Part shown: positions 1-64,000 of the stretch, in pieces
How positions within the stretch are numbered: the first letter of the stretch is position 1
Layout of the letters: every line of letters begins with the position of its first letter
NCBI RefSeq assembly: GCF_003545695.1
Contig: NZ_QUZZ01000007.1
Location: 62,001 to 126,000 of the forward strand
Direction of reading: 5' to 3'
Length of the DNA: 64,000 nt
Source of the DNA: Taibaiella helva
Lineage (GTDB): Bacteria; Bacteroidota; Bacteroidia; Chitinophagales; Chitinophagaceae
The notes under the pieces: generated by a model
What the model was told of the DNA's origin: nothing
Seen by the model: the letters and a program-made list of their open reading frames with translations, nothing else
Databases searched by the model: none
Program-made: the position numbers and the translations under genes

Positions 1-2
1 AG

Positions 3-584
3 CTGATCGTGGCCGGCCATCTTAAATACCAGGAACTGTCGCAGAAGCTGGCCGAGATGGACGCCAATCCTGCGGCTTACCAGGATTATGAGATTGCTGA
101 CATGCGGGATTTTGTGAACCGTCTCGACAAGCGCCTGGCCGATATGAAGGTGGTTCGCTTTATTATGCTGCAATCACTGGCCCAGATCAGGGTCGTGCAG
201 AACAACAACACTTCGATCGCCGAAAAAGCACAGTCGATCGTATCGACCACGATCCCCGTATGGAAAAACCAGCTGACGATCGCAGTAGCCCTGCAGCGTC
301 AGAAGGCGAATGTGGAAATGCAGAAGAAGATATCGGAAACCACCAATACCATATTGGAAAAGAACGCCGAGCTGCTGAAGCAGAACAGCATTGAGGTAGC
401 GCGTGAAAATGAGAAGACCGTTGTATCGATCGAAACCCTGAAAAAAACCACAGCATCATTGATCGATACCCTGAATGAAGTAAAGCGCATTCACGAAGAA
501 GGTGCGGAGAACCGTCGCAAGCTGGATACAGAATTGCAGACCCTGGAATCCGAGCTGAAGAAAAACCTGACCCGTACCAATTAA
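3..584 (+). CDS. telA: Toxic anion resistance protein, TelA/KlaA family (N-terminus outside window)
   Basis: The reading frame is open to the left edge, so only the last 193 residues are seen; TelA proteins are usually 330-400 residues, so about half is missing. The visible part is almost entirely helical and charged, with the family's middle block (DMKVVRFIMLQSLAQIRVVQ, then NNNTSIAEKAQSIVSTTIPVW) followed by a long coiled coil rich in Lys, Glu and Asn. TelA proteins are cytoplasmic and are tied genetically to tellurite and other membrane or oxidative stress; their biochemical activity is not established. The gene heads a row of Ter-type genes (vWA, PP2C, kinase, TerC), which supports the call. 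A GTG at position 9 is only an internal codon. Confidence 0.88.
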   Translation: MIVAGHLKYQELSQKLAEMDANPAAYQDYEIADMRDFVNRLDKRLADMKVVRFIMLQSLAQIRVVQNNNTSIAEKAQSIVSTTIPVWKNQLTIAVALQRQKANVEMQKKISETTNTILEKNAELLKQNSIEVARENEKTVVSIETLKKTTASLIDTLNEVKRIHEEGAENRRKLDTELQTLESELKKNLTRTN

Positions 585-594
585 CCGGTTGGTA

Positions 595-700
595 GAGACG
601 CATTGAATGCGTCTCCGAAAATAAAGACGCATTGAATGCGTCTCAGAAAACAAAGACGCATTGAATACGTCTCAGAAAACAAAGACGCATCGCATACGCG
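595..700. repeat. Tandem palindromic 29-bp repeat
   Basis: Four units with a 29-base period (starting at 596, 625, 654 and 683) lie between telA and the next gene. Each unit carries AGACGCATTGAATGCGTCT, a dyad around one central base, followed by a short A-rich spacer. Unit 3 has one change and unit 4 is degenerate. In RNA each unit could fold into a 9-bp hairpin. The stretch is unlike coding DNA and has no unique spacers, so it is not a CRISPR array. It could act in mRNA stability or attenuation between telA and the downstream gene, or be an interspersed genomic repeat. Confidence 0.85.
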
Positions 701-714
701 AATACCGCTAACCG

Positions 715-1677
715 ATGGATGATAACCAGAAGCAGATATTAAGCGAATCCAAAAAGATCATCGTTAAATTACAGATCCTGTCAGCCTTTTTTGAAGATGA
801 TGTAATTTACAAGATCTATGTGCGCAGCCAGGTTATCGAAAAGCTGTTTGAGGCCAATCCAGAGCTGGATATTAATAAGCTGCAGCTGTTTCATTTGCAG
901 TTTACCGAAAGCGTGCTGGAGCTGTTGCGCCGCATCAAGAAAGCCAATGAGAAGAGTGTAAGCCTGATTTTCGATGAGATAGCGCTGAATAAGCAGCTGA
1001 TCACCAAGATATCGGATGCCATGCGCACCGAAGAAAGCTACGAATTTGGCAAGCAGAAGCAGACCCAGAAGATCAACGAATCGCTGGAGCGGCTGTACCG
1101 GAATCTCTCCGACCTGTCGAAAGATTATCCCTTCGGCAAAAATATGCAGCAGTTCGGCGGCCGTTATGCCAAAGACTTCTTTCACGAGATCAGCGAAGAC
1201 CTTTTTTACGAGCTCACCGCGTATGATCCGGAAGAAATCTATCGCAATGGCTATGGCATCATTGAAAAAAAGCTGCTGGGACTGGAATGCCGGCATCAGT
1301 TCAACAATATTTTCTATTGCGGCCTGAAGGCAGGAACCCTGCTGCTCGAGATATACCGCCTGGTAGAGGAAGACGTCTTTTTCAGCTACTATGCCTCCCG
1401 GAATATGTTCCTCAGCTTTCCTTTCGAGAAGATAGCAGATATTGATCCCTCGCAGGCCTTATCCAAGCGCGCGAAAGTAGTGCAGGAGCTGACAGAGAAG
1501 AACCTGAAGCTGGAGCAGCAGGCGGTAAGCACCAAAACGCAGATCCCGGCAGACATCAAAAAGTTGCTGACAGAATATTATGAGAAAGTGAACAGTATGG
1601 ATTTCATGGATTTTATGGACGACTTTGATGTGCAGGCCAATATCCTGAAGACCATGCTGAATACCGAGCGGATGTAG
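715..1677 (+). CDS. Uncharacterised helical protein of the Ter island
   Basis: A 320-residue protein with no signal peptide or membrane segment. I do not recognise a named family. It is rich in charged and aromatic residues, with predicted helices throughout; a segment at about 100-150 (EESYEFGKQKQTQKINESLE and on) looks coiled-coil, and the C-terminus has the odd run MDFMDFMDDFD. It starts at ATG 715 straight after the palindromic repeat and is followed 130 bases later by the first TerY-like gene, all in the same direction. Position between TelA and the TerY proteins suggests a cytoplasmic partner in the same stress response, but this is inferred from context only. Confidence 0.8.
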   Translation: MDDNQKQILSESKKIIVKLQILSAFFEDDVIYKIYVRSQVIEKLFEANPELDINKLQLFHLQFTESVLELLRRIKKANEKSVSLIFDEIALNKQLITKISDAMRTEESYEFGKQKQTQKINESLERLYRNLSDLSKDYPFGKNMQQFGGRYAKDFFHEISEDLFYELTAYDPEEIYRNGYGIIEKKLLGLECRHQFNNIFYCGLKAGTLLLEIYRLVEEDVFFSYYASRNMFLSFPFEKIADIDPSQALSKRAKVVQELTEKNLKLEQQAVSTKTQIPADIKKLLTEYYEKVNSMDFMDFMDDFDVQANILKTMLNTERM

Positions 1678-1683
1678 GCCATA

Positions 1684-1691
1684 TAATTTTG
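1684..1691 (+). promoter_or_regulatory. Candidate -7 box ahead of the TerY genes
   Basis: TAATTTTG fits the Bacteroidota -7 consensus TAnnTTTG. It lies 115 bases before the first TerY-like gene, just after the stop of the preceding gene. No TTG is seen 19-21 bases upstream, so the match is partial. Confidence 0.3.
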
Positions 1692-1806
1692 TTTGCAGAT
1701 GACGCTACCTTAATGACTTCCGTGCTGTCACCAGAACCATTGTATTCCGGGAGACAGATGTGAAAAGGATAAACGACCTTTATAAACCCTGTAAATCGCT
1801 TTAACA

Positions 1807-2445
1807 ATGAGAAGACTACCGGTATACCTGGTGCTCGATACCTCGGGCTCGATGGTTGGCGAACCGATAGAAGCCGTGAAGAACGGCGTGCAGCTGATGA
1901 TCAGCTCGCTGCGACAAAACCCGCAGGCCATCGAAACCGCCTTCATCAGCATCATCACCTTCGACAGCATGGCCCGGCAGCTCGTTCCGCTTACAGAGCT
2001 GGCGGCTTTCCAGATGACCGAGATCAAAGCCAGCGGTACCACGGCCCTGGGCGATGCGCTTAAGGTGCTGAGCCGGTGCATCGATACCGAAGTGGCGAAA
2101 ACCACGCCGGAACAGAAAGGCGACTGGAAGCCTATGGTCTTCATCATGACCGACGGTATTCCCACCGACAACTGGGAAGCCGGCCTGGCCGAATACCGCC
2201 AGCGCAAGACAGCGCTGACCGTGGCCTGCGCCGCAGGCGCCAAAGCCGACACGGCCTCCCTGAAAAAGATCACCGATACCGTGGTGCAGCTCGATACAAC
2301 CGATGCAGCTACCATTTCGCGTTTCTTTACCTGGGTGTCTGCTTCGATAAGCGCAACTTCTACCAAAATTGAAAGCAGCGGCAAGGAAGTGACCGGCTGG
2401 GAAGAATTGCCCCCACCGCCTGCCGAATTGAATATTGTCGTTTAA
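1807..2445 (+). CDS. TerY-like von Willebrand A protein 1
   Basis: A 212-residue protein that is essentially one vWA domain. The metal-binding MIDAS site is complete: DTSGS at residues 11-15, the loop threonine in SGTTALGDAL, and the aspartate in MTDGIPTDN. TerY proteins are cytoplasmic metal-dependent adaptors; comparative genomics links them with a PP2C phosphatase and a kinase (the TerY-P triad) in Ter stress systems, and that pair is encoded just downstream. It lacks the C-terminal zinc ribbon seen in the third copy and ends in a proline-rich tail (PPPPAELNIVV). It is 13 bases from the next paralogue, so co-transcription is likely. Confidence 0.9.
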   Translation: MRRLPVYLVLDTSGSMVGEPIEAVKNGVQLMISSLRQNPQAIETAFISIITFDSMARQLVPLTELAAFQMTEIKASGTTALGDALKVLSRCIDTEVAKTTPEQKGDWKPMVFIMTDGIPTDNWEAGLAEYRQRKTALTVACAAGAKADTASLKKITDTVVQLDTTDAATISRFFTWVSASISATSTKIESSGKEVTGWEELPPPPAELNIVV

Positions 2446-2458
2446 GCCCTGATACGAG

Positions 2459-3094
2459 ATGAGAAGACTACCCGTTTATTTTTTACTGGATACCTCGGGC
2501 TCTATGTTCGGAGAGCCCATACAGGCCCTGAACAATGCCCTGAGCGGTATGATCAATACCTTGCGCAGCGACGCGCAGGCGCTCGATTCGCTCTGGATCA
2601 GCATCGTTACTTTCGACAGGGAAGTACGCGAGCTGGCGCCGCTGACCGAGCTGGTACACTTCCAGTTGCCCGAGATCACCTGTCCGCAAAGCGGCCCGAC
2701 CAATACCGGCAAAGGGCTCGAGCTGATCCACCAGAAGGTGAAAAGCGAAGTACGCAAAGGCAGCGAAAACCAGAAAGGCGACTGGAAACCTTTGTTTTTC
2801 CTGTTTACCGACGGCAAGCCTTCCGATATACAGCTGTACCGCGAAATGCTGCCGAAAATAAAAGCGCTCAATTTTGCCGCTATCGTAGGCTGCGCCGCCG
2901 GCCACCTCGCCGACGATAGCATGCTGAAAGAGCTTACCGATAATGTAGTGCACCTGGATACTGCCGATACGGCTACCTTGAAGCAATTCTTCAAATGGGT
3001 TTCCGATACCATCGAGCAGGGCAATAAAAGCATGGGGACGGTAGAGAGCCTCCCTTTGCCGCCACCACCGGCGGAGGTACACCTTGTTATCTGA
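2459..3094 (+). CDS. TerY-like von Willebrand A protein 2
   Basis: A 211-residue paralogue of the preceding protein, with the same start (MRRLPVYFLLDTSGSM), intact MIDAS residues (DTSGS at 11-15, Thr in the SGPTNTGKGL loop, TDGKPSD), and the same block QKGDWKPLFFLFTDG. Like copy 1 it has no zinc ribbon and ends in PPPPAEVHLVI. The tail is conserved between copies 1 and 2 although the domain bodies have diverged, so it may be a docking element. Tandem duplication of vWA genes is common in Ter islands. The role as adaptor for the kinase/phosphatase pair is inferred from family and neighbourhood. Confidence 0.9.
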   Translation: MRRLPVYFLLDTSGSMFGEPIQALNNALSGMINTLRSDAQALDSLWISIVTFDREVRELAPLTELVHFQLPEITCPQSGPTNTGKGLELIHQKVKSEVRKGSENQKGDWKPLFFLFTDGKPSDIQLYREMLPKIKALNFAAIVGCAAGHLADDSMLKELTDNVVHLDTADTATLKQFFKWVSDTIEQGNKSMGTVESLPLPPPPAEVHLVI

Positions 3095-3248
3095 TCGCCT
3101 GCATTAAAGTGACGTTACTCCCTTTAACACTGTGCGTCGCTTCCCTGCCGGGTGTTGTCATATCCGTATTTGCAGGCATATTTTTATATCGTTACCCTTT
3201 TACCGGGCAGATGCCTTGATTTTCCTATACCCTAATTTGCTCCTTGAT

Positions 3249-4301
3249 ATGAGAAGACTTCCCATCTATTTTTTGATCGACGTTTCCGAATCTATGGTAG
3301 GCGAGCCGGTGCAGCAGGTGGAAGAAGGCCTGTCGCAAATCATCCAGGCCCTGAAGACCGATCCCTATGCTATTGAAACCGTATGGGTATCCATTATCGT
3401 TTTTGCCGGCCAGGCAAAGACCCTGGTGCCCCTGCAGGAGATCGTCAATTTCTATCCGCCGCGTTTCCCTATCGGCTCCGGCACTTCCCTGAGCAAAGGC
3501 CTGGGGCACCTGATGTTTGAGCTGCGCCGCAACCTGGTGAAAACAACCATGGAGCAGAAGGGCGACTGGAAACCGATCGTGTTCCTCTTTACCGATGGTG
3601 TACCCACCGACGATACAGCTGCGGTTATCGACGAATGGAAGACCAGCTGGCAACGGACCGCCAATATGGTGGCAATCTCCTTCGGCGACGAAGCGGATAC
3701 GCAGGTACTGCGCCAGCTGACCGACAATGTGCTGCTTTTTAAGAACACCGATCCTTCCGCCTATAAGCAGTTCTTTAAATGGGTAACGGATTCGATCAAA
3801 ACAAGCAGCGAAAAAATTGAAAGCAACGGGACCGGCTTCGACCTGGCCTCTATCGATGGCGATACGCTTTCCAAAATCGATGTGTCCAAAGCCCCGGCTC
3901 CGGCAAGCTATACCGACAGCAATTACGTGGTGCTGGCCGCAAAATGCCAGAATACGCAACGGCCTTACCTGATGAAATACCGTCGCAGCCTGCAAGCCAC
4001 CGAATTTTCTGGTATGGGGCTTGATACATTGGAATACCGGCTGGTGGGTGCTTTCCAGGTAGACCAGCATTATTTTGAGCTGTCGGACGAAACCGCGGGC
4101 CCCTCGCGTATCAGCAGCGATGAGCTGATCGGTAGTCCTACCTGTCCCTGCTGCGGTAACCAGATCGGCTTTGCCATGTGCTCCTGCGGACAGCTGCATT
4201 GCATCGGCGACGAGCAGGTGAGCACCTGCCCCTGGTGCGGAAGGCAGGGTACTTACGGCATTGGCGAGGGGGGCTTTGATGTTAACCGTACGCAAGGCTA
4301 G
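3249..4301 (+). CDS. TerY-like vWA protein 3 with C-terminal zinc ribbon
   Basis: A 350-residue protein. I chose ATG 3249 because it gives the same N-terminus (MRRLPIYF) as the two paralogues; the frame is open upstream to 3132 but that part looks non-coding. Residues 1-200 are the vWA domain with DVSES at 11-15 and TDGVPTDD. After a linker, residues from about 295 carry a cysteine-rich ribbon (CPCCGNQ, CSCGQLHC, CPWCG), the TerY C-terminal metal-binding domain. This is the canonical TerY architecture, and the gene sits directly before the PP2C and kinase genes as expected for a TerY-P triad. The last bases run close to, or overlap with, the PP2C start. Confidence 0.92.
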   Translation: MRRLPIYFLIDVSESMVGEPVQQVEEGLSQIIQALKTDPYAIETVWVSIIVFAGQAKTLVPLQEIVNFYPPRFPIGSGTSLSKGLGHLMFELRRNLVKTTMEQKGDWKPIVFLFTDGVPTDDTAAVIDEWKTSWQRTANMVAISFGDEADTQVLRQLTDNVLLFKNTDPSAYKQFFKWVTDSIKTSSEKIESNGTGFDLASIDGDTLSKIDVSKAPAPASYTDSNYVVLAAKCQNTQRPYLMKYRRSLQATEFSGMGLDTLEYRLVGAFQVDQHYFELSDETAGPSRISSDELIGSPTCPCCGNQIGFAMCSCGQLHCIGDEQVSTCPWCGRQGTYGIGEGGFDVNRTQG

Positions 4302-4308
4302 GAAGGAA

Positions 4309-5712
4309 ATGGAACCGAAACAATACCTGAAATTGTTCCTGGCTACCCGCAAACCTACCGGTGAAGACAAACAGGCTTTGCTGGAAGAATTTTGCAGCCA
4401 GGAGCAATACCTGGACGCAGCGAGCCGCATATTGGCCCTGCAGGACATGCTTATGAAAGACTTTGAAAAAAAGAACCGTATTGAAGATATAAGGCGGCAG
4501 CAGGTGCTGATTCCAAACGGCACCGTTGGGAAGCCCTACGAAGCGCGTCTGCTGCCCGAACAATATGGCTGGCAGGATATGATCGCATTCCGCCTGGAGG
4601 GGGTGGAGATTACGGGGCTGGTGTACGATCCCGCCAGCGGTCAGCTCTCCGGCATACCGGAACAAGCCGGTGATCATAAGCTGAGCCTGAAATACCAGCT
4701 GGAAGGCGACGGAGCAACCGGTACCTGGCAGGAGCGTCTGCTCACCCTTATTATCAATCCCGATCCGCGCTCCCTGTGGAAAAACCGGCCCTCAGATAAG
4801 GAAGATCCATATTGGAAAGAAGATGAAATAACTATTGCTGAAAAATTAGGAAACAAATATTTAGCTGTATCATCAAAAAGAGGACGTTCCCATGCCAATA
4901 CGGGTGGTTTCCGGGATGATGACTTCGCGTTCCGGTATTTTTCCGAAAATGGATGGAGCATTGTTGCGGTATCTGATGGCGCAGGTAGTGCCCGTTTTGC
5001 ACGGGAGGGCGCACGCCTTGCCTGTAGCGCTGTAGTTGAATTCCTAGGTCAGCAATTAATGGCCGGTGCATTTGCTGAAATGGATACTTTGCTCACAAAT
5101 GCCGGTGCGGCACTCGATGCGGAAGCACAAAAGAAGATCAGTCATATTGTCTACCACCAGTTGGGTGGGGCGGCGCAGCATGCCTTCCGGCAGCTGGAGC
5201 AGCTGGCTACCACATCCGGTGCTTTGCTGAACGATTTTCATGCGACACTGATCTTCACGCTCGTGAAACAATACAGCCAGGGTTATGCGCTGTTATCCTT
5301 CGGTGTAGGTGACTGTCCTATTGCTCTGTTATACAATGATCTGCAATCGGTCAGTTTAATGAATAAAATGGATGTTGGGGAGTTTGGCGGCGGTACGCGT
5401 TTTATTACCCTGCCGGAAATTTTTCAAAGCGATAGCTTTGCAGGGCGTTTCGGGTTCAAGTGGGTGCCCGACTTCAATTACCTGTTCCTGATGACAGATG
5501 GTGTGTATGATCCTAAGTTTGAAGTAGAGGCCAACCTGGAAAAGCCGGAACGCTGGCAGGCTTTCCTGGCCGACCTCAAAGGAAACAATGCCGAAAATAC
5601 TGCTGTGGCGCTGAAACCTGGTAATGCAGATCTGCCGGCGCAACTATCGGCCTGGATGGATTTCTGGAGTCCCGGGAACCACGACGATCGTACGTTAGCA
5701 ATTTTATTTTGA
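4309..5712 (+). CDS. PP2C-type protein phosphatase of the TerY-P triad
   Basis: A 467-residue cytoplasmic protein. ATG 4309 (MEPKQYLK) is preferred, 7 bases after the vWA stop with AGGAAGG just upstream; ATG 4279 is a longer alternative that would overlap the vWA gene. After a helical N-terminus, residues about 65-145 resemble a small Ig-like fold (IPNGTVGKPYEARL, GQLSGIPEQAGDHKL). The PP2C_2 domain follows: RDDDFAF, AVSDGAGSA with metal-binding Asp223, the late LLSFGVGDCPIALL and MTDGVYDP, and terminal NHDDRTLAILF. It should reverse phosphorylation by the kinase encoded next. Substrates are unknown. The Ig-like insert is less usual in this family. Confidence 0.9.
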   Translation: MEPKQYLKLFLATRKPTGEDKQALLEEFCSQEQYLDAASRILALQDMLMKDFEKKNRIEDIRRQQVLIPNGTVGKPYEARLLPEQYGWQDMIAFRLEGVEITGLVYDPASGQLSGIPEQAGDHKLSLKYQLEGDGATGTWQERLLTLIINPDPRSLWKNRPSDKEDPYWKEDEITIAEKLGNKYLAVSSKRGRSHANTGGFRDDDFAFRYFSENGWSIVAVSDGAGSARFAREGARLACSAVVEFLGQQLMAGAFAEMDTLLTNAGAALDAEAQKKISHIVYHQLGGAAQHAFRQLEQLATTSGALLNDFHATLIFTLVKQYSQGYALLSFGVGDCPIALLYNDLQSVSLMNKMDVGEFGGGTRFITLPEIFQSDSFAGRFGFKWVPDFNYLFLMTDGVYDPKFEVEANLEKPERWQAFLADLKGNNAENTAVALKPGNADLPAQLSAWMDFWSPGNHDDRTLAILF

Positions 5713-5744
5713 TTTAATAATAATTTGGTAAACAAAATGTTATA

Positions 5745-7253
5745 ATGATTACCAAAACTGTTTTTTCGATTATCACCAACGGCCGTACATATCAATATAT
5801 TGATAACGGCGAGCCAATGCGCGGTGGGATGAAAGATGTGTATTTTAGTCCCGACCGCTCTTATGTGGTCGCTTTCTACCGTGATGTGCAGGATCATAAC
5901 TCGCGCGAAAGGTTGATCAAAATTGCGACCCAGTACTACGACAGCTTCTTCAAAAGGGAGGGAGGTGAGTACTATAAAGACCTGTATTCCTGGCCGATAG
6001 ATGTTGTAGAACAAAACCGAAAGCTGGGCATCGTGGTGCCGACTTATAACCGCAATTTTTTCTTTCAGAAAGGTTATGCCGCGAATGATCTGATCAGGGG
6101 TAAGGAAAAGGAAGGTAAATGGTTTGCTTCACCCAAGTTCCGGAACAAGCAATTTCCTTTGCGCCTGGATGATACGGAATTAGGTAATTGGCTGAGCTAC
6201 TTTCAGATATGTGTGAATATTTCAAGAGGGGTTAAGCGTTTGCACGCGGCTGGTCTGGCGCATTCCGACCTTTCCTATAAGAATGTGCTGGTCGACCCGG
6301 TAACCAAGACGGCAGCCATTATTGATATCGACGGCCTGGTTGTTCCCGGGCTTTTTCCACCCGATGTGATCGGGACAGCCGATTTTATTGCTCCTGAAGT
6401 ATTGGCTACCAAGCACCTGGATATCAAAGACCCGAACCGGAAGCTACCCAGCCGGCTGACTGATCTCCATGCGCTGGCGGTAATGATCTATATGTATCTC
6501 CTGTACCGGCACCCTTTAAAAGGAGGAAAGATCCACGATCTGGATACCGAAAAGGATGACCTGCTGGCGATGGGAGAGAAAGCGCTCTTTATCGAGCACC
6601 CGACGGATACTTCAAATCGACCAAAGCAAAATCAGCTCAATCCCAAAGAGTTGCCCTGGACTGACGTGACTAAAATACCGTATACGGTTACCGGTCCTTA
6701 TCTCAAAGCCTTATTTGAAAAAGCCTTTATCGAAGGCCTGCATCAGCCGATGCAGCGGCCAATCGCCAACGAGTGGGAGGAGGCTCTGCTGAAAACAACC
6801 GATCTCATACAGCCCTGCAGCAACCCCGGTTGTCAGCAAAAATGGTACGTATTTGATAACAGCACCCGTCCGAGATGTCCCTTCTGCGGTACGCCGCACC
6901 AGGGTACTTTGCCCGTGCTCGATCTCTATTACCAGTTTAAAGAAGGTGTATGGCGTCCTGAAGACCATCGGCTGATGGTGTACAATAACCAATATCTTTT
7001 TGGCTGGCATGTCAACCGCAACCTTATCCGTAACGAAAAGCTGACACCGGAACAGAAAGTGCCGGTAGGATACTTCACTTTCCACCAGGGCAACTGGGTG
7101 CTCGTCAACCAGAAGCTCGACTCCCTGAAAGATGTTACAGAAGACAAGGAAATTCCTCCCGGCGAAATGGTAGCGCTTACCGACGGGAAGAAGCTACTCC
7201 TTTCCCGCGGGGAAGGCGGTCGCATTGTTGTGGTGACGATTGCCAATAAATAA
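5745..7253 (+). CDS. Protein kinase-like protein with zinc ribbon (TerY-P triad)
   Basis: A 502-residue protein. The kinase fold covers about residues 1-340: a catalytic loop HSDLSYKNVLVD (Asp175) and a metal-binding IDIDGL in place of DFG (Asp196), then TADFIAPEVL, the equivalent of the APE motif. The glycine loop is weak (RGGMKDVYFS). Residues about 357-380 form a zinc ribbon (CSNPGC, CPFCG). The C-terminal 115 residues are beta-rich and look like a divergent FHA-type domain (GNWVLVNQKLDSLKDV, then IPPGEMVALTDGKKLLLS). Kinase, PP2C and TerY vWA together make up the TerY-P triad, a predicted phospho-signalling module. It lies 32 bases after the phosphatase. Confidence 0.9.
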   Translation: MITKTVFSIITNGRTYQYIDNGEPMRGGMKDVYFSPDRSYVVAFYRDVQDHNSRERLIKIATQYYDSFFKREGGEYYKDLYSWPIDVVEQNRKLGIVVPTYNRNFFFQKGYAANDLIRGKEKEGKWFASPKFRNKQFPLRLDDTELGNWLSYFQICVNISRGVKRLHAAGLAHSDLSYKNVLVDPVTKTAAIIDIDGLVVPGLFPPDVIGTADFIAPEVLATKHLDIKDPNRKLPSRLTDLHALAVMIYMYLLYRHPLKGGKIHDLDTEKDDLLAMGEKALFIEHPTDTSNRPKQNQLNPKELPWTDVTKIPYTVTGPYLKALFEKAFIEGLHQPMQRPIANEWEEALLKTTDLIQPCSNPGCQQKWYVFDNSTRPRCPFCGTPHQGTLPVLDLYYQFKEGVWRPEDHRLMVYNNQYLFGWHVNRNLIRNEKLTPEQKVPVGYFTFHQGNWVLVNQKLDSLKDVTEDKEIPPGEMVALTDGKKLLLSRGEGGRIVVVTIANK

Positions 7254-7290
7254 ATTTAATTTGCGTTCTCTCATCTATTAAAAACGAATA

Positions 7291-8331
7291 ATGATCAGTA
7301 AACTTTTGTTAAGTGTCTCTATGTTAAGCCACCCGGGTATCCTTATCGGTTTTGGCGTGCTCGTTCTTATCATGCTGCTGCTGGACCTTGGTGTATTCAA
7401 TAAAAAAAGCCATGCCGTCAGCAACCGCGAAGCCCTGGCCTGGTCCCTGGTGTGGATCTCCCTTTCGATGATCTTCAGCGGCGTGGTGTACCTCGTCTTC
7501 CGCGCAGACTCTCCCGAGATCGCTTTTGAAAAGTTTACCCAGTTCCAGTCGGCCTACTGGATCGAGAAGGCGCTTTCGGTCGACAATCTTTTCGTTTTCA
7601 TCCTGGTGTTCGGCTTCTTTAATGTGCCCAAAGAAGTGCATCATAAGGTGCTCTTCTGGGGTATCATCGGTGCTCTGGTCTTCCGGGCGATCTTCATCTT
7701 TACCGGTGTGGGACTTATCAATGTAACCTACCTGCCGGTGATGAACATCTTCGGTATGCCGGCCAGGATCAATATCGTCCTGCTGATCTTCGGCCTCTTC
7801 CTTATTTATGCCGGCATTAAATCAGCCTTTGCCGGCGAAGACGACGATGAAGAAAAAGATTTTACCAAGAGCCCGGGTGCTAAGCTGGTATACAGGATGT
7901 TTAAAGTGAGCAAGAATTTCGATGGCGATAAATTCTTCACCATCGAGAACGGGATCAAGCTGGCTACGCCGCTGCTGGTGGTTGTGGGGGTGATCGAGTT
8001 TACCGATCTGCTGTTTGCCGTAGATTCCATTCCGGCCATTTTTGCCATCGCCCCCGACGATCCTTTTATCCTGTATACTTCCAATATCTTTGCCATTCTT
8101 GGTTTAAGAGCTTTATATTTCCTGCTGGCCAATTTTATCCATATGTTCCGGTTGCTGAAATACGGATTGGCAGTGATCCTTACTTTTATCGGTGTCAAAA
8201 TGGTGATCGCACCGTTCTTTCATATCTCTTCGCCCTTATCCCTGTCGATCGTAGGCGGCGTGCTCATCCTGGCGGTAGTCGCTTCGCTGGCGATACCCGA
8301 AAAGAAAGAAGCCGGAAAAACAACGGAGTAA
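7291..8331 (+). CDS. terC: TerC-family integral membrane protein
   Basis: A 346-residue membrane protein with about eight hydrophobic segments. The TerC signature is clear: LDLGVFNKK near residue 32, SAYWIEKALSVDNLFVFILVFGFF at about 85-108, and ELFAVDSIPAIFAI-like FTDLLFAVDSIPAIFAIAPD at about 240-260, with the acidic residues in membrane helices typical of the family. An acidic cytoplasmic loop (EDDDEEKDF) sits in the middle. TerC proteins are implicated in metal handling (for example manganese export) and tellurite resistance. It closes the Ter island, 37 bases after the kinase, and is followed by a strong terminator. ATG 7321 is a possible shorter start. Confidence 0.93.
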   Translation: MISKLLLSVSMLSHPGILIGFGVLVLIMLLLDLGVFNKKSHAVSNREALAWSLVWISLSMIFSGVVYLVFRADSPEIAFEKFTQFQSAYWIEKALSVDNLFVFILVFGFFNVPKEVHHKVLFWGIIGALVFRAIFIFTGVGLINVTYLPVMNIFGMPARINIVLLIFGLFLIYAGIKSAFAGEDDDEEKDFTKSPGAKLVYRMFKVSKNFDGDKFFTIENGIKLATPLLVVVGVIEFTDLLFAVDSIPAIFAIAPDDPFILYTSNIFAILGLRALYFLLANFIHMFRLLKYGLAVILTFIGVKMVIAPFFHISSPLSLSIVGGVLILAVVASLAIPEKKEAGKTTE

Positions 8332-8354
8332 GCCGTCGTTTCAACATAAAGCAA

Positions 8355-8390
8355 GCGGCTGTTTGATAGCAAACAGCCGCTTTTTATTTT
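8355..8390 (+). terminator. Rho-independent terminator after terC
   Basis: An 11-bp perfect stem (GCGGCTGTTTG / CAAACAGCCGC) with a 4-base loop, followed by TTTTTATTTT. It ends the Ter island transcript. Confidence 0.92.
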
Positions 8391-8516
8391 GGCGAAGAAA
8401 TTTAGACGCAGAAAGGTCTGGTTATACAAATTAAACCAGTTATGTATACAATGCTGCCTCCGGTTTCATCGGCGTGCCAGTCAACGGGTAGCATCAGATA
8501 CTATCCCGGGAAAATA

Positions 8517-8558
8517 GAAAAAAAAGCTGCCCCTTTCTGTAAGACGAAAAGAGCAGCT
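8517..8558 (-). terminator. Terminator of the GHMP kinase gene
   Basis: Read on the minus strand, AGCTGCTCTTTTC pairs with GAAAGGGGCAGCT (13 pairs including G-U), followed by eight T residues. It lies 20 bases after the stop of the minus-strand kinase gene. Confidence 0.8.
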
Positions 8559-8578
8559 CCTGCAATAGCTGAAATAGA

Positions 8579-9565
8579 TCAGGACATGTGAATGATACGG
8601 GTGCCGTCCGTTTCAAAATTGAAGTGGATCTGGCGCAGGTGTTTCAGCGCTTCGATCACCTGCTGCTGGCGTTCCCGGGGAACATAGAAGATAAAGAACC
8701 CGCCTCCGCCGGCACCGAGCAGCTTTCCGCCGATGGCGCCGGCGGAGGTTGCCCTGGTATAGATTTCGTCGAGAAAATCGTTTGAAATAGCTGAAGAAAG
8801 ACTGCGTTTTGCCATCCAGGCCTCATGCATCAGCGATCCGAAAGCATCGAGGTCGCATGCGGGATCGGAAATAATGTTCAGCCCCCTGCCTACCATATCA
8901 TAAATATCTTTCAGCTCGGTATGGATCTTTTTCTCCTGTGTTTTCTCCAGCTGCTCTTTCAGTATGTCGCTGGCAAACCGGTTGATGCCGGTATAAAACA
9001 TCAGCAGGTTATCCTGCAGCGCTTTCTTGCGTTCCGGGGCAATGATTACCGGGTTGACCAGCAGGCGATCGGCATTGAAGAACATCTGGTTCAGGCTGCC
9101 ATGGGCGGCAGCCATCTGGTCCTGCACGCCAACCCTTTCCTTAAGAATATCCCTTTCGATGTGGATCGCTTCGAGGGCGAGACGTTCCTTGCTCACCATC
9201 TGACCCAGCAAGCCATAGCAGGCATGTAGCATACCTACTGTAAAGCTGCTGCTGCTGCCCAGCCCGGTACGGGCCGGCAGATCGCTCATGATATTGACCT
9301 CAAGGCCATGGTCGATCTTAAGATATTTGATGACTTCTCTTACTACCGGATGCTCTATCTCCTCAACATCATGGCATAGCTCCAGCTTACGGTAGGCGAT
9401 CCGGTATTTATGGTCCAGCAGGCCTTCTATTTTGTTCACCGTTACATAGACATATTTGTCGATGCTGGTGCTGAGTACACTGCCGCCAAACTCCCTGAAA
9501 TAGTCCGGATAATCCGTGCCGCCGCCAAAAAAACTGACCCTAACAGGTGTTTTTGAAATCACCAT
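8579..9565 (-). CDS. GHMP-family sugar kinase (heptose-7-phosphate kinase-like)
   Basis: A 328-residue cytoplasmic ATP-dependent small-molecule kinase. It has the three GHMP motifs: N-terminal TPVRVSFFGGGTDYPDYF, the ATP-loop DLPARTGLGSSSSFTVGML at about 97-115, and the C-terminal GGKLLGAGGGGFFIFY at about 280-295. This pattern matches D-glycero-D-manno-heptose 7-phosphate kinase (HddA) and related GDP-heptose or fucose kinases, so a role in LPS core or S-layer glycan precursor supply is likely, but no other heptose genes are adjacent. It is transcribed alone, convergent with terC. Exact sugar substrate is uncertain. Confidence 0.88.
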   Translation of the reverse strand: MVISKTPVRVSFFGGGTDYPDYFREFGGSVLSTSIDKYVYVTVNKIEGLLDHKYRIAYRKLELCHDVEEIEHPVVREVIKYLKIDHGLEVNIMSDLPARTGLGSSSSFTVGMLHACYGLLGQMVSKERLALEAIHIERDILKERVGVQDQMAAAHGSLNQMFFNADRLLVNPVIIAPERKKALQDNLLMFYTGINRFASDILKEQLEKTQEKKIHTELKDIYDMVGRGLNIISDPACDLDAFGSLMHEAWMAKRSLSSAISNDFLDEIYTRATSAGAIGGKLLGAGGGGFFIFYVPRERQQQVIEALKHLRQIHFNFETDGTRIIHMS

Positions 9566-9750
9566 AGAAAATAATATTACGCTTGAGATAAATATAATGG
9601 AGAGAGCCAGGCCTGGTTAAAGCCTGTACCCGCTTTGCCGAAGCGCTGCAATAATAGGAAAATTTACGGGTATACGCAACAGACATCAGGTCTGGCGGTA
9701 GTGGTCGTCATCCTTGTCGTACCTTTATCCTGCACTATCGCTTCCCTATT

Positions 9751-10815
9751 ATGAAATGGTTGAATGAACTGACCCGGTTGTTCCAAACGGATTATCCTAT
9801 TGTCCAGGCCCCCATGCTGGGTGTGACGACGCCCGCAATGGTAGCTGCAGCTGCTGATAGCGGCTGCCTGGGCTCCCTGGCCGTAGGCGGCTTGTCGCCG
9901 CAAAGGACAGCAGAGCTGATCCGCAGCACCAGGACGCTGACAGCCAGGCCTTTTGCTGTCAATCTCTTTGTATATGAGATACCTCCGGCAACAGAAGCGA
10001 CAGAAGCTGCGAAGATGCGGACCTGGCTGCGCCATCTTGCTGCGGAGCATGGCCTGGCCTACGACGATAAGCCGGTATCGGCCTTTACGCATTACAGCTA
10101 CAGGGAACAGCTGCCTGTGCTAGCTGCTGAAGGGATCACACAGGTGAGCTTTACGTTCGGTATGATGGATGACGAGGCGCTTGACTTTTGCCGGAAGCAG
10201 GGAATGGTGCTTACCGGTACCGCAACCTCTGTAGCGGAAGCGCAGGCCCTGGAAGCAAAAGGTGTAGCTGTCATTGTCGCGCAGGGTATCGAAGCCGGCG
10301 GACACCGGGGCGCTTTCCTTGAGCCGGAGCGGCTGCCGGAGGTCGGGAGCTTTGCGCTGATCCCGCAGATCGCGGATGCTGTGCGCTGTCCGGTAATCGC
10401 AGCAGGTGGTATTAAAGACGGGCGTACTTTGCGGGCAGCCATGATGCTCGGCGCTGCCGGCTTCCAGATCGGGTCGGCGCTCGTTGCCAGCGACGAAAGC
10501 CTTGCTGTACCGGCTTACAAGCAGACGCTGCAAGCTGCAAAGGACACCGATAGCTGCCTTACCCGCGCCTTCTCGGGCCGTTGGGCGAGGGGCCTTCGCA
10601 ATACATTTATGGAACAGCTGGACCAGGCCGGGTTAACTGTGCCTGCTTATCCCTATCAGAACAGCCTGACTACGGCATTCCGTGCGGCAGCGCAGCAAAA
10701 GGACGATGCGCGCTGGTTCAACTTGTGGGCCGGTCAATCGGCCGGAGGAGCGGAGCTGCTGCCTGTATCGGTAATCCTGCAGCGGATCATAAAGGAAGCG
10801 GAAGCCTTGGCTTAA
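9751..10815 (+). CDS. Nitronate monooxygenase-type flavoprotein
   Basis: A 354-residue TIM-barrel FMN enzyme. N-terminal PIVQAPMLGVTTPAMVAAAADSG is the family start, and the FMN phosphate site is visible as GIEAGGHRG (about 172-180), PVIAAGGIKDGRTLRAAMMLGA (about 214-235) and GFQIGSALVASDES. Nitronate monooxygenases oxidise alkyl nitronates such as propionate-3-nitronate to the aldehyde and nitrite; many bacterial members are general detoxifying flavoproteins whose true substrate is unknown. The gene is alone, divergent from the GHMP kinase with a 185-base intergenic space, so it is probably a single transcription unit. Confidence 0.9.
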   Translation: MKWLNELTRLFQTDYPIVQAPMLGVTTPAMVAAAADSGCLGSLAVGGLSPQRTAELIRSTRTLTARPFAVNLFVYEIPPATEATEAAKMRTWLRHLAAEHGLAYDDKPVSAFTHYSYREQLPVLAAEGITQVSFTFGMMDDEALDFCRKQGMVLTGTATSVAEAQALEAKGVAVIVAQGIEAGGHRGAFLEPERLPEVGSFALIPQIADAVRCPVIAAGGIKDGRTLRAAMMLGAAGFQIGSALVASDESLAVPAYKQTLQAAKDTDSCLTRAFSGRWARGLRNTFMEQLDQAGLTVPAYPYQNSLTTAFRAAAQQKDDARWFNLWAGQSAGGAELLPVSVILQRIIKEAEALA

Positions 10816-10870
10816 AGCGGTGCCGCAAACGAAACAGCAATCATGGTGAAAGGATTTCTGATGGCTGTTT

Positions 10871-11128
10871 TCAGGATGCGGGTAAGAGGCGGAATAATTT
10901 TTTGATCGTATAATGTACCAGCACCGCCGTATTACGGGCGTCGAGCTTCAGCATCAGGTTCTGGCGGTGCTTGTCGACAGTACGCGTGCTGACGAACAGC
11001 AGGGCGGCGATCTCACAATTGGTATACCCGTCGATGATCAGTCTTAATACTTCTTTTTCCCGGGTTGTGAGCCTGCTCCAGGCTTTTTCGGGACCTATAG
11101 TCGGTAAGAAATCCGGTAGCTTCATCAT
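10871..11128 (-). CDS. Orphan LuxR-type HTH protein
   Basis: An 85-residue protein that is almost nothing but a LuxR/GerE DNA-binding domain: LTTREKEVLRLIIDGYTNCEIAALLFVSTRTVDKHRQNLMLKLDARNT covers residues about 20-66 with the typical recognition helix (STRTVDKHRQNL). There is no receiver or sensor domain, and the upstream frame does not extend into one. It may be a small stand-alone regulator or the remnant of a NarL-type response regulator. It converges on the nitronate monooxygenase gene and is divergent from the LytS-type kinase gene. Confidence 0.8.
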   Translation of the reverse strand: MMKLPDFLPTIGPEKAWSRLTTREKEVLRLIIDGYTNCEIAALLFVSTRTVDKHRQNLMLKLDARNTAVLVHYTIKKLFRLLPAS

Positions 11129-11383
11129 ACATTTCCGTTTTAAGATGGGTGATTTACCTGTTTCCCGTACTCAAATGTACCGGCTGATCTGCTGCCCGGC
11201 AGGATGAGTTGTGTGAAATGCGGTTTTGTCGGGTTGAATGGCGGATATATTGAGTAAAGTGCCCGGCTTCATCCTCCCGGGCAACGGATACCGCTCACAG
11301 GGTCTAACCTGCTGTTCAGGGCCCTGTTCCTGCACTCCGCGTATTGGCGTGCCCAGCTCCGTGTATATTTCCTAATTTCAGGT

Positions 11384-14300
11384 GTGCGATCGTTCCCTGC
11401 GAAAATATATTGCGCTTTTGTGCTGCTGCTTTGCTGCCGGGCTATCCATCCCGGCAATGTGGCGGCGCAGGCTTTCCCAGGTCTGAAATTCAGCCATCTT
11501 ACAGTTAAGGATGGGCTGAGCACCAATGCGGTGTCCTGCATCTTCGAAGACAGCAGAGGTATTATCTGGGTCGGTACCAGCCAGGGGCTGAATCGCTACG
11601 ACGGAGCAGGCTTCAGGGCATACCGCTACGATGAGGAGGAAGAGCGATGGCCCGGCAGCCAGGTGATCGGCAGCATTGCGGAAGACCGGGAGCATTTCCT
11701 TTGGCTCGGCACCCAGGCCGGGCTTTACCGGTTTGATCCCCGGAGCGGCAGGCGCAGGGTCTTCCGCCATGATCCGGCCAATGCCAGCAGCCTGGCGGAT
11801 AACGAGCGTTGCCGGCCCTTTATCGATAGCAAAGGCAGGCTATGGCTGGCCACTGGCGCGGGTATTCAGCAGTTCGATTACCAGCACAACCGTTTTATCA
11901 ATTATCGCGTCAATGGCATGCAGCCACCAGTATTGCCCCGGCTCCGCAATGCCTTCAACCTGGTGAGGGAAGATGATCGTCATCAGCTTTGGGCGCTCGG
12001 CTATTCGGGTTTGTACCGTATCGACGAAGCGAAGCAGGCGCTTCTGCCTTATGGCCAGTCGGGTACCTGCGACCATAATGCATTCTGCCAGGTGGACGCA
12101 AGCCGGATTTATATCGGTTGCTTTGATCATGGCCTGGCCGTTTTTGATCCCCTGCAAGGGCAATACCGGTCATCGTCTGTCCTTTTTGCTAACACGGCTA
12201 TGATTGTATACGATCTCGTCCACTGGAGAGACAACAGTGGTACAGGCTGGCTCTGCATGGCAACCAGCAGCGGTCTTATCCTGAAAGATATTCAGAGTAC
12301 CGCGGTCAAAACCTATACCTTCGATCGCGACGATCCGGCTTCTTTTCCGGCCTTTGCCGTTTACGGGTTTCTGCGTGACCGGCAGAACCGGCTATGGCTG
12401 GCTACAGACAACGGTATCGCCATCGTCGATCCATACCAGCAATATTTTGATAACCTCCGGCTGTATTTGCAGGCCGGTAACAGCAATCCCAGGGATTTCG
12501 GCCTGCCCAATAATATCCTGCAGACAGAAGGCCGCATTTACCTGACCAGCGCACCGGGCAAGGGGATCTATGAGCTCGGCGAAGACTGGCAGCTGCGCCG
12601 CCATATCGCCGCCATACCGCCGGGCAGCAGCCTCCCGGGCAGCAATGCCATCAACAGCATCTTTAAAGATAGCACCGGCAATTTCTGGTACAGCACCGAC
12701 GCCGGCCTCATACGGCAGCATGCCGGTCGTTACCGCCGTATCCTGCCGTCGGGCAGGGATACCACCAAACGGGAGACCAGCGTGGTCTCCAAGATCTATC
12801 GCCGGACGGACGGTCTTTTCTGGATCAGGGCCCGTAGCAATGGCCTTTATTTGTTCGACCCGGTAAAAGAGCAATTTATACGTCAGTACAAACCCGACAG
12901 CGAGGGCATCGATGGCCCGGTTTATTCCTGTTTGCTCGAGCCGGACGACAGGTTTTGGGTGGGCAGTACCGGGGGCATCAGCTTATACGATCCTGCTGCA
13001 GACCGTTTCCGGAAATTGCCGGTGCTGGACGAAGGCGGCCGGCCGGCCGCAGTGCGCTGGGTTACCGATATCACAAAGGATAAGGCGGGCCGCATATGGG
13101 CGGCTTCCGCTTCGGGGTTGATCCGGATCGATCCGGATCAACAAAAAGGCTTCCTGATCGGCATCCGCTCAGGCTTGCCGGAGCAAAACCTGAAAAGAAT
13201 ACTGGCCGATACGGCCGGCTATCTCTGGATGCCTTCCCAGCATGGCATTATCCGTTACGATGGCAGGAAGAAGTTCAGCTATTTTGATATCAACGACGGG
13301 TTGCCCTACCAGTATGAAGACTATGGCTTCTTTGAAGCAGATGGAGCGGGGAACTTTCTGCTGGGCTTTCAGGGTATCGTTACCCGCTTCAGCCCTTACC
13401 ATGTAAAGACCAACGACGTCGTGCCGCAGGTGGTGGTGCTGGATGTCGAAGCCGATGGTAAGCCTGTCGTACCGGCCGATGCTGCCGGCGATGCGATACA
13501 AGTGCCGCCGGGCACAGGTTTGGTCCATATCCATTTTGCGCTGACCAATTATACTTCCCCGCAGGAGCATAAGTATTACTACCGGTTGGGGACAACCGAC
13601 AGGGAATGGCAGCAGGTCAGCAACGGGGATATCGACCTGGGAAGCCTGGCCAAAGGGGAATACACGCTCCAGCTTCGCGGTAGCAACAACGACGGTGTCT
13701 TTAGCGAAAAGAAACAGCTTTATCTTAAAGTTTTGCCCTATTGGTACGAGACCCTGCTTTTCCGGCTATCTGTATTGTCGGGCGCAATATTGATACTCTT
13801 CCTGCTGCTGCGGACCCGGATCGCCAACATCCGCAAAGAAGCAGCCTATCGCCAGAAGCTGGCGGAAACCGAAATGCAGCTGATGCGCTCGCGCATGAAC
13901 CCGCATTTTATTTTCAATTGCCTCAACTCGATCAAGCTGTACGCTGCAGAGAATAATGGCCGCGCTGCAATCCTGTATCTCGATAAATTTTCCCGCCTGA
14001 TGCGCCTGGTGCTGGAGAACTCCAAAAGGGACTGCGTGGAGCTTGCCCGGGAGCTGGAGGCGCTGCGCCTTTACCTGGAAATCGAATGTATCCGGTTCAA
14101 GGAAAAGCTGCGCTACGAAATCGGGATAGATGACAATGTAGATATGGAATACCTGGAAGTGCCGCCTATGCTGATACAGCCCTACGTAGAAAACGCGATC
14201 TGGCATGGGCTCATGCATAAGGAAGCCGGAGGGAAGGTAACGATAGCGCTTTCTTTCGATGCACAGGATAGCATGCTTACGGTAGTGATTAAAGACGACG

Positions 14301-14503
14301 GCATAGGCCGGGAGAAAGCGATGGCGCTGAAGAGCAAATCAGCGGCGCACAAATCGATGGGGATGGACATTACTAACGATCGTATCGCCCTCATCAATGA
14401 CCGCTATCGTACCCATGCTTCCGTAACAGTCACAGACCACTACACATCCGGGGGAACGCCGTCGGGAACAGAGGTGCGGCTGCGGATACCGGTAATAGGG
14501 TAG
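11384..14503 (+). CDS. Propeller-sensor histidine kinase (LytS/YehU type)
   Basis: A 1039-residue membrane kinase. GTG 11384 is the only in-frame start before a good signal peptide (hydrophobic AFVLLLCCRA, cleavage near AAQA). The periplasmic part is built of two-component-regulator propeller repeats (SCIFEDSRGIIWVGTSQGLNRYD and many similar xxxGxxWxGTxxGL units) to about residue 660, then a Y_Y_Y domain (about 709-785), one membrane helix (about 789-810) and a His_kinase domain with RMNPHFIFNCLNSIK (His841) and an ATPase block YVENAIWHGL / DDGIGREKA. Such hybrids sense extracellular compounds, often glycans, in Bacteroidota. The partner LytTR regulator follows. Confidence 0.94.
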   Translation: MRSFPAKIYCAFVLLLCCRAIHPGNVAAQAFPGLKFSHLTVKDGLSTNAVSCIFEDSRGIIWVGTSQGLNRYDGAGFRAYRYDEEEERWPGSQVIGSIAEDREHFLWLGTQAGLYRFDPRSGRRRVFRHDPANASSLADNERCRPFIDSKGRLWLATGAGIQQFDYQHNRFINYRVNGMQPPVLPRLRNAFNLVREDDRHQLWALGYSGLYRIDEAKQALLPYGQSGTCDHNAFCQVDASRIYIGCFDHGLAVFDPLQGQYRSSSVLFANTAMIVYDLVHWRDNSGTGWLCMATSSGLILKDIQSTAVKTYTFDRDDPASFPAFAVYGFLRDRQNRLWLATDNGIAIVDPYQQYFDNLRLYLQAGNSNPRDFGLPNNILQTEGRIYLTSAPGKGIYELGEDWQLRRHIAAIPPGSSLPGSNAINSIFKDSTGNFWYSTDAGLIRQHAGRYRRILPSGRDTTKRETSVVSKIYRRTDGLFWIRARSNGLYLFDPVKEQFIRQYKPDSEGIDGPVYSCLLEPDDRFWVGSTGGISLYDPAADRFRKLPVLDEGGRPAAVRWVTDITKDKAGRIWAASASGLIRIDPDQQKGFLIGIRSGLPEQNLKRILADTAGYLWMPSQHGIIRYDGRKKFSYFDINDGLPYQYEDYGFFEADGAGNFLLGFQGIVTRFSPYHVKTNDVVPQVVVLDVEADGKPVVPADAAGDAIQVPPGTGLVHIHFALTNYTSPQEHKYYYRLGTTDREWQQVSNGDIDLGSLAKGEYTLQLRGSNNDGVFSEKKQLYLKVLPYWYETLLFRLSVLSGAILILFLLLRTRIANIRKEAAYRQKLAETEMQLMRSRMNPHFIFNCLNSIKLYAAENNGRAAILYLDKFSRLMRLVLENSKRDCVELARELEALRLYLEIECIRFKEKLRYEIGIDDNVDMEYLEVPPMLIQPYVENAIWHGLMHKEAGGKVTIALSFDAQDSMLTVVIKDDGIGREKAMALKSKSAAHKSMGMDITNDRIALINDRYRTHASVTVTDHYTSGGTPSGTEVRLRIPVIG

Positions 14504-14668
14504 CGCTGTCTACACAATATTTCGCTGCTTTCACCAGCCGATACACGCTGCTTACGCAATAGCAAAGCGGTAATGGCTTTTATGGTATTAGATTTGGTAA
14601 CCGTGATCGCAATGCCGTATTGCATTGCGGCTTAACTTTACAGGGCCTCCGGCCCTGTCCGTGTGCAC

Positions 14669-15418
14669 ATGGAACCTATGAACACCATCCGCGCTTTACT
14701 GATCGATGATGAGCCTGACAGCATCCGGCTGATGCAGCTCATGCTGAAAGAGCACTTTCCGGGGATAGCGATTGCCGGCGCTTTTACCAGCAGTGCCAGA
14801 GCACTGGAGCAGTGGAGCATCTTGCAGCCCGACCTGGTATTTCTCGATATAGAAATGCCCGTAATGAACGGCTTCGAGCTGCTGGAAGCCTTGCCGCAGC
14901 TGAATTGCGCGGTCGTTTTTGTTACAGCTTACAATGAATTTGCGATCAAAGCTTTTCGCTTCAATGCCCTGGACTACCTGGTCAAGCCGGTGGCGCTGGA
15001 AGACCTGGCAACGGTAATCGAAAAAGCTACCCGCCAACAGGCGCTGAAGACCGATCAGCTGCAATTGCTCCGCCAGCAGCTGAAAAAAGGACAGATCACT
15101 AAAATTGCGGTGCCGGGGCAAACCGGCATTGTCTTTGTCGACCTCAGGGATATTCTCTATGTGGAAGCCAGCGGCAACTATGCCTGCCTGGTGCTGCCCG
15201 ATAACCGGAAGCTGCTGATCTCGAAAACCCTCAAGGATATCCAGGAGGTGCTGGAAGAGCAGCAGTTCCTGCGCATACATCGTCAATACATCATCAACCT
15301 CAACCAGGTCAAGCATTTTAACCGCAACGAAAGCCTCCTGACGATGATCAACAACGAAGTGCTGCCCGTTTCCCGCAACCAGAAGGAGAATCTCATCAGC
15401 CAGTATGGCTGGTTGTAA
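14669..15418 (+). CDS. LytTR-family response regulator
   Basis: A 249-residue regulator from ATG 14669 (ATG 14678 is equally possible; GTG 14663 less so). Residues 1-120 are a receiver with acidic pocket DDE, phospho-acceptor Asp60 (FLDIEMPVMNGFE), the threonine in FVTAYNE and the lysine in DYLVKPV. Residues about 150-245 are a LytTR DNA-binding domain (VDLRDILYVEASGNYACLVL, LRIHRQYIINL). It is 165 bases downstream of the LytS-type kinase and is its obvious partner. Target genes cannot be read from the sequence. Confidence 0.93.
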   Translation: MEPMNTIRALLIDDEPDSIRLMQLMLKEHFPGIAIAGAFTSSARALEQWSILQPDLVFLDIEMPVMNGFELLEALPQLNCAVVFVTAYNEFAIKAFRFNALDYLVKPVALEDLATVIEKATRQQALKTDQLQLLRQQLKKGQITKIAVPGQTGIVFVDLRDILYVEASGNYACLVLPDNRKLLISKTLKDIQEVLEEQQFLRIHRQYIINLNQVKHFNRNESLLTMINNEVLPVSRNQKENLISQYGWL

Positions 15419-15540
15419 GGTATCCTTGCTGGCGTACGCATCCCTACGTGTGCCTGTAGAAACATGAACGACATCTGTGCAGCCAGGCCGTCGGAATGCA
15501 TAGCAGCATGGACGACGGCTGTATACGGGAGAAGACATAA

Positions 15541-15580
15541 AAAAGACCGAAGCGGGGCTCAGGTGCTTCAGTCTTTTTTT
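15541..15580 (+). terminator. Terminator after the LytTR regulator
   Basis: GACCGAAGC pairs with GCTTCAGTC (one mismatch) over an 11-base loop, followed by seven T residues; A residues on the other side allow weak function in the opposite direction. Confidence 0.75.
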
Positions 15581-15972
15581 ATTTGCGGAGGGGGTAAGAA
15601 GGTATCCAAAGAGGCTCTTGTTCCAGGTAAAAGTTACGGGGGCTGTCGTGTCGTTAACCTGATGTTAGGGCTACCTCTTTGTTGCTTATTGAGATGCCTT
15701 TCTTATGGCAAAGGTAATGGCTGCGATTCTAATAAACTACAGGTAAAAACCAGTAAAAATTACAGGCTCTTTCAATGCGGAGCCGCTATGGTAAAGGCTT
15801 TTCGTCGATGTAGCCGCAGCCAGTTGCCGTCATTTCACATGATGGGCCGAACCGGCATCTGCCGGTAAATGTCACAGTAGCACGCCGCAACGATTTTTTT
15901 ACACGGTTTGGTAATATATTTGTCAGGAAAAATGCGCCGTCCCCGGTTCCTTCCGGGCGGTCCCCTTCCTTT
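15581..15972. other. Intergenic stretch, no gene seen
   Basis: About 390 bases without a convincing coding region: the open frames here have atypical composition and no recognisable protein. The only signal is TATATTTG at 15915-15922, a fit to the TAnnTTTG -7 box, 50 bases before the HD-Pycsar gene. Confidence 0.5.
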
Positions 15973-17205
15973 ATGGACTATAAAGAGCTGAATTTTAAAA
16001 CGGAAGCTTTCATCCGGAACTTTTATGCTGCTGCACACAGCGAAAGGCTTGTCTATCATAACCAGCAGCACACCGAAAGAGTGGTCGCCGCGGCCCGCCA
16101 GATCGCCGATCATTACCAGCTCAGCGACCAGGACTATTTTACCGTAGTGACCGCCGCCTGGTTTCACGATATCGGCTATTTTGAGGATCCTGTGCACCAC
16201 GAAGCCATCGGGAAGGGAAAAGCGGAGCAGTTCCTGGTACAAAATGAGGTTCCTGAGGCGGTGATCACAGCCGTAGGCAATTGCATTATGGCCACCCGCA
16301 TGCCCCAATCCCCTGTGACCCTGCCCGAGCAGATCGTCTGTGACGCCGACCTGTTCCATTTTGGTACCGATGACTTCCAGGACAACAATAAGCTGCTGCG
16401 CAAAGAAGCGGAGCTGTTAAAAGGGATCAAGATCGGGAAAGAGATCTGGCGCGAAAACACCATTCGCCTGCTGGAGGGACACCAGTACCACACGGACTAT
16501 TGCCGCATGCTGCTGGATGATAAAAAGGCAAAAAACCTGGAACAGCTGAAACGGAAAGCAGAAGAAGCGGCCGCTGCAGCCACCGCCGCGCCGGTAACGA
16601 GCGGAGAGCCTGCCGCAGCCGCAGAAATGGCTGCCGCCACAGCGCCTGCGGGCAAGAAAGACAAAAACCGACCCGATAGGGGTATCGAGACCATGTTCCG
16701 TACCACCTCGGGCAACAATCAGCGCCTCAGCGATATGGCCGATAATAAGGCGCACATCATGATCACAGTCAATTCCATTATCCTTTCGGCTGTGATCAGC
16801 CTTTTGCTGGGTAAAATACCCAAGCAGGAATACCTGGCCATACCCACCTACCTGATCCTGGCGGTCAGTGTATCGGCCATCATCTTTGCCATTCTTGCGA
16901 CGCGCCCCTCCCTGCCCAGCGGTATCTTCACCAGCCGGGATGTGGAGGAGAAAAAAGTAAACCTGCTGTTCTTCGGTAATTTCTACAAAATGGACCTGGA
17001 CGAGTATGCATCAGGCATGTGGAAGGTAATGGCCGACCGGGAATTCCTTTACGGCTCGCTCATCAAAGATGTGTATTCCCAGGGCGTGGTGTTGGGTCGT
17101 AAGTACCGGTTGCTGCGCATTTCCTACAGTATCTTTATGTTTGGCCTCATCCTGGCTGTAATCGCCTTTATCATCGCTTCGGCGATACACGCGCAGTCGC
17201 TTTAA
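15973..17205 (+). CDS. HD-domain hydrolase fused to a Pycsar-type membrane effector
   Basis: A 410-residue two-part protein. Residues 1-185 are an HD phosphohydrolase (YHNQQHTERV with His29/His33, WFHDIGY with His65-Asp66, and CDADLFHFG around Asp124). An Ala/Pro/Glu linker (about 190-235) leads to a membrane module of the Pycsar effector type: DNKAHIMITVNSIILS and a second helix (262-280, 291-310), FFGNFYKMDLDEY, and a last helix (383-405). In Pycsar defence, cyclic CMP or UMP opens such membrane proteins; the HD part could degrade a nucleotide signal. No cyclase gene is adjacent. Instead polyphosphate kinase follows after 12 bases. Confidence 0.88.
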   Translation: MDYKELNFKTEAFIRNFYAAAHSERLVYHNQQHTERVVAAARQIADHYQLSDQDYFTVVTAAWFHDIGYFEDPVHHEAIGKGKAEQFLVQNEVPEAVITAVGNCIMATRMPQSPVTLPEQIVCDADLFHFGTDDFQDNNKLLRKEAELLKGIKIGKEIWRENTIRLLEGHQYHTDYCRMLLDDKKAKNLEQLKRKAEEAAAAATAAPVTSGEPAAAAEMAAATAPAGKKDKNRPDRGIETMFRTTSGNNQRLSDMADNKAHIMITVNSIILSAVISLLLGKIPKQEYLAIPTYLILAVSVSAIIFAILATRPSLPSGIFTSRDVEEKKVNLLFFGNFYKMDLDEYASGMWKVMADREFLYGSLIKDVYSQGVVLGRKYRLLRISYSIFMFGLILAVIAFIIASAIHAQSL

Positions 17206-17217
17206 ACCTTATTTATT

Positions 17218-19242
17218 TTGAACCCGAACCTGATCAATCGCGATATCAGCTGGCTTGCCTTCAACGGCAGGGTGCTGCAGGAAGCTACCCGTTCCGGAGT
17301 GCCCCTGTTGGAGCGGCTGAAGTTCCTGTCTATTTATTCATCCAACCTGGATGAGTTTTACCGTGTGCGCATCCCGGCATTGCTGGCCCTGAGCCGCATT
17401 GACGGGCCGGAGAAAGCGGATGAAGGTATACCGGGCGAAGTGAACCGCATCATTGCGGGGCAACAGCAGACTTTCGGCCGTGTGCTGCGGGAAGCGATTC
17501 TGCCTGCCCTCGAAGCGCAGGGGATATGCTTTGTCTACCGCCAGCCGGTACCCGAACCGCTCAAGGCAGCCACCAGGGAATATTTTCTCAGCCGCCTTGC
17601 TGCTTTCCTGCAGCTGGTGCGCCTTTCGGCTGCCGGTGATTTTTTTCCGGAAAACAACAAGATCTACCTGGCTATAGGCATTACCGAAGGCGATAAAGAA
17701 GATGTGGTGATCCTCAACATTCCTTCGCCCGAATGCGGCCGTTTCTATACCGCCACCGTCGACGGTATCCAGTATGTGCTTACCATCGACGATATTATTA
17801 AAGATAACCTGGCTTTCGTGGTCCCGGGCGTGCAGATCCGCAGCTGCTACAGCTTTAAGATCACCCGGGATGCCGAGCTGGACCTTGCCGACGAGTTCAA
17901 AGGCGATATCGCCGAGAAAATAGAGCAGCAGATCACGATACGGGACCTCGGACTGGCGACGAGGCTGCTGTACGATGCCGAAATGCCTGCTGCCGAGCTG
18001 CAGCAGCTGGTGCAGACTTTCCACCTGGAGCATGCTACGCTGGTGGAGGGCGGCGCTTATCACAACCTGCGCGACCTGGCCGATTTCCCGGTAAAGCGGG
18101 ACAGCCTCAGCTACGACCGCTGGCCTTCGGTGCCCTGCGGCCTTTCAGCGCAAAGGATATTCGAGCGTATCGAAAAGCAGGACATGCTGCTGCATGTGCC
18201 TTATCACAGCTACGACACCGTATTGCAGTTCTTCAATGAAGCCGCGCTCGATCCGGCAGTTACCGATATTTCCATCACGCTCTACCGCATGGCCGGCGAT
18301 TCGCTTATCGGCAACGCCCTGATCAGCGCGGCGCGCAACGGGAAAAATGTAACGGTGTTCGTGGAGCTGAAAGCCCGTTTCGACGAAGCCAACAACATCC
18401 GCTGGTCCAAGCGTATGAAAGCGGCCGGCGTAAAGATCATCTACAGCATACCGGGACTGAAAGTACATGCCAAAGTAGCGCTGGTCAGGAAGAGGGTAGC
18501 AGGCCGCAATGTGTACTATGGGCTGCTGGCAACGGGCAATTTTAATGAAAGTACTGCCCGCTTCTATACCGACCATATCCTGATGACGGCGCACAAGGGC
18601 ATGCTGCGCGAGCTGGAGCTGCTGTTTATTTTCCTGGCCAAAAGAAGAAAGCCGGAGACCGCCGATCGCTTCTTTGCGCCAGAACACCTGCTGGTGGCCC
18701 AGTTTAACCTGCAGAACGTGTTCCTGCGCCTGATCGCTGATGAAATTGCAGCGGCACAGCAGGGAAAGCCGGCGGGTATTGCGATCAAGCTCAACAACCT
18801 CGAGGAGGAGGTGATGATCAACAAGCTGTATGAAGCGGCGCAAGCCGGCGTGAAGGTGGCGCTGCTGGTACGCGGCATTTGCCGGCTGAAGCCCGGTATG
18901 CCCGGCCTCAGCGAAGGGATCACCGTTAAAAGGATTGTGGACCGTTATCTCGAACATGGTCGTATCTTTATCTTTCACAATAATGGCGATCCCAGGGTGT
19001 ACCTGGGTTCGGCCGACTGGATGAACCGCAATATCTACCGCAGGATAGAAGTCTGCTTCCCGGTATATGCACCGGAGCTGAAGCAGGCGCTGCAGGAAAT
19101 GATGCGGATACAGCTCGAAGACACCGGCAGTGCTGTAACGCTGGATGCTTCGGGAAACAATACCGGCGGGCCTTCCGACGCACCAGATGCGTTGCATGCC
19201 CAGCGGGAGCTCTACCAATTGATCAAACAGAACCGCTTATGA
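17218..19242 (+). CDS. ppk1: Polyphosphate kinase 1
   Basis: A 674-residue enzyme that reversibly transfers the ATP gamma-phosphate to inorganic polyphosphate. TTG 17218 is the best start since it yields the family N-terminus (NRDISWLAFNGRVLQEA) and lies 12 bases after the preceding stop. The phosphorylated histidine is His417 in GLKVHAKVALVRK, the second conserved histidine is His587 in IFIFHNNGDPRVYLGSADWM, and YYGLLATGNFNESTARFYTD is present. Length is close to the usual 690-740. It is probably co-transcribed with the HD-Pycsar gene and overlaps the next gene by four bases (ATGA). Confidence 0.96.
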   Translation: MNPNLINRDISWLAFNGRVLQEATRSGVPLLERLKFLSIYSSNLDEFYRVRIPALLALSRIDGPEKADEGIPGEVNRIIAGQQQTFGRVLREAILPALEAQGICFVYRQPVPEPLKAATREYFLSRLAAFLQLVRLSAAGDFFPENNKIYLAIGITEGDKEDVVILNIPSPECGRFYTATVDGIQYVLTIDDIIKDNLAFVVPGVQIRSCYSFKITRDAELDLADEFKGDIAEKIEQQITIRDLGLATRLLYDAEMPAAELQQLVQTFHLEHATLVEGGAYHNLRDLADFPVKRDSLSYDRWPSVPCGLSAQRIFERIEKQDMLLHVPYHSYDTVLQFFNEAALDPAVTDISITLYRMAGDSLIGNALISAARNGKNVTVFVELKARFDEANNIRWSKRMKAAGVKIIYSIPGLKVHAKVALVRKRVAGRNVYYGLLATGNFNESTARFYTDHILMTAHKGMLRELELLFIFLAKRRKPETADRFFAPEHLLVAQFNLQNVFLRLIADEIAAAQQGKPAGIAIKLNNLEEEVMINKLYEAAQAGVKVALLVRGICRLKPGMPGLSEGITVKRIVDRYLEHGRIFIFHNNGDPRVYLGSADWMNRNIYRRIEVCFPVYAPELKQALQEMMRIQLEDTGSAVTLDASGNNTGGPSDAPDALHAQRELYQLIKQNRL

Positions 19243-20099
19243 ACCGGATCATGACGCTTATACTGGTGCTGCTGGCCTTCTCGGCCTGCAGCAAAGGAGA
19301 AAAGAATATTGAAAGCCCTGTGGGCTACGACTTCAGCAAACCGGTAAAATACGTGATGCCGGCAGAGCTGGCCGAAATTTCGGGCATTGCCTTTGCCCCC
19401 GGCAGCCAGGAGCTGATGTATGCTATCGAGGATGAGGACGGACAGCTTTTTTACTGGAAGAACGGCCATCCCAAGCCGGTGACGGCAGTAGATTTCGGCA
19501 AGCACGGCGACTACGAGGACCTCGGGATCACAAAAAAATATGTCACAATTTTGCGTAGTGACGGAATTTTGTTTAACTTTCCACTTCAGGAGGCAAAAGG
19601 AGCGGCCATCAGCACCGTAAAAGAATGGGAAAGCCTGATCCCGGAAGGCGAGTATGAAGGCCTTTATGCTGATGATGCTACTGATGACCTTTATATTTTG
19701 TGTAAGAATTGTGGTGCGGACAGGAAGACGGGAGCAGTGAGCGGTTATATACTGCATCTGGACGAAGAGGGAAGACCGGCGTTGACCGGCAATTTCAAGA
19801 TCAATACGGAAGCGATACAGACACTTAAGCCGAAAAAGAAAAACGGTTTCAGACCTTCCGCGCTGAGCTTTAATAAAAAGACACAGGAATGGTATATCCT
19901 TTCTTCGGTCAATAAATCCCTGGTCGTTACGGACAAGAACTGGCAACCCAAACAGGTAGTGGCGCTGGACCCTGCCTTGTTTCCGCAGCCCGAAGGCATA
20001 ACTTTTGATATCGACAACAACCTATACATTTCAAACGAAGCTGGTAGTACCGCATCTGGAACTGTGCTGAAGTTCGTCTTCCGGCAGCCGGCCCGTTAA
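19239..20099 (+). CDS. SdiA-regulated-type beta-propeller lipoprotein
   Basis: A 286-residue lipoprotein (lipobox LLAFSAC, Cys17). The body fits the SdiA-regulated/YjiK family, a phytase-like beta propeller: AELAEISGIAFAPGSQELMYAIEDEDGQLFYW, GDYEDLGITKKYVTILRSDG, EGLYADDATDDLYILCKNC, and PEGITFDIDNNLYISNEAG. Family members are cell-envelope proteins without a proven activity. The ATG overlaps the ppk1 stop (ATGA), indicating translational coupling with polyphosphate kinase. A phosphate-related role is an inference from this coupling and the phytase-like fold. Confidence 0.85.
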   Translation: MNRIMTLILVLLAFSACSKGEKNIESPVGYDFSKPVKYVMPAELAEISGIAFAPGSQELMYAIEDEDGQLFYWKNGHPKPVTAVDFGKHGDYEDLGITKKYVTILRSDGILFNFPLQEAKGAAISTVKEWESLIPEGEYEGLYADDATDDLYILCKNCGADRKTGAVSGYILHLDEEGRPALTGNFKINTEAIQTLKPKKKNGFRPSALSFNKKTQEWYILSSVNKSLVVTDKNWQPKQVVALDPALFPQPEGITFDIDNNLYISNEAGSTASGTVLKFVFRQPAR

Positions 20100-20134
20100 T
20101 TTATAGTACCCTCAAATTCTTATCCAGTTAGAGT

Positions 20135-20719
20135 ATGAAGCGTGTGATTGTGTGCTTTAGCCTGTGCACTGTTGTCTGTCATCAGGCCCAATCCCAGAAC
20201 ATGGACATCGATCTGTTGCGTAAGTTCAATGCCCGGAATCCCACCGGCCAGACTTACTGGCTCCAGACAAGCAATTCGGTGTATTACATGGCCCCTACCA
20301 TTAGTGCCGGCACTCTGGCCTATGGTCTTATTTACAAAGACAAGCAGGCCATAAAGAACAGTTTTGAATCGGCGCTTAGCGTCGGTATCTGTCTTGCGGT
20401 ATCCGGCGGTATCAAAAGCATGGTCAACCGTGAGCGTCCGGCCGAGAAGTATCCCGAGCTGATCAATTCCAGCACCCAATCGCAGGGAAAATCTTTTCCT
20501 TCCGGGCATACTACTCTTGCTTTTGCGACGGCAACCACCTTATCTTTGCAATACAAGAAATGGTACATCACGGTACCTGCCTATGCCTGGGCGGCCTCTG
20601 TCGGCTATTCCAGGATGCGGCTGGGCCGGCATTATCCCACCGATGTTGCTGCCGGAGCGCTCGTGGGGATCGGCAGCGGTTACCTGAGTCACTGGCTGAC
20701 CAAAAAAATATTCAAATAA
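20135..20719 (+). CDS. PAP2-family phosphatase, exported
   Basis: A 194-residue PAP2 acid phosphatase with an N-terminal signal or anchor (first ~20 residues). All three motifs are intact: KSMVNRERP (94-102), PSGH (122-125) and SRMRLGRHYPTD (159-170), giving catalytic His125 and His166. Substrates of this group include phosphatidic acid, undecaprenyl diphosphate and phosphate esters. It follows the lipoprotein gene by 35 bases and ends the ppk1 group before a strong terminator, so it may be part of a phosphate or polyphosphate-linked operon. Confidence 0.92.
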   Translation: MKRVIVCFSLCTVVCHQAQSQNMDIDLLRKFNARNPTGQTYWLQTSNSVYYMAPTISAGTLAYGLIYKDKQAIKNSFESALSVGICLAVSGGIKSMVNRERPAEKYPELINSSTQSQGKSFPSGHTTLAFATATTLSLQYKKWYITVPAYAWAASVGYSRMRLGRHYPTDVAAGALVGIGSGYLSHWLTKKIFK

Positions 20720-20720
20720 A

Positions 20721-20755
20721 AAAAACCGGGTCTGTTGTCGACCCGGTTTTTTTGT
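20721..20755 (+). terminator. Terminator after the PAP2 gene
   Basis: A 10-bp perfect stem AAACCGGGTC / GACCCGGTTT with a 7-base loop followed by TTTTTTTG; the A tract on the left makes it possibly bidirectional. Confidence 0.92.
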
Positions 20756-20792
20756 TTACAACCCGAACCAAAACATCCATTGCTGCTTGCCT

Positions 20793-23700
20793 ATGAAGCA
20801 AATTTTTACTTGCCTTTTTTTATGCTTATCCGGCGGGACCGCCTTGTTTGCCCAGGATTCGATCCGCTCAAGGGTGATCCTTATCGGCGATGCCGGGGAA
20901 ATGGACGAGCAGCAAAAGCTCGTTATTCCCCATGCTGCTGCGCAGGTATTACAAGGTAAGACCACCGTCCTGTATCTTGGTGATAACATCTATCCGCATG
21001 GCATGGGATTGCCCGGCAGCGCGGAAGAAAAGGAGACGCAGGACATCCTGCGCTCGCAATACCAGCCAATGAGGGAGCAGGGCGCTCCTGTTTATTTCAT
21101 TCCCGGTAACCACGACTGGGACCGCATGGGGCCGGCAGGCCTGGCCAAGATCAAGCGGCAATGGCAATTCCTGCACGATCAGGGCGATTCGCTGCTGCAG
21201 TTGGTGCCGCCCGATGGCTGCCCCGACCCGGTAGCTATTCCCGTATCGGATAGCCTGGTGGTGATCGCCCTCGACAGCGAATGGTGGCTTTATCCTTTCG
21301 ATAAGACAAACAAGGAGGCCGATTGCGATTGCCGCTCCACTACGGATGTGGTCAATGCCTTGCAGGAGCTGTTTTACCAGAACCGTTACAAGACCATCCT
21401 GCTGGCTACGCATCACCCGTTCCAGAGTTATGGTACGCATGGCGGCTATTTTTCCTGGAAGGATCATATCTTCCCGCTTACCGTGGTCAACCGCAGCCTC
21501 TACATCCCGTTGCCAGGCATCGGCAGCATTTACCCTTTATTCCGTAAGTACTTTACCAATCCCGAAGATGTAAGACATCCCTTATACCAGTTCATGATCA
21601 AAAACGTGGACAACGTGTTCCGCGATTTTCCCAACCTGATCCATGTTTCGGGCCATGAGCACGGCCTGCAGCTGATCGACAACAAAAAGGATAACCAGTT
21701 CCAGATCGTGAGCGGTGGCGGCGCCAAGGAAAACTATACCATCAAAGGCAAGCATTCTTTGTTCGGTACCGCGACCCAGGGCTATGTGCTGGCGGATCAG
21801 CTGGTCAACAACGATGTCCGGTTTACCTTTTATACCTACAGCGAAGGAAAAATAGTTGAGTCCTTTCAGTTTACCCGGCCTTACAAGCCTTATAAACCTA
21901 AGGAGGGCGCCGCTTTCAAAGCCATTACCGGCGACAGCACGGTGGCGCAGGCGCATGCCGCGTATGCCAACGACGGTAAGCTGTACCAGCTGGTCTTCGG
22001 CAAAAATTATCGTAAAGAGTGGACGCAGCCGACCACGTTGCCGGTGCTGCGGGTATCGCAGATCGCCGGTGGGCTGACACCTTCAAAGCTGGGCGGCGGC
22101 TACCAGTCTACTTCCCTGCGCCTGAAGGATGCTTCGGGAAAAGAGTACGCCCTGCGAACCGTAGAGAAGAAGCCCGACCTGGTGGTGCCGGTACCTTTCC
22201 AGGGAACTTTTGTGCGGGAATTGCTCGACGATGCCACCAGCGCACAGCATCCCTATTCGGCGCTGATTGTGGCGCCGGTAGCCGAAGCCCTGCAGGTGCC
22301 GCATTCCACACCGGTTATCGGTGTGGCGGCAGCCGACAGCAGCCTGGGCATGTACCGCAAGCTGTTTGAAGGCAAGGTGAGCTTGCTGGAGGAGAGAGAG
22401 CCCCTGGGCGAGTCGGAGAATTATATCAAAATGCTTAAGGACCTGCAGAAGGACAACGATAACAGTTATGATGCCTATAATTTTCTCAAGGCCCGTATGA
22501 TTGATGTATTGTTTGGCGACTGGGACCGGCATGGCGACCAATGGCGTTTCTTCAACAAGAACGGCAAAGGAGAAAACAAATATTTTATTGCGATCCCCCG
22601 CGACCGGGATATGGTGCTGAACATTACCCAGGGTATCTTACCCACGCTGATTAAAAGGCTCTTTGTGATGCCCAGGGTATACGGCTTTAAAGGCAATGTA
22701 ATGGCTGGGCCCAATCATTATCTCTATAAATCTGCCTTCCTGAACGCCCATCCTGCCAGCCAGATGAGCCACGATACCTGGACCCGGGCCGGCCTGGAAT
22801 TTAAGACCCAGGTAACCGATTCCGTGCTGGAAGAAGGATTGAAGCAATTGCCCAAAGAGATATACCCGCTACGGCACGACTGGCTGCTGGCCGCGCTGAA
22901 GCAGCGCCGCGACGGCATGCCGGAGGCAATGGAACGGTATTACCGTTTCAGCAACAATATCGTAGACATTCATACCAGCAATAAGAATGAGTTTGTGCTG
23001 GCGGAAGATGTGCCTGGTGAGAATGCAACCCATCTCCTCATCCGGAAGATCAATAAATCGGGCGAGCTTAAAGATACGCTGGTGGATAAGGTGTACCCCC
23101 GTAGCCTTACCCGCGAGATCCGCCTCTACCTGGGCAAAGGAAACGACAGCCTGGTGGTCAATACACCGCATTCGGGTGTGAGGCTGCGCGTGATCGGCGG
23201 TAAGGGCGATAAGGCTTATAACATTATCGACAGCCGGAAACGTATCAAATTGTACGACCGGGAAGAAGAGCAGTACTACGGCCGCACGGGTAAGCTGAGC
23301 AAACACCTGCGCGACGATAGTCTTAACACAGCCTTTGCCCCGGTAAACCTCTACCATACCAGCCTGCCGCTGATTACCGCCGCCATCAATCCTGATGATG
23401 GCATATCCCTGGGCCTGGGCATGCGCCTTACCCGGCAAAAAGGTTTCCGGCAGCTGCCTTATGCAGCCCTGCACCAATTCATGTTGTCGCATTCCTTCAC
23501 CACAGAAGCTTTCCGTATCCGTTATCATGGCGAATGGATCAGGACCTTCGGCAATGCCGACCTGCTGGTAGATGCCGATGTCAAAGCGCCCGACAATACA
23601 CAGAACTTCTTCGGCCGCGGCAATGAAACGGAATTTGACAAAACCGGTAATTTCAAGCGATACTACCGCACCCGTTTCAACCTGATGGATTTTGCTACCG

Positions 23701-24416
23701 CCCTTCGCTGGCGCGGAGAAAAAGGCAGCGCCTTCAGCATCGGGCCTGCCCTGGAATACTATCACCTTAACGATCATGAGAACGACGGCCGCTTTATCGA
23801 GCAAACCAGCAAACTGAACACCTACGACAGTGCCATAGTAGAGAAAGACAAGACGCACCTGGGGCTGATCGTCACCTATACGCTCGACCAGCGCAACAAT
23901 AAGATTCTGCCGCAATGGGGCACCTATGTCAATGTCGAAGTGCAGGGCTATACCGGCCTGAACAGCTATTCCAGGGCCTTTATCCGCATCCTGCCTGAAG
24001 TGGCCTTGTATAAGAGCTTGAATGCCCGCCAGACGATCGTACTGGCCGATCGTTTCGGCGGTGGTATAAGTATCGGGAATCCAGCATTTTACCAATCCAT
24101 GTTCCTGGGAGGTCAGGGAAATTTATTGGGGTATCGACAATATCGCTTCGCCGGGCAGCATTCTTTGTATAATAATCTGGAACTTCGCATATCATTGGCT
24201 GACTTCGGTAATTATATATTCAAAGGTCAGCTGGGGATCATGGGTTTTTATGACATAGGAAGAGTATGGTTGAGCGGCGAGCAGTCGGGCAAATGGCACA
24301 ATGGCGCCGGGGTGGGCTTATACCTTTCTCCGGCCAACCTGGCTATATTCCGGTTCAATATGGCGTATTCAGAGGAAGGCTGGTATCCCAGCTTTGCGAT
24401 GGGTTTCCGTTTTTAA
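20793..24416 (+). CDS. Metallophosphoesterase fused to an outer-membrane beta barrel
   Basis: A 1207-residue exported protein starting at ATG 20793 with a signal peptide (IFTCLFLCLSGGTALFAQ). Residues about 25-320 are a calcineurin-like phosphoesterase: LIGDAGE, LYLGDNIYP, PGNHDWDR, LLATHHPFQSYG and VSGHEHGLQL supply the dinuclear metal ligands. The middle part (about 400-700) has DVLFGDWDRHGDQWRF and IAIPRDRDMVLN, reminiscent of an atypical kinase catalytic loop. The last ~350 residues are a BamA/TamA-like barrel (LTYTLDQRNNKILPQWGTYV, GGQGNLLGYRQYRFAGQ) ending in aromatic GFRF. It likely displays the phosphatase at the cell surface. Substrate unknown. Confidence 0.9.
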   Translation: MKQIFTCLFLCLSGGTALFAQDSIRSRVILIGDAGEMDEQQKLVIPHAAAQVLQGKTTVLYLGDNIYPHGMGLPGSAEEKETQDILRSQYQPMREQGAPVYFIPGNHDWDRMGPAGLAKIKRQWQFLHDQGDSLLQLVPPDGCPDPVAIPVSDSLVVIALDSEWWLYPFDKTNKEADCDCRSTTDVVNALQELFYQNRYKTILLATHHPFQSYGTHGGYFSWKDHIFPLTVVNRSLYIPLPGIGSIYPLFRKYFTNPEDVRHPLYQFMIKNVDNVFRDFPNLIHVSGHEHGLQLIDNKKDNQFQIVSGGGAKENYTIKGKHSLFGTATQGYVLADQLVNNDVRFTFYTYSEGKIVESFQFTRPYKPYKPKEGAAFKAITGDSTVAQAHAAYANDGKLYQLVFGKNYRKEWTQPTTLPVLRVSQIAGGLTPSKLGGGYQSTSLRLKDASGKEYALRTVEKKPDLVVPVPFQGTFVRELLDDATSAQHPYSALIVAPVAEALQVPHSTPVIGVAAADSSLGMYRKLFEGKVSLLEEREPLGESENYIKMLKDLQKDNDNSYDAYNFLKARMIDVLFGDWDRHGDQWRFFNKNGKGENKYFIAIPRDRDMVLNITQGILPTLIKRLFVMPRVYGFKGNVMAGPNHYLYKSAFLNAHPASQMSHDTWTRAGLEFKTQVTDSVLEEGLKQLPKEIYPLRHDWLLAALKQRRDGMPEAMERYYRFSNNIVDIHTSNKNEFVLAEDVPGENATHLLIRKINKSGELKDTLVDKVYPRSLTREIRLYLGKGNDSLVVNTPHSGVRLRVIGGKGDKAYNIIDSRKRIKLYDREEEQYYGRTGKLSKHLRDDSLNTAFAPVNLYHTSLPLITAAINPDDGISLGLGMRLTRQKGFRQLPYAALHQFMLSHSFTTEAFRIRYHGEWIRTFGNADLLVDADVKAPDNTQNFFGRGNETEFDKTGNFKRYYRTRFNLMDFATALRWRGEKGSAFSIGPALEYYHLNDHENDGRFIEQTSKLNTYDSAIVEKDKTHLGLIVTYTLDQRNNKILPQWGTYVNVEVQGYTGLNSYSRAFIRILPEVALYKSLNARQTIVLADRFGGGISIGNPAFYQSMFLGGQGNLLGYRQYRFAGQHSLYNNLELRISLADFGNYIFKGQLGIMGFYDIGRVWLSGEQSGKWHNGAGVGLYLSPANLAIFRFNMAYSEEGWYPSFAMGFRF

Positions 24417-24450
24417 GAAGCGGAAGAGGCCGCTAAAAATAAACAGAACA

Positions 24451-26865
24451 ATGAAGACCAATCTTTTAAATTTAATTGATAACGAGTTTCCCTTCCAGCG
24501 GGTGGAATCGACGCTTTCCCTGGTGCCTTTCGTCCGCTTCCTGAAGGAAAAAATAGATAAGGGCGGCACCGGGATGCGCGTAAAGCAGCTCCGGTATGTG
24601 GTCGACCGCATCATGGCCTTTCCCGGCTGGGACCAGGAAATTCCCCTGGACCAGGTGGAAGCGTATCGCGAGGTGTTTGAGCTGATCTATATTACTCTGG
24701 CGGCGCCTATCGTCGATGAGAACGAAGACCTTTGGGCGCTTTCGGTGCCCTTCAACCCGCAGCTGTTCTTTGGCACCAATGCCTTATACAGCTTCCTGGA
24801 AGACGGCAGGGGCGGCATCAAGAAGGAAATGGTGCCGGCAATAGACCTCGAAGACAAACGTAAAATGCGCCTGGCGAATATTTACAGCCTGGCTTTACAG
24901 AAACTTTACGGCTTTTCCTTTGCACCGGTACAGAACGAAATGGTCCATCATATCCGCGACGAGCATACCGGGCTGAACAAGTATTACCGGCTCGAAGTGG
25001 ATACCCGCTTTCTCGATGTGGATTATGAAGATGTGCTGCCGGAGATCAATTTTGAGAACATCAGGTTATCGGAAGACAGCAAGTATGGTGCGTTGGAGAT
25101 CCTGCAGCGGTTCCTCCCGCTGGATCGCTTCCGCTTCAACGGTTTTGCCATTATCGGTATCAAAGATATCACGGTGCAGCATGTGCTGGACCACATCAAG
25201 GATGTGATCGTGAACCTGGCACCCGGACAGATGATCTATGGCGATATCACCGCCTCCCTGAAAGAGCTCATGGGAAACAACCTGCTTGATGTGGAGCTGA
25301 CACCCGTGATCAAGCTGAACGGCAGGCTGGTGACCAATTGCTTTGACAACCTCAATGAGAATATGCAGCAGGTGTGTAACCGCTACAACATGTCGATGAA
25401 CGCCTATGTAGAAACCATCCAGCGTTATTCGGCCGACCCGCAGATCATTTTCCGCAAGAATGTAAGTGAGGTGATCGCCGGCGAAGACGACTTTTATCCC
25501 TTGCTGCGGGAAATCGGTGTGGAAGGCCTTGCCGTATTGCCGATCTTTTTCCAGAAACAGCTCGTTGGCATCCTTACCGTATACAGCAGGGAAAAGAATG
25601 CCTTGAACGAAAACATGCTCTCGGCCCTGGAGCCCGCTATCCCGTTGCTGGAACAGCTGTTACAAACCACCATCGATGACTACAACATTACACTGGATAA
25701 TACTGTAAAGGAAAAATTCACTTCGCTGCAGCCGTCGGTAGAGTGGCGCTTCAACGAAATCGCATTCGACTACCTCCAGCAGCGTAAGCTGGACCCCAAA
25801 GCGGAAGTAGCCCAGGTATATTTCTCGGATGTGTACCCGCTGTACGGCGCGATCGATATCCGCAATTCCACGCTGGAACGGAACAACGCGCTGAGGCTGG
25901 ATATGCAGCGCCAGCTGGAGATCCTCATCAGCACGTTGGACCAGTTGCGCGATCACCGTGATATGGGGCTTACGAGCGAAATGATCTTCAAGAGCGGCAA
26001 ATGGCTGGAGCAGATCCGGGATTTCATCTCTTCCGACGATGAATTCCAGCTGAACCTCTACTTTGAAGAAGAGGTGATGCCCTTCCTGGGACATTTCCGG
26101 CTGACGCATCCCCGCACGGCCTCGATCATCGATCACTACTTTACGGCGATTGCGCCTGGCGGTGTGGCCCACAACAACCGCAGGGCGCTCGAAGAATCGC
26201 TGCAGATGCTGAACCGCACTATCGGCAACCTGCTGGAGCAGATGAACGTAGAGATACAGGGCACTTATCCTTGTTACTTTGAAAAATTCAGGAGCGACGG
26301 TATCGAATACGATATTTACATCGGCCAGTCCATAACCCCCGACAGGGAGTTCCACCCGCTGTACCTGAAAAACCTGCGCCTGTGGCAGCTCAACTCTATG
26401 GCGATTATTGCCAGGCTTACCCATAGCCTGCAGGCCGAGCTACCCCGCAGGCTGGAGACCACCCAGCTCATCTTTGTGCACGCCAATACGATCGATATCA
26501 GCTTCCGCAGCGACGAGCACCGTTTTGATGTGGAAGGCGCTTACAACATCCGCTATGAGATGATCAAAAAGCGGATCGATAAGGTGCTGATCAAGGATTC
26601 CAACGAGCGCCTGACCCAGCCGGGAAAGATTGCAATGGTTTATTTCCAGCCCAAGGATGTGGAGGAATACCTGTCGCACATCCACTACCTGCAGGACCAG
26701 CACATACTGGCCGATGAAATTGAATTCCTGGAGCTGGAAGAGCTGCAGGGTGTCAATGGCCTGAAGGCGATAAGGGTAGGTGTCGTAATCCCTGAGCACG
26801 CCGCCGATCGCGGAGGTTCCGCCGACGAGGAGCCCCAGCTGGTCAGCCTCAGCCGGAAATCATAA
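24451..26865 (+). CDS. Large GAF-domain protein
   Basis: An 804-residue cytoplasmic protein. ATG 24451 (MKTNLLNLIDNEFPFQRVE) is chosen over an upstream open stretch that overlaps the barrel gene. The only part I recognise is a GAF-like domain whose end is seen at about 355-410 (VEGLAVLPIFFQKQLVGILTVYSREKNAL). The rest is long and helical with no kinase, HTH, cyclase or phosphodiesterase signature. Similar proteins are annotated in Bacteroidota only as GAF-domain proteins. It lies 34 bases after the metallophosphoesterase gene and could be co-transcribed with it. Function unknown. Confidence 0.82.
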   Translation: MKTNLLNLIDNEFPFQRVESTLSLVPFVRFLKEKIDKGGTGMRVKQLRYVVDRIMAFPGWDQEIPLDQVEAYREVFELIYITLAAPIVDENEDLWALSVPFNPQLFFGTNALYSFLEDGRGGIKKEMVPAIDLEDKRKMRLANIYSLALQKLYGFSFAPVQNEMVHHIRDEHTGLNKYYRLEVDTRFLDVDYEDVLPEINFENIRLSEDSKYGALEILQRFLPLDRFRFNGFAIIGIKDITVQHVLDHIKDVIVNLAPGQMIYGDITASLKELMGNNLLDVELTPVIKLNGRLVTNCFDNLNENMQQVCNRYNMSMNAYVETIQRYSADPQIIFRKNVSEVIAGEDDFYPLLREIGVEGLAVLPIFFQKQLVGILTVYSREKNALNENMLSALEPAIPLLEQLLQTTIDDYNITLDNTVKEKFTSLQPSVEWRFNEIAFDYLQQRKLDPKAEVAQVYFSDVYPLYGAIDIRNSTLERNNALRLDMQRQLEILISTLDQLRDHRDMGLTSEMIFKSGKWLEQIRDFISSDDEFQLNLYFEEEVMPFLGHFRLTHPRTASIIDHYFTAIAPGGVAHNNRRALEESLQMLNRTIGNLLEQMNVEIQGTYPCYFEKFRSDGIEYDIYIGQSITPDREFHPLYLKNLRLWQLNSMAIIARLTHSLQAELPRRLETTQLIFVHANTIDISFRSDEHRFDVEGAYNIRYEMIKKRIDKVLIKDSNERLTQPGKIAMVYFQPKDVEEYLSHIHYLQDQHILADEIEFLELEELQGVNGLKAIRVGVVIPEHAADRGGSADEEPQLVSLSRKS

Positions 26866-26889
26866 GAACGGATAAAAAGCATTGAAACG

Positions 26890-26925
26890 AGGACGTCTCA
26901 AAAATGATGAGACGTCCTTTTATAT
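26890..26925 (+). terminator. Terminator after the GAF gene
   Basis: An 11-bp perfect stem AGGACGTCTCA / TGAGACGTCCT with a 7-base loop, followed by TTTTATATTTT. Confidence 0.9.
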
Positions 26926-27010
26926 TTTAGGATTTTGAGCTAATACTCCCGTTGACCCTTTTGTGCGCAGATAATCAAAAGGGTTTATCTTTATTGCTTA
27001 ATGTTCTATT

Positions 27011-27607
27011 TTGCATACATCATTTCAACTATTTCGCGATGTCGTTAATAAGATCAGTCCCATCGGGGATAAAGACTGGCAATTGTGTGCGCCAGGGCTG
27101 AGACTCAAGACATTGGCCAAATCGGCTTACTTTGTAGAAGAAGGAAAAGTATACCGCGAAATAGGATTTGTAGTAAAAGGGTTACTACGTGCTTATTATC
27201 TGGTGGAAGGCGAGGAGATCAATACAGCCTTTTATATAGAAGGTCAATGGCCCAAAGCTTACCATAGCTTTCTTACGCAAACGGCCAGCAGGCAATGGAT
27301 ACAAGCACTCGAAGACACCGAATTGATAACGATCAGTTATCAACATCTGCAATACCTGTTTGCCAATAGCCCTGCCTGGGAACGGTTCGGACGTATTGCA
27401 ACTGAAAACCTGTATATAGTCTCACAGCTGCGCAGTGAAATGTTGCTGCTCGAAAAGCCAGCCGAACGCTACACCAACCTGGCCAGAACGCATCCCCACT
27501 TACTGGAGCGCGTGCCACTCTATCATCTGGCTTCCTACATCGGCATTAAACAGCCCTCTCTCAGCAGGATTCGCAAAAGACTTGCGAAAATCAATACCAC
27601 TGTTTAA
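27011..27607 (+). CDS. Crp/Fnr-family transcription regulator
   Basis: A 198-residue regulator. Its best start is TTG 27011; ATG 27001 is out of frame. Residues about 20-115 form the cyclic-nucleotide-binding-like beta roll (FVEEGKVYREIGFVVKGLLRAYYLVEGEEINTAFYIEG), followed by the long dimerisation helix and a C-terminal winged helix with LASYIGIKQPSLSRIRKRL. The conserved arginine pattern for cAMP binding is not evident, as is usual for this Bacteroidota subgroup, which commonly regulates single adjacent genes. The neighbour 67 bases downstream is a secreted NTF2-like protein. Confidence 0.87.
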   Translation: MHTSFQLFRDVVNKISPIGDKDWQLCAPGLRLKTLAKSAYFVEEGKVYREIGFVVKGLLRAYYLVEGEEINTAFYIEGQWPKAYHSFLTQTASRQWIQALEDTELITISYQHLQYLFANSPAWERFGRIATENLYIVSQLRSEMLLLEKPAERYTNLARTHPHLLERVPLYHLASYIGIKQPSLSRIRKRLAKINTTV

Positions 27608-27674
27608 CGATTATAACCTGGGTTATAGAACCAACGCTGTCGCCTGCTTTACCTTCGGCGATAAAAAGATAGCT

Positions 27675-28142
27675 ATGAAAAAAGCGACCCGGGCCATAAT
27701 CCTGTCATTATTGCTTTTATTTCAATCCCAACTTCATGCACAAAATAAAAAACCAACAACTATGCAACAAACGATCATTCAATTACACCGCACCATTATG
27801 GAAGCTGTTAAAGACAAGAATGGCGCCCCCCTGCGCGAATCATTAAAGAATGATTTTATCTTCACCTCAGCCACCGCCGAGCTATGGAACAAAGATAAAT
27901 TCATCAACGGCTTTGCCTTGAACCCTTCCCTGCAGTTTCCCGAATTTGCGCCACAAGACCAGCAAGTGATCATTAATGATAATACAGCCGTACTCACTGC
28001 GCTCGTACACATTAAGATCGTTCGCAGCGCAGCCGCTGCACCCGAAGAGCTATGGGAACGCACCACCGAAACCTATGTAAAGCAACAAAGCGTATGGAAG
28101 CTCCTGGCGCTCCAGGCCACCTTTTTGCCACGGAAACAGTGA
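27675..28142 (+). CDS. Exported NTF2-like (DUF4440/SnoaL-type) protein
   Basis: A 155-residue protein beginning at ATG 27675, which gives a clean signal peptide (MKKATRAIILSLLLLFQSQLHAQ); the frame is open further upstream but that overlaps the regulator gene. The mature part matches the NTF2-like fold: IIQLHRTIMEAVKDKNGAPLRE, DFIFTSATAELWNKDKFINGF and the closing strands ETYVKQQSVWKLLALQATFLP. This fold binds small ligands or acts as an isomerase, but catalytic residues cannot be assigned. It probably depends on the Crp-family regulator next to it. Confidence 0.85.
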   Translation: MKKATRAIILSLLLLFQSQLHAQNKKPTTMQQTIIQLHRTIMEAVKDKNGAPLRESLKNDFIFTSATAELWNKDKFINGFALNPSLQFPEFAPQDQQVIINDNTAVLTALVHIKIVRSAAAAPEELWERTTETYVKQQSVWKLLALQATFLPRKQ

Positions 28143-28291
28143 TCCTGTTCTGAAATCTATTCTCCCACAATGCATTGGGTTATCCTGCTGTTCCGGTGAT
28201 TTGGAAAAGACCTTATCGCCTTTAATGCCACGTAAAATGATTAACTTTAAGGACACAAGCTTATCCGTCTTTATTGTTAAAATGATCTGCT

Positions 28292-28891
28292 ATGAATTTG
28301 CTTCAACAGCTCCGTTATAAAACCAGGGTAGGCCTGCTGCTTGCCGCCCTCCTGGTTTGCTTGTTGCTCAATAATATCGTGAACCAGTCCAATTATGGGC
28401 ATATCGAGAAGGCAGCCACTTCGATCTATGAGGACCGGCTGCTGCCTTCAACCTATATTTTCGAGCTTCGCGAATATGTGTACAAGCAAAGAGAGCAGGT
28501 CCGGGCGACGGATGGCCACACCAACACCGCAAGTCAATACAATGCTGCTATTGCCATGCTGATGAGCAAATATGAGCAGACAGTATTGACAAAGCAGGAA
28601 AGCACTCACCTGCATTCCTTAAAATCGAATATGAAGCTTTTTCTTGCTTCCCCGCAGCAGGAACAATATTTCAGGAACACACTTAAAAACCTGAATGAGC
28701 TGCTGCAGATACAGTCACGAGAGGGCAGGGACCTGAAGGCAGATATGGTCAGCATCGCACGGGGGTCTACGTTCCTGTCCTACATAGAAGCCGGTTTGCT
28801 GATCATTATCGGCGCCATTACGCTTTCCCTGATCGGCTTTTCTAAAAATAGGTTTCAACAACGGATACCTTCCAACCCTTCCCTCAATTAA
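28292..28891 (+). CDS. Four-helix-bundle membrane sensor domain without output
   Basis: A 199-residue protein with an N-terminal membrane helix (about 14-32), a helical periplasmic domain (about 33-155) and a second membrane helix (about 160-182), then only about 15 cytoplasmic residues. The layout matches the four-helix-bundle sensor of chemoreceptors (start LLQQLRYKTRVGLLLAALLV; DRLLPSTYIFELREYVYKQREQV is the typical first helix), but the HAMP and signalling parts are missing. It may be a free-standing ligand-binding partner or a truncated receptor. No chemotaxis genes are nearby. Confidence 0.78.
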   Translation: MNLLQQLRYKTRVGLLLAALLVCLLLNNIVNQSNYGHIEKAATSIYEDRLLPSTYIFELREYVYKQREQVRATDGHTNTASQYNAAIAMLMSKYEQTVLTKQESTHLHSLKSNMKLFLASPQQEQYFRNTLKNLNELLQIQSREGRDLKADMVSIARGSTFLSYIEAGLLIIIGAITLSLIGFSKNRFQQRIPSNPSLN

Positions 28892-29006
28892 GCCGACAGA
28901 TCAATCCTGCCGGCCTGGCCGGCCGACATTATTATGCAGGACAATTGTCGGCGGATAACCGTATGTTTGCAATAATAAAATAGTTGATACTATCCTCAAC
29001 CTTTTA

Positions 29007-29034
29007 GATAACTATTTGTTTTACAGTAGTTATC
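29007..29034. promoter_or_regulatory. Inverted repeat upstream of the tetR gene
   Basis: GATAACTA and TAGTTATC form a perfect 8-bp dyad separated by 12 bases, about 80 bases before the predicted tetR promoter. There is no T tract, so an operator is more likely than a terminator. Its ligand is unknown. Confidence 0.4.
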
Positions 29035-29087
29035 AGAAAATATTATAGAACTATCAGGTTATAATTTCATTTTTCGTTGTGCAAAAT

Positions 29088-29119
29088 TTGGTGAATCGCT
29101 TTTCGCGATATTACCTTTG
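29088..29119 (+). promoter_or_regulatory. Predicted promoter of the tetR gene
   Basis: TTG at 29088-29090 and TACCTTTG at 29112-29119 match the Bacteroidota -33/-7 pattern with a 21-base spacer. The operator dyad begins two bases after the -7 box, so it would cover the start of transcription. Confidence 0.65.
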
Positions 29120-29120
29120 C

Positions 29121-29133
29121 TTAACGGTGTTAA
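29121..29133. promoter_or_regulatory. Operator-like dyad 1 (TTAAC-N3-GTTAA)
   Basis: TTAACGGTGTTAA followed by ATA, directly behind the predicted tetR -7 box. The same TTAAC-N3-GTTAA dyad followed by A/T-rich sequence recurs at 29784 and 30066 around the efflux operon, which marks it as a probable TetR-family binding site. Confidence 0.7.
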
Positions 29134-29160
29134 ATATTTTAGGATTGTAAAATTACAGTG

Positions 29161-29763
29161 ATGGGAAGCAAAGACCGTATCCTGCGTTTAAAAGAGGAAA
29201 CAAGATGTAATATTCTTGACGCAGCGCTAACAATAGGAAAAGAAGAAGGGTGGCAGGCGCTGAGTATGCGTAAAATTGCAGATAAAATAGAGTACACCGC
29301 CCCTATTATTTACGAATATTTTTCGAATAAGGATGCTCTCCTTTCGGAAGTGACGAAAAAGGGATTTACGCTCTTATCCATGGAGATGCAGAAGGCGAAG
29401 GCCAGGCACGATACGCCGGCCAAACAGCTGGAAGCGATGTGGATGGCTTACTGGGATTTTGCCTTTGCCGAGAAAGAGTTTTACCAGTTGATGTTTGGTG
29501 TGGAAATGAACTGCTGTATGGACCAGGTAACCCTCAGCGATGATGTAGCCAAGCCATCCGACCTGATCTGGGATGTGATGCGGGAGCTGACCAAAGAGAA
29601 GAACCCAAGCGACGACTACATCTGTAAATGGTATTATACCTTCTGGTCGGTAGTGCATGGCCTCATCTCGATCAATATCGTACGCCAGGGCGTCTCGGAT
29701 GAGATCAACCAGAGAGTATTGTCCGATGCGATCACCGGAATTATTAATGTGATCTCGAAGTAA
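29161..29763 (+). CDS. TetR-family repressor of the efflux operon
   Basis: A 200-residue regulator starting at ATG 29161 (the GTG just before is less likely). The N-terminal HTH is typical: ILDAALTIGKEEGWQALSMRKIADKIEYTAPIIYEYFSNKDALL, residues about 18-63. The C-terminal ligand domain (AMWMAYWDFAFAEKEFYQLMFGVEM) resembles the TetR C-terminal WHG-type group. It precedes an RND efflux operon in the same direction. Three TTAAC-N3-GTTAA dyads, one at its own predicted promoter and two before the adaptor gene, suggest autorepression and control of the pump. The inducer is unknown. Confidence 0.92.
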   Translation: MGSKDRILRLKEETRCNILDAALTIGKEEGWQALSMRKIADKIEYTAPIIYEYFSNKDALLSEVTKKGFTLLSMEMQKAKARHDTPAKQLEAMWMAYWDFAFAEKEFYQLMFGVEMNCCMDQVTLSDDVAKPSDLIWDVMRELTKEKNPSDDYICKWYYTFWSVVHGLISINIVRQGVSDEINQRVLSDAITGIINVISK

Positions 29764-29783
29764 AATTTTTTTGACCGTTTCAA

Positions 29784-29796
29784 TTAACGCCGTTAA
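29784..29796. promoter_or_regulatory. Operator-like dyad 2 (TTAAC-N3-GTTAA)
   Basis: TTAACGCCGTTAA, the most symmetrical copy, 20 bases after the tetR stop and followed by ATAAAATA. Confidence 0.65.
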
Positions 29797-30065
29797 ATAA
29801 AATAACAGGATCCGGGATAAGCCGGATGCCGCAATAAGGGCCAAAAACACAACCAATAGACATAAATCGTATGAATCAACCAACAGCACATTGACGACCT
29901 ATGAAGATCCATAGACCGCAACCCCGATAAACCACGCGCTTACCCCCGTTCCTCAACTGTCATAATTACCCCGAACCAAGCCGATAGACCTAAGGCGCCA
30001 GCACATCTTCCCGTATTTACTGTTAACCTATGCAATAGATCTGCGGGAATGTTTATTTCTCATAC
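29797..30065. other. Intergenic leader between tetR and the pump operon
   Basis: Together with the flanking dyads this makes a 331-base gap without a gene. No reading frame looks coding and no clear TTG/TAnnTTTG pair stands out; it presumably carries the pump promoter close to dyad 3. Confidence 0.5.
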
Positions 30066-30078
30066 TTAACATTGTTAA
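30066..30078. promoter_or_regulatory. Operator-like dyad 3 (TTAAC-N3-GTTAA)
   Basis: TTAACATTGTTAA followed by ATAATTT, 16 bases before the adaptor ATG. It would overlap the ribosome-loading region or transcription start of the pump operon. Confidence 0.68.
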
Positions 30079-30094
30079 ATAATTTATTACTGTT

Positions 30095-31231
30095 ATGAAA
30101 CTTGTCCCTCTATTCAGTCTCCTGGTATTGCTCTATAGTTGCGCTTCCAAACCCGCCGAAACAGCAGCCCCCCCGGCCCAATTGCCGGTGATGGCTATCG
30201 TAACGGCGCCCGCAACTACTTACCAGGAGTTTCCTGCCGCACTGGAAGGCACTGTCAATGTGGAGATCCGCCCGCAGGTAGATGGTTACCTGGAAAAGAT
30301 CTATGTTGATGAAGGCGCTTTTGTAAAGGCCGGCCAGCCCCTGTTTAAGATCAATGAAAGGGTATACAGCGAACAGCTGAACAATGCCCGTTCTTCGCTG
30401 ATGGCAGCCCAGGCCAATATGGAAAAAGAGCAGGTGGAGATCGATCGCCTGCAGCCCCTGGTGGCCAATAAAGTGGTATCTGAAGTACAGCTGAAGACTG
30501 CCAGAGCCAATTACGAGGCTGCTAAAGCGGCGGTAGCGCAAGCACGCGCCATGGTGGGCAGCGCACAGATCAATGTGGGCTACACCCTGATAGCTGCACC
30601 GGTAAGCGGTTACATCGGCCGCATTCCTTTCAAGACCGGAAGCCTGGTGGGCCGTGGCGAAACACAACCGCTGACCGTATTGTCGGATGTAAAGAAAATA
30701 TACGCTTACTTCTCTATGAGCGAGCAGGACTTTATCGCTTTCAAGAATAAATTCCCGGGCGCCACGCTGGAAGAAAAAGTGAAGCAGGTGCCCGAGGTAG
30801 AGCTGGTGATGCCCGACAACAGCGTCTTTGAACAGAAAGGAAAGATCGAGACGATCGAAGGTCAGTTCGACAAAACGATGGGTGCGATCAGCTTCAGGGC
30901 TACCTTTTCCAATGACAATGGCATGCTGAGAAGCGGTAACACCGGTAAGATCCGGATACCCCAGCTGTTCCAGTCGGCGCTGATCGTTCCGCAGGAAGCA
31001 ACCTTCGAGATACAGGATAAAGTATTTGTTTATACCCTTGCCGACAGCAATAAAGTAACGAGCAAGCCGATCCATATCCTGGGTAAGACCGCCAACTATT
31101 ATTTCGTGGACAATGGTGTACGCAGCGGCGACAAGATCGTGCTGTCGGGTATCGGCAACCTGAGAGATGGCGTGGTGATCGCGCCGCAGATGGTGAGCGC
31201 CGACAGCCTGATGAAGACAAAAGCGCTGTAA
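30095..31231 (+). CDS. RND efflux periplasmic adaptor (membrane fusion protein)
   Basis: A 378-residue lipoprotein (lipobox LLVLLYSC, Cys16) of the AcrA/MexA family. The lipoyl and hairpin parts are clear: VEIRPQVDGYLEKIYVDEGAFVKAGQPLFKIN, the coiled-coil hairpin (about 90-150), and AAPVSGYIGRIPFKTGSLV, then the beta-barrel and membrane-proximal domains to FVYTLADSNKVTSKPIHI. It links the inner-membrane RND pump to the outer-membrane channel, both encoded next. It is first in the operon and lies directly behind two operator-like dyads. Confidence 0.95.
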   Translation: MKLVPLFSLLVLLYSCASKPAETAAPPAQLPVMAIVTAPATTYQEFPAALEGTVNVEIRPQVDGYLEKIYVDEGAFVKAGQPLFKINERVYSEQLNNARSSLMAAQANMEKEQVEIDRLQPLVANKVVSEVQLKTARANYEAAKAAVAQARAMVGSAQINVGYTLIAAPVSGYIGRIPFKTGSLVGRGETQPLTVLSDVKKIYAYFSMSEQDFIAFKNKFPGATLEEKVKQVPEVELVMPDNSVFEQKGKIETIEGQFDKTMGAISFRATFSNDNGMLRSGNTGKIRIPQLFQSALIVPQEATFEIQDKVFVYTLADSNKVTSKPIHILGKTANYYFVDNGVRSGDKIVLSGIGNLRDGVVIAPQMVSADSLMKTKAL

Positions 31232-31406
31232 GTACACGCACCCGCTCTTTTTCCATTGCAAGCTTAAGCTGTAGCGCTGCTCCTGTAGTGTATTACAGCC
31301 TGCATTCCCCGGCCGGTGGCCTGGTGAATAACGTTGACGAAAGTCGGCGTTCCTGAATCTTTTTTGCCCCAATCGAGCTGCCTGGCAGCTGTAAAAACAT
31401 ACGTTC

Positions 31407-34400
31407 ATGCTCAAGAAATTCATTGAAAGACCGGTACTATCGACCGTTGTTTCTATTATTCTGCTCTTGCTGGGCGGGCTTTCCCTGCTCTCCCTGCCCA
31501 TTACGCTGTTCCCCGACATTGCGCCGCCCAGCGTGCTGGTAACAGCCGCTTATCCCGGCGCCAACGCCGAGGTGGTAGCCCGTTCGGTGGCTACGCCGCT
31601 GGAAGAAGCCATCAACGGGGTGGAGAACATGACCTACATGACCTCCAACTCCAATAATGACGGTACCATGACGCTGACTGTTTACTTCAAGCAGGGGACC
31701 GATCCTGATATTGCTGCGGTAAACGTGCAGAGCCGTGTATCCAAGGCGACCAGCCAGATACCCCAGGAAGTAGTGCAGGCGGGTATCTCGACCCAGAAGC
31801 AACAGAACAGTATCATCATGTTCGTAGCCCTGTCGAGCACCGACAGCAATTACGACGAGACCTTCCTGCAGAACTATATCAAGATCAACATCATTCCGCA
31901 GGTACAACGTATCCCGGGCGTAGGCCAGGCGCAGATCTTCGGTTCCAAGGACTATTCCATGCGTATCTGGCTCAACCCCGATCGCCTGGCCGCCAACAAC
32001 CTGTCGCCCGGCGATGTCACCCGGGCAATCCGCGACCAGAGTGTGGAAGCCGCCCCCGGCCGTTTCGGCGAAGGCAGCAAGGAAGTGTTTGAATATGTAT
32101 TGAAATACAAAGGTAAGCTGAATAAGAACGAAGATTATGAGAACATCATCATCAAGGCCAACGCTGATGGTTCTATGCTGCGCCTGAAAGATGTGGCCCG
32201 TGTGGAATTCGGCGCGTACACTTATTCTTCTATGGGCCGTTTGAACGGTGGACCGACTTCGGGCTTCGCTGTATTCCAGACGGCGGGTTCGAATGCGAAC
32301 GACATTCTCACCGAAGCCGAACGCCAGGTGAAACAATTCTCCGCTGAATTGCCCAAAGGCGTCAAGGCGACCATCATGTACAACTCCAAAGAGTTCCTGG
32401 ATGCTTCTATACACCAGGTGGTGGAGACACTGGTCATTGCCTTCATACTGGTATTCCTTGTGGTGTTTCTCTTCCTGCAGGACTTCCGTTCTACGTTGAT
32501 CCCGGCGATAGCGGTGCCTGTAGCCATCATCGGTACCTTCTTCTTCATGCAGCTGTTTGGCTTTACCATCAACCTGCTGACCCTGTTCGCCCTGGTGCTG
32601 GCTATTGGTATCGTAGTGGATGATGCCATCGTAGTGGTGGAAGCGGTACACTCGAAGATGGAGCGAACACGGTTGTCGCCGAGAAAAGCTACGATACAAT
32701 CGATGAACGAGATCTCCGGCGCCATCATTTCGATCACGCTGGTTATGGCCGCGGTGTTTGTGCCCGTAGGTTTTATGCAGGGTCCGGCGGGCGTATTCTA
32801 CCGGCAGTTTGCCTTTACCCTGGCTACCGCGATCCTGATCTCGGCGCTGAATGCCTTAACCCTCAGTCCGGCGCTCTGCGCCCTGTTCCTGAAGGATACG
32901 CATCATGGTGAAGAAGGGGATAAGCATGCGAAGAAAGGCTTTATGGCACGTTTCTTTGCCGCCTTCAATGCCGGCTTCAAAACGATGACCACCAGGTACG
33001 GACATGCCCTGCGTTTCCTCATACGCCGTAAATGGATCGCAGTAGGTGGCCTGGCCGTGATTGCTGCCGCTACTTTCATCATGATGAAAAACGCGCCCAC
33101 CGGCTTTATCCCGACCGAAGACCAGGGCTTTATCCTGTACGCAGTGAACACACCTCCGGGTAGCTCGCTGGAACGGACGCACAAGGCTATGGCCGCGATC
33201 GACAGCATTGTAAAAACAGAGCCTGCTACACAGAACCGTTATGTGATCGATGGTCTGAACTTTATCTCCAATGCGAATGCATCGCCTTACGGCGCCGGCT
33301 TTGTCCGTGTGAAGCCGCACGGGGAAAGGGGCAAAGTTGAGGATATCAATGCCATTGCCAACTCGCTGGCCCAGAAGGTGAGCAGCGTGAAAGACGCCAA
33401 TACCTTCTTCTTCACCTTCCCCACCGTACAGGGTTTCGGTAACGTGAGCGGTTTCGAGTTCATGCTGCAGGATCGTTCCAACGGCTCTCTGCAGGATCTG
33501 GGCAACAATGCCTGGGCCTTTATCGGCGAGCTGATGAAGCGCAAGGAGATCGCAGCGGCTTTCACCACTTTTGCTGCCGGTAACCCGCAGTACAAGATCG
33601 AGATCGATAATATGAAAGCGATGCAGCTGGGTGTTCCGATCAGCGAGCTGCTGCAGACCCTGCAGGTGTACTACGGTAGTAGCTTTGTTTCAGACTTTAA
33701 CCGCTTTGGTAAGTACTACAGGGTAATGGCGCAGGCTGATGTGCCTTACCGTTCCGATATCCAGTCGCTCAACGGCATCTACGTGAAGAACAACAAAGGA
33801 GAAATGGTGCCTGCCAATACCATGGTAACGCTGAAACGCGAATATGGTCCTGAGACGGTAACCCGTAACAACCTGTACAATGCCGTAACCATCAATGGCG
33901 CGCCCAAGCCGGGCTACAGTACGGGCGATGCGATCAAAGCCATCGAAGAGACCGCGAAGAAATCGCTGCCGCGCGGCTATGCTTACGAGTGGACCGGTAT
34001 GACCCGTGAGGAGATCAAGACCGGCAACCAGATCGCCTTCATCTTCGTGCTGAGCATCATCTTTGTGTACTTCCTGCTGGCGGCGCAGTACGAAAGCTAT
34101 ATCCTGCCGCTGGCGGTGATCTTGTCGGTACCCACCGGTATCTTAGGCGTGTTCCTGTTCATCGGTATGGCTGGCATCGACAACAATATCTATGTCCAGG
34201 TAGGCTTGATCATGCTGATCGGTCTGCTCGCCAAGAACGCGATCCTGATCGTAGAGTTTGCCGTGCAAAGACGAAGAGCCGGTATGCGGCTGCTGGAGTC
34301 GGCGCTGGAAGCGGCAAGGCTCAGGCTGCGTCCGATCCTGATGACCTCTTTCGCCTTCGTGGTGGGTATGCTGCCGCTGGTATGGACTTCAGGCGCTTCA

Positions 34401-34595
34401 GCCATGGGTAACCATTCTATCGGGTGGAGTGCCGTAGGTGGTATGCTTACCGGCGTTATCCTGGGTGTATTCATTATACCGGTGCTGTTCGTGATCTTCC
34501 AGTTCCTGCAGGAGAAAGTAACCGGCAGGGCAGGTCCCAGGGTCTCTGAAGAGGAAGCAACAGAAGCCGAGGTCGCAGCAGCGAGCAGTTATTAA
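31407..34595 (+). CDS. RND efflux pump, HAE1 family (AcrB/MexB type)
   Basis: A 1062-residue inner-membrane transporter with the duplicated RND layout of 2 x 6 helices and two large periplasmic loops. Family marks include the start MLKKFIERPVLSTVVSIILLL, FPDIAPPSVLVTAAYPGA, the paired proton-relay aspartates in IGIVVDDAIVVVEAVHSKME, GFIPTEDQG, and GLLAKNAILIVEFAVQRR. Full length and intact. It exports hydrophobic or amphiphilic toxins using the proton gradient, together with the adaptor and the outer-membrane factor. A 175-base gap separates it from the adaptor gene without a visible terminator. Confidence 0.96.
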   Translation: MLKKFIERPVLSTVVSIILLLLGGLSLLSLPITLFPDIAPPSVLVTAAYPGANAEVVARSVATPLEEAINGVENMTYMTSNSNNDGTMTLTVYFKQGTDPDIAAVNVQSRVSKATSQIPQEVVQAGISTQKQQNSIIMFVALSSTDSNYDETFLQNYIKINIIPQVQRIPGVGQAQIFGSKDYSMRIWLNPDRLAANNLSPGDVTRAIRDQSVEAAPGRFGEGSKEVFEYVLKYKGKLNKNEDYENIIIKANADGSMLRLKDVARVEFGAYTYSSMGRLNGGPTSGFAVFQTAGSNANDILTEAERQVKQFSAELPKGVKATIMYNSKEFLDASIHQVVETLVIAFILVFLVVFLFLQDFRSTLIPAIAVPVAIIGTFFFMQLFGFTINLLTLFALVLAIGIVVDDAIVVVEAVHSKMERTRLSPRKATIQSMNEISGAIISITLVMAAVFVPVGFMQGPAGVFYRQFAFTLATAILISALNALTLSPALCALFLKDTHHGEEGDKHAKKGFMARFFAAFNAGFKTMTTRYGHALRFLIRRKWIAVGGLAVIAAATFIMMKNAPTGFIPTEDQGFILYAVNTPPGSSLERTHKAMAAIDSIVKTEPATQNRYVIDGLNFISNANASPYGAGFVRVKPHGERGKVEDINAIANSLAQKVSSVKDANTFFFTFPTVQGFGNVSGFEFMLQDRSNGSLQDLGNNAWAFIGELMKRKEIAAAFTTFAAGNPQYKIEIDNMKAMQLGVPISELLQTLQVYYGSSFVSDFNRFGKYYRVMAQADVPYRSDIQSLNGIYVKNNKGEMVPANTMVTLKREYGPETVTRNNLYNAVTINGAPKPGYSTGDAIKAIEETAKKSLPRGYAYEWTGMTREEIKTGNQIAFIFVLSIIFVYFLLAAQYESYILPLAVILSVPTGILGVFLFIGMAGIDNNIYVQVGLIMLIGLLAKNAILIVEFAVQRRRAGMRLLESALEAARLRLRPILMTSFAFVVGMLPLVWTSGASAMGNHSIGWSAVGGMLTGVILGVFIIPVLFVIFQFLQEKVTGRAGPRVSEEEATEAEVAAASSY

Positions 34596-34627
34596 GGAAT
34601 CGTATTAACAACCAATTTTTAGCAGAC

Positions 34628-36058
34628 ATGAAATCATATATCAGTAAATATCTCCTGGTGGTAACAGCAATAGCAACCCTGAGCGCCTGTAAGGTGTCTA
34701 AGGATGTAGCTACACCTGCTGCCGACCTGCCGGATACTTACAGAAGTGCCGCTGTAACCGGAACACAGAACGCCGATACGCAGACCATCGCCGATCTGCC
34801 CTGGAAAAGCTTCTTCACCGATGCTTCGTTGCAGCGGCTGATCGGACAGGCCATCGAGAAGAACTTCGACATGCAGCTTGCCCTGAAGAACATAGAAGCC
34901 GCCCAGCTCCTGTACAAGCAGGTCAACTGGAACTATGCGCCCGACCTGAGACTACAGGTCGGCGCGGCTTCCAACCGGCCTTCGGACAATAGCCTGAACG
35001 GGATCAGCGCCAACCAGTTCCTGAAGACCAACCATATTGAAGATTACAACGCCAGCATCGGATTGAGCTGGGAAGCGGATATATGGGGCAAGATCAGGAA
35101 TCAGAAGCGCAGCGCGCTTGCGGCTTACCTGCAAACGGAAGAAGCCCGGAAAGCGATCCAGACCAATATCGTAGCCAGCGTAGCTCGTGGCTATTACAAC
35201 CTGGTGATGCTGGATGCCCAGCTGGAAGTAGCCCGCAAGAACCTGGCGCTGAACGACAGCACCCTGCATATGATACAGCTGCAGTTTGATGCCGGCCAGG
35301 TAACCTCGCTGGCGGTACAGCAGGCGACAGCGCAGCGCCTTGTGGCCGCGCAGCTGGTGCCTTTGCTGGAGCAGAACATCACCTTGCAGGAAAATGCATT
35401 GAGCGTGCTGAGCGGTGTGCTGCCTACAGTTACCGAGCGTCAGTCTACCTTGAACAGTACACCCGTGGCGAAAAGCCTGGCGACAGGCTTCCCTTCAGCT
35501 ATGCTGCGTCGCAGGCCCGATGTACGCAGTTCCGAGCTGGCGCTCACCATGGCCAACGCCAGGGTAGGGATCAGCAAGGCTAATATGTATCCTTCGCTTA
35601 GTATTACCGCCAGCGGTGGGGTCAATTCTTTCAAGGCCAGCAACTGGTTCAATATACCGGCCTCTTTATTTGGTACGGTAGCCGGCAACCTGGTGCAGCC
35701 TCTGCTCAACAAGCGCCAGCTGAAGACACAATTTGAAGTGGCGAAGATAGAGCGTGAGCAAAGTGTTATCCGTTTCCGGCAGACCGTATTGTTTGCTGTA
35801 GGCGAGGTATCCGATGCGCTGGCGCGGCTGGAAAAGCTGCAAAGCCAATATGATTTTGCCGCACAGCGGGTCAATGCCCTGCAGCAGGCTACCGGCAATG
35901 CCGGCTTGTTGTTCCGGGGTGGTATGGCCAGCTACCTTGAAGTGATCACCGCGCAGAGCAATGTGCTGCAGAGCGAGCTGGAAGTAGCTACCCTCAAAAG
36001 GGATCAGCTGATCGCAGCCGTCGACCTGTACCGTTCGCTGGGCGGTGGCTGGAAATAG
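34628..36058 (+). CDS. Outer-membrane efflux channel, NodT/TolC family lipoprotein
   Basis: A 476-residue lipoprotein (lipobox TLSAC, Cys21) of the OprM type with two outer-membrane-factor repeats. Visible marks are LPWKSFFTDASLQRLIGQAIEKNFD, SWEADIWGKIRNQKRSALAAY, FPSAMLRRRPDVRSSELALTMANARVGISKANMYPSLSI, and AVGEVSDALARL. It forms the exit duct for the RND pump just upstream (32-base gap), completing the tripartite system. Confidence 0.95.
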   Translation: MKSYISKYLLVVTAIATLSACKVSKDVATPAADLPDTYRSAAVTGTQNADTQTIADLPWKSFFTDASLQRLIGQAIEKNFDMQLALKNIEAAQLLYKQVNWNYAPDLRLQVGAASNRPSDNSLNGISANQFLKTNHIEDYNASIGLSWEADIWGKIRNQKRSALAAYLQTEEARKAIQTNIVASVARGYYNLVMLDAQLEVARKNLALNDSTLHMIQLQFDAGQVTSLAVQQATAQRLVAAQLVPLLEQNITLQENALSVLSGVLPTVTERQSTLNSTPVAKSLATGFPSAMLRRRPDVRSSELALTMANARVGISKANMYPSLSITASGGVNSFKASNWFNIPASLFGTVAGNLVQPLLNKRQLKTQFEVAKIEREQSVIRFRQTVLFAVGEVSDALARLEKLQSQYDFAAQRVNALQQATGNAGLLFRGGMASYLEVITAQSNVLQSELEVATLKRDQLIAAVDLYRSLGGGWK

Positions 36059-36117
36059 TGTTGCTACGTTTGTCGGAGCAATCACCGATAGTAGTTCAAT
36101 TTTAAAAACCAACGAAC

Positions 36118-36636
36118 ATGGGAAGCCCTTTTAGAGTAAACGCACTGGAAGCCGCGGCTGTGGTTACCCGCAGCGGCGCCGAAACGGGAGGTGCTTATGC
36201 AGAAGTCCTATCCGTACTGCCCCGTTGTACCGAGGAGTCCACTTTGCACCGGCATCCGCTGCAAACCATAAAGCTGGAGGCGATCGACGGCAAGCTGGGC
36301 ATTATGCTGCCCGACCGCCGGTTGATCATCAAGCCAGGACAGTCTTTCGAGATACCCCGTAATACAGAGCATGCTTTTTATAATGCCGATGAAAAAGCCG
36401 TAGTGTTCCGCAGCACCCTGGAACCCGCCTTGCATACCGAATGGCTGGCACGGGAGCTGAAAGCGGTAACGAAACGACGCCGCTCCCGGCTGATGTCGGC
36501 TATTGAAGAATCGTATATCCTGAACCAGATCAAGGGAGAATATTACCGTTCCGGTTTACCGGCGGCCTTTCACTCCCTGCTGGCTTTTATAGGAAAGCTA
36601 TTGGGCATCGATAAAAAGATCAGCCCTGTACACTGA
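36118..36636 (+). CDS. Cupin-domain protein
   Basis: A 172-residue protein. Residues about 40-105 form a single cupin barrel: STLHRHPLQTIKLEAIDGKLGIM supplies two histidines and a Glu-like position, and IKPGQSFEIPRNTEHAFYN supplies the closing motif with a histidine. The C-terminal third is helical and not recognised. Enzymatic function cannot be assigned; small cupins may be isomerases, dioxygenases or binders. It follows the channel gene by 60 bases and may be the last gene of the efflux operon, so a part in detoxification is possible. Confidence 0.8.
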   Translation: MGSPFRVNALEAAAVVTRSGAETGGAYAEVLSVLPRCTEESTLHRHPLQTIKLEAIDGKLGIMLPDRRLIIKPGQSFEIPRNTEHAFYNADEKAVVFRSTLEPALHTEWLARELKAVTKRRRSRLMSAIEESYILNQIKGEYYRSGLPAAFHSLLAFIGKLLGIDKKISPVH

Positions 36637-36679
36637 CTGACAGAATGAGGAATGAGTGCTGTTGTTTTTTTGCAAAAGG

Positions 36680-36718
36680 AGGCCCCTGTCCGGTATACGG
36701 AGGGGGCTTCTTCTTTTG
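36680..36718 (+). terminator. Probable terminator after the cupin gene
   Basis: GCCCCT and TCCG pair with CGGA and GGGGGC around a GTATA loop with one bulge, followed by TTCTTCTTTT. The T tract is interrupted, so confidence is moderate. Confidence 0.55.
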
Positions 36719-36828
36719 CCGTGTCTTCAAGCCGTCTTATTTCCCGCAGCGATGTGGGAAGAGAAAATGCGCTTCCGGTGCTTACTTATGCTTTGCAGAG
36801 GTGATGCAGCAAGATATAAGATGCTTGG

Positions 36829-36930
36829 TGCCACTTTGTCTTTGTGAGCAATAGACATATAGCACTGCGTCTCCGTGCCGCTGCGAGAGTATATAATCGC
36901 TTTGTGCCTTCGCATCATTGCGGGAAACAT
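36829..36930. repeat. Degenerate TTTGTG/TTGCGAG-type intergenic repeats
   Basis: Three diverged units of a pattern like CTTTGTGCCTTCGnnnCATTGCG lie in a row (starting near 36831, 36862 and 36899). Such decayed, low-complexity units occur between genes in Bacteroidota genomes. Nothing else is seen in the 323-base gap between the cupin gene and the convergent permease gene. Confidence 0.45.
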
Positions 36931-36959
36931 AAACCGCGTCGCTGCAGGAAAATTATGCT

Positions 36960-38405
36960 TTACAAATTCTTCTCTCTTCTCAGTTTACTGTGCCTGCGGC
37001 CATAGCCCCAATAGATAACCATGCCTATCGCCAGCCATACCAGCAGCCGCAGCCAGGTTTCCCAGGGCAGCGAATACATCATCAGCAGGCAGGTAAGGAT
37101 GCCGAGTACAGGTACCACCGGTACCCAGGGCGTACGGAATGGCCGCGGAGTATCCGGTTGCTTTTTCCGGAGGATCAGCACCCCAAGACATACCATCACG
37201 AAGGCAAGCAAGGTGCCAATGCTGGTCATCTCACCCACAACTTCTATGGGCACCAGCGCGGCAAACAGGCTGATGAACAAGCCCAGCACGACATTGGAAC
37301 GTGAAGGCGTACGGAACCGCGGATGTAGCCGCGAGAACATGCCTGGTAGCAATCCGTCCCGGCTCATGGAATAGAATACCCTGGATTGGCCCAGCAGGTC
37401 GATGAGTATTACGGAAGTGTAGCCGATCAATATGGCCAGGATGATCACAAGGCCCAGCCATTCATAGGGCGTTTGCTGTATGGCCACAGCTACAGGCGCG
37501 GCGCTGTTCTTAAAGGCTGTATAGGAAGCCAGGCCCGTCATCACATAGCCAAACAGCACGAACAGCAAAGTGCAGATCAGCAGGGAGCCGATAATACCGA
37601 TCGGCATATTCCGCTGTGGGTTCTTTGTCTCCTGGGCCATAGTGGCGACAATGTCAAACCCGATAAAGACAAAAAACACAACACCTGCACCCCGCAGCAC
37701 CCCGCTCCAGCCAAAGGAACCGAAGCTGCCGGCGTTAGGCGGAATATAGGGATGATAGTGCACCGGGTTGATATAGCGCCAACCCAGGACAATGAACAGC
37801 AGCACCACGCCGACCTTAAGCGCCACGACGATCATATTGAACAGAGTCGACTTTTTCATGCCGCGAAGGATCACCGCAGTAAGAAACAGCACGATGAGCG
37901 CGGCCGGTAGGTTAAGCCAGCCGTGAAGAACGGTACCATCGCCTGTTGTTGCCGATTCAAAGGGCGAGTGGACCAGCTCGTAAGGAAGGGAAAGGTGCAG
38001 CTTGTCCAGGAACTTTACCAGGTACTGCGACCAGCTGATGGCTACGGTAGCCGCGCCCACGGCATATTCCAGCACCAGGTCCCAGCCGATGATCCAGGCA
38101 AAGACTTCGCCTACTGTAGCATAAGCATAGGTATAAGCGCTGCCCGATACCGGCACCATGGCCGCAAACTCGGCATAGCACAAGGCGCTGAATGCACAGC
38201 CTACAGCGGCGATCAGGAAGGACAAGGTAACGGCCGGACCGGCATTGTTGGCGGCGGCGATGCCGGTAAGCGAGAACAGGCCGGCGCCGATGATCACGCC
38301 AATACCGATGGCAATCAGGTTGACCGGGCCAAGGCTTCTTTTCAGTGTCGTACTGCCTTCCAGGGAAGCCTCCCGGCGTAGCATTTCTATAGATTTCTTC
38401 AACAT
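36960..38405 (-). CDS. APC-family amino acid permease (cationic amino acid transporter type)
   Basis: A 481-residue inner-membrane transporter with 12 or more helices. The APC start SLGPVNLIAIGIGVIIGAGLFSLTGIAAANNAGPAV and the CAT-type blocks CYAEFAAMVPVSGSAYTYAYATVGEVFAWIIGWDLVLEYAVG and FFVFIGFDIVATMAQETKNPQRNMPIGI are clear. It probably moves amino acids across the membrane; the exact substrate is not readable. It begins 5 bases after the EamA gene stop on the same strand, so the two transporters are one operon behind the cysteine-rich leader region. Confidence 0.93.
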   Translation of the reverse strand: MLKKSIEMLRREASLEGSTTLKRSLGPVNLIAIGIGVIIGAGLFSLTGIAAANNAGPAVTLSFLIAAVGCAFSALCYAEFAAMVPVSGSAYTYAYATVGEVFAWIIGWDLVLEYAVGAATVAISWSQYLVKFLDKLHLSLPYELVHSPFESATTGDGTVLHGWLNLPAALIVLFLTAVILRGMKKSTLFNMIVVALKVGVVLLFIVLGWRYINPVHYHPYIPPNAGSFGSFGWSGVLRGAGVVFFVFIGFDIVATMAQETKNPQRNMPIGIIGSLLICTLLFVLFGYVMTGLASYTAFKNSAAPVAVAIQQTPYEWLGLVIILAILIGYTSVILIDLLGQSRVFYSMSRDGLLPGMFSRLHPRFRTPSRSNVVLGLFISLFAALVPIEVVGEMTSIGTLLAFVMVCLGVLILRKKQPDTPRPFRTPWVPVVPVLGILTCLLMMYSLPWETWLRLLVWLAIGMVIYWGYGRRHSKLRREKNL

Positions 38406-38410
38406 ACTGG

Positions 38411-39412
38411 TTAAAAGTCTACAAGGTATTTATCAGAACGGGGTGGACTAAGCAAGGTTTTGAAGGAGCGCCGTACCCGGACGCGGAATCGTTTACTGAG
38501 CTTATAGCCGGAGGCGTTGGTCAGCAAAACGCCGGCAAGGATCACGGCCAGGCCGGCCAGCTGGATCAGGCTCATGTGCTCATCTATGAACAGCCATCCT
38601 ACCACTACAGCAACGATAGGATTGACATAGGTATGCGTGCTGACCAGTACCGGCGACTTGACTGACAGTAGCCAGATATAGGACAGGTAGGCGACGATGG
38701 AGCCCAACAGTACCAGGAATGCCAGCCCCAGCCAGGATTGCAACGCCACCCTTGCCGGTGCCCAATCCTGCCATTCGCCGCGGGCCGCGCTGATAGCGAG
38801 GGCCGTGACACCCGCGATCAGCAGCTGCTGTGCGATATTCATAAAGGTGGAATGATCGGCCCGCCGACGTTTGGCATAGAGCGATCCCAGCACCCAGGAG
38901 ACGGAGCTAAGAGCCAGGACACCGAAAGCCAGTATGCGCGCAGTATTGTTGCTCTGCTGTTGCGCACCGCCGATGCTGTCGGCAAAGAACAGCAGCAAGC
39001 CTGCAAAGCCGGTGATCAGGCCGGCTATGGTCGTCAGGTTACTGAAATAGCTGCTCCAGTTTTTACGGTCTAGCGCAATGAACCAGAAAGGCCCGGTAGC
39101 GATAGCGATCGCCGCTTCGGTAGCGCTGATGTATTGCTCGCCCCAGGCCACGAGGCCGGTACCGCCGGTAAGAATGAGTATACCGGTAATGCCGTTCCGG
39201 ATCCAGTTAGTACGGGAACGGGCCTGTTCTTTCCTGGAAAACCGCCAGAGCAGCAGCAGGATGCCGGCAATGCTGAAACGCAGGCCGGACAGGAGAAAAG
39301 GAGGGATGCCACGCAAGCCGTAGCTGATCGCCAGGAAGGTGGAGCCCCAGATAATATAGACGCTGGCAAAAGCCAGGAAGGTGAATAATTTTGTTCTTGT
39401 TGCGGGTAACAT
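38411..39412 (-). CDS. EamA/DMT-family exporter
   Basis: A 333-residue inner-membrane protein with ten helices in two EamA repeats. Marks: FLAFASVYIIWGSTFLAISYGLRGIPPFLLSGLRFSIAG at the start, ATGPFWFIALDR, and the second repeat's PVLVSTHTYVNPIVAVVVGWLFIDEHMSLIQLAGLAVILAGVLLTN. The closest recognisable group is the YedA/RhaT-like exporters; the family includes the cysteine and O-acetylserine exporter EamA. It is the first large gene downstream of two small cysteine-rich reading frames with terminators, which suggests control by cysteine or a related amino acid. Confidence 0.92.
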   Translation of the reverse strand: MLPATRTKLFTFLAFASVYIIWGSTFLAISYGLRGIPPFLLSGLRFSIAGILLLLWRFSRKEQARSRTNWIRNGITGILILTGGTGLVAWGEQYISATEAAIAIATGPFWFIALDRKNWSSYFSNLTTIAGLITGFAGLLLFFADSIGGAQQQSNNTARILAFGVLALSSVSWVLGSLYAKRRRADHSTFMNIAQQLLIAGVTALAISAARGEWQDWAPARVALQSWLGLAFLVLLGSIVAYLSYIWLLSVKSPVLVSTHTYVNPIVAVVVGWLFIDEHMSLIQLAGLAVILAGVLLTNASGYKLSKRFRVRVRRSFKTLLSPPRSDKYLVDF

Positions 39413-39455
39413 GATCCGTTATGATTTTGAAAAAAGATTGTAAAAGGAAAGAAAT

Positions 39456-39492
39456 GAAAAAAGGGCCTTCTGCCGGTACGACAGAAGGCCCT
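39456..39492 (-). terminator. Attenuator-like terminator 2 ahead of the EamA gene
   Basis: On the minus strand an 11-bp perfect stem (AGGGCCTTCTG on the plus strand pairs with CAGAAGGCCCT) is followed by six T residues. It stands 44 bases before the EamA ATG with only the small cysteine-rich frames upstream, so it must act before the structural genes, as in an attenuator. Confidence 0.85.
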
Positions 39493-39513
39493 GGTGTTGC
39501 AGATACGCTGGTA

Positions 39514-39609
39514 TCAGGCACAACATCGCTGGCTCCGTCGCCGGAACAGGGACATACAACAAGCGCAGCAATAAGTGAAGTACAGCATATTCTTAAAAAG
39601 AGATCGCAT
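39514..39609 (-). CDS. Putative cysteine-rich leader peptide 2
   Basis: A 31-codon frame on the minus strand: ATG at 39609, TGA at 39514-39516. It encodes seven cysteine... more exactly six, in the clusters YCCACCM (residues 13-19) and RCCA at the very end. An internal ATG at residue 8 is an alternative start. The frame lies between two terminator hairpins. Cysteine-codon clusters shortly before a terminator are the classical layout of ribosome-mediated attenuation, in which scarcity of charged tRNA changes RNA folding. No homologue is known to me; the call rests on layout and on resemblance to leader 1. Confidence 0.5.
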   Translation of the reverse strand: MRSLFKNMLYFTYCCACCMSLFRRRSQRCCA

Positions 39610-39638
39610 AAAAAAAGCCCTTCCGGTTCGGGAAAGGC
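39610..39638 (-). terminator. Attenuator-like terminator 1
   Basis: On the minus strand GCCTTTCC pairs with GGAAGGGC (one G-U) over a 6-base loop and is followed by seven T residues, which run straight into the ATG of leader 2. It follows leader 1 by about 30 bases. Confidence 0.75.
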
Positions 39639-39669
39639 AGCTCAGTTTACAGCAGCATATTGATGCAGA

Positions 39670-39753
39670 TCAGCCTTTCCATAGCGCAGCAGTGTACATG
39701 CAACAAGTGTTGCAACAGGCAGCGGTAACGATATGGCAGCGGAAATGGCTCAT
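39670..39753 (-). CDS. Putative cysteine-rich leader peptide 1
   Basis: A 27-codon frame on the minus strand: ATG at 39753, TGA at 39670-39672. It carries five cysteines, four of them in ACCNTCCM (residues 12-19), very similar to CCACCM in leader 2. A good promoter (TTG-N20-TAAGTTTG) ends 8 bases before its ATG, so it would be the first thing translated from a nearly leaderless transcript. A terminator follows about 30 bases after its stop. It is too short for domain evidence; the promoter fit and the repeated motif are the support. Confidence 0.55.
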   Translation of the reverse strand: MSHFRCHIVTAACCNTCCMYTAALWKG

Positions 39754-39761
39754 TTGCGAAG

Positions 39762-39792
39762 CAAACTTAGGGGAATATCCCGGCCACTCCAA
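39762..39792 (-). promoter_or_regulatory. Promoter of the leader/EamA/permease operon
   Basis: On the minus strand TTG (39790-39792), a 20-base spacer, and TAAGTTTG (39762-39769) give an exact match to the Bacteroidota consensus. The same 20-base spacing is seen at the guaB promoter. Confidence 0.75.
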
Positions 39793-39965
39793 GGCGATAA
39801 CAATTTATTGACCTGGGTCAAGCAAATGTCCCATATGAAACCGCTAAAAAGAAATAGCGGGCCGGAACAGGCCTGTTCCCAGGCGCTCCAGATTAAGGTA
39901 ATAAGACTGATAACAGGATCAATAACATTTAATCCGGAATTGATCGGGAGCCAATATGAAATACG

Positions 39966-39973
39966 TACTTTTG
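39966..39973 (+). promoter_or_regulatory. Candidate -7 box of the lpxR-like gene
   Basis: TACTTTTG fits TAnnTTTG, 14 bases before the ATG; a TTG lies 23 bases upstream (39940-39942), slightly far. Confidence 0.4.
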
Positions 39974-39987
39974 GCCACCGACGAACA

Positions 39988-40989
39988 ATGAACCGTTTCC
40001 TTTTCTTCTGCAGTCTGTTCACCTTAACCTTGCTGTTTGGCAGGGTAGGGCCTTCTTTTAGCCAACAGGAAATGCCCTACCGGCATGCATTGCGGGGCTA
40101 TGAAGATAACGACCTGATCAAGATCTTCGGACCCACCTCGGATAAAGGTTATACCAACGGCACCCGCTTCGATTATTATTTTGTCAAAGACTCTTCCCGT
40201 TTCTTCCTGGATAAGCTGATGCCTAAAGCCGGGAAACAGGCCGTAAATACTTATGCCTTGGGATTGATGCAAACCATGTTCACACCATCGGATCTGAACG
40301 CTACAGAACCCGACGTATCAGACTGGCCTTATACCGGCGCTTTGTTTCTTAGCTACAGCCAGCATTCTTCCAATGCAGAGAAAGGCTATAACCTGCAGAC
40401 CGAGCTGATCGCCGGTGTGATGGGACCTGCTTCAATGGCGGAGCAGCTGCAAACCGTTATCCATAAGCTGATCAATTCCGCAAAGCCCATGGGTTGGGAT
40501 AAGCAATATCCTACCGATATCCTGCTGAACCTGAATCTCAGCCTGGAAAAGCGGCTTTGGCGCTATGGCGGATGGCTGGATGTTACCGGCGGCGGACAAG
40601 CAATGCTGGGGACGATGCTGGATGGCGCTTCCTTGTATGGACTGGTGCGCATCGGGAAAATGAATGATTATTTCGACGGCTTGCTCCCGCAGTTTGTGAG
40701 CCGTAAAAAGCATAAGCTCCAGGCTTATATTACGGCAAGGCCCTCGCTGGAATGGGTCGGTTATAATGCCGTGATCGAAGGTGGGGTTTTTGCCGGAAGG
40801 TCGGACTATTATCGCGGAAAGGACCAGCGTATCAGCAGCAACCACAGCATATCGCGACGCCTGGACCTGGCAGCAGTACTGGCTTACGGACCATTGAGCG
40901 TTACCTTCACCCAGCGCATCATGCCCCGCCTGATCGATGGCCTCAACCACGAACGATTGGGCAATATCTCCCTGTACGTGGCCTGGTAA
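39988..40989 (+). CDS. LpxR-family lipid A deacylase-like outer-membrane protein
   Basis: A 333-residue exported barrel. ATG 39988 is chosen because it gives a signal peptide (FLFFCSLFTLTLLFGRVGPSFSQ); the open frame upstream runs through the leader-control region. The LpxR marks are present: an Asn/Asp pair in GYEDNDLIKIFGPTSDKGYTNGTRFDYYF and the block QMNLAE-like ALGLMQTMFTPSDLNATEPDVSDWPYTGALFLSYS. LpxR removes the 3'-acyloxyacyl chain of lipid A in the outer membrane. A PAP2 phosphatase gene converges on it from the right, possibly also acting on lipid A or lipid carriers. Confidence 0.87.
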   Translation: MNRFLFFCSLFTLTLLFGRVGPSFSQQEMPYRHALRGYEDNDLIKIFGPTSDKGYTNGTRFDYYFVKDSSRFFLDKLMPKAGKQAVNTYALGLMQTMFTPSDLNATEPDVSDWPYTGALFLSYSQHSSNAEKGYNLQTELIAGVMGPASMAEQLQTVIHKLINSAKPMGWDKQYPTDILLNLNLSLEKRLWRYGGWLDVTGGGQAMLGTMLDGASLYGLVRIGKMNDYFDGLLPQFVSRKKHKLQAYITARPSLEWVGYNAVIEGGVFAGRSDYYRGKDQRISSNHSISRRLDLAAVLAYGPLSVTFTQRIMPRLIDGLNHERLGNISLYVAW

Positions 40990-41009
40990 GGAGTTGATGT
41001 TTATAATTA

Positions 41010-41130
41010 AAGCGTTGGCAGTTAAATAAGTTGGCAATTAGCAGTATGCAGAATTTCATTTATCAATTGTCAACTGCTATTTGTCCACTCCTAATATCTA
41101 ACATCTAAAACCTAGCCTCTAATATCTAAA
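41010..41130. repeat. AT-rich intergenic repeats (TTGGCAnTTA and ATCTAAnA types)
   Basis: Between the two convergent genes are two kinds of simple repeat: TTGGCAGTTA / TTGGCAATTAGCAGT with an inverted counterpart CAATTGTCAACTGC, and ATATCTAACATCTAAAAC with further ATCTAA units up to 41130. They look like decayed interspersed repeats, with no coding potential. Confidence 0.5.
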
Positions 41131-41133
41131 AGA

Positions 41134-41973
41134 TCAGAACCTATAGCTCATGCTTAGCCCGGTGGCGCCGCCATAAGGATTGAAATAAGGCTGCAGGGAA
41201 AGATGCTGGTGCTGCTTTTCTTTCCATTTACGGTGCAGCTCCGGTACCAGGATGCCGGAGGCGCCGCCGATCACCAGGCCGAGGAGCACATCGGTTTTGA
41301 AGTGCTTGCCGGCGTGCATACGATAATAGCCTACCATTGCCGGTGGTATCGCTGCAGCGGTATACAGGCCGACCCGCTGCCAGCCTTTGATGTGGTGATA
41401 GTCGGTAAAGACTTTTACCAGGAAGAAAGTTGAAGTAGCGCTGAAGGAGACGTGCCCGCTGAAAAAAGAATTGCTCCGGGCTTCGCCGGTGCGGAAGGAC
41501 ATAGGAATGTCGGGATTATAAGTCAGCGGCCGGGCCCTCCGTACCGGAAAGGCGGCAGCAAAGTAGAGCGTATTGTCTACTGCATGGCTGACGAGGTACA
41601 GCGTGACCAGGTCGAGCCAGTCCTTTCGTATCCGTTTGTCCAGGGCCAGCAGCACCGGGCTGGCGATAGAAAAATTGAGAAAAAAATCCGAGCGGCCTTC
41701 AGCTTTCGTAAAGCCCGCAGGATTATAATCGATCACTGGTCGGTCAAAGCCGTTGACATCGGCGCGATTCAGCTTCAGCACATCGCTCTCGCTCATTACA
41801 GAAGCTCTGTCTAATGCTTTAAAGCCAAAAAACGAGCCGGTCATAAAAGCTAAAGAGCCGGGCAGCTCATATTTGAGATACATCCGGTAGACCTTGCGGT
41901 CCGTAGTGTCGGTCTGAGCGTGCAGGAACAGGGGCAGTAACAGCAGGTAAGAAAAGAAAATACAGGTCTTCAT
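41134..41973 (-). CDS. PAP2-family phosphatase, exported
   Basis: A 279-residue protein with a signal peptide (CIFFSYLLLLPLFLHAQ). The PAP2 motifs are recognisable: RRARPLTYNP, FFSGHVSFSATST (catalytic histidine) and GYYRMHAGKHFKTDVLLG. It differs clearly from the PAP2 protein near ppk1 and is larger, with an extra N-terminal section and a C-terminal strand ending in aromatic SYRF. It may dephosphorylate lipid A, phosphatidylglycerophosphate or undecaprenyl diphosphate. It converges on the lpxR-like gene. Confidence 0.88.
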   Translation of the reverse strand: MKTCIFFSYLLLLPLFLHAQTDTTDRKVYRMYLKYELPGSLAFMTGSFFGFKALDRASVMSESDVLKLNRADVNGFDRPVIDYNPAGFTKAEGRSDFFLNFSIASPVLLALDKRIRKDWLDLVTLYLVSHAVDNTLYFAAAFPVRRARPLTYNPDIPMSFRTGEARSNSFFSGHVSFSATSTFFLVKVFTDYHHIKGWQRVGLYTAAAIPPAMVGYYRMHAGKHFKTDVLLGLVIGGASGILVPELHRKWKEKQHQHLSLQPYFNPYGGATGLSMSYRF

Positions 41974-42090
41974 CGGTTGCGAAAATAATAAAAGATAAAA
42001 ATAAGGGGAAGCCTGGTCATGCCCTTATCATAATTGTCGATCCTTACTTTATATGGGCAAGAAATAATAACTTGTGTTCCTGAACCGGCT

Positions 42091-42495
42091 ATGTTTTCTC
42101 CATTCTCATTTAAATCAGGGCTTGGTTACGGCCTTTCCTATATCACCGCTTCGGTGATCTGCGCCCTGCTGATCGTTATGGGGAACGACTTGCTGATGCA
42201 TTCGGCCCATCGTGGCTTTCTCTCCGATACCATCCTGGAGATCGATTACCGGCAATGGCTCCGTTTTAGTGCCATCAACCTTGGCTTATCCTTTGCCCTG
42301 TACCTGGTCCTGTACCGGCTATTGCTGTATCGCTTGCCGCTGTTGGTCTCGGCCTTGTGCTGCGGCCTTATCAGCGCATGGATGGCATTCGGCGCAGACG
42401 TAGGCACCAGCTTCAGCTGGTATGAGCTCAAAAATATCCTGACTTTTTTTATCGCCGGTTGTGCTTTAGGTCTTTTCTCCCGGTTGCTGCATTAA
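42091..42495 (+). CDS. Small four-helix membrane protein of unknown function
   Basis: A 134-residue protein from ATG 42091 (MFSPFSFKSGLGYGLSYI). Four hydrophobic stretches are visible at about 16-33, 55-72, 76-95 and 110-130, separated by short polar loops (HSAHRGFLSDTILEIDYRQW). It has no motif I recognise and no clear neighbours in function; it lies between a divergent PAP2 gene and the convergent metX gene. The frame is open to 42034, but the shorter start fits a membrane protein better. Confidence 0.65.
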   Translation: MFSPFSFKSGLGYGLSYITASVICALLIVMGNDLLMHSAHRGFLSDTILEIDYRQWLRFSAINLGLSFALYLVLYRLLLYRLPLLVSALCCGLISAWMAFGADVGTSFSWYELKNILTFFIAGCALGLFSRLLH

Positions 42496-42504
42496 TGCTT
42501 TCCT

Positions 42505-43521
42505 TTACCTCTTCAGCCATTGCTGGAACAATATGCTGATCTGCTCCGTCTCAACCAGGAAGCCGTCGTGACCATAGGGCGAGGTAATCTCTTCGTAGCG
42601 GCAATGAGGCAGGTGGGCTGCCAGCTGCCGTTGCTCTTCCGGCGGGCAGAGCATGTCGCTGGAAATGCCGATCAGCAGCACCGGTTGCTGCAGACCGGCG
42701 AGGACTGAAGGAATATGGCCACCGCGGCCGCGCGACAGATTATGGCTGTCCATCGCCTTGCTGAGGACATAATAGCTGTAGGCATTGAAGCGCCGGACCA
42801 GCTTATCCCCCTGGTAATGCATATAGGAGCTGGCTTTGAAATGATCTGTTTTTTCGGGGTCGGGATCGGTTTGCTGCTGCACCATCAGCTCATAGTTGCG
42901 GTAGGTGAGCATGCCTATGGCGCGGGCGGCTTTCATACCGCGTGCCCCCGCTGCGGGGCTTTCTTCGCCAAAGCTGGCGTCAGCTTCAATCGCGATACGC
43001 TGCGCTGTATGGACAGCAATGCCCCAGGCACTTTCAGCAGCCGAGGTGGCCAGCAGGAACAGCCTGTCGATCCGCTGCGGCTCTGTCAGTGCCCACTCCA
43101 GCGCCTGGTAGCCGCCCATGCTGCCACCTGCCAGCAGGTGTATCTGTTCAATGCCCAGGTGTTGCCGCAGCAGGATATGGGCCTGTACCATATCCCGGAT
43201 GCTGAGCAACGGAAAGCTGCTGTAATAAGGTGTTCCCTTACTCTTATCAATACTTAGCGGGCCGGTGCTGCCATAGCAGCTGCCCAGGATATTGGCGCAG
43301 ACAATAAAGTGCCGGTCCGGATCGAAAGCCATGCCTTTGCCGACCATGCCTGCCCACCAGTCGGCGGCATCGGAGCTGGCCGTCAGCGCATGGCAGATCC
43401 AGACTACGTTATCGCCTGCCTTGTTCAGCTGGCCGTATGTGGTATAGCCGATATGGAGCTCAGGTAATACCGCGCCGTTTTCCAGCGAAAAAGGATGGTT
43501 GTAATGATAGCTTTGCTGCAT
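42505..43521 (-). CDS. metX: Homoserine O-acetyltransferase
   Basis: A 338-residue alpha/beta hydrolase-fold acyltransferase that makes O-acetylhomoserine from acetyl-CoA and homoserine, the first committed step of methionine synthesis. Marks: VWICHALTASSDAADWWAGMVGKG, NILGSCYGSTGPLS, nucleophile Ser134 in LAGGSMGGYQALEW, the late aspartate in GISSDMLCPPEEQ and the histidine in YGHDGFLVE. Some enzymes of this family use succinyl-CoA, and the sulfhydrylase nearby resembles the O-succinylhomoserine type, so acyl specificity is open. It is divergent from osmC/metZ with a 71-base shared control region. Confidence 0.93.
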   Translation of the reverse strand: MQQSYHYNHPFSLENGAVLPELHIGYTTYGQLNKAGDNVVWICHALTASSDAADWWAGMVGKGMAFDPDRHFIVCANILGSCYGSTGPLSIDKSKGTPYYSSFPLLSIRDMVQAHILLRQHLGIEQIHLLAGGSMGGYQALEWALTEPQRIDRLFLLATSAAESAWGIAVHTAQRIAIEADASFGEESPAAGARGMKAARAIGMLTYRNYELMVQQQTDPDPEKTDHFKASSYMHYQGDKLVRRFNAYSYYVLSKAMDSHNLSRGRGGHIPSVLAGLQQPVLLIGISSDMLCPPEEQRQLAAHLPHCRYEEITSPYGHDGFLVETEQISILFQQWLKR

Positions 43522-43592
43522 AAACAGGATGGAACGGAAATTTCCGGCAAATGTAATGGCTGGAGCCTTATTTTTACAGCAAAAAAAGATTT

Positions 43593-44045
43593 ATGCCCGA
43601 GATACAGATCCGCTATGATCTTCCCAGTCGCACTTTCGTTGCTGTTGATGAACAGCAGAACCAGGTCAGCTTCCAGTCGGTACCCGATGGCGTAGAACGC
43701 CCCCGCCTGGACGCCGTAAGCCATGGCGTACGGCCCATGCAGGGCTTGCTGATGGCGCTGGGAACCTGCAGCGGCATCGATATTGTAGCCATACTGGAAA
43801 AGCAGCGGCAGCCCTTCGAGCGCTTTTCGCTGAGGGTCACCGGTGAGCGGGAACAGGATAAAGTTCCGGCGCTATGGATCAAAGCGCATGTCGATTTTAT
43901 CCTGAGCGGCCCGATAGAGGAAGATAAAGCACAGCGGGCTGCTGCTTTGTCGATCGAAAAATATTGTTCGGTAGCGGAGACCCTGCGCCGCGCAGGTTGT
44001 GCCATTACGTTTACTGTCCATCTGAATACCGGTGCGAACGCATAG
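43593..44045 (+). CDS. OsmC/Ohr-family protein
   Basis: A 150-residue cytoplasmic protein of the OsmC fold. The two reactive cysteines expected for thiol peroxidases are present: Cys59 in MALGTCSGIDIV and Cys125 in IEKYCSVAETL. Family members reduce organic hydroperoxides with dithiol partners. It sits between the divergent metX and the downstream metZ (30-base gap), so it is probably co-expressed with sulfur amino-acid synthesis, which would make sense for a thiol-dependent enzyme. Confidence 0.9.
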   Translation: MPEIQIRYDLPSRTFVAVDEQQNQVSFQSVPDGVERPRLDAVSHGVRPMQGLLMALGTCSGIDIVAILEKQRQPFERFSLRVTGEREQDKVPALWIKAHVDFILSGPIEEDKAQRAAALSIEKYCSVAETLRRAGCAITFTVHLNTGANA

Positions 44046-44074
44046 CGTGCCGGGTAAACCTTTAATACAAACAC

Positions 44075-45238
44075 ATGCATCCGATCTCGAAAGCCATACG
44101 GATACAAGCCGCGCGCAGCGCGCAAATGGAGCATTCCGTACCCCTTTACCTGACCAGCAGCTTCTGCTTCGATTCGGCTGAAGAGATGAGGGCCACCTTC
44201 GCCGATGAACGCGAAGCCAATATCTACAGCCGTTTCGTTAATCCCAATGTAACCGAATTCACGGATAAGATCGCTGCTCTGGAAGGCGCAGAAGCAGCCT
44301 ATGCCACGGCATCCGGCATGAGCGCGATCTCGTCCACTTTCCTGGCCTTGCTGAAGCAAGGCGATCATCTGCTCAGCTGCAATGCAATTTTTGGCAGCAC
44401 GCATACCGTATTAAGCAAATACCTCCCTAAATATGGTATCAGCTATTCTTATTTTGCAGCAGATGCGCCGGAGGCCTGGGAACAGGCCATACGCCCCGAG
44501 ACCAGGATGATCTATGTGGAAACACCGACCAACCCCGGCCTGGACATTCTCGATCTTGAACTGCTGGGCCGGCTGGCCCGCAAGCATAACCTGCTGCTGG
44601 TGGTCGACAATTGCTTTGCCACGCCCGTAGCACAGCTGCCGATACAATATGGCGCCGACCTCGTGATCCATTCCGGAACAAAATGGCTGGACGGGCAGGG
44701 TAGGGTGCTGGCCGGTGTAGTGGCCGGCAAAAAGGCGCTGATCCAGGAGATCTATCTCTTCTGCCGCAGCATGGGCCCATCGCTGTCGCCATTCAATGCC
44801 TGGATATTGAGCAAAAGCCTGGAAACGCTTGATGTGCGTATGGAACGACATGCATCCAATGCGCTTTTCCTGGCGCAGCAGCTCGAGGGACACCCGGCCT
44901 TAAGCAGCCTCAGGTATCCTTTTCTGCCCAGCCATCCGCAACATGCGGTCGCACAGCGACAAATGAAAAATGGTGGCGGTATTGTCTGCTTCGAGCTGAA
45001 AGGCGGACTGGATGCCGGCCGGCAGTTCCTCGACCGTTTGCAGATGCTGTCGCTGACGGCCAACCTGGGCGATACCCGCAGCATTGCTTCACATCCGGCC
45101 AGTACGACACATGCCAGATTAAGTGAGGCAGAACGTCTGGCGGTCAATATTACGCCCGGCCTGATCCGTATCTCCGTAGGCCTGGAGCACCGCGACGATA
45201 TTCTTGCCGATATCCTGCAGGCACTGCCGGTATCCTGA
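44075..45238 (+). CDS. metZ: O-acyl-homoserine sulfhydrylase (Cys/Met PLP family)
   Basis: A 387-residue PLP enzyme of the cystathionine-gamma-synthase fold. The PLP lysine is Lys203 in HSGTKWLDGQGRVLAG, a motif characteristic of the MetZ subgroup; Asp178 (VVDNCFATP), YSRFVNPNVTEFTDKIAALEGAE and the C-terminal TTHARLSEAERLAVNITPGLIRISVGLEH are also typical. It converts O-acetyl- or O-succinylhomoserine plus sulfide to homocysteine. With the neighbouring metX it gives direct sulfhydrylation for methionine synthesis. Confidence 0.93.
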   Translation: MHPISKAIRIQAARSAQMEHSVPLYLTSSFCFDSAEEMRATFADEREANIYSRFVNPNVTEFTDKIAALEGAEAAYATASGMSAISSTFLALLKQGDHLLSCNAIFGSTHTVLSKYLPKYGISYSYFAADAPEAWEQAIRPETRMIYVETPTNPGLDILDLELLGRLARKHNLLLVVDNCFATPVAQLPIQYGADLVIHSGTKWLDGQGRVLAGVVAGKKALIQEIYLFCRSMGPSLSPFNAWILSKSLETLDVRMERHASNALFLAQQLEGHPALSSLRYPFLPSHPQHAVAQRQMKNGGGIVCFELKGGLDAGRQFLDRLQMLSLTANLGDTRSIASHPASTTHARLSEAERLAVNITPGLIRISVGLEHRDDILADILQALPVS

Positions 45239-45240
45239 AA

Positions 45241-45285
45241 AAAGAGCAGCCGCAACATCAAAGGTGCTGCGGCTGCTCTTTTATA
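45241..45285 (+). terminator. Terminator between metZ and the small minus-strand gene
   Basis: A 14-bp perfect stem AAAGAGCAGCCGCA / TGCGGCTGCTCTTT with a 13-base loop. A and T tracts on both sides make it usable in both directions for the two convergent genes. Confidence 0.9.
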
Positions 45286-45294
45286 TAGATCAGG

Positions 45295-45471
45295 CTAGTT
45301 GAATTGAAGGTTTTCTTCGCGGAGCAGTTCGGTGAGGTGCTCATTTAGCGAGAGCAGCTCCAGCATTTTCTGGTATTCTTCCAGGTTCTTAAGATAAAAC
45401 TCAGGGTTGTCGAGAAGCTGTTTGATCTGGTTCATTTCTACGGGATCCTTGTGTTGGGCTTGGAGCGTCAT
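45295..45471 (-). CDS. Small helical protein, 58 residues
   Basis: ATG at 45471 and TAG at 45295 define a 58-residue frame rich in Leu, Glu, Gln and Asn (middle part NPEFYLKNLEEYQKMLELL). It reads like one or two amphipathic helices with no cysteines or signal peptide. Coding is supported by natural codon use, a position framed by a bidirectional terminator downstream, and a normal intergenic gap upstream (147 bases to the divergent GNAT gene). No family recognised. It could be an adaptor or a toxin-antitoxin type small protein, without evidence for either. Confidence 0.65.
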   Translation of the reverse strand: MTLQAQHKDPVEMNQIKQLLDNPEFYLKNLEEYQKMLELLSLNEHLTELLREENLQFN

Positions 45472-45618
45472 GGTATTCGTCGTTTGATGGTTAAAAGTAG
45501 CGCAAAACTTTCATAAAAAATTAATAGTGCCGGCCCGTGGAAATAAAATCAGGGTTTACCCTTACTAATAGAGCCGGGGCAGGCCTACCTTTTTGCACAA
45601 CCTTCATAACTTTGTATC

Positions 45619-46155
45619 ATGGTCATTACAGAAAGCAGCAGGCTGCGCCTGGAGCAGTTTACAGTTGCCGATAGCAGTTTTATCATTGCGCTCCTCAACA
45701 GCGAAGGCTGGCTGGCTTATATCGGCGACCGCAATGTGCGGACAGAGGAGCAGGCCTGCGCTTACCTGGAGCAGGGGCCGATCCAAAGCTATAGCCGGCA
45801 CGGTTTCGGGCTCAGTAAGGTTGTGCTGAAAGCGTCGGAGACACCGGTGGGGATGTGCGGGCTGGTCAGGCGCGATTTCCTGGCGCATGCTGATCTTGGC
45901 TTTGCTTTTTTGCCGGCGCATATGGGACAAGGATATGCCTTCGAGATCGCAGCCAGAACGTTGGAGCAAAGCTTTGCCACAGGGACACACGATGTCATAC
46001 TGGCCATTACCCTGCCGAACAATACTGCCTGTATCCGCTTATTGCTGAAGCTGGGCTTCAAGCGGGATGGCACTGTTGTTTATCCTGGCACCGAAGAGGC
46101 GCTGGAACTGTACCGGCTTACCCATGACGATTTTTACGGGCAGATGCGATCTTAA
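45619..46155 (+). CDS. GNAT-family N-acetyltransferase (RimJ/RimL type)
   Basis: A 178-residue acetyltransferase. It has the RimJ/RimL-like layout: TESSRLRLEQFTVADSSFIIALLNSEGWLAYIGDRNVRT, strand VGMCGLVRRD, LGFAFLPAHMGQGYAFEIAAR (the acetyl-CoA pyrophosphate-binding loop) and NTACIRLLLKLGFKRDG. Acceptor could be a ribosomal protein N-terminus or a small amine. TAACTTTG, a fit to the -7 box, ends only four bases before the ATG, which suggests a leaderless or near-leaderless transcript. Confidence 0.9.
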   Translation: MVITESSRLRLEQFTVADSSFIIALLNSEGWLAYIGDRNVRTEEQACAYLEQGPIQSYSRHGFGLSKVVLKASETPVGMCGLVRRDFLAHADLGFAFLPAHMGQGYAFEIAARTLEQSFATGTHDVILAITLPNNTACIRLLLKLGFKRDGTVVYPGTEEALELYRLTHDDFYGQMRS

Positions 46156-46355
46156 TCGTACCGGCCCGGGACCTGCCTTCATCGGGAAGCTCAGGGATAC
46201 AATCACGGTAGGTATGCCGGTTTTTAATCCCGATCACTTCCTTTTTCTTTTATTAATACTTACCTTGTAGACAGATCAAACAAGCTGGCGTCACCGGCTT
46301 AACCTGTAAACCCGGCTGGTTCGCTCCGAGGAACCGGTCTTTATACTGTCGCTAC

Positions 46356-48602
46356 ATGAAACGGCTGCTGGTCTTTTTGCTCCTGTTGTCGAACGCTGCC
46401 ATGGTACGGGCGCTCCAGGTCGCTATTGTTACCGCTTTGCCTTACCAGATGGATGTACGCTGGCAAAGCGCTGCCGCCGGGGCAGGGTATAGCGCAGCTA
46501 TCGTTCCCGTCAATACCCTGGACAATATTGCTTCATTGAATGGGGTAGATGTGCTGGTCGTCAGCAATGCCCTGGGCGCCTTAAGCCCGGTTCAGATCAA
46601 TACGCTACGCAGTTTCCTGCAGAGCGGCCGGTCGGTGTACCTGCAGGGAGAATACCTGCCTGCTCAGCCTGGCAATGTGGCTTTTGCCCAACTGGTCAAC
46701 GGATTGGGCGGCAGCTTCACCTGGGGCAGCACGTTGAACAATAACCTGAGCCCTGCTGTAGCCGGAACATTAGCGACCACAAACCTTGCCGTAAGCACAC
46801 TGCCTTATTTCTGGTACGGCTGTACGGCAGTCTCCGCCTGTAATTGCACAGCTTTCCTGTCGTCGGGCGGCCAGGCACTGGGATGGCAATTCCGGATGCC
46901 TGGTACGGGCAGGCTGATCCTCACCAGCGACCAGGATTGGGTACTGGCTGCCAATGTATATCCTGCGTCAGAACGCCTGATGAAGAACATTCTCACGCAT
47001 CTTGCCGATACCGGCACCGGCAGCCAGTTCCTTCCGGCAAGCGCTGTTGTTACTGTGGTGCCGGGAGATACTGTTTGCGCCGGCTTGCCGGTAACGTTCA
47101 CGGCGACACCGCTGAATGCCGGCGTCAATCCCGCGTTCCAGTGGAAGAAGAATGGGATAAGCCTGGCTGCAGGCAGCAACACCTATACAACAACCGGCCT
47201 GGTTGATGGCGATGTGCTCTGCTGCGTGGTCACGCCTGCAAATGGCTGTCCTGCTGGCATTGTCACCAGCAACAGCATTATCATGACTGTACGTCCCCGG
47301 AAGGCAGACACGATCACTTTGCCGGTATGCAGCGGGCAGCTGCCCTACAGCTGGCATGGGATCTCCTTAGCTGCAGGGGGTATGGCGGTTGCAGCTTTCA
47401 CCTGCCCGTCGGTGCTCACCAGCTGCGATAGTACAACGACGCTGAACCTCCTGGTACACGATCCCGATACTGTGCACCAGGCGCTTTCGCTTTGTCCGGG
47501 GCAATTGCCTTATACCTGGAACGGGATACAGGTACCAGCAGGGGGAATGGCAGCAGCTATCTATACAATGGTGTCTGCAGCTACCGGCTGCGACAGCACG
47601 ACCATACTGGATATCGCTGCTCCTCTGTATACCAGTGTCCTGGACACGGCGGTCTGCGCAGGAACCATGCCGTTTTCCTTTGGTGACCAGGTCTGCAGTA
47701 ATGGAGGGAATTACGTCCATACCTTTACCAGCAGCTTCGGCTGCGATAGTGTAGTGACGCTTCTGCTCCATGTTTCGGCGGCGCCTGTTGTTGCCGAGCA
47801 GCATATTGTTTCCTGCGGACCGTTGGACTTCGATGGCCGGCATTATGAGCAGAGCGCTGTGCTGCGCGATACCTTGCATACCTCAGGGAACTGCGACAGC
47901 CTGTACCATATCGTGTATCTTGATCTCGGCAGTCCGGTAAGCGATACGGTAAACGCTGCTATTTGCCGGGGAGACGTATATTGGTTTGCAGAAGCGCCTT
48001 ACCAGGATCCCGGTTTCTATCAGCATACTTATCAAACGACCGCAGGCTGTGATTCGCTGGTCGTGCTGGACCTTTCGGTATTGGAGCTGCCGGGTATCCG
48101 GATTCAACGCGCTGCGCCTGCGGATGCGCTGTGCGTCGGCGATTCGGTCCGGCTTGAAGCTACAGGCGGCAGGCATTACGAATGGTTTTCAGGAACGGCT
48201 TCATTAGGCAGCGGCAGCAGTATGGCGGTATTCCTGGCGGCGGGCGACAATATCGTCCGTGTAAAAGGAGAAGACCAGTTCTCCTGCAGCAATACCGATG
48301 AGCTCCCTTTAGCTGCTCATGCCTGCTGCAGTTTGCAGATGCCTAATGCTTTCAGCCCGAACGGCGACGGCCGCAACGATCAATTTGGACCTATATCCAA
48401 AGCCAGGCCCGACCTGTATACCCTGCGTATCTTTAACCGCTGGGGGCGTGTCTTGTTTACCGCCGCTACGATCGATGTCTGCTGGGATGGTACGGTCAAC
48501 GGAACTCCTGCTGACGCGGGTACTTATTACTATCGCATTGAGGGCCGTTGCCCCGGTAATATTCCCATCCGGGAGCAGGGCAACTTCACGTTGATCCGCT
48601 GA
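46356..48602 (+). CDS. T9SS-secreted protein with gliding-motility (CHU_C) C-terminal domain
   Basis: A 748-residue secreted protein. It has a signal peptide (LLVFLLLLSNAAMVRA), an N-terminal domain of about 200 residues resembling a DUF4350/GATase-like fold (VDVLVVSNALGALSPVQINTLRSFLQSGRSVYLQGEYLP), an Ig/PKD-like section, and several cysteine-containing repeats (GQLPYSWHGISLAAGGMAVAAF, GQLPYTWNGIQVPAGGMAAA, each ending near CDSTTxL). The last ~90 residues are the type B T9SS signal: MPNAFSPNGDGRNDQFGP, LRIFNRWGRVLF, CWDGTVNGTPADAGTYYYRI. It is exported by the type IX system; function of the repeats is likely adhesive. Confidence 0.9.
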   Translation: MKRLLVFLLLLSNAAMVRALQVAIVTALPYQMDVRWQSAAAGAGYSAAIVPVNTLDNIASLNGVDVLVVSNALGALSPVQINTLRSFLQSGRSVYLQGEYLPAQPGNVAFAQLVNGLGGSFTWGSTLNNNLSPAVAGTLATTNLAVSTLPYFWYGCTAVSACNCTAFLSSGGQALGWQFRMPGTGRLILTSDQDWVLAANVYPASERLMKNILTHLADTGTGSQFLPASAVVTVVPGDTVCAGLPVTFTATPLNAGVNPAFQWKKNGISLAAGSNTYTTTGLVDGDVLCCVVTPANGCPAGIVTSNSIIMTVRPRKADTITLPVCSGQLPYSWHGISLAAGGMAVAAFTCPSVLTSCDSTTTLNLLVHDPDTVHQALSLCPGQLPYTWNGIQVPAGGMAAAIYTMVSAATGCDSTTILDIAAPLYTSVLDTAVCAGTMPFSFGDQVCSNGGNYVHTFTSSFGCDSVVTLLLHVSAAPVVAEQHIVSCGPLDFDGRHYEQSAVLRDTLHTSGNCDSLYHIVYLDLGSPVSDTVNAAICRGDVYWFAEAPYQDPGFYQHTYQTTAGCDSLVVLDLSVLELPGIRIQRAAPADALCVGDSVRLEATGGRHYEWFSGTASLGSGSSMAVFLAAGDNIVRVKGEDQFSCSNTDELPLAAHACCSLQMPNAFSPNGDGRNDQFGPISKARPDLYTLRIFNRWGRVLFTAATIDVCWDGTVNGTPADAGTYYYRIEGRCPGNIPIREQGNFTLIR

Positions 48603-48708
48603 GACATACATTCAACCCGGTGGACCAGTTATTTTCCTGTATCGATGGCCCGAAGCGGAGGGCAACAATAGGGAAGCCCGTTTGTTATTGTCCCAAAACA
48701 TAACTGTT

Positions 48709-48990
48709 ATGAAAGCAATATGGAACGGTGTTGTACTGGCCGAGAGCGACAATACTATTGTGATCGAGAACAATCATTATTTCCCACCGTCATCGGTCGA
48801 TATGCATTTGCTGGAGCACTCGGCCACGCATACTACCTGCCCCTGGAAGGGAGAAGCCTCCTATTATTCCGTGGTTGCCGGCGGCGAAAAGAATAAGGAT
48901 GCGGCCTGGTATTATCCCGAGCCCAAGCCCGCTGCAGCGGAAATCAAAGATTATATTGCCTTCTGGAAAGGCGTGGAGGTGGTCAGCTAG
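48709..48990 (+). CDS. DUF427-family protein
   Basis: A 93-residue protein from ATG 48709 (MKAIWNGVVLAESDNTIVIENNHYFP). The DUF427 marks are seen: a leading beta section, YFPPSSVDMHLL, TTCPWKGEASYYSV, and AAWYYPEPKPAAAEIKDYIAFW. The fold is a small beta barrel; the conserved cysteine and tryptophan suggest ligand binding, but no activity is established. It is followed by an alcohol dehydrogenase gene 121 bases downstream. Confidence 0.9.
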   Translation: MKAIWNGVVLAESDNTIVIENNHYFPPSSVDMHLLEHSATHTTCPWKGEASYYSVVAGGEKNKDAAWYYPEPKPAAAEIKDYIAFWKGVEVVS

Positions 48991-49111
48991 CGTTATTCTT
49001 GTGTTAAGCGCATAGTGCTTGTTGATTTAGATCATGGGTACCGGCGGTGCTTGTCTTTCGGATACGATTTTGGGCTTAATATTGTAATATCATTTCAAAT
49101 ATCCAACAACA

Positions 49112-50152
49112 ATGATAGCAACTAAAGGTTATGCTGCCCAGTCTGCCGGAGCGCCGCTCGGGTCCTGGAATTTCGACCGCCGTGAAGTGGGTGAGCACGA
49201 TGTGCTGTTCGATATCCTGTATTGCGGTGTATGCCACTCCGATCTGCACCAGGTGCGGAATGAGTGGGGTAATTCTATTTTCCCTATGGTGCCGGGTCAT
49301 GAGATCGTAGGCCGGGTAAAGCAGGTAGGTTCGGCTGTGAAGCGCTTCAAAGCAGGAGACCTGGCCGGCGTAGGCTGCCTGGTAGATTCCTGCCGTACTT
49401 GCGAGAACTGTAAAGAAGGGCTGGAGCAATACTGCCTGAACGGGAACACCGGGACTTACAATAGTATCGGACGCGACGGCGCCCCGACCTATGGCGGTTA
49501 CTCCAACCAGATCGTAACGCACGAAGATTTTGTATTGCATGTCTCCGATAAGCTGCCCCCGGAGGCTGTAGCGCCGCTGCTCTGCGCCGGCATTACCACC
49601 TACTCCCCGCTGCGCCACTGGGGTATCCGCGAAGGACACAAAGTAGCGATCCTGGGTCTGGGTGGCCTGGGGCATATGGGTGTTAAGTTCGCGTCGTCCT
49701 TCGGCGCTGAGGTAACTGTACTCAGCACTTCGCCTTCAAAGGAGGAAAACGCCCGCCAGCTGGGCGCGCATAAATTTACGGTGACCTCCGACCCGGAACA
49801 GCTGAAAGCCGTTACCGGCTATTTCGATTTCATTCTTGATACGGTTTCCGCCGAACATGATTACAGCATGTACCTGTCCCTGCTGAAGACCAATGGTGTG
49901 CACATTTGTGTGGGCGCCCCGCCGACTCCGGCCCAGATACACGCGTTCAAGCTCATAGGCGGCCGTAAGAGCCTGGCCGGCTCCCTGATCGGCGGTATTC
50001 CCGAAACCCAGGAAATGCTGGACTACTGCGCCGAGCATAATATTGTGTCCGATGTAGAAGTGATCGATATCAAAGACATCGATACGGCATATGAACGGAT
50101 GCTGAAAGGCGATGTGCGGTACCGCTTTGTGATCGATATGGCGACGCTATAA
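49112..50152 (+). CDS. Zinc-dependent alcohol dehydrogenase (YahK/CAD type)
   Basis: A 346-residue medium-chain dehydrogenase. Catalytic zinc ligands include Cys41 (GVCHSD) and His63 (GHE); the structural zinc uses Cys94, Cys97, Cys100 and Cys108 (CRTCENCKEGLEQYC). The Rossmann part has LGLGGLGHMGVKFASS at about 176-191 with STSPSKEENARQLGA, which fits NADP-preferring aldehyde reductases. It probably reduces aldehydes to alcohols. It stands alone and ends before a strong hairpin. Confidence 0.93.
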   Translation: MIATKGYAAQSAGAPLGSWNFDRREVGEHDVLFDILYCGVCHSDLHQVRNEWGNSIFPMVPGHEIVGRVKQVGSAVKRFKAGDLAGVGCLVDSCRTCENCKEGLEQYCLNGNTGTYNSIGRDGAPTYGGYSNQIVTHEDFVLHVSDKLPPEAVAPLLCAGITTYSPLRHWGIREGHKVAILGLGGLGHMGVKFASSFGAEVTVLSTSPSKEENARQLGAHKFTVTSDPEQLKAVTGYFDFILDTVSAEHDYSMYLSLLKTNGVHICVGAPPTPAQIHAFKLIGGRKSLAGSLIGGIPETQEMLDYCAEHNIVSDVEVIDIKDIDTAYERMLKGDVRYRFVIDMATL

Positions 50153-50177
50153 GAAGCTACCTGTAAAAGAAAGAGGC

Positions 50178-50212
50178 CCGGGCCGCTCCACAGATGGAGC
50201 GGCCCGGTTGTT
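50178..50212 (+). terminator. Terminator-like hairpin after the alcohol dehydrogenase
   Basis: A 13-bp perfect GC-rich stem CCGGGCCGCTCCA / TGGAGCGGCCCGG with a CAGA loop. The following T tract is weak (TTGTTGG), but the stem strength supports termination. Confidence 0.75.
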
Positions 50213-50297
50213 GGGGCCATTGACGACGGCCGGCGCAATATGCGGGACATTTATTTCGTTACTTTGCGCGCCTAACCTTAATTTACTGTTCTTCACC

Positions 50298-52697
50298 ATG
50301 AACAAGACGATCCTGCTGCTGTGTATGCTTTGCTGTTTTTGCGCGATGAATAGTCATGCGCAGCAGGCGTCCGTATCCATCCGGCTGAGCGATGGCAGGC
50401 AAGTGGTCCCTTTTGCCGCGATCACCGTCGTCAGCCAGGCCGATACGCAGTACCACCGCGCTGCGATTGCCGATACCGCCGGGGTGGGGTATTTCGACCT
50501 GGATACGCCCGGCCTGTACCAGGTGCAGGTTACAGCGCTCAACTACAAACCATTGAGCAAGGGTATTCTGGCCGGGAAAGGTATGACCACGTTCAACCTG
50601 CTCCTGGAAGCCACGGGCAATGCTATAGAAGAGGTAACCATCAAAGCCGTGAAAGCGCCGCTGATGCGGCAGGAAGAAGATAAGACAATTGTCGATCCTT
50701 CAAGCCTGGCCGAAGCCAGCACCAGCGGATATGAAGTGCTGGAGAAAACACCGGGCATTTTTATAGACCAGGACGGGAACATCTACCTGGGCAGCATTAC
50801 GCCAGCAACGGTATACATCAACGGAAGGGAAATGAAGATGAGCCGCAGCGATATCGCCACCATGCTGAAAAGCCTGCCGCCCAATGCCATCGATAAGATC
50901 GAGATTCTACGTACACCTTCAGCAAAGTACGATGCATCGGGCGCCGGCGGGGTTGTGAATGTGGTGCTGAAGAAGGGCGTGAAGATCGGTTTTTCCGGGA
51001 GCTTTAATGCAGGCTTTCAGCAGGGAAAGTACGGCAACCAGTTTGGCGGTATCAATGTGGCCAACAGCAATGGTGCGACTTCGACTTATATCAACCTGAA
51101 TTATACCCGCAGCAACGGTTACGACCTGCTTCATACGCAAAGGCATATTGGCGGCGATTCCTTGCTCAGCCAGGAATCGGTCACTACCTCGCCGGGCAAT
51201 GCTTATTTCCTGGGTTATGGTATCAGCCATGAAATGAACGACCGGTGGAACATCGGGTATGACGGGCGGCTCAGCTATACGGATCTTTCGGGACGGACTA
51301 ATAATACCAACAGCTTCAGTCTTGGCGATGGTACAGCACCGCTGGGGCAGAGTGTAGCGCACCTGGAAAATAACAACGGCAGCTTTTTTATCAACCAGGA
51401 TGTGAATACGACCTATAAGATCGATAGTGCGGGATCACAGTGGACTGCCGGCTTGTCTTATGTCTATTCTTCCAACAGCACGGACCAGGTCTTCAGCAGC
51501 CGGCTGCCTTTGCCTTATGGTGGCGATGGTACGGTAAGCGGGAAGCAGCATTTTCTTTCCCTGCAAACCGACCTGTCTTATAAGCTGCCTTACGGCATGA
51601 GCATGGAAGCCGGTCTGAAAGCCAGCTACCTGAATTTTGACAACGATGCTGCTTACTATCTTTCTTACGGTGGTGTCCGCGTACCGGACGATGGCCGGAC
51701 CAGCAATTACCGTTACCGGGAGAATATTAATGCGGTCTACCTGCAGGCGTCAAAGGCGCTGAACGGAATTGTGCTCAAGGCCGGCGTCCGTATGGAGAAC
51801 ACCAATATGGACGGTCTGCAACGCATACCCGGCGATACTTCGTTCACGATCCGCCGTACCGATTTCTTTCCCTATGTTTACCTGAGCAAAAAGCTGATGA
51901 CGATCGCGCACTTTGAAATAAGGGCTTACCTGGTGTACCGGCGTACAATCAGCCGGCCGACTTATGAGCAGCTGAATCCTTTCCCACGCTATGTCGACCA
52001 GTTCCTGTCAGAGGTGGGCAACCCGACGCTGAAGCCGCAGTTCACCAATAATTACGAGTTTAACATCAGCGCGGAGGAGCATCCGCTGCTGGCCCTGGGC
52101 TACAATGATACCCGCGACATGTTTACCAATGTCTACTACCAGGGTGATGGCAGCAACAAAGCGGAAGCTTTCCGTACTTATGATAATATCGGTCGTAACA
52201 GGGAGTTCTACCTGCGCGGCTTCGGTGCGATACCGCCGGGCGGCGTCTACTTTTTCGTGCTGGGCGGCCAGTACAATTACAATATCTATGAAGGCTTTTA
52301 CGAAGGCAGGCCCTTGTCGTTCCGGCGGCCCAGCTGGCTGTTCTTTACCTATCACCAGCTGAAGCTGGACAAGAATTCCCAGATCACGCTGAACGGTTTC
52401 CTGCGTCTGAAGGGACCGTTGCAGTTCTATGAGCTCAGCACTTTCGGCTCGCTGAACCTCAGCATTAACCGTAGATTTTTCAAACAAAAGCTGACCGTTA
52501 CCTTAAGCGCCAGCGATCTCTTCTTTACCAACAACAACGAATTCACGATCACGCAGGGAACCGTAGATGCCAGCGGCTATCGCGAGACCGACTCCCGGCG
52601 TTTCGGCATCAACCTTCGCTACAATTTCGGCTTCCGGAAGAAAGAGGAAGGACGGGATATCTTCAACCTGCATAATGATGCGGAAACGCATCCCTGA
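50298..52697 (+). CDS. TonB-dependent-receptor-like outer-membrane barrel (OMP_b-brl_3 type)
   Basis: A 799-residue outer-membrane protein. ATG 50298 gives a signal peptide (ILLLCMLCCFCAMNSHAQ). Residues about 25-120 are a carboxypeptidase-regulatory-like beta sandwich (FDLDTPGLYQVQVTALNYKPL). A plug follows (YEVLEKTPGIFIDQDGNIYLG, VYINGREMKMSRSDIATMLKSLPPNAIDKIEILRTPSAKYDASGAGGVVNVVLKK), then a large barrel ending in RFGINLRYNFGFRKKEE. The family imports or anchors unknown ligands. There is no SusD partner, so it is not a classical polysaccharide utilisation pair. Confidence 0.9.
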   Translation: MNKTILLLCMLCCFCAMNSHAQQASVSIRLSDGRQVVPFAAITVVSQADTQYHRAAIADTAGVGYFDLDTPGLYQVQVTALNYKPLSKGILAGKGMTTFNLLLEATGNAIEEVTIKAVKAPLMRQEEDKTIVDPSSLAEASTSGYEVLEKTPGIFIDQDGNIYLGSITPATVYINGREMKMSRSDIATMLKSLPPNAIDKIEILRTPSAKYDASGAGGVVNVVLKKGVKIGFSGSFNAGFQQGKYGNQFGGINVANSNGATSTYINLNYTRSNGYDLLHTQRHIGGDSLLSQESVTTSPGNAYFLGYGISHEMNDRWNIGYDGRLSYTDLSGRTNNTNSFSLGDGTAPLGQSVAHLENNNGSFFINQDVNTTYKIDSAGSQWTAGLSYVYSSNSTDQVFSSRLPLPYGGDGTVSGKQHFLSLQTDLSYKLPYGMSMEAGLKASYLNFDNDAAYYLSYGGVRVPDDGRTSNYRYRENINAVYLQASKALNGIVLKAGVRMENTNMDGLQRIPGDTSFTIRRTDFFPYVYLSKKLMTIAHFEIRAYLVYRRTISRPTYEQLNPFPRYVDQFLSEVGNPTLKPQFTNNYEFNISAEEHPLLALGYNDTRDMFTNVYYQGDGSNKAEAFRTYDNIGRNREFYLRGFGAIPPGGVYFFVLGGQYNYNIYEGFYEGRPLSFRRPSWLFFTYHQLKLDKNSQITLNGFLRLKGPLQFYELSTFGSLNLSINRRFFKQKLTVTLSASDLFFTNNNEFTITQGTVDASGYRETDSRRFGINLRYNFGFRKKEEGRDIFNLHNDAETHP

Positions 52698-52758
52698 TGC
52701 CCCTTGGGCTACGGTAGATATGAGGAGGCCGGTTAGTCGCTACAAATTGAAGGCCGGA

Positions 52759-53154
52759 TTAATTGTGTGTATGTTTACGAAACGGAATGACCAGGTACAG
52801 GAAAAGTACTCTTGAAAACCGCATCAGCCAGGGTTGCAATACCAATACCATAATAGTAGACACCGCGATATAATAGTAAATGCTGTTGTCTTTGAAAGAT
52901 AGACCGACAACAGGCCAATACCAGAGCAGGTTGAAAAAATAGATCACGAAAATAAAAACGAAATTCATTCCCTGTCCATAATTATGCTCAACCTTTATTT
53001 TCTGCCTGCAGACAGGACAATAATCCACAGTATGCAGGCAATGTTTTAGAGGCAGAATATGCTTGTTTACAAAAATATTGCCTTTCCTGCATTGGGGGCA
53101 TTTTTCATTGAGCAGGCTTGGCAGCAGCCGCGGGGGCGCGGAAACTTGCGACAT
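52759..53154 (-). CDS. DUF983 membrane protein with two CxxC pairs
   Basis: A 131-residue protein. ATG 53154 is preferred because TACTTTTG, a -7 box, ends 16 bases before it; a longer start at 53271 would overlap the regulator gene. The N-terminal half carries KCPQCRKGNIF and YCPVCRQKIKVEHNYGQGMNF, a zinc-ribbon-like DUF983 core, followed by two membrane helices (about 65-85 and 93-115). Function of DUF983 is unknown. An Fnr-like box is centred about 41 bases before the predicted transcription start, a position typical of activators. Confidence 0.85.
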   Translation of the reverse strand: MSQVSAPPRLLPSLLNEKCPQCRKGNIFVNKHILPLKHCLHTVDYCPVCRQKIKVEHNYGQGMNFVFIFVIYFFNLLWYWPVVGLSFKDNSIYYYIAVSTIMVLVLQPWLMRFSRVLFLYLVIPFRKHTHN

Positions 53155-53169
53155 GGAATCAATTTTGGA

Positions 53170-53177
53170 CAAAAGTA
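53170..53177 (-). promoter_or_regulatory. -7 box of the DUF983 gene
   Basis: TACTTTTG on the minus strand matches TAnnTTTG. The nearest TTG upstream is at 16 bases, shorter than usual, consistent with dependence on an activator. Confidence 0.55.
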
Positions 53178-53194
53178 CTTCGCGGATAAAATGC

Positions 53195-53216
53195 AAAAAT
53201 TGATCCTTATCACTTT
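53195..53216. promoter_or_regulatory. Fnr-like box, copy 1 (before DUF983)
   Basis: Contains TTGATCCTTATCAC (53200-53213), one base off the Fnr consensus TTGAT-N4-ATCAA; it can also be read as a Crp-type GTGA-N6-TCAA dyad. The whole 22-base segment is repeated exactly at 53954-53975. It lies inside the 3' end of no gene, 46 bases upstream of the DUF983 start. Confidence 0.7.
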
Positions 53217-53222
53217 CTGCTG

Positions 53223-53930
53223 TTACTGGTAATTGGAAACAGCGATCATTTTTCTGATATCCAATATCCATATCTTTCGTCCCTTCGTCTCTATCAGTTT
53301 CTCATCCTTAAACTCGCGGAGCAGCCGGACCGTGTTTTCTCTTGTAGTGCCCGCCATGTTCGCAATGTCGCCCCGGCTGAGGTTTATGGTAATGGGCTCG
53401 CCTTCCCGAGTTCCTTTTTTGAATTTTTCCCTGAGAACGATCAAGGTTATAGCCATGCGTTCCCTTACCGGCCTCTGGGCAAATATGGTAATGCTGTTGG
53501 AAAGCACTGTAAACTCATGACTGAGCATCTTAAGCAATCTTGTTGAGAGCATGGCAGATTGCTCCAGCATGCTTAAAAAATCTTCTTTGGGAATAAAAAG
53601 TACGATGCATTCTTCCAGCGCGGTTGCGGAATCGGGATAACGTTCTGCCGACAGAACGGCATGATACCCGATAAGCTCTCCTGCATTAGCCACATATATG
53701 ATCTGCTCTTTCTCGAAATTATCTACTTTATATTTTTTTACTTTTCCTTCAAGGATATAATAGATCCCTGAAGGAATTGCCCCTTCCCTGAAAATGGTCT
53801 GCCCCTTCTTATACTTTTCCTCCCGCGCATGGCGGGTCATTTTTTCATAATCTTCGGCCGGGAAGCTGGTGAAAATGGAATCAGATTTAAAATCCCATTT
53901 ATCGATCGGGAAGATCCCTCTTAAGCTCAT
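53223..53930 (-). CDS. Fnr/Crp-family regulator of the GcvH-like cluster
   Basis: A 235-residue regulator. Residues about 35-125 are the effector beta roll (YKKGQTIFREGAIPSGIYYILEGKVKKYKVDNFEKEQIIYVANAGELIGYHAVL), followed by the long dimer helix and a winged HTH with LSRGDIANMAGTTRENTVRLLREFKDEKLIETKGRKIWI. The recognition helix has Arg-Glu-x-x-x-Arg, as in Crp. No N-terminal cysteine cluster is present, so it does not carry an Fnr-type iron-sulfur centre. Fnr-like boxes precede this gene, the DUF983 gene and the divergent GcvH-like operon, so it likely controls all three. Confidence 0.9.
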   Translation of the reverse strand: MSLRGIFPIDKWDFKSDSIFTSFPAEDYEKMTRHAREEKYKKGQTIFREGAIPSGIYYILEGKVKKYKVDNFEKEQIIYVANAGELIGYHAVLSAERYPDSATALEECIVLFIPKEDFLSMLEQSAMLSTRLLKMLSHEFTVLSNSITIFAQRPVRERMAITLIVLREKFKKGTREGEPITINLSRGDIANMAGTTRENTVRLLREFKDEKLIETKGRKIWILDIRKMIAVSNYQ

Positions 53931-53932
53931 TG

Positions 53933-53940
53933 CATAAATA
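53933..53940 (-). promoter_or_regulatory. Candidate -7 box of the regulator gene
   Basis: TATTTATG on the minus strand, one mismatch to TAnnTTTG, ends 2 bases before the regulator ATG; the Fnr-like box lies 18 bases upstream. If used, the mRNA would be leaderless. Confidence 0.3.
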
Positions 53941-53953
53941 ATATTTAGATGCT

Positions 53954-53985
53954 AAAAATTGATCCTTATCACTTTTAAAGGTGAT
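53954..53985. promoter_or_regulatory. Fnr-like box copy 2 plus overlapping second dyad
   Basis: 53954-53975 is an exact 22-base copy of the segment before DUF983, with TTGATCCTTATCAC at 53959-53972. It overlaps a second dyad ATCACTTTTAAAGGTGAT at 53968-53985. The pair lies in the 129-base gap between the regulator and the divergent GcvH-like gene and could serve both. Relative to the TAATTTTG box at 54017 the centres fall near -64 and -53. Confidence 0.7.
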
Positions 53986-54016
53986 GAAATGTAAAAATTA
54001 CCATCCGGCTCCCCGA

Positions 54017-54024
54017 TAATTTTG
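54017..54024 (+). promoter_or_regulatory. -7 box of the GcvH-like operon
   Basis: TAATTTTG fits TAnnTTTG, 35 bases before the ATG. No TTG is found about 20 bases upstream, which suggests the promoter relies on the activator sites to its left. Confidence 0.5.
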
Positions 54025-54059
54025 CCTTTTGCAGCTTATCATTAAGTTATCCAATTGTC

Positions 54060-54443
54060 ATGTATTATACAGCCGAGAACGAATGGATCGAGTACAACGG
54101 CCATAATGCCTTTGTCGGTATATGCAAAATTAAGCTATCCGGGACAAATGGTATCCAGGGGGCGACATTCTGCGACGTCTTATCCAATCTGGAAAGGGGA
54201 GCGGTCATCGCTACATTTTATCACAACCGCAGCGCTGTCGAGGTTTATATGCCGGTCGATGGCAAAATTATCGACGTCAACAAAAAGCTGCTCGATAACC
54301 CATCCCTGATCTTAAACGGTGCTCCCGAAAGCACCTGGATTGTCAAGATCAGTCCTAATGCGCCTTATAAAAGAGAAGGATTGCTGCAGCTACACCAATA
54401 TACAGCGTTAAGAAAAAAAGGTCAGGGAACGATACATGGATAG
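54060..54443 (+). CDS. GcvH-like protein without lipoyl lysine, copy 1
   Basis: A 127-residue protein whose whole length aligns with the glycine cleavage H protein: MYYTAENEWIEYNGHNAFVGI matches LRYTKEHEWV...VGI, and the end LLDNPSLILNGAPESTWIVKIS matches the typical LxDNPELVN...GWLxKI. In the lipoylation loop (ESVKAVSDVYSP in true GcvH) it has HNRSAVEVYMP, so the modified lysine is replaced by Arg57. It therefore cannot carry lipoate in the usual way. No gcvT or gcvP is near. Its stop overlaps the methyltransferase start by 8 bases, so the proteins are translationally coupled. Confidence 0.85.
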   Translation: MYYTAENEWIEYNGHNAFVGICKIKLSGTNGIQGATFCDVLSNLERGAVIATFYHNRSAVEVYMPVDGKIIDVNKKLLDNPSLILNGAPESTWIVKISPNAPYKREGLLQLHQYTALRKKGQGTIHG

Positions 54444-55041
54444 CGGGGTTAACCGGGGAAAGGCGTTTCTGGCAACAGACTTTGCCTTCGATAGTATTTA
54501 TCCCCCTTTGATACAAGCATGGTCTGCGCAGCACTGGACACCACTTCGGGTGGCGAGGCTGACTACAGATTTTCTGACCTCGGGACCTCCTTCCAGGATA
54601 CTGGATATCGGGAGCGGCGCCGGCAAATTCTGCCTGGCAGCTGCCTGTTTTGCGCCACAGCATTACTTCTACGGTATTGAGCAACGGGGATATATACTGG
54701 AAGAAGCCAGGCGGGCCCAAAAGAAAATCGGGATAACCAATGTTTCCTTTTTACAGGGAAACTTTACACAGCTGGACCTTAGCCGGTTTGACCACTTTTA
54801 CTTCTTCAATTCCTTCTATGAAAACCTCGAGGAAGAAGGCCGGATAGACCATGATATCGAATATTCCGCAGAGCGCTATCGCTATTATGTCCGTCACCTG
54901 CACAACGGGCTTCGCTCCATGCCCATAGGGACAAGGATAGCCACCTATCATTCCCTGTACGAGGAAGTGCCGCTCAACTATGACCTTGTGGATACCCTGG
55001 AAGGAGGAAACCTGAATTTCTGGATAAAAAGACGATCATGA
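54436..55041 (+). CDS. Class I SAM-dependent methyltransferase
   Basis: A 201-residue cytoplasmic enzyme. The SAM-binding motif I is RILDIGSGAGKFCLAA (about 54-69), with acidic motif II in YFYGIEQRGYILEEARR and motif IV near LDLSRFDHFYFFNSFYENL. The N-terminus (FAFDSIYPPLIQAWSAQHWTPLRVARLTTDFL) is reminiscent of protein or small-molecule methyltransferases, but the substrate cannot be named. It is squeezed between the GcvH-like gene (8-base overlap) and the SulP gene (4-base overlap), so it belongs to the same operon. Confidence 0.88.
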   Translation: MDSGVNRGKAFLATDFAFDSIYPPLIQAWSAQHWTPLRVARLTTDFLTSGPPSRILDIGSGAGKFCLAAACFAPQHYFYGIEQRGYILEEARRAQKKIGITNVSFLQGNFTQLDLSRFDHFYFFNSFYENLEEEGRIDHDIEYSAERYRYYVRHLHNGLRSMPIGTRIATYHSLYEEVPLNYDLVDTLEGGNLNFWIKRRS

Positions 55042-56720
55042 AAGCTATAAAAATCATGTTCCGCCCCAAGATCCTGGACACCCTTAAGGGGTACAACAAG
55101 GACCTTTTGCTCAATGACCTGGTAGCCGGGATCATTGTCGGTATCGTCGCCCTTCCTTTGGCTATAGCCTTCGCGATTGCATCGGGTGTTTCTCCCGAAA
55201 AAGGAATATTTACCGCGATCATTGCCGGGTTTGTTATCTCGGCATTAGGCGGGAGCCGCGTACAGATTGGAGGGCCTACCGGGGCTTTTATTGTAATCGT
55301 ATATGGCATTGTTCAGCAGTTCGGGGTCAGTGCGCTGATCATTGCCACGTTTATGGCAGGAATACTCCTTATCGGTATGGGCATCGCCAGGTTGGGAAGC
55401 GTTATTAAGTTCGTACCCTATCCCCTGATCGTAGGATTTACTACCGGGATCGCAGTCCTCATTTTTTCTTCCCAGATGAAAGATTTTTTTGGCCTGGAAA
55501 TGGGCGCCGTACCTGCAGATTTTATACATAAATGGTCGGCCTATTTTCAGCATCTTTCCTTTATCAATATTCCCGCTACGATAATTGCGCTTACCACTTT
55601 GCTCATTGTAGCGTTCTGGCCCCGGATAACGCAGAGGGTGCCGGGCTCGCTGATCGCAATAATCGGTACTACAATTGTGGTACAACTGTTCCGGCTGCCT
55701 GTGGAAACCATTGGCAGCCGCTTCGGAGCAATACCCTCTTCGCTGCCACGGCCATCTCTGCCCAACCTGAATTGGGAAGTAATCCGGCAGCTTATCGGAC
55801 CAGCTTTTACCATCGCGCTGCTGGGAGGTATAGAATCGCTTCTCTCCGCCGTTGTTGCAGACGGTATGACCGGCGGGAAGCACCGCTCCAATACTGAGCT
55901 GATTGCCCAGGGCGCGGCTAATATATTTTCTTCCGTATTTGGCGGCATACCCGCAACCGGGGCCATTGCCCGTACTGCTACCAATATTAAAAACGGCGGC
56001 AGAACACCCATTGCCGGTATTACCCACGCGCTTACCCTATTGATCATTATGTTTTTTGTAGGTCGCTGGGCAGCGCTCATTCCTATGGCTACCCTTGCCG
56101 GGATCCTGGTCATGGTAGCCTACAATATGAGCGAAATGGGGAGTTTCGCTTCTGTCCTGAAAGGCTCCGGAAGTGATGCTGCTATTTTGCTGATCACCTT
56201 TTTATTGACCGTGCTGGTAGATTTGACCGTGGCTATCGAAATCGGTATGGTGCTGGCAGCTTTCCTGTTTATGCGTAATATCATGAAAATAAGTTCTGTT
56301 CGCGAAGTAAGCTACGACAGGGAAAATGAAAAAAGTGATGTAACGGGAAGGTATTCCCTTCCGGAAGCGGTCAATGTTTTTGAGATCAACGGCCCCCTGT
56401 TCTTCGGGGCAGCCTACAAATTCCAGGATGCGATGGGCATCATCACAAAACCTGCAATGGTATTGATCCTGCGCATGGGAAATGTGCCGATAATCGATGC
56501 AACGGGCATAAGGGTGCTGAAAGGCGTGAGCGAAGATGCCCGTAAAAAAGGCACCAAGCTTATATTGTCAGAGGTAATCAGCGGTCAGGTCAGAGAAGAG
56601 CTGAAAAAGTCGAGGATACAATTTAAAATAGGTAAAGCCAATATTACAGACACATTTGAGCAGGCAATTAAAAGGACCCGTGAAATACTGCAGGACTATG
56701 AGGGAACTAAGCTGAGATAA
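55038..56720 (+). CDS. SulP-family anion transporter with STAS domain
   Basis: A 560-residue inner-membrane protein with about 10-14 helices. Marks: DLVAGIIVGIVALPLAIAFAIASGVSPEKGIFTAIIAGF, RVQIGGPTGAFIVIVYG, and ALLGGIESLLSAVVADGMTGGKHRSNTELIAQGAANI, followed by IPATGAIARTATNIKNGGRTPIAG. Residues about 440-550 are a STAS domain (VNVFEINGPLFFGAAYKF, MGNVPIIDATGIRVLKG). Substrates in this family include sulfate, bicarbonate and C4-dicarboxylates. The start overlaps the methyltransferase stop (ATGA). Confidence 0.94.
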   Translation: MKAIKIMFRPKILDTLKGYNKDLLLNDLVAGIIVGIVALPLAIAFAIASGVSPEKGIFTAIIAGFVISALGGSRVQIGGPTGAFIVIVYGIVQQFGVSALIIATFMAGILLIGMGIARLGSVIKFVPYPLIVGFTTGIAVLIFSSQMKDFFGLEMGAVPADFIHKWSAYFQHLSFINIPATIIALTTLLIVAFWPRITQRVPGSLIAIIGTTIVVQLFRLPVETIGSRFGAIPSSLPRPSLPNLNWEVIRQLIGPAFTIALLGGIESLLSAVVADGMTGGKHRSNTELIAQGAANIFSSVFGGIPATGAIARTATNIKNGGRTPIAGITHALTLLIIMFFVGRWAALIPMATLAGILVMVAYNMSEMGSFASVLKGSGSDAAILLITFLLTVLVDLTVAIEIGMVLAAFLFMRNIMKISSVREVSYDRENEKSDVTGRYSLPEAVNVFEINGPLFFGAAYKFQDAMGIITKPAMVLILRMGNVPIIDATGIRVLKGVSEDARKKGTKLILSEVISGQVREELKKSRIQFKIGKANITDTFEQAIKRTREILQDYEGTKLR

Positions 56721-56772
56721 CGTTACAGTCTGCCTTATGACGTTCAATAAAAGTAACAGCATTTATATAAAT

Positions 56773-57165
56773 ATGACGATAATTTCAAACCAGCTATTTT
56801 ATACAAAAGAGCACGATTGGATATTGTTTACCGGAACTGCAGCTTTTACTGGTATCGGCAGATTCAAGCTGACCGGGATTCCCGGGATAGACAATATTGC
56901 GCTGTTTGGTTATAAGCCCGGCGACGCAATAGAAGAGGGAGCGATATTGCTTAACCTTCATTATCGGGAATATACAATTCCTGTGTTTGCGCCTGTTGCG
57001 GGCATGTTACTAGAAGTGAATCCTATTGTTGAAAAAGGTTTGTGGGATTTGATCGTGAAGGAACCGGAACAGGAAGGCTGGTTGTTTAAAGTGGCGCCTC
57101 TTCAAAAAGACAATGGCCATTTGTTGTCTTCGGTATTTTACAAGGAACGCCTCGCGCCCCGTTGA
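56773..57165 (+). CDS. GcvH-like protein without lipoyl lysine, copy 2
   Basis: A 130-residue second GcvH-like protein: LFYTKEHDWILFTGTAAFTGIG is the classic YTKEHEW start, and EPEQEGWLFKV the classic end. The lipoylation loop reads LHYREYTIPVFAPVAG, with Glu66 (Arg65 beside it) where the modified lysine should be, so this copy too has lost lipoylation. ATG 56773 fits the usual H-protein N-terminus; ATG 56737 would add 12 residues. It lies right after SulP in the same direction and has diverged strongly from copy 1, so the duplication is old and both copies are being kept. Confidence 0.85.
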   Translation: MTIISNQLFYTKEHDWILFTGTAAFTGIGRFKLTGIPGIDNIALFGYKPGDAIEEGAILLNLHYREYTIPVFAPVAGMLLEVNPIVEKGLWDLIVKEPEQEGWLFKVAPLQKDNGHLLSSVFYKERLAPR

Positions 57166-57184
57166 TTAAGATGCCGGATCGGGA

Positions 57185-57421
57185 ATGACCAGGATCACTA
57201 TTAAAAAAAATGCAATGTCCCTAGCTCAAAACATTAAGCGGATCCGCCTTCACCGTAATTATACCCAGAAATATATCGCGTTGGCGCTGGGTACAAGCCT
57301 TGCTAACTACAGCAAGATGGAGAACGGGATGATCAATATCAGCAAAGAAAGGCAGGAAAAGATTGCCGGGATCCTGGATGTTACGTTGGAAGAACTTATG
57401 GGATCCGGAGGCGAAGCCTAA
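57185..57421 (+). CDS. XRE-family HTH regulator
   Basis: A 78-residue protein consisting of one Cro/C1-type helix-turn-helix: LAQNIKRIRLHRNYTQKYIALALGTSLANYSKMENGMINISKERQEKIAGILDVTLEELM. ATG 57185 is used; ATG 57215 (MSLAQNIK) is a credible shorter start. It lies 19 bases after GcvH-like copy 2 and probably ends that operon. Targets unknown. Confidence 0.87.
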   Translation: MTRITIKKNAMSLAQNIKRIRLHRNYTQKYIALALGTSLANYSKMENGMINISKERQEKIAGILDVTLEELMGSGGEA

Positions 57422-57477
57422 GAAGAGTGAATATCAAAAAAAAGCGACTATCCCGGTTTATGGAAAACAATGCACCG

Positions 57478-57545
57478 CTGTTCCCTGAGCTTGGCGAAGG
57501 GACAGCTGCGGGATTGCTCCGGCAGGCTCAGCGAGCAAGCCCGAT
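57478..57545. repeat. Interspersed repeat of the CCCTGAGCTTGgCGAAGGG type
   Basis: CCCTGAGCTTGGCGAAGGG, an imperfect dyad seen widely between bacterial genes, is followed by a related unit GCAGGCTCAGCGAGCAA. It lies in the 164-base gap between the XRE and serine palmitoyltransferase genes and may mark an old breakpoint. Confidence 0.45.
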
Positions 57546-57576
57546 CAATGTTTCCTATATCAGGATAGCCAGATAA

Positions 57577-58767
<1,191 letters not shown>

Positions 58768-58806
58768 ATCTTATCTTTTGACCACATTACCATTTTATAT
58801 AAGGCG

Positions 58807-59529
58807 CTACAGGACATCGTGGCCTTTGATGAAGCGACGCATTTTCCATACGCCGAAGATCGCTTCTTTGACGATCCCCTTCGACATTTTCGATACGCCC
58901 TCCTTACGGTCTACAAAGGTGATGGGCACCTCTTTGATCCTGAAGCCGAGCTTCCAGGCACGGTATTTCATTTCGATCTGGAAGGCATAGCCGATGAAGC
59001 GGACCTTGTCCAGGGGAATCTTTTCGAGCACTTCACGCTTATAGCAGACAAAGCCTGCGGTACAGTCCTTCACCGGCATCCAGGTGATCAGGCGAACGTA
59101 TACGGAAGCGCCGAAGGAGATAAATATCCGGTCGAAAGGCCAGTTCCGGATCTTACCGCCGGAAACATAGCGCGAGCCGACAGCCACATCGGCCCTGGTG
59201 CGGCAGGCTTCGTACAGGCGCAGCAGATCGTCAGGGTTATGCGAAAAGTCGGCATCCATTTCGAAGATATAACGGTAGCCTTTTTGCAAGGCCCATTTGA
59301 AGCCGAAAATATAAGCAGTGCCCAGGCCCTGCTTGCCGCTGCGTTCAGCAATATGCAATTGCTCGCTGAATTCCTGCTGCAGATGCTTGACAATACCCGC
59401 TGTGCCATCGGGCGAGCCATCGTCAACTACCAGCACATGAAAACGACCTTCCAGGGAAAACACCTTACGCAGGATGTTTTCAATGTTTTCCTTTTCATTA
59501 TAAGTGGGTATGATGACTAGCTTGTCCAA
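58807..59529 (-). CDS. Polyprenol monophosphomannose synthase-like glycosyltransferase (GT2)
   Basis: A 240-residue GT2 enzyme. The pattern is that of dolichol/polyprenol-phosphate mannose synthase: VIIPTYNEKENIENIL, VVDDGSPDGTAGIV, the metal-binding FEMDADFSHNPDDL, VGSRYVSGGKIRNWPFDR, and CTAGFVCYKREVLEKI, ending with ITFVDRKEGVSKMSKGIV. It transfers a sugar (usually mannose) from a nucleotide sugar to a polyprenyl phosphate at the inner membrane. There is no membrane segment at the C-terminus. It converges on spt with a 39-base gap. Confidence 0.93.
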   Translation of the reverse strand: MDKLVIIPTYNEKENIENILRKVFSLEGRFHVLVVDDGSPDGTAGIVKHLQQEFSEQLHIAERSGKQGLGTAYIFGFKWALQKGYRYIFEMDADFSHNPDDLLRLYEACRTRADVAVGSRYVSGGKIRNWPFDRIFISFGASVYVRLITWMPVKDCTAGFVCYKREVLEKIPLDKVRFIGYAFQIEMKYRAWKLGFRIKEVPITFVDRKEGVSKMSKGIVKEAIFGVWKMRRFIKGHDVL

Positions 59530-59574
59530 ACGTCCGGGGTTAAATAGTTATGATTACTGCAGGGTGGCACGGTA

Positions 59575-60351
59575 CTATTTCATTTTTTTAAGGAGCATGT
59601 TGTTCAGTATCTCCGAGATCATTTGCTTGGTGTGCAGGGCAAAGTCGGCCTGCATCATCCAATCGTAATACTGCGGCTCCTTACGGAATACTTCCTCAAC
59701 GGGAATGCCTTTATGTTTGCCGAAATTGAAAACCGGTACGCCGTTCTTCAATATCATCCTGCGTGCATAATCGACAAAATCGTCTCCGCCGGTGAAGTTG
59801 TGCAGCTCGTTCACATCATTGACCAGGTCGGAATACTTGTCCAGCTGGGCTTCCAGCACATCTATCGTGGCCAGCACATCCGCTTCGGCGTTGTGGGCGT
59901 TTTCAAGCTCCCGGTTGCAGTAGAAGGCGTAAGCGGCGCTGAGGGTACGGGCTTCTTTTTTGAAGAAGATCTGCTGCACATCGATCAGCTTGCGCGACTT
60001 GAAATCGACGGGAAGACCTGCGCGCAGGAACTCTTCCGCCAATGCCGGTATGTCGAATTTGTTGGAGTTGTATCCGCCGAGATCACATTGGTGCAGGAAT
60101 TGCTTCAGCTCGTGCGCGATCTCTTTGAAGGTTGGCGCATCCTTAACGTCCTCGTCATAGATACCGTGTATTGCAGAAGAATCCGGGGGAATGGGCATTT
60201 CGGGATTCAGTCTTCTCATCCACGACATACGGCCGCCGTCGGGCAGAAGCTTGACCACCGCTATTTCCACGATCCGGTCTTTTGCAGCATCTACGCCGGT
60301 TGTTTCCAGATCAAAGAAAGCTATGGGTCGTTGTAATTGTAATCGGGCCAT
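59575..60351 (-). CDS. 3'-5' exonuclease, DnaQ-like (DEDDh)
   Basis: A 258-residue nuclease. The DEDDh residues are visible: FFDLETTG (Asp14, Glu16), the YNSNKFDIPAL aspartate, and HNAEADVLAT with the catalytic histidine and last aspartate. A C-terminal segment, VFNFGKHKGIPVEEVFRKEPQYYDWMMQADF, is a second small domain also seen in exonuclease X-like proteins. It trims DNA or RNA 3' ends, perhaps in repair; it is not fused to a polymerase. It precedes the glycosyltransferase on the same strand with a 45-base gap. Confidence 0.92.
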   Translation of the reverse strand: MARLQLQRPIAFFDLETTGVDAAKDRIVEIAVVKLLPDGGRMSWMRRLNPEMPIPPDSSAIHGIYDEDVKDAPTFKEIAHELKQFLHQCDLGGYNSNKFDIPALAEEFLRAGLPVDFKSRKLIDVQQIFFKKEARTLSAAYAFYCNRELENAHNAEADVLATIDVLEAQLDKYSDLVNDVNELHNFTGGDDFVDYARRMILKNGVPVFNFGKHKGIPVEEVFRKEPQYYDWMMQADFALHTKQMISEILNNMLLKKMK

Positions 60352-60499
60352 TGGGTTACTGAAAAAAAATCGGGTAAAAATAGTTCAAAAACCTGAATAG
60401 CCAACCTTTTGCGCGTCTCAGTCCAAAATAAATTATTACGCCCCGCACCAGGCCGATTGCCTGTAATTGCCTACCTTTCGGGAGTAACAAACCGATGGT

Positions 60500-60997
60500 A
60501 TGACGGTGAAATTCGATACATCTCTTGAAGAGGGGATACACTATCAGCTGAACCGTATGGCCGGAGCCTGGGAAGGTATTGCCCGCACCTGGTTTGAACC
60601 CGGTGTGGTAGCCGACGAGTCTCCGGTGAAAGGCACGATACGGCCGGTGCTGGGCGGCCGCTTCCTGCTGCATGAATACGAAGGCAGCTTTGCCGGGAAG
60701 CCCCTGCAGGGTATTGTGCTCTACGGCTACGACCTGAATACGGGCAGCTTCCAGGCCGCCTGGGTCGACAGCTTTCATATGGGTACCGGTATTATGTACG
60801 CGCAGCGGCAAACCGAAGACGGTAAATTTTCGGTATACGGCGCTTACCAGGTATTTGCCGAAGAGCGCCAGGAATGGGGCTGGCGTACCGACCTGGAACT
60901 TGAAGGGGAAGATACCCTTGTGATTACGGCCTATAACATCAGTCCCGGAGGAACAGAAACGAAAGCGACCGAGACGGTGTACAAACGGAAGGCATAG
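60500..60997 (+). CDS. DUF1579-family protein
   Basis: A 165-residue protein with no signal peptide. It matches DUF1579: QLNRMAGAWEGIARTWFEPG, IRPVLGGRFLLHEYEGSFAGKPLQGIVLYGYDL, GSFQAAWVDSFHMGTGIMYA, and a closing beta section. The fold is a lipocalin/calycin-like barrel expected to bind a small hydrophobic ligand; no activity is established. It stands alone between the exonuclease (divergent) and guaB. Confidence 0.87.
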   Translation: MTVKFDTSLEEGIHYQLNRMAGAWEGIARTWFEPGVVADESPVKGTIRPVLGGRFLLHEYEGSFAGKPLQGIVLYGYDLNTGSFQAAWVDSFHMGTGIMYAQRQTEDGKFSVYGAYQVFAEERQEWGWRTDLELEGEDTLVITAYNISPGGTETKATETVYKRKA

Positions 60998-61097
60998 CCT
61001 GTGCCCGGAAAGCCGCTGCCCGTATGCCTTTGCTGAAAAAAATGATAAGTGCCGATCAGGAAAAATGATAGCCGGCCAAAAAATATTTTTCAGCATT

Positions 61098-61128
61098 TTG
61101 AAAATTTGAAATTGTTGCTATACCTTTG
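61098..61128 (+). promoter_or_regulatory. guaB promoter
   Basis: TTG (61098-61100), a 20-base spacer and TACCTTTG (61121-61128) match the Bacteroidota consensus exactly. The box ends 3 bases before the guaB ATG, so transcription would start at or next to the start codon. Confidence 0.8.
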
Positions 61129-61131
61129 CAC

Positions 61132-62607
61132 ATGGCTGCAAAATCTAAGTTCTATGGCGAAGGACTCACTTTTGACGATGTGCTTCTCGCCCCTGCTTAC
61201 TCCGAAGTACTTCCCCGCGAAGTCAACATTTCAACCCAACTGACTAAGGACATTAAACTGAACATTCCGCTGCTGTCAGCCGCTATGGACACGGTAACGG
61301 AAATGGAGCTTGCGATCGCCCTGGCACGAGAAGGCGGTATCGGCATGTTGCATAAGAACATGACGATCCAGCAACAGGCGGAGCAGGTGCGCCGCGTAAA
61401 GCGTTCGGAAAGCGGCCTGATCCTGGACCCCATCACCTTAGCGCCCGATGCCACGGTAGCGGAAGCGCTGAAGCTGATGAAGGAGAACAAGATTGGCGGT
61501 ATTCCTATCGTAGCTGCAGGGCATAAGATCGCCGGTATCCTTACCAACCGCGATCTGCGCTTTGAAAAGAACCTGAAGCGCAAAGTGTCGGAAGTCATGA
61601 CCTCCGAAAACCTGGTTACGGCGCCGCAGGGTACCGACCTGGTGAAAGCCGAAAAAATATTACAGCAACATAAGATAGAGAAGCTGCCCGTGGTCGACCG
61701 CACCGGCAAGCTGATCGGCTTGATCACTTTCCGCGATATCCTCCAGTACAAAAGTCATCCCAATGCGGGTAAAGACGGCTATGGCCGTTTGCTTGCCGGC
61801 GCCGCTGTAGGCATTACCGCCGATGTGCTGACCCGCGTTGAAGCCCTGGTGCAGTCGGGCGTGGACGTAATCACCATGGACAGCGCCCACGGACATTCCA
61901 AAGGGGTGATCGACACGGTGAAGCTGGTCCGTAAAAACTTTAAGACCCTCCCCATCATTGCCGGTAACGTGGCCACGGCTGCCGGGGCAAAAGCATTGGC
62001 CGCCGCCGGCGCCGATGCCGTGAAAGTAGGTGTGGGACCGGGTTCCATCTGTACCACACGTGTAGTGACCGGCGCTGGTGCACCGCAGCTGACCGCCATT
62101 ATGGAAGCCAGCCAGGCGCTGAAGGCCAAAGGCATCCCTGTAATTGCCGACGGCGGCATCCGCTATACCGGCGACCTGGTAAAGGCCCTGGTAGCTGGCG
62201 CCAGCGCAATTATGGCCGGCTCGATCTTTGCCGGTACCGAAGAAAGCCCCGGCGATACCATTATCTACGAAGGGCGTAAGTTCAAATCTTACCGGGGTAT
62301 GGGCTCTATCGATGCCATGCAGGAAGGTTCGAAAGACCGTTACTTCCAGGATGCCGAGGACGATATCAAGAAGCTGGTACCTGAAGGCATTGTAGGCCGC
62401 GTACCTTATAAAGGCAGCCTGAAGGAAGTGGTACAGCAGTTTGTTGGCGGTCTGCGTGCCGGTATGGGCTATTGCGGTGCAAAAGACATCAAGACCCTGC
62501 AGGACGATGCCCAGTTTATCCGCATCACAGCGGCGAGCATGGCCGAGAGCCATCCCCACGATATCGTGATCACGAAAGAAGCCCCGAACTACAGCCGCAG
62601 ATCCTGA
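61132..62607 (+). CDS. guaB: Inosine-5'-monophosphate dehydrogenase
   Basis: A 491-residue enzyme that oxidises IMP to XMP with NAD, the rate-limiting step of GMP synthesis. ATG 61132 gives the family start ([23 protein letters not shown]). Two CBS domains fill about residues 95-205 ([39 protein letters not shown]). The catalytic loop is [17 protein letters not shown] with Cys307, then [36 protein letters not shown] and the closing [14 protein letters not shown]. Complete and standard length. The promoter leaves practically no 5' leader. Confidence 0.98.
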
Positions 62608-62640
62608 GCGGATCAGCGGAGAGAGAAAACATATAGAAAG

Positions 62641-62679
62641 GAAACCCCGGACCTGTGCAGGTCCGGGGCTTTTCTTTGT
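62641..62679 (+). terminator. guaB terminator
   Basis: A 10-bp perfect stem CCCCGGACCT / AGGTCCGGGG with a GTGC loop, followed by CTTTTCTTT. Confidence 0.92.
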
Positions 62680-62728
62680 GTACCTCCGGCAGCAATGTGA
62701 CCTTTATACAATGCCTTCGGAAAGATTA

Positions 62729-64000
62729 TTATTGTTTGGTTACTTTTTGGGTGCCGATCCTTTGGCCATTCAGGGAAGTCGTCAGTATATACGTTCCCGG
62801 CGCGAGCTGAGCGAGGTTGTCTGTGCTGATCTGGCAGCTGCCCTTTTTACCTGCTGCCTGGTATTGCCATAGCTGGCGGCCGGTGATGTCTGACAGGCTT
62901 TGCAGCAGCTGGCCGTCTTCCTTAAGGAAAAGATTTGTCGTGATCCTATCGCGGAATGGATTGGGGTACGAATTGACCCCGGCTTCGCTGGCGGTAGCCT
63001 TAAGGCTGTTGCCGCATTCCGGATGCAGCGCTACCGGCGCCTGGCCTTTGAAGGCAGCGTCGTTCCATTTATGGAAGGCATGATGGAACCGTCCCTGCAG
63101 GGTCTGGGCATCCGCATCATAATAGGTGGTGTATACGAAATTGGCATGTTCGCTGTTCCTGCTGAAGGCAATACCCGGTTTGATCGCCAGCAGATCGGGC
63201 TGGTAAGGATAGCTGTAATAAGGATACAACTGGGGCGTGTACGCATCGGGAAGCGCAAGATAGTCCGGCTTGCTCAATAAGGTCGTTCCGTCCTCCGTCA
63301 TTTCCAGGGCGATATAGCCATTAAAGCCGCTCAGGTCTGTAGCATACCAGCCTACCATAATCTGTCCGCTCCGTCCGTCGACGGTGCCGGCGCCATAGTA
63401 CAGCGCAGGTGAAAATACCTGGTGCTGGGAAAGCGTAGGTGTATTGCCCAATACACCTGAGTTAACGCTCACGGTAGTGGGGGTTGCGGTGGAATTGTAG
63501 TCGATCAGGCGTACCCATACATTGCTGTTGTCGCTGTAAGTATAGGCCCAGTTTTCCCGCGTATGATGATCGGGACAATCCAGTATGATCCTTGAGCTGG
63601 GTGGCCCGCCGATAGTGTTGATGTCTTCAATAGCGGGCAGGAAGGCAACACCGGCCGGTGCGGCCATTAAAGTGTTCCAGTCTGCTACCGATTCTACAAT
63701 AGCGCCGAGTTTCTGATCGTAATAGGCATAATGCACATTCAGGTCCCCGCTGCTGTGGCTGAACGCAACATCAGGTCCTGTAGCCGATTCTGTGCCGGCC
63801 AGGGTGATGATCTGGCCCCAGGCGCCGCCGTGCCCTGTCATGGTCTGCAGTCCTATCCCTTTATGTTCCCATACAATGGCGACACCATACTGCTTATGGC
63901 AATCCATACGGATACGCCCGTAGTCGGCCGTGTTGTTGGAGAGCTGCATCGATGACTTCAGGACCACGGGGTCGGTCGTGGACATGGTGAGATCGTAAAT
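62729..64000 (-). CDS. T9SS type A-sorted secreted protein (N-terminus outside window)
   Basis: The frame is open at the right edge of the window (five codons precede the first visible ATG at 63985), so the N-terminus and signal peptide are missing; about 423 residues are seen. The body is beta-rich and repetitive (DVAFSHSSGDLNVHYAYYDQKLGAIVES, PGIAFSRNSEHANFVYTTYYDADAQTLQG), resembling a sialidase- or WD-like beta-propeller, but no catalytic motif is clear. The C-terminal ~75 residues are a type A T9SS signal: NSYPNPFRDRITTNLFLKEDGQLLQSLSDITGRQLW, LAPGTYILTTSLNGQRIGTQKVTKQ. Confidence 0.85.
   Translation of the reverse strand: MYDLTMSTTDPVVLKSSMQLSNNTADYGRIRMDCHKQYGVAIVWEHKGIGLQTMTGHGGAWGQIITLAGTESATGPDVAFSHSSGDLNVHYAYYDQKLGAIVESVADWNTLMAAPAGVAFLPAIEDINTIGGPPSSRIILDCPDHHTRENWAYTYSDNSNVWVRLIDYNSTATPTTVSVNSGVLGNTPTLSQHQVFSPALYYGAGTVDGRSGQIMVGWYATDLSGFNGYIALEMTEDGTTLLSKPDYLALPDAYTPQLYPYYSYPYQPDLLAIKPGIAFSRNSEHANFVYTTYYDADAQTLQGRFHHAFHKWNDAAFKGQAPVALHPECGNSLKATASEAGVNSYPNPFRDRITTNLFLKEDGQLLQSLSDITGRQLWQYQAAGKKGSCQISTDNLAQLAPGTYILTTSLNGQRIGTQKVTKQ

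Follow-up and report, generated by a model that had tools for sequence, protein, structure and literature searches.

Tandem cysteine-codon leader peptides with intrinsic terminators upstream of an EamA/APC transporter operon in Taibaiella helva

Described attenuators and the layout of the locus

Leader-peptide attenuation is textbook biology. Polycysteine attenuators encoded by leaderless sORFs were reportedly described in mycobacteria by Canestrari et al. (2020). The E. coli trp attenuator shares with the locus presented here a codon run and a choice between antiterminator and terminator (also PMC3641672); it reads Trp codons, however, and is a single unit. Cysteine leaders are known in Mycobacterium (PMC1262725, PMC13236596); shared traits are Cys codons, a start codon lying at the RNA start or close to it, and the control of cysteine genes. 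The available text of PMC1262725 reports no conserved terminator hairpins and suggests Rho, whereas the present locus has intrinsic terminators, in two or three units in series, in Bacteroidota and before transporter genes. The short ORF uORFC-8-2 (PMC8632094) likewise combines tandem Cys codons with a terminal U run and presumed ribosome-mediated attenuation, but it is a single leader and lies before a tRNA-synthetase gene, cysS; the main text of that paper contains no word beginning with “bacteroid”.

Two serial leader ORFs, each within an attenuator, occur in Salmonella mgtCBR, “a singular example” in the words of its authors (PMC3641672). There, the two signals differ (ATP and proline) and act additively, and the stem-loops are unlike intrinsic terminators; in the present locus, Cys codons are found in both leaders, and an intrinsic terminator lies behind each. 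The pair of attenuators within a single leader RNA is shared with mgtCBR; a difference in signal, judged by codons, is not: both leaders are Cys-rich in the window and combine Cys and Met in relatives. Within the same phylum, “strong clues” of leader-peptide attenuation at amino-acid operons have been reported for Flavobacterium psychrophilum (PMC9723704), and 5' UTR sORFs reminiscent of leader peptides, several of them in one UTR (BT_4401), for Bacteroides thetaiotaomicron (PMC7366714); the available parts of both papers name neither a cysteine leader nor tandem Cys attenuators. Among the best-matching open-access titles and abstracts, none describes a serial leader-peptide attenuator for one and the same signal or a cysteine leader in Bacteroidota, which is weak evidence of absence. 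The mechanism considered below is a known one, in a stacked form that was not found described and in a new place; the pair itself is real and conserved.

The window, i.e. the whole stretch of 64,000 nucleotides that was analysed, comes from Taibaiella helva (genome G000). On its minus strand, direct reading together with ORF and terminator scans bears out the predicted order of promoter, Cys leader, terminator, Cys leader, terminator, EamA gene and APC gene (Table 1). The hairpin and the six T of terminator 2 also stand (one of these T is paired within the stem), but the stem had been undercounted at 11 bp. The ATG of leader 2 directly abuts the T run of terminator 1.

Table 1. Features of the leader region and neighbouring genes, in window coordinates
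Feature	Position	Strand	Description
Promoter, Bacteroidota-type	39762..39792	minus	TTG at 39792-39790, N20, TAAGTTTG at 39769-39762
Leader 1	39670..39753	minus	27 codons, MSHFRCHIVTAACCNTCCMYTAALWKG, contains CCNTCCM
Antiterminator arm, attenuator 1	39673..39680	minus	GGAAAGGC, final leader 1 codons directly 5' of stop
Intrinsic terminator 1	39617..39638	minus	8 pairs, loop 6; T7 at 39616-39610
Leader 2	39514..39609	minus	31 codons, MRSLFKNMLYFTYCCACCMSLFRRRSQRCCA, contains CCACCM
Proposed antiterminator arm, attenuator 2	39531..39541	minus	GCGACGGAGCC
Intrinsic terminator 2	39462..39492	minus	14-pair stem, loop 3, -25.5 kcal/mol
EamA-type DMT transporter	38411..39412	minus	333 aa; PF00892, 109.7 bits
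APC-type amino-acid permease	36960..38405	minus	481 aa; PF13520, 191.6 bits
metX/metZ-like genes	42505-43521 and 44075-45238		

A scan of the 64-kb window for TTG-N18-21-TAnnTTTG gave three matches on the plus strand and a single one, namely the leader promoter, on the minus strand; the RNA start predicted for this promoter lies no more than a few bases from the ATG of leader 1. A promoter of the same form ends 7-10 nt 5' of that ATG in the window genome, in the same-genus genomes G001 and G002 (the latter equated with T. koreensis, L006, by identical contig coordinates), in G642 and in G954, and has no match before leader 1 in G843 and G126. TAnnTTTG is absent between terminator 1 and EamA, where a second promoter was sought.

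Cysteine accounts for 5 of the 26 codons past the start of leader 1 and for 6 of the 30 past the start of leader 2, compared with 18 of 3356 codons in seven genes of the window (11 of 56 for the two leaders). When frames were defined by an ATG, a length of 15-45 codons and at least four Cys within six codons, the 610-nt intergenic strand held two of them; among 5000 dinucleotide shuffles, none held two and 13 held one. Both strands of the whole window yielded one further frame of this kind (minus strand, 40832-40894), against one in total in ten shuffled windows. In the 4.8-Mb genome, the pattern TGYTGY-N3-6-TGYTGYATG occurs five times, two of these being the leaders, and the reversed control does not occur. 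A known riboswitch or leader family was rejected, an Rfam search of the window at gathering score having returned 0 matches.

Two other matches to the genomic pattern were rejected as further leaders, L001 lying antisense inside a long frame and L003 inside a frame; another, L002, was viewed as sequence only. The divergent LpxR-like gene (39733-40989, plus strand) starts in the ORF list at an ATG inside the leader region; position 39988 seems the more plausible start, giving the signal-like N-terminus MNRFLFF.

The predicted switch

At attenuator 1, GGAAAGGC can form a perfect 8-bp helix with GCCTTTCC at 39638-39631, the 5' arm of terminator 1. The leader 1 helix of relatives consists of other sequences at about the same place (final codons and stop). 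Shuffles giving an equally good leader 1 duplex numbered, per 500, 6 in G000, 5 in G002, 65 in G001, 10 in G642, 8 in G843, 21 in G954, 6 in G126 and 1 in G101; the combined p value is 1.2e-6 for these genomes without G002, which is too near G000 and is omitted from all combined values. The duplex tests leave aside G053 and the third leader of G001, for which no terminator was called, and the upstream terminator of G031, which has no clear leader.

The EamA-proximal duplexes are less distinct. In the window, GCGACGGAGCC pairs with 39490-39488 and 39485-39478, the nascent fold having -24.9 kcal/mol. Equally good shuffles numbered, again per 500, 79 in G000, which is not significant, 6 in G002, 163 in G001, 71 in G642, 170 in G843, 30 in G954, 87 in G126, 77 in G279, 280 in G101 and 167 in G031, and the proximal antiterminators are jointly not significant (combined p 0.061 without G002). 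The nascent fold of attenuator 2 does switch: with the ribosome edge assumed to lie 15 nt beyond the start of the A-site codon, upstream pairing of the terminator 5' arm is 0.70-0.72 for a stalled ribosome versus 0.13 for one at the stop; the corresponding values of attenuator 1 are 1.00 (stalled on Cys) and 0.24. When the finished RNA is folded to equilibrium with the ribosome stalled, terminator 1 forms at 0.73-0.90 and terminator 2 at 0.97-0.98. Since the complete hairpin favours the terminator in every state tried, the switch must be kinetic, decided during RNA synthesis.

From these elements we infer translation, stalling and read-through as follows. When Cys-tRNA is ample, the ribosome would reach the stop codon of leader 1 and mask the GGAAAGGC arm, so that terminator 1 forms. 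When Cys-tRNA is scarce, the ribosome would stall on the CCNTCC codons, the 5' arm of terminator 1 would be captured by GGAAAGGC, and transcription would continue. The polymerase would then face the same test at leader 2, with the CCACC codons and a second antiterminator and terminator, before it reaches EamA and APC. The two leaky gates would multiply, so that basal read-through would be low and the response to cysteine steep.

Judged from the sequence, it is quite probable that two ribosome-mediated transcription attenuators stand in series here, keyed to Cys codons. A run of regulatory codons lies in a short frame, an intrinsic terminator precedes the gene, and for attenuator 1 there is an antiterminator; the leaders are conserved in relatives together with their terminators and, for leader 1, antiterminators, which supports the original prediction in this central point.

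Leaders in relatives and their origin

Close EamA orthologues (E <=1e-85) have a scattered distribution: they were found in 8 of the 394 genomes searched from the same family and in 3 of 219 genomes of genus g108, but in 66 of 118 genomes of genus g107; across the phylum, 9 of 395 genomes carry orthologues at E <=1e-75. Named loci (L007-L010), rank labels and genus sizes suggest that g107 is Chryseobacterium-like and g108 Flavobacterium-like. T. koreensis keeps both leaders and terminators, with CC pairs and the peptide ends LWKG and LFRRRSQRCCA. Its leader 1 is MNSQYRHINSNACCNNCCMCMAMLWKG and its leader 2 MYFISQNMLLHTHCCPCCMYLFRRRSQRCCA, and the DNA of the last 12 codons of the latter, including the stop, is identical to that of the window. 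G001 has three successive Cys leaders, the third followed by a strong hairpin with a poor T run that is absent from the terminator-scan calls. Loss of the Cys codons in relatives had been named beforehand as a result that would speak against the prediction; in Taibaiella, they are conserved.

Beyond the genus, G642, G843, G954 (g108), G126 and G101 have two Cys/Met leaders each with a terminator after every one, the poorest being leader 1 of G954 (two Cys and one internal Met); the leaders of relatives were chosen for Cys or Met, so their richness in these codons is no independent evidence. Altogether, 8 of the 11 close orthologues outside g107 have tandem leaders. Leader frames before EamA are present in related Chitinophagaceae, and tandem in several. 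Three of the 11 orthologues are not clearly tandem: a single leader was found in G279, a single Cys leader with an extra upstream terminator in G031, and a Cys frame with no terminator found nearby in G053. Before more distant EamA homologues (L011-L019, L040, L043, L103-L105), no comparable leader was recognised by inspection.

In the Chryseobacterium-like genus, 35 loci were read (31 of the 66 matches and the four named loci; species may repeat, and 31 of the 35 aligned sequences are distinct). All 35 have one leader and terminator within the ~400 nt upstream of EamA that were searched. In the DNA alignment, for which the stop codon rather than the motif set the cut, one ATG codon is invariant in 35 of 35 sequences (columns 19-21), and two further codons are nearly always ATG. 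Relative to the invariant Met, on which the peptide count was anchored, Met is found at -6 in 33 and at -5 in 32 of the 35 peptides, and Cys occupies position -1 in 30 of them and position -2 in 14. The Cys codons that are kept in Taibaiella are here partly lost, whereas the Met codons stay. For the predicted cysteine signal, this means that the Cys codons themselves are borne out, but that cysteine alone is probably not what is sensed: Met codons are intermixed in relatives and better kept in the Chryseobacterium-like loci, and the signal is probably Cys(/Met).

The covariation that had been proposed as a check on the hairpins is found in the terminator of this alignment (16 double-changed cells, a value as high in 0 of 500 shuffles). 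Its antiterminator is conserved, with 90% of cells paired and no more than 56% in slid registers, but its covariation does not exceed that of shuffles. Antiterminator duplexes as good were obtained in 45 and 30 of 500 shuffles for two Chryseobacterium-like loci, and in 1, 18, 22, 2, 10, 0, 2 and 5 of 300 for eight in a separate run. In a subgroup (L110, L115, L120, L121, L124, L131-L133 and L136), the leader end is altered (GTGGGT) along with the terminator loop (CCAAG or CCGAG); the two changes are correlated but do not amount to a simple exchange of base pairs.

The shared CCxxCCM pattern had been taken to suggest that the leader was duplicated, but leader 1 (with its terminator) is far closer to leader 1 of other species (z 15.8 for G002, 8.3 for G001, 7.1 for G843 and 1.9 for G642) than to its own leader 2 (z 3.4). 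Leader 2 compares with leader 2 elsewhere at z 23.1 (G002), 3.5 (G001), 2.8 (G843) and 0.6 (G642). Within genomes, leaders 1 and 2 resemble each other at z 3.4 in G000, 0.8 in G002, 3.7 in G001, 2.0 in G642, 2.7 in G843, 2.0 in G126 and 3.1 in G101, i.e. positively in seven of seven; shared Cys codons or an old duplication could give this likeness. An old common origin of the two leaders may be reflected in these positive values of 0.8 to 3.7. Leader 2 of G126 matches the Chryseobacterium-like leader at z 9.7 and 6.3, more closely than leader 1 of G126 does (z 2.7, one comparison), which suggests an old EamA-proximal unit and an upstream unit that was added or lost. In the tree, leader-bearing EamA proteins group with moderate support only (85/63), too weakly resolved for deciding between gain and loss.

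These relationships bear on a reading in which only the EamA-proximal attenuator matters and the upstream unit is an accessory or relic. The single leader of the Chryseobacterium-like loci and of G279 would agree with it, as would the resemblance of leader 2 of G126 to the Chryseobacterium-like leader. It is unlikely nonetheless, given that the upstream unit has the better antiterminators and is conserved within Taibaiella and within g108.

If both attenuators act, the locus may exemplify a stackable, codon-programmable starvation switch. One to three attenuators of the same class would stand in series, their read-through probabilities multiplying into a steep gate, and evolution would alter the number of units, the Cys/Met codons and the partner transporter, be it an amino-acid permease or a MetNIQ-like importer; the chances of this combined reading seem about even. 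A natural series of one, two and three attenuators of the same class before one orthologous gene allows the effect of stacking on leak, range and steepness to be tested.

Sulfur metabolism and the role of the operon

The whole genome of the window species has no match to sulfite reductase and none to PAPS reductase at E <=1e-20; one partial PAPS_reduct match (22.3 bits, or 22.7 with neighbours; cut-off 22.5) in a 516-aa frame is taken for a different enzyme. Both enzymes are present in G001 and G002. In the genome G003, neither scores above cut-off, and EamA has no match there. Unlike G001 and G002, the window species seems to lack assimilatory sulfate reduction.

None of the five NCBIfam models listed is matched at its cut-off by the EamA protein, and solved structures gave two weak EmrE matches only; for the APC protein, the best NCBIfam model is BcaP (563.5 bits, cut-off 690). 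The APC gene adjoins EamA in the window, G001, G002, G031, G642 and G843. Among three Chryseobacterium-like loci read downstream, EamA is followed by metN-, metI- and metQ-like genes in L007 (assigned by reading translations) and directly by the start of a metN-like gene in L099 and L100; a metN-like gene lies one gene beyond EamA in G126 and G101, and in G954 no next gene was identified. Changes in the sensor codons seem to go along with changes in the partner transporter, a correlation drawn from few independent lineages. In two Mucilaginibacter-like loci (L103, L105), where no leader was recognised, a metK-like gene (for S-adenosylmethionine synthetase) immediately precedes an EamA homologue of 45-46% identity, a further hint at sulfur.

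The leaders do not appear to belong to APC rather than to EamA: none of 11 APC relatives (L178, L180-L189; 61-78% identical, from genomes without a close EamA match) has an upstream frame that passes the Cys/Met filter. Just upstream of one of them, L178, there is a terminator-like site and, by eye, a frame with one Cys.

We infer that the operon rather likely serves uptake of cysteine, methionine or a related organic sulfur compound, because it is a starvation-opened transporter operon in a genome that is probably unable to reduce sulfate. The original prediction had assigned it to cysteine export, and attenuators that respond to Cys as described above could, in principle, control an operon exporting cysteine or a relative. 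Some members of the EamA family export cysteine or O-acetylserine, and membership in this family speaks for such a role. The EamA protein scores, however, 32.6 bits against the O-acetylserine/cysteine exporter model PRK11453 (NF008523), the cut-off of which is 472; the sensing codons imply induction by starvation, in which the attenuator should open and which is the better fit to uptake; and in relatives EamA is accompanied by metN-like genes or by an amino-acid permease. Export is improbable on these grounds, and the exporter assignment is probably wrong in direction. The locus also points to a function of the EamA/APC/MetNIQ-like transporter group and to methionine-codon attenuators.

Elsewhere in the same family, similar leaders precede genes of cysteine synthesis. 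The cysH-cysD-cysN operons of G001 and G002 are preceded by frames that close with runs of Cys codons: MNKQTTAALQSLHAPTHAALMMACCCSCFCCCC in L090 (reverse complement 425-526) and MSFYNVSAFSAYVHPVAPVTCCRIVCSHLAICCCC in L091 (1220-1327). In genus g7, short CC-rich leaders and terminators precede cysH in L078, L079, L081 and L083, and CC-rich leaders and terminators precede siroheme-methylase/sulfite-reductase-like genes in L080 and L082 (gene names from translations, apart from the PAPS_reduct searches). Within the family, poly-Cys frames lie before 6 of the 30 cysH loci listed (66 genomes have matches), compared with 1 of 30 on the opposite strand. Such frames are linked to sulfur genes, and together with the transporter locus they suggest that Bacteroidota have a regulon for sulfur amino-acid starvation that is run by leader peptides.

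The same neighbours weigh on the idea that the leaders sense metal or thiol stress, with Cys/Met/His-rich nascent chains binding copper or zinc and stalling. A mixture of Cys, Met and His is found in some leaders, such as HHSMDCCHMMMCVHCC in G843, and copper sensing by a nascent exported protein has a precedent in CutF (PMC9973294). By this analogy metal sensing might be conceivable, but it is a long shot: the leaders stand before amino-acid transporter genes and, elsewhere in the family, before genes for Cys synthesis, and the 35 Chryseobacterium-like leaders have no fixed His column. That Cys-rich frames, which as short frames presumably come cheaply, arose by chance beside ordinary terminators is hardly credible given the 0 of 5000 shuffles with two frames and the conservation across genera.

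A family-wide search for CCM followed by a terminator matched 111 of 394 genomes, the reversed control matching some as well. Besides the EamA locus of G001, eleven places were fetched from it. Six, located before cysH or siroheme/sulfite-reductase-like genes, were accepted as leaders and one, L088, as a possible leader; L084-L087 were not accepted. In L088, around position 963, a CCM leader-like frame and a strong terminator lie before a thioesterase-like gene, which may reflect a thiol link or chance.
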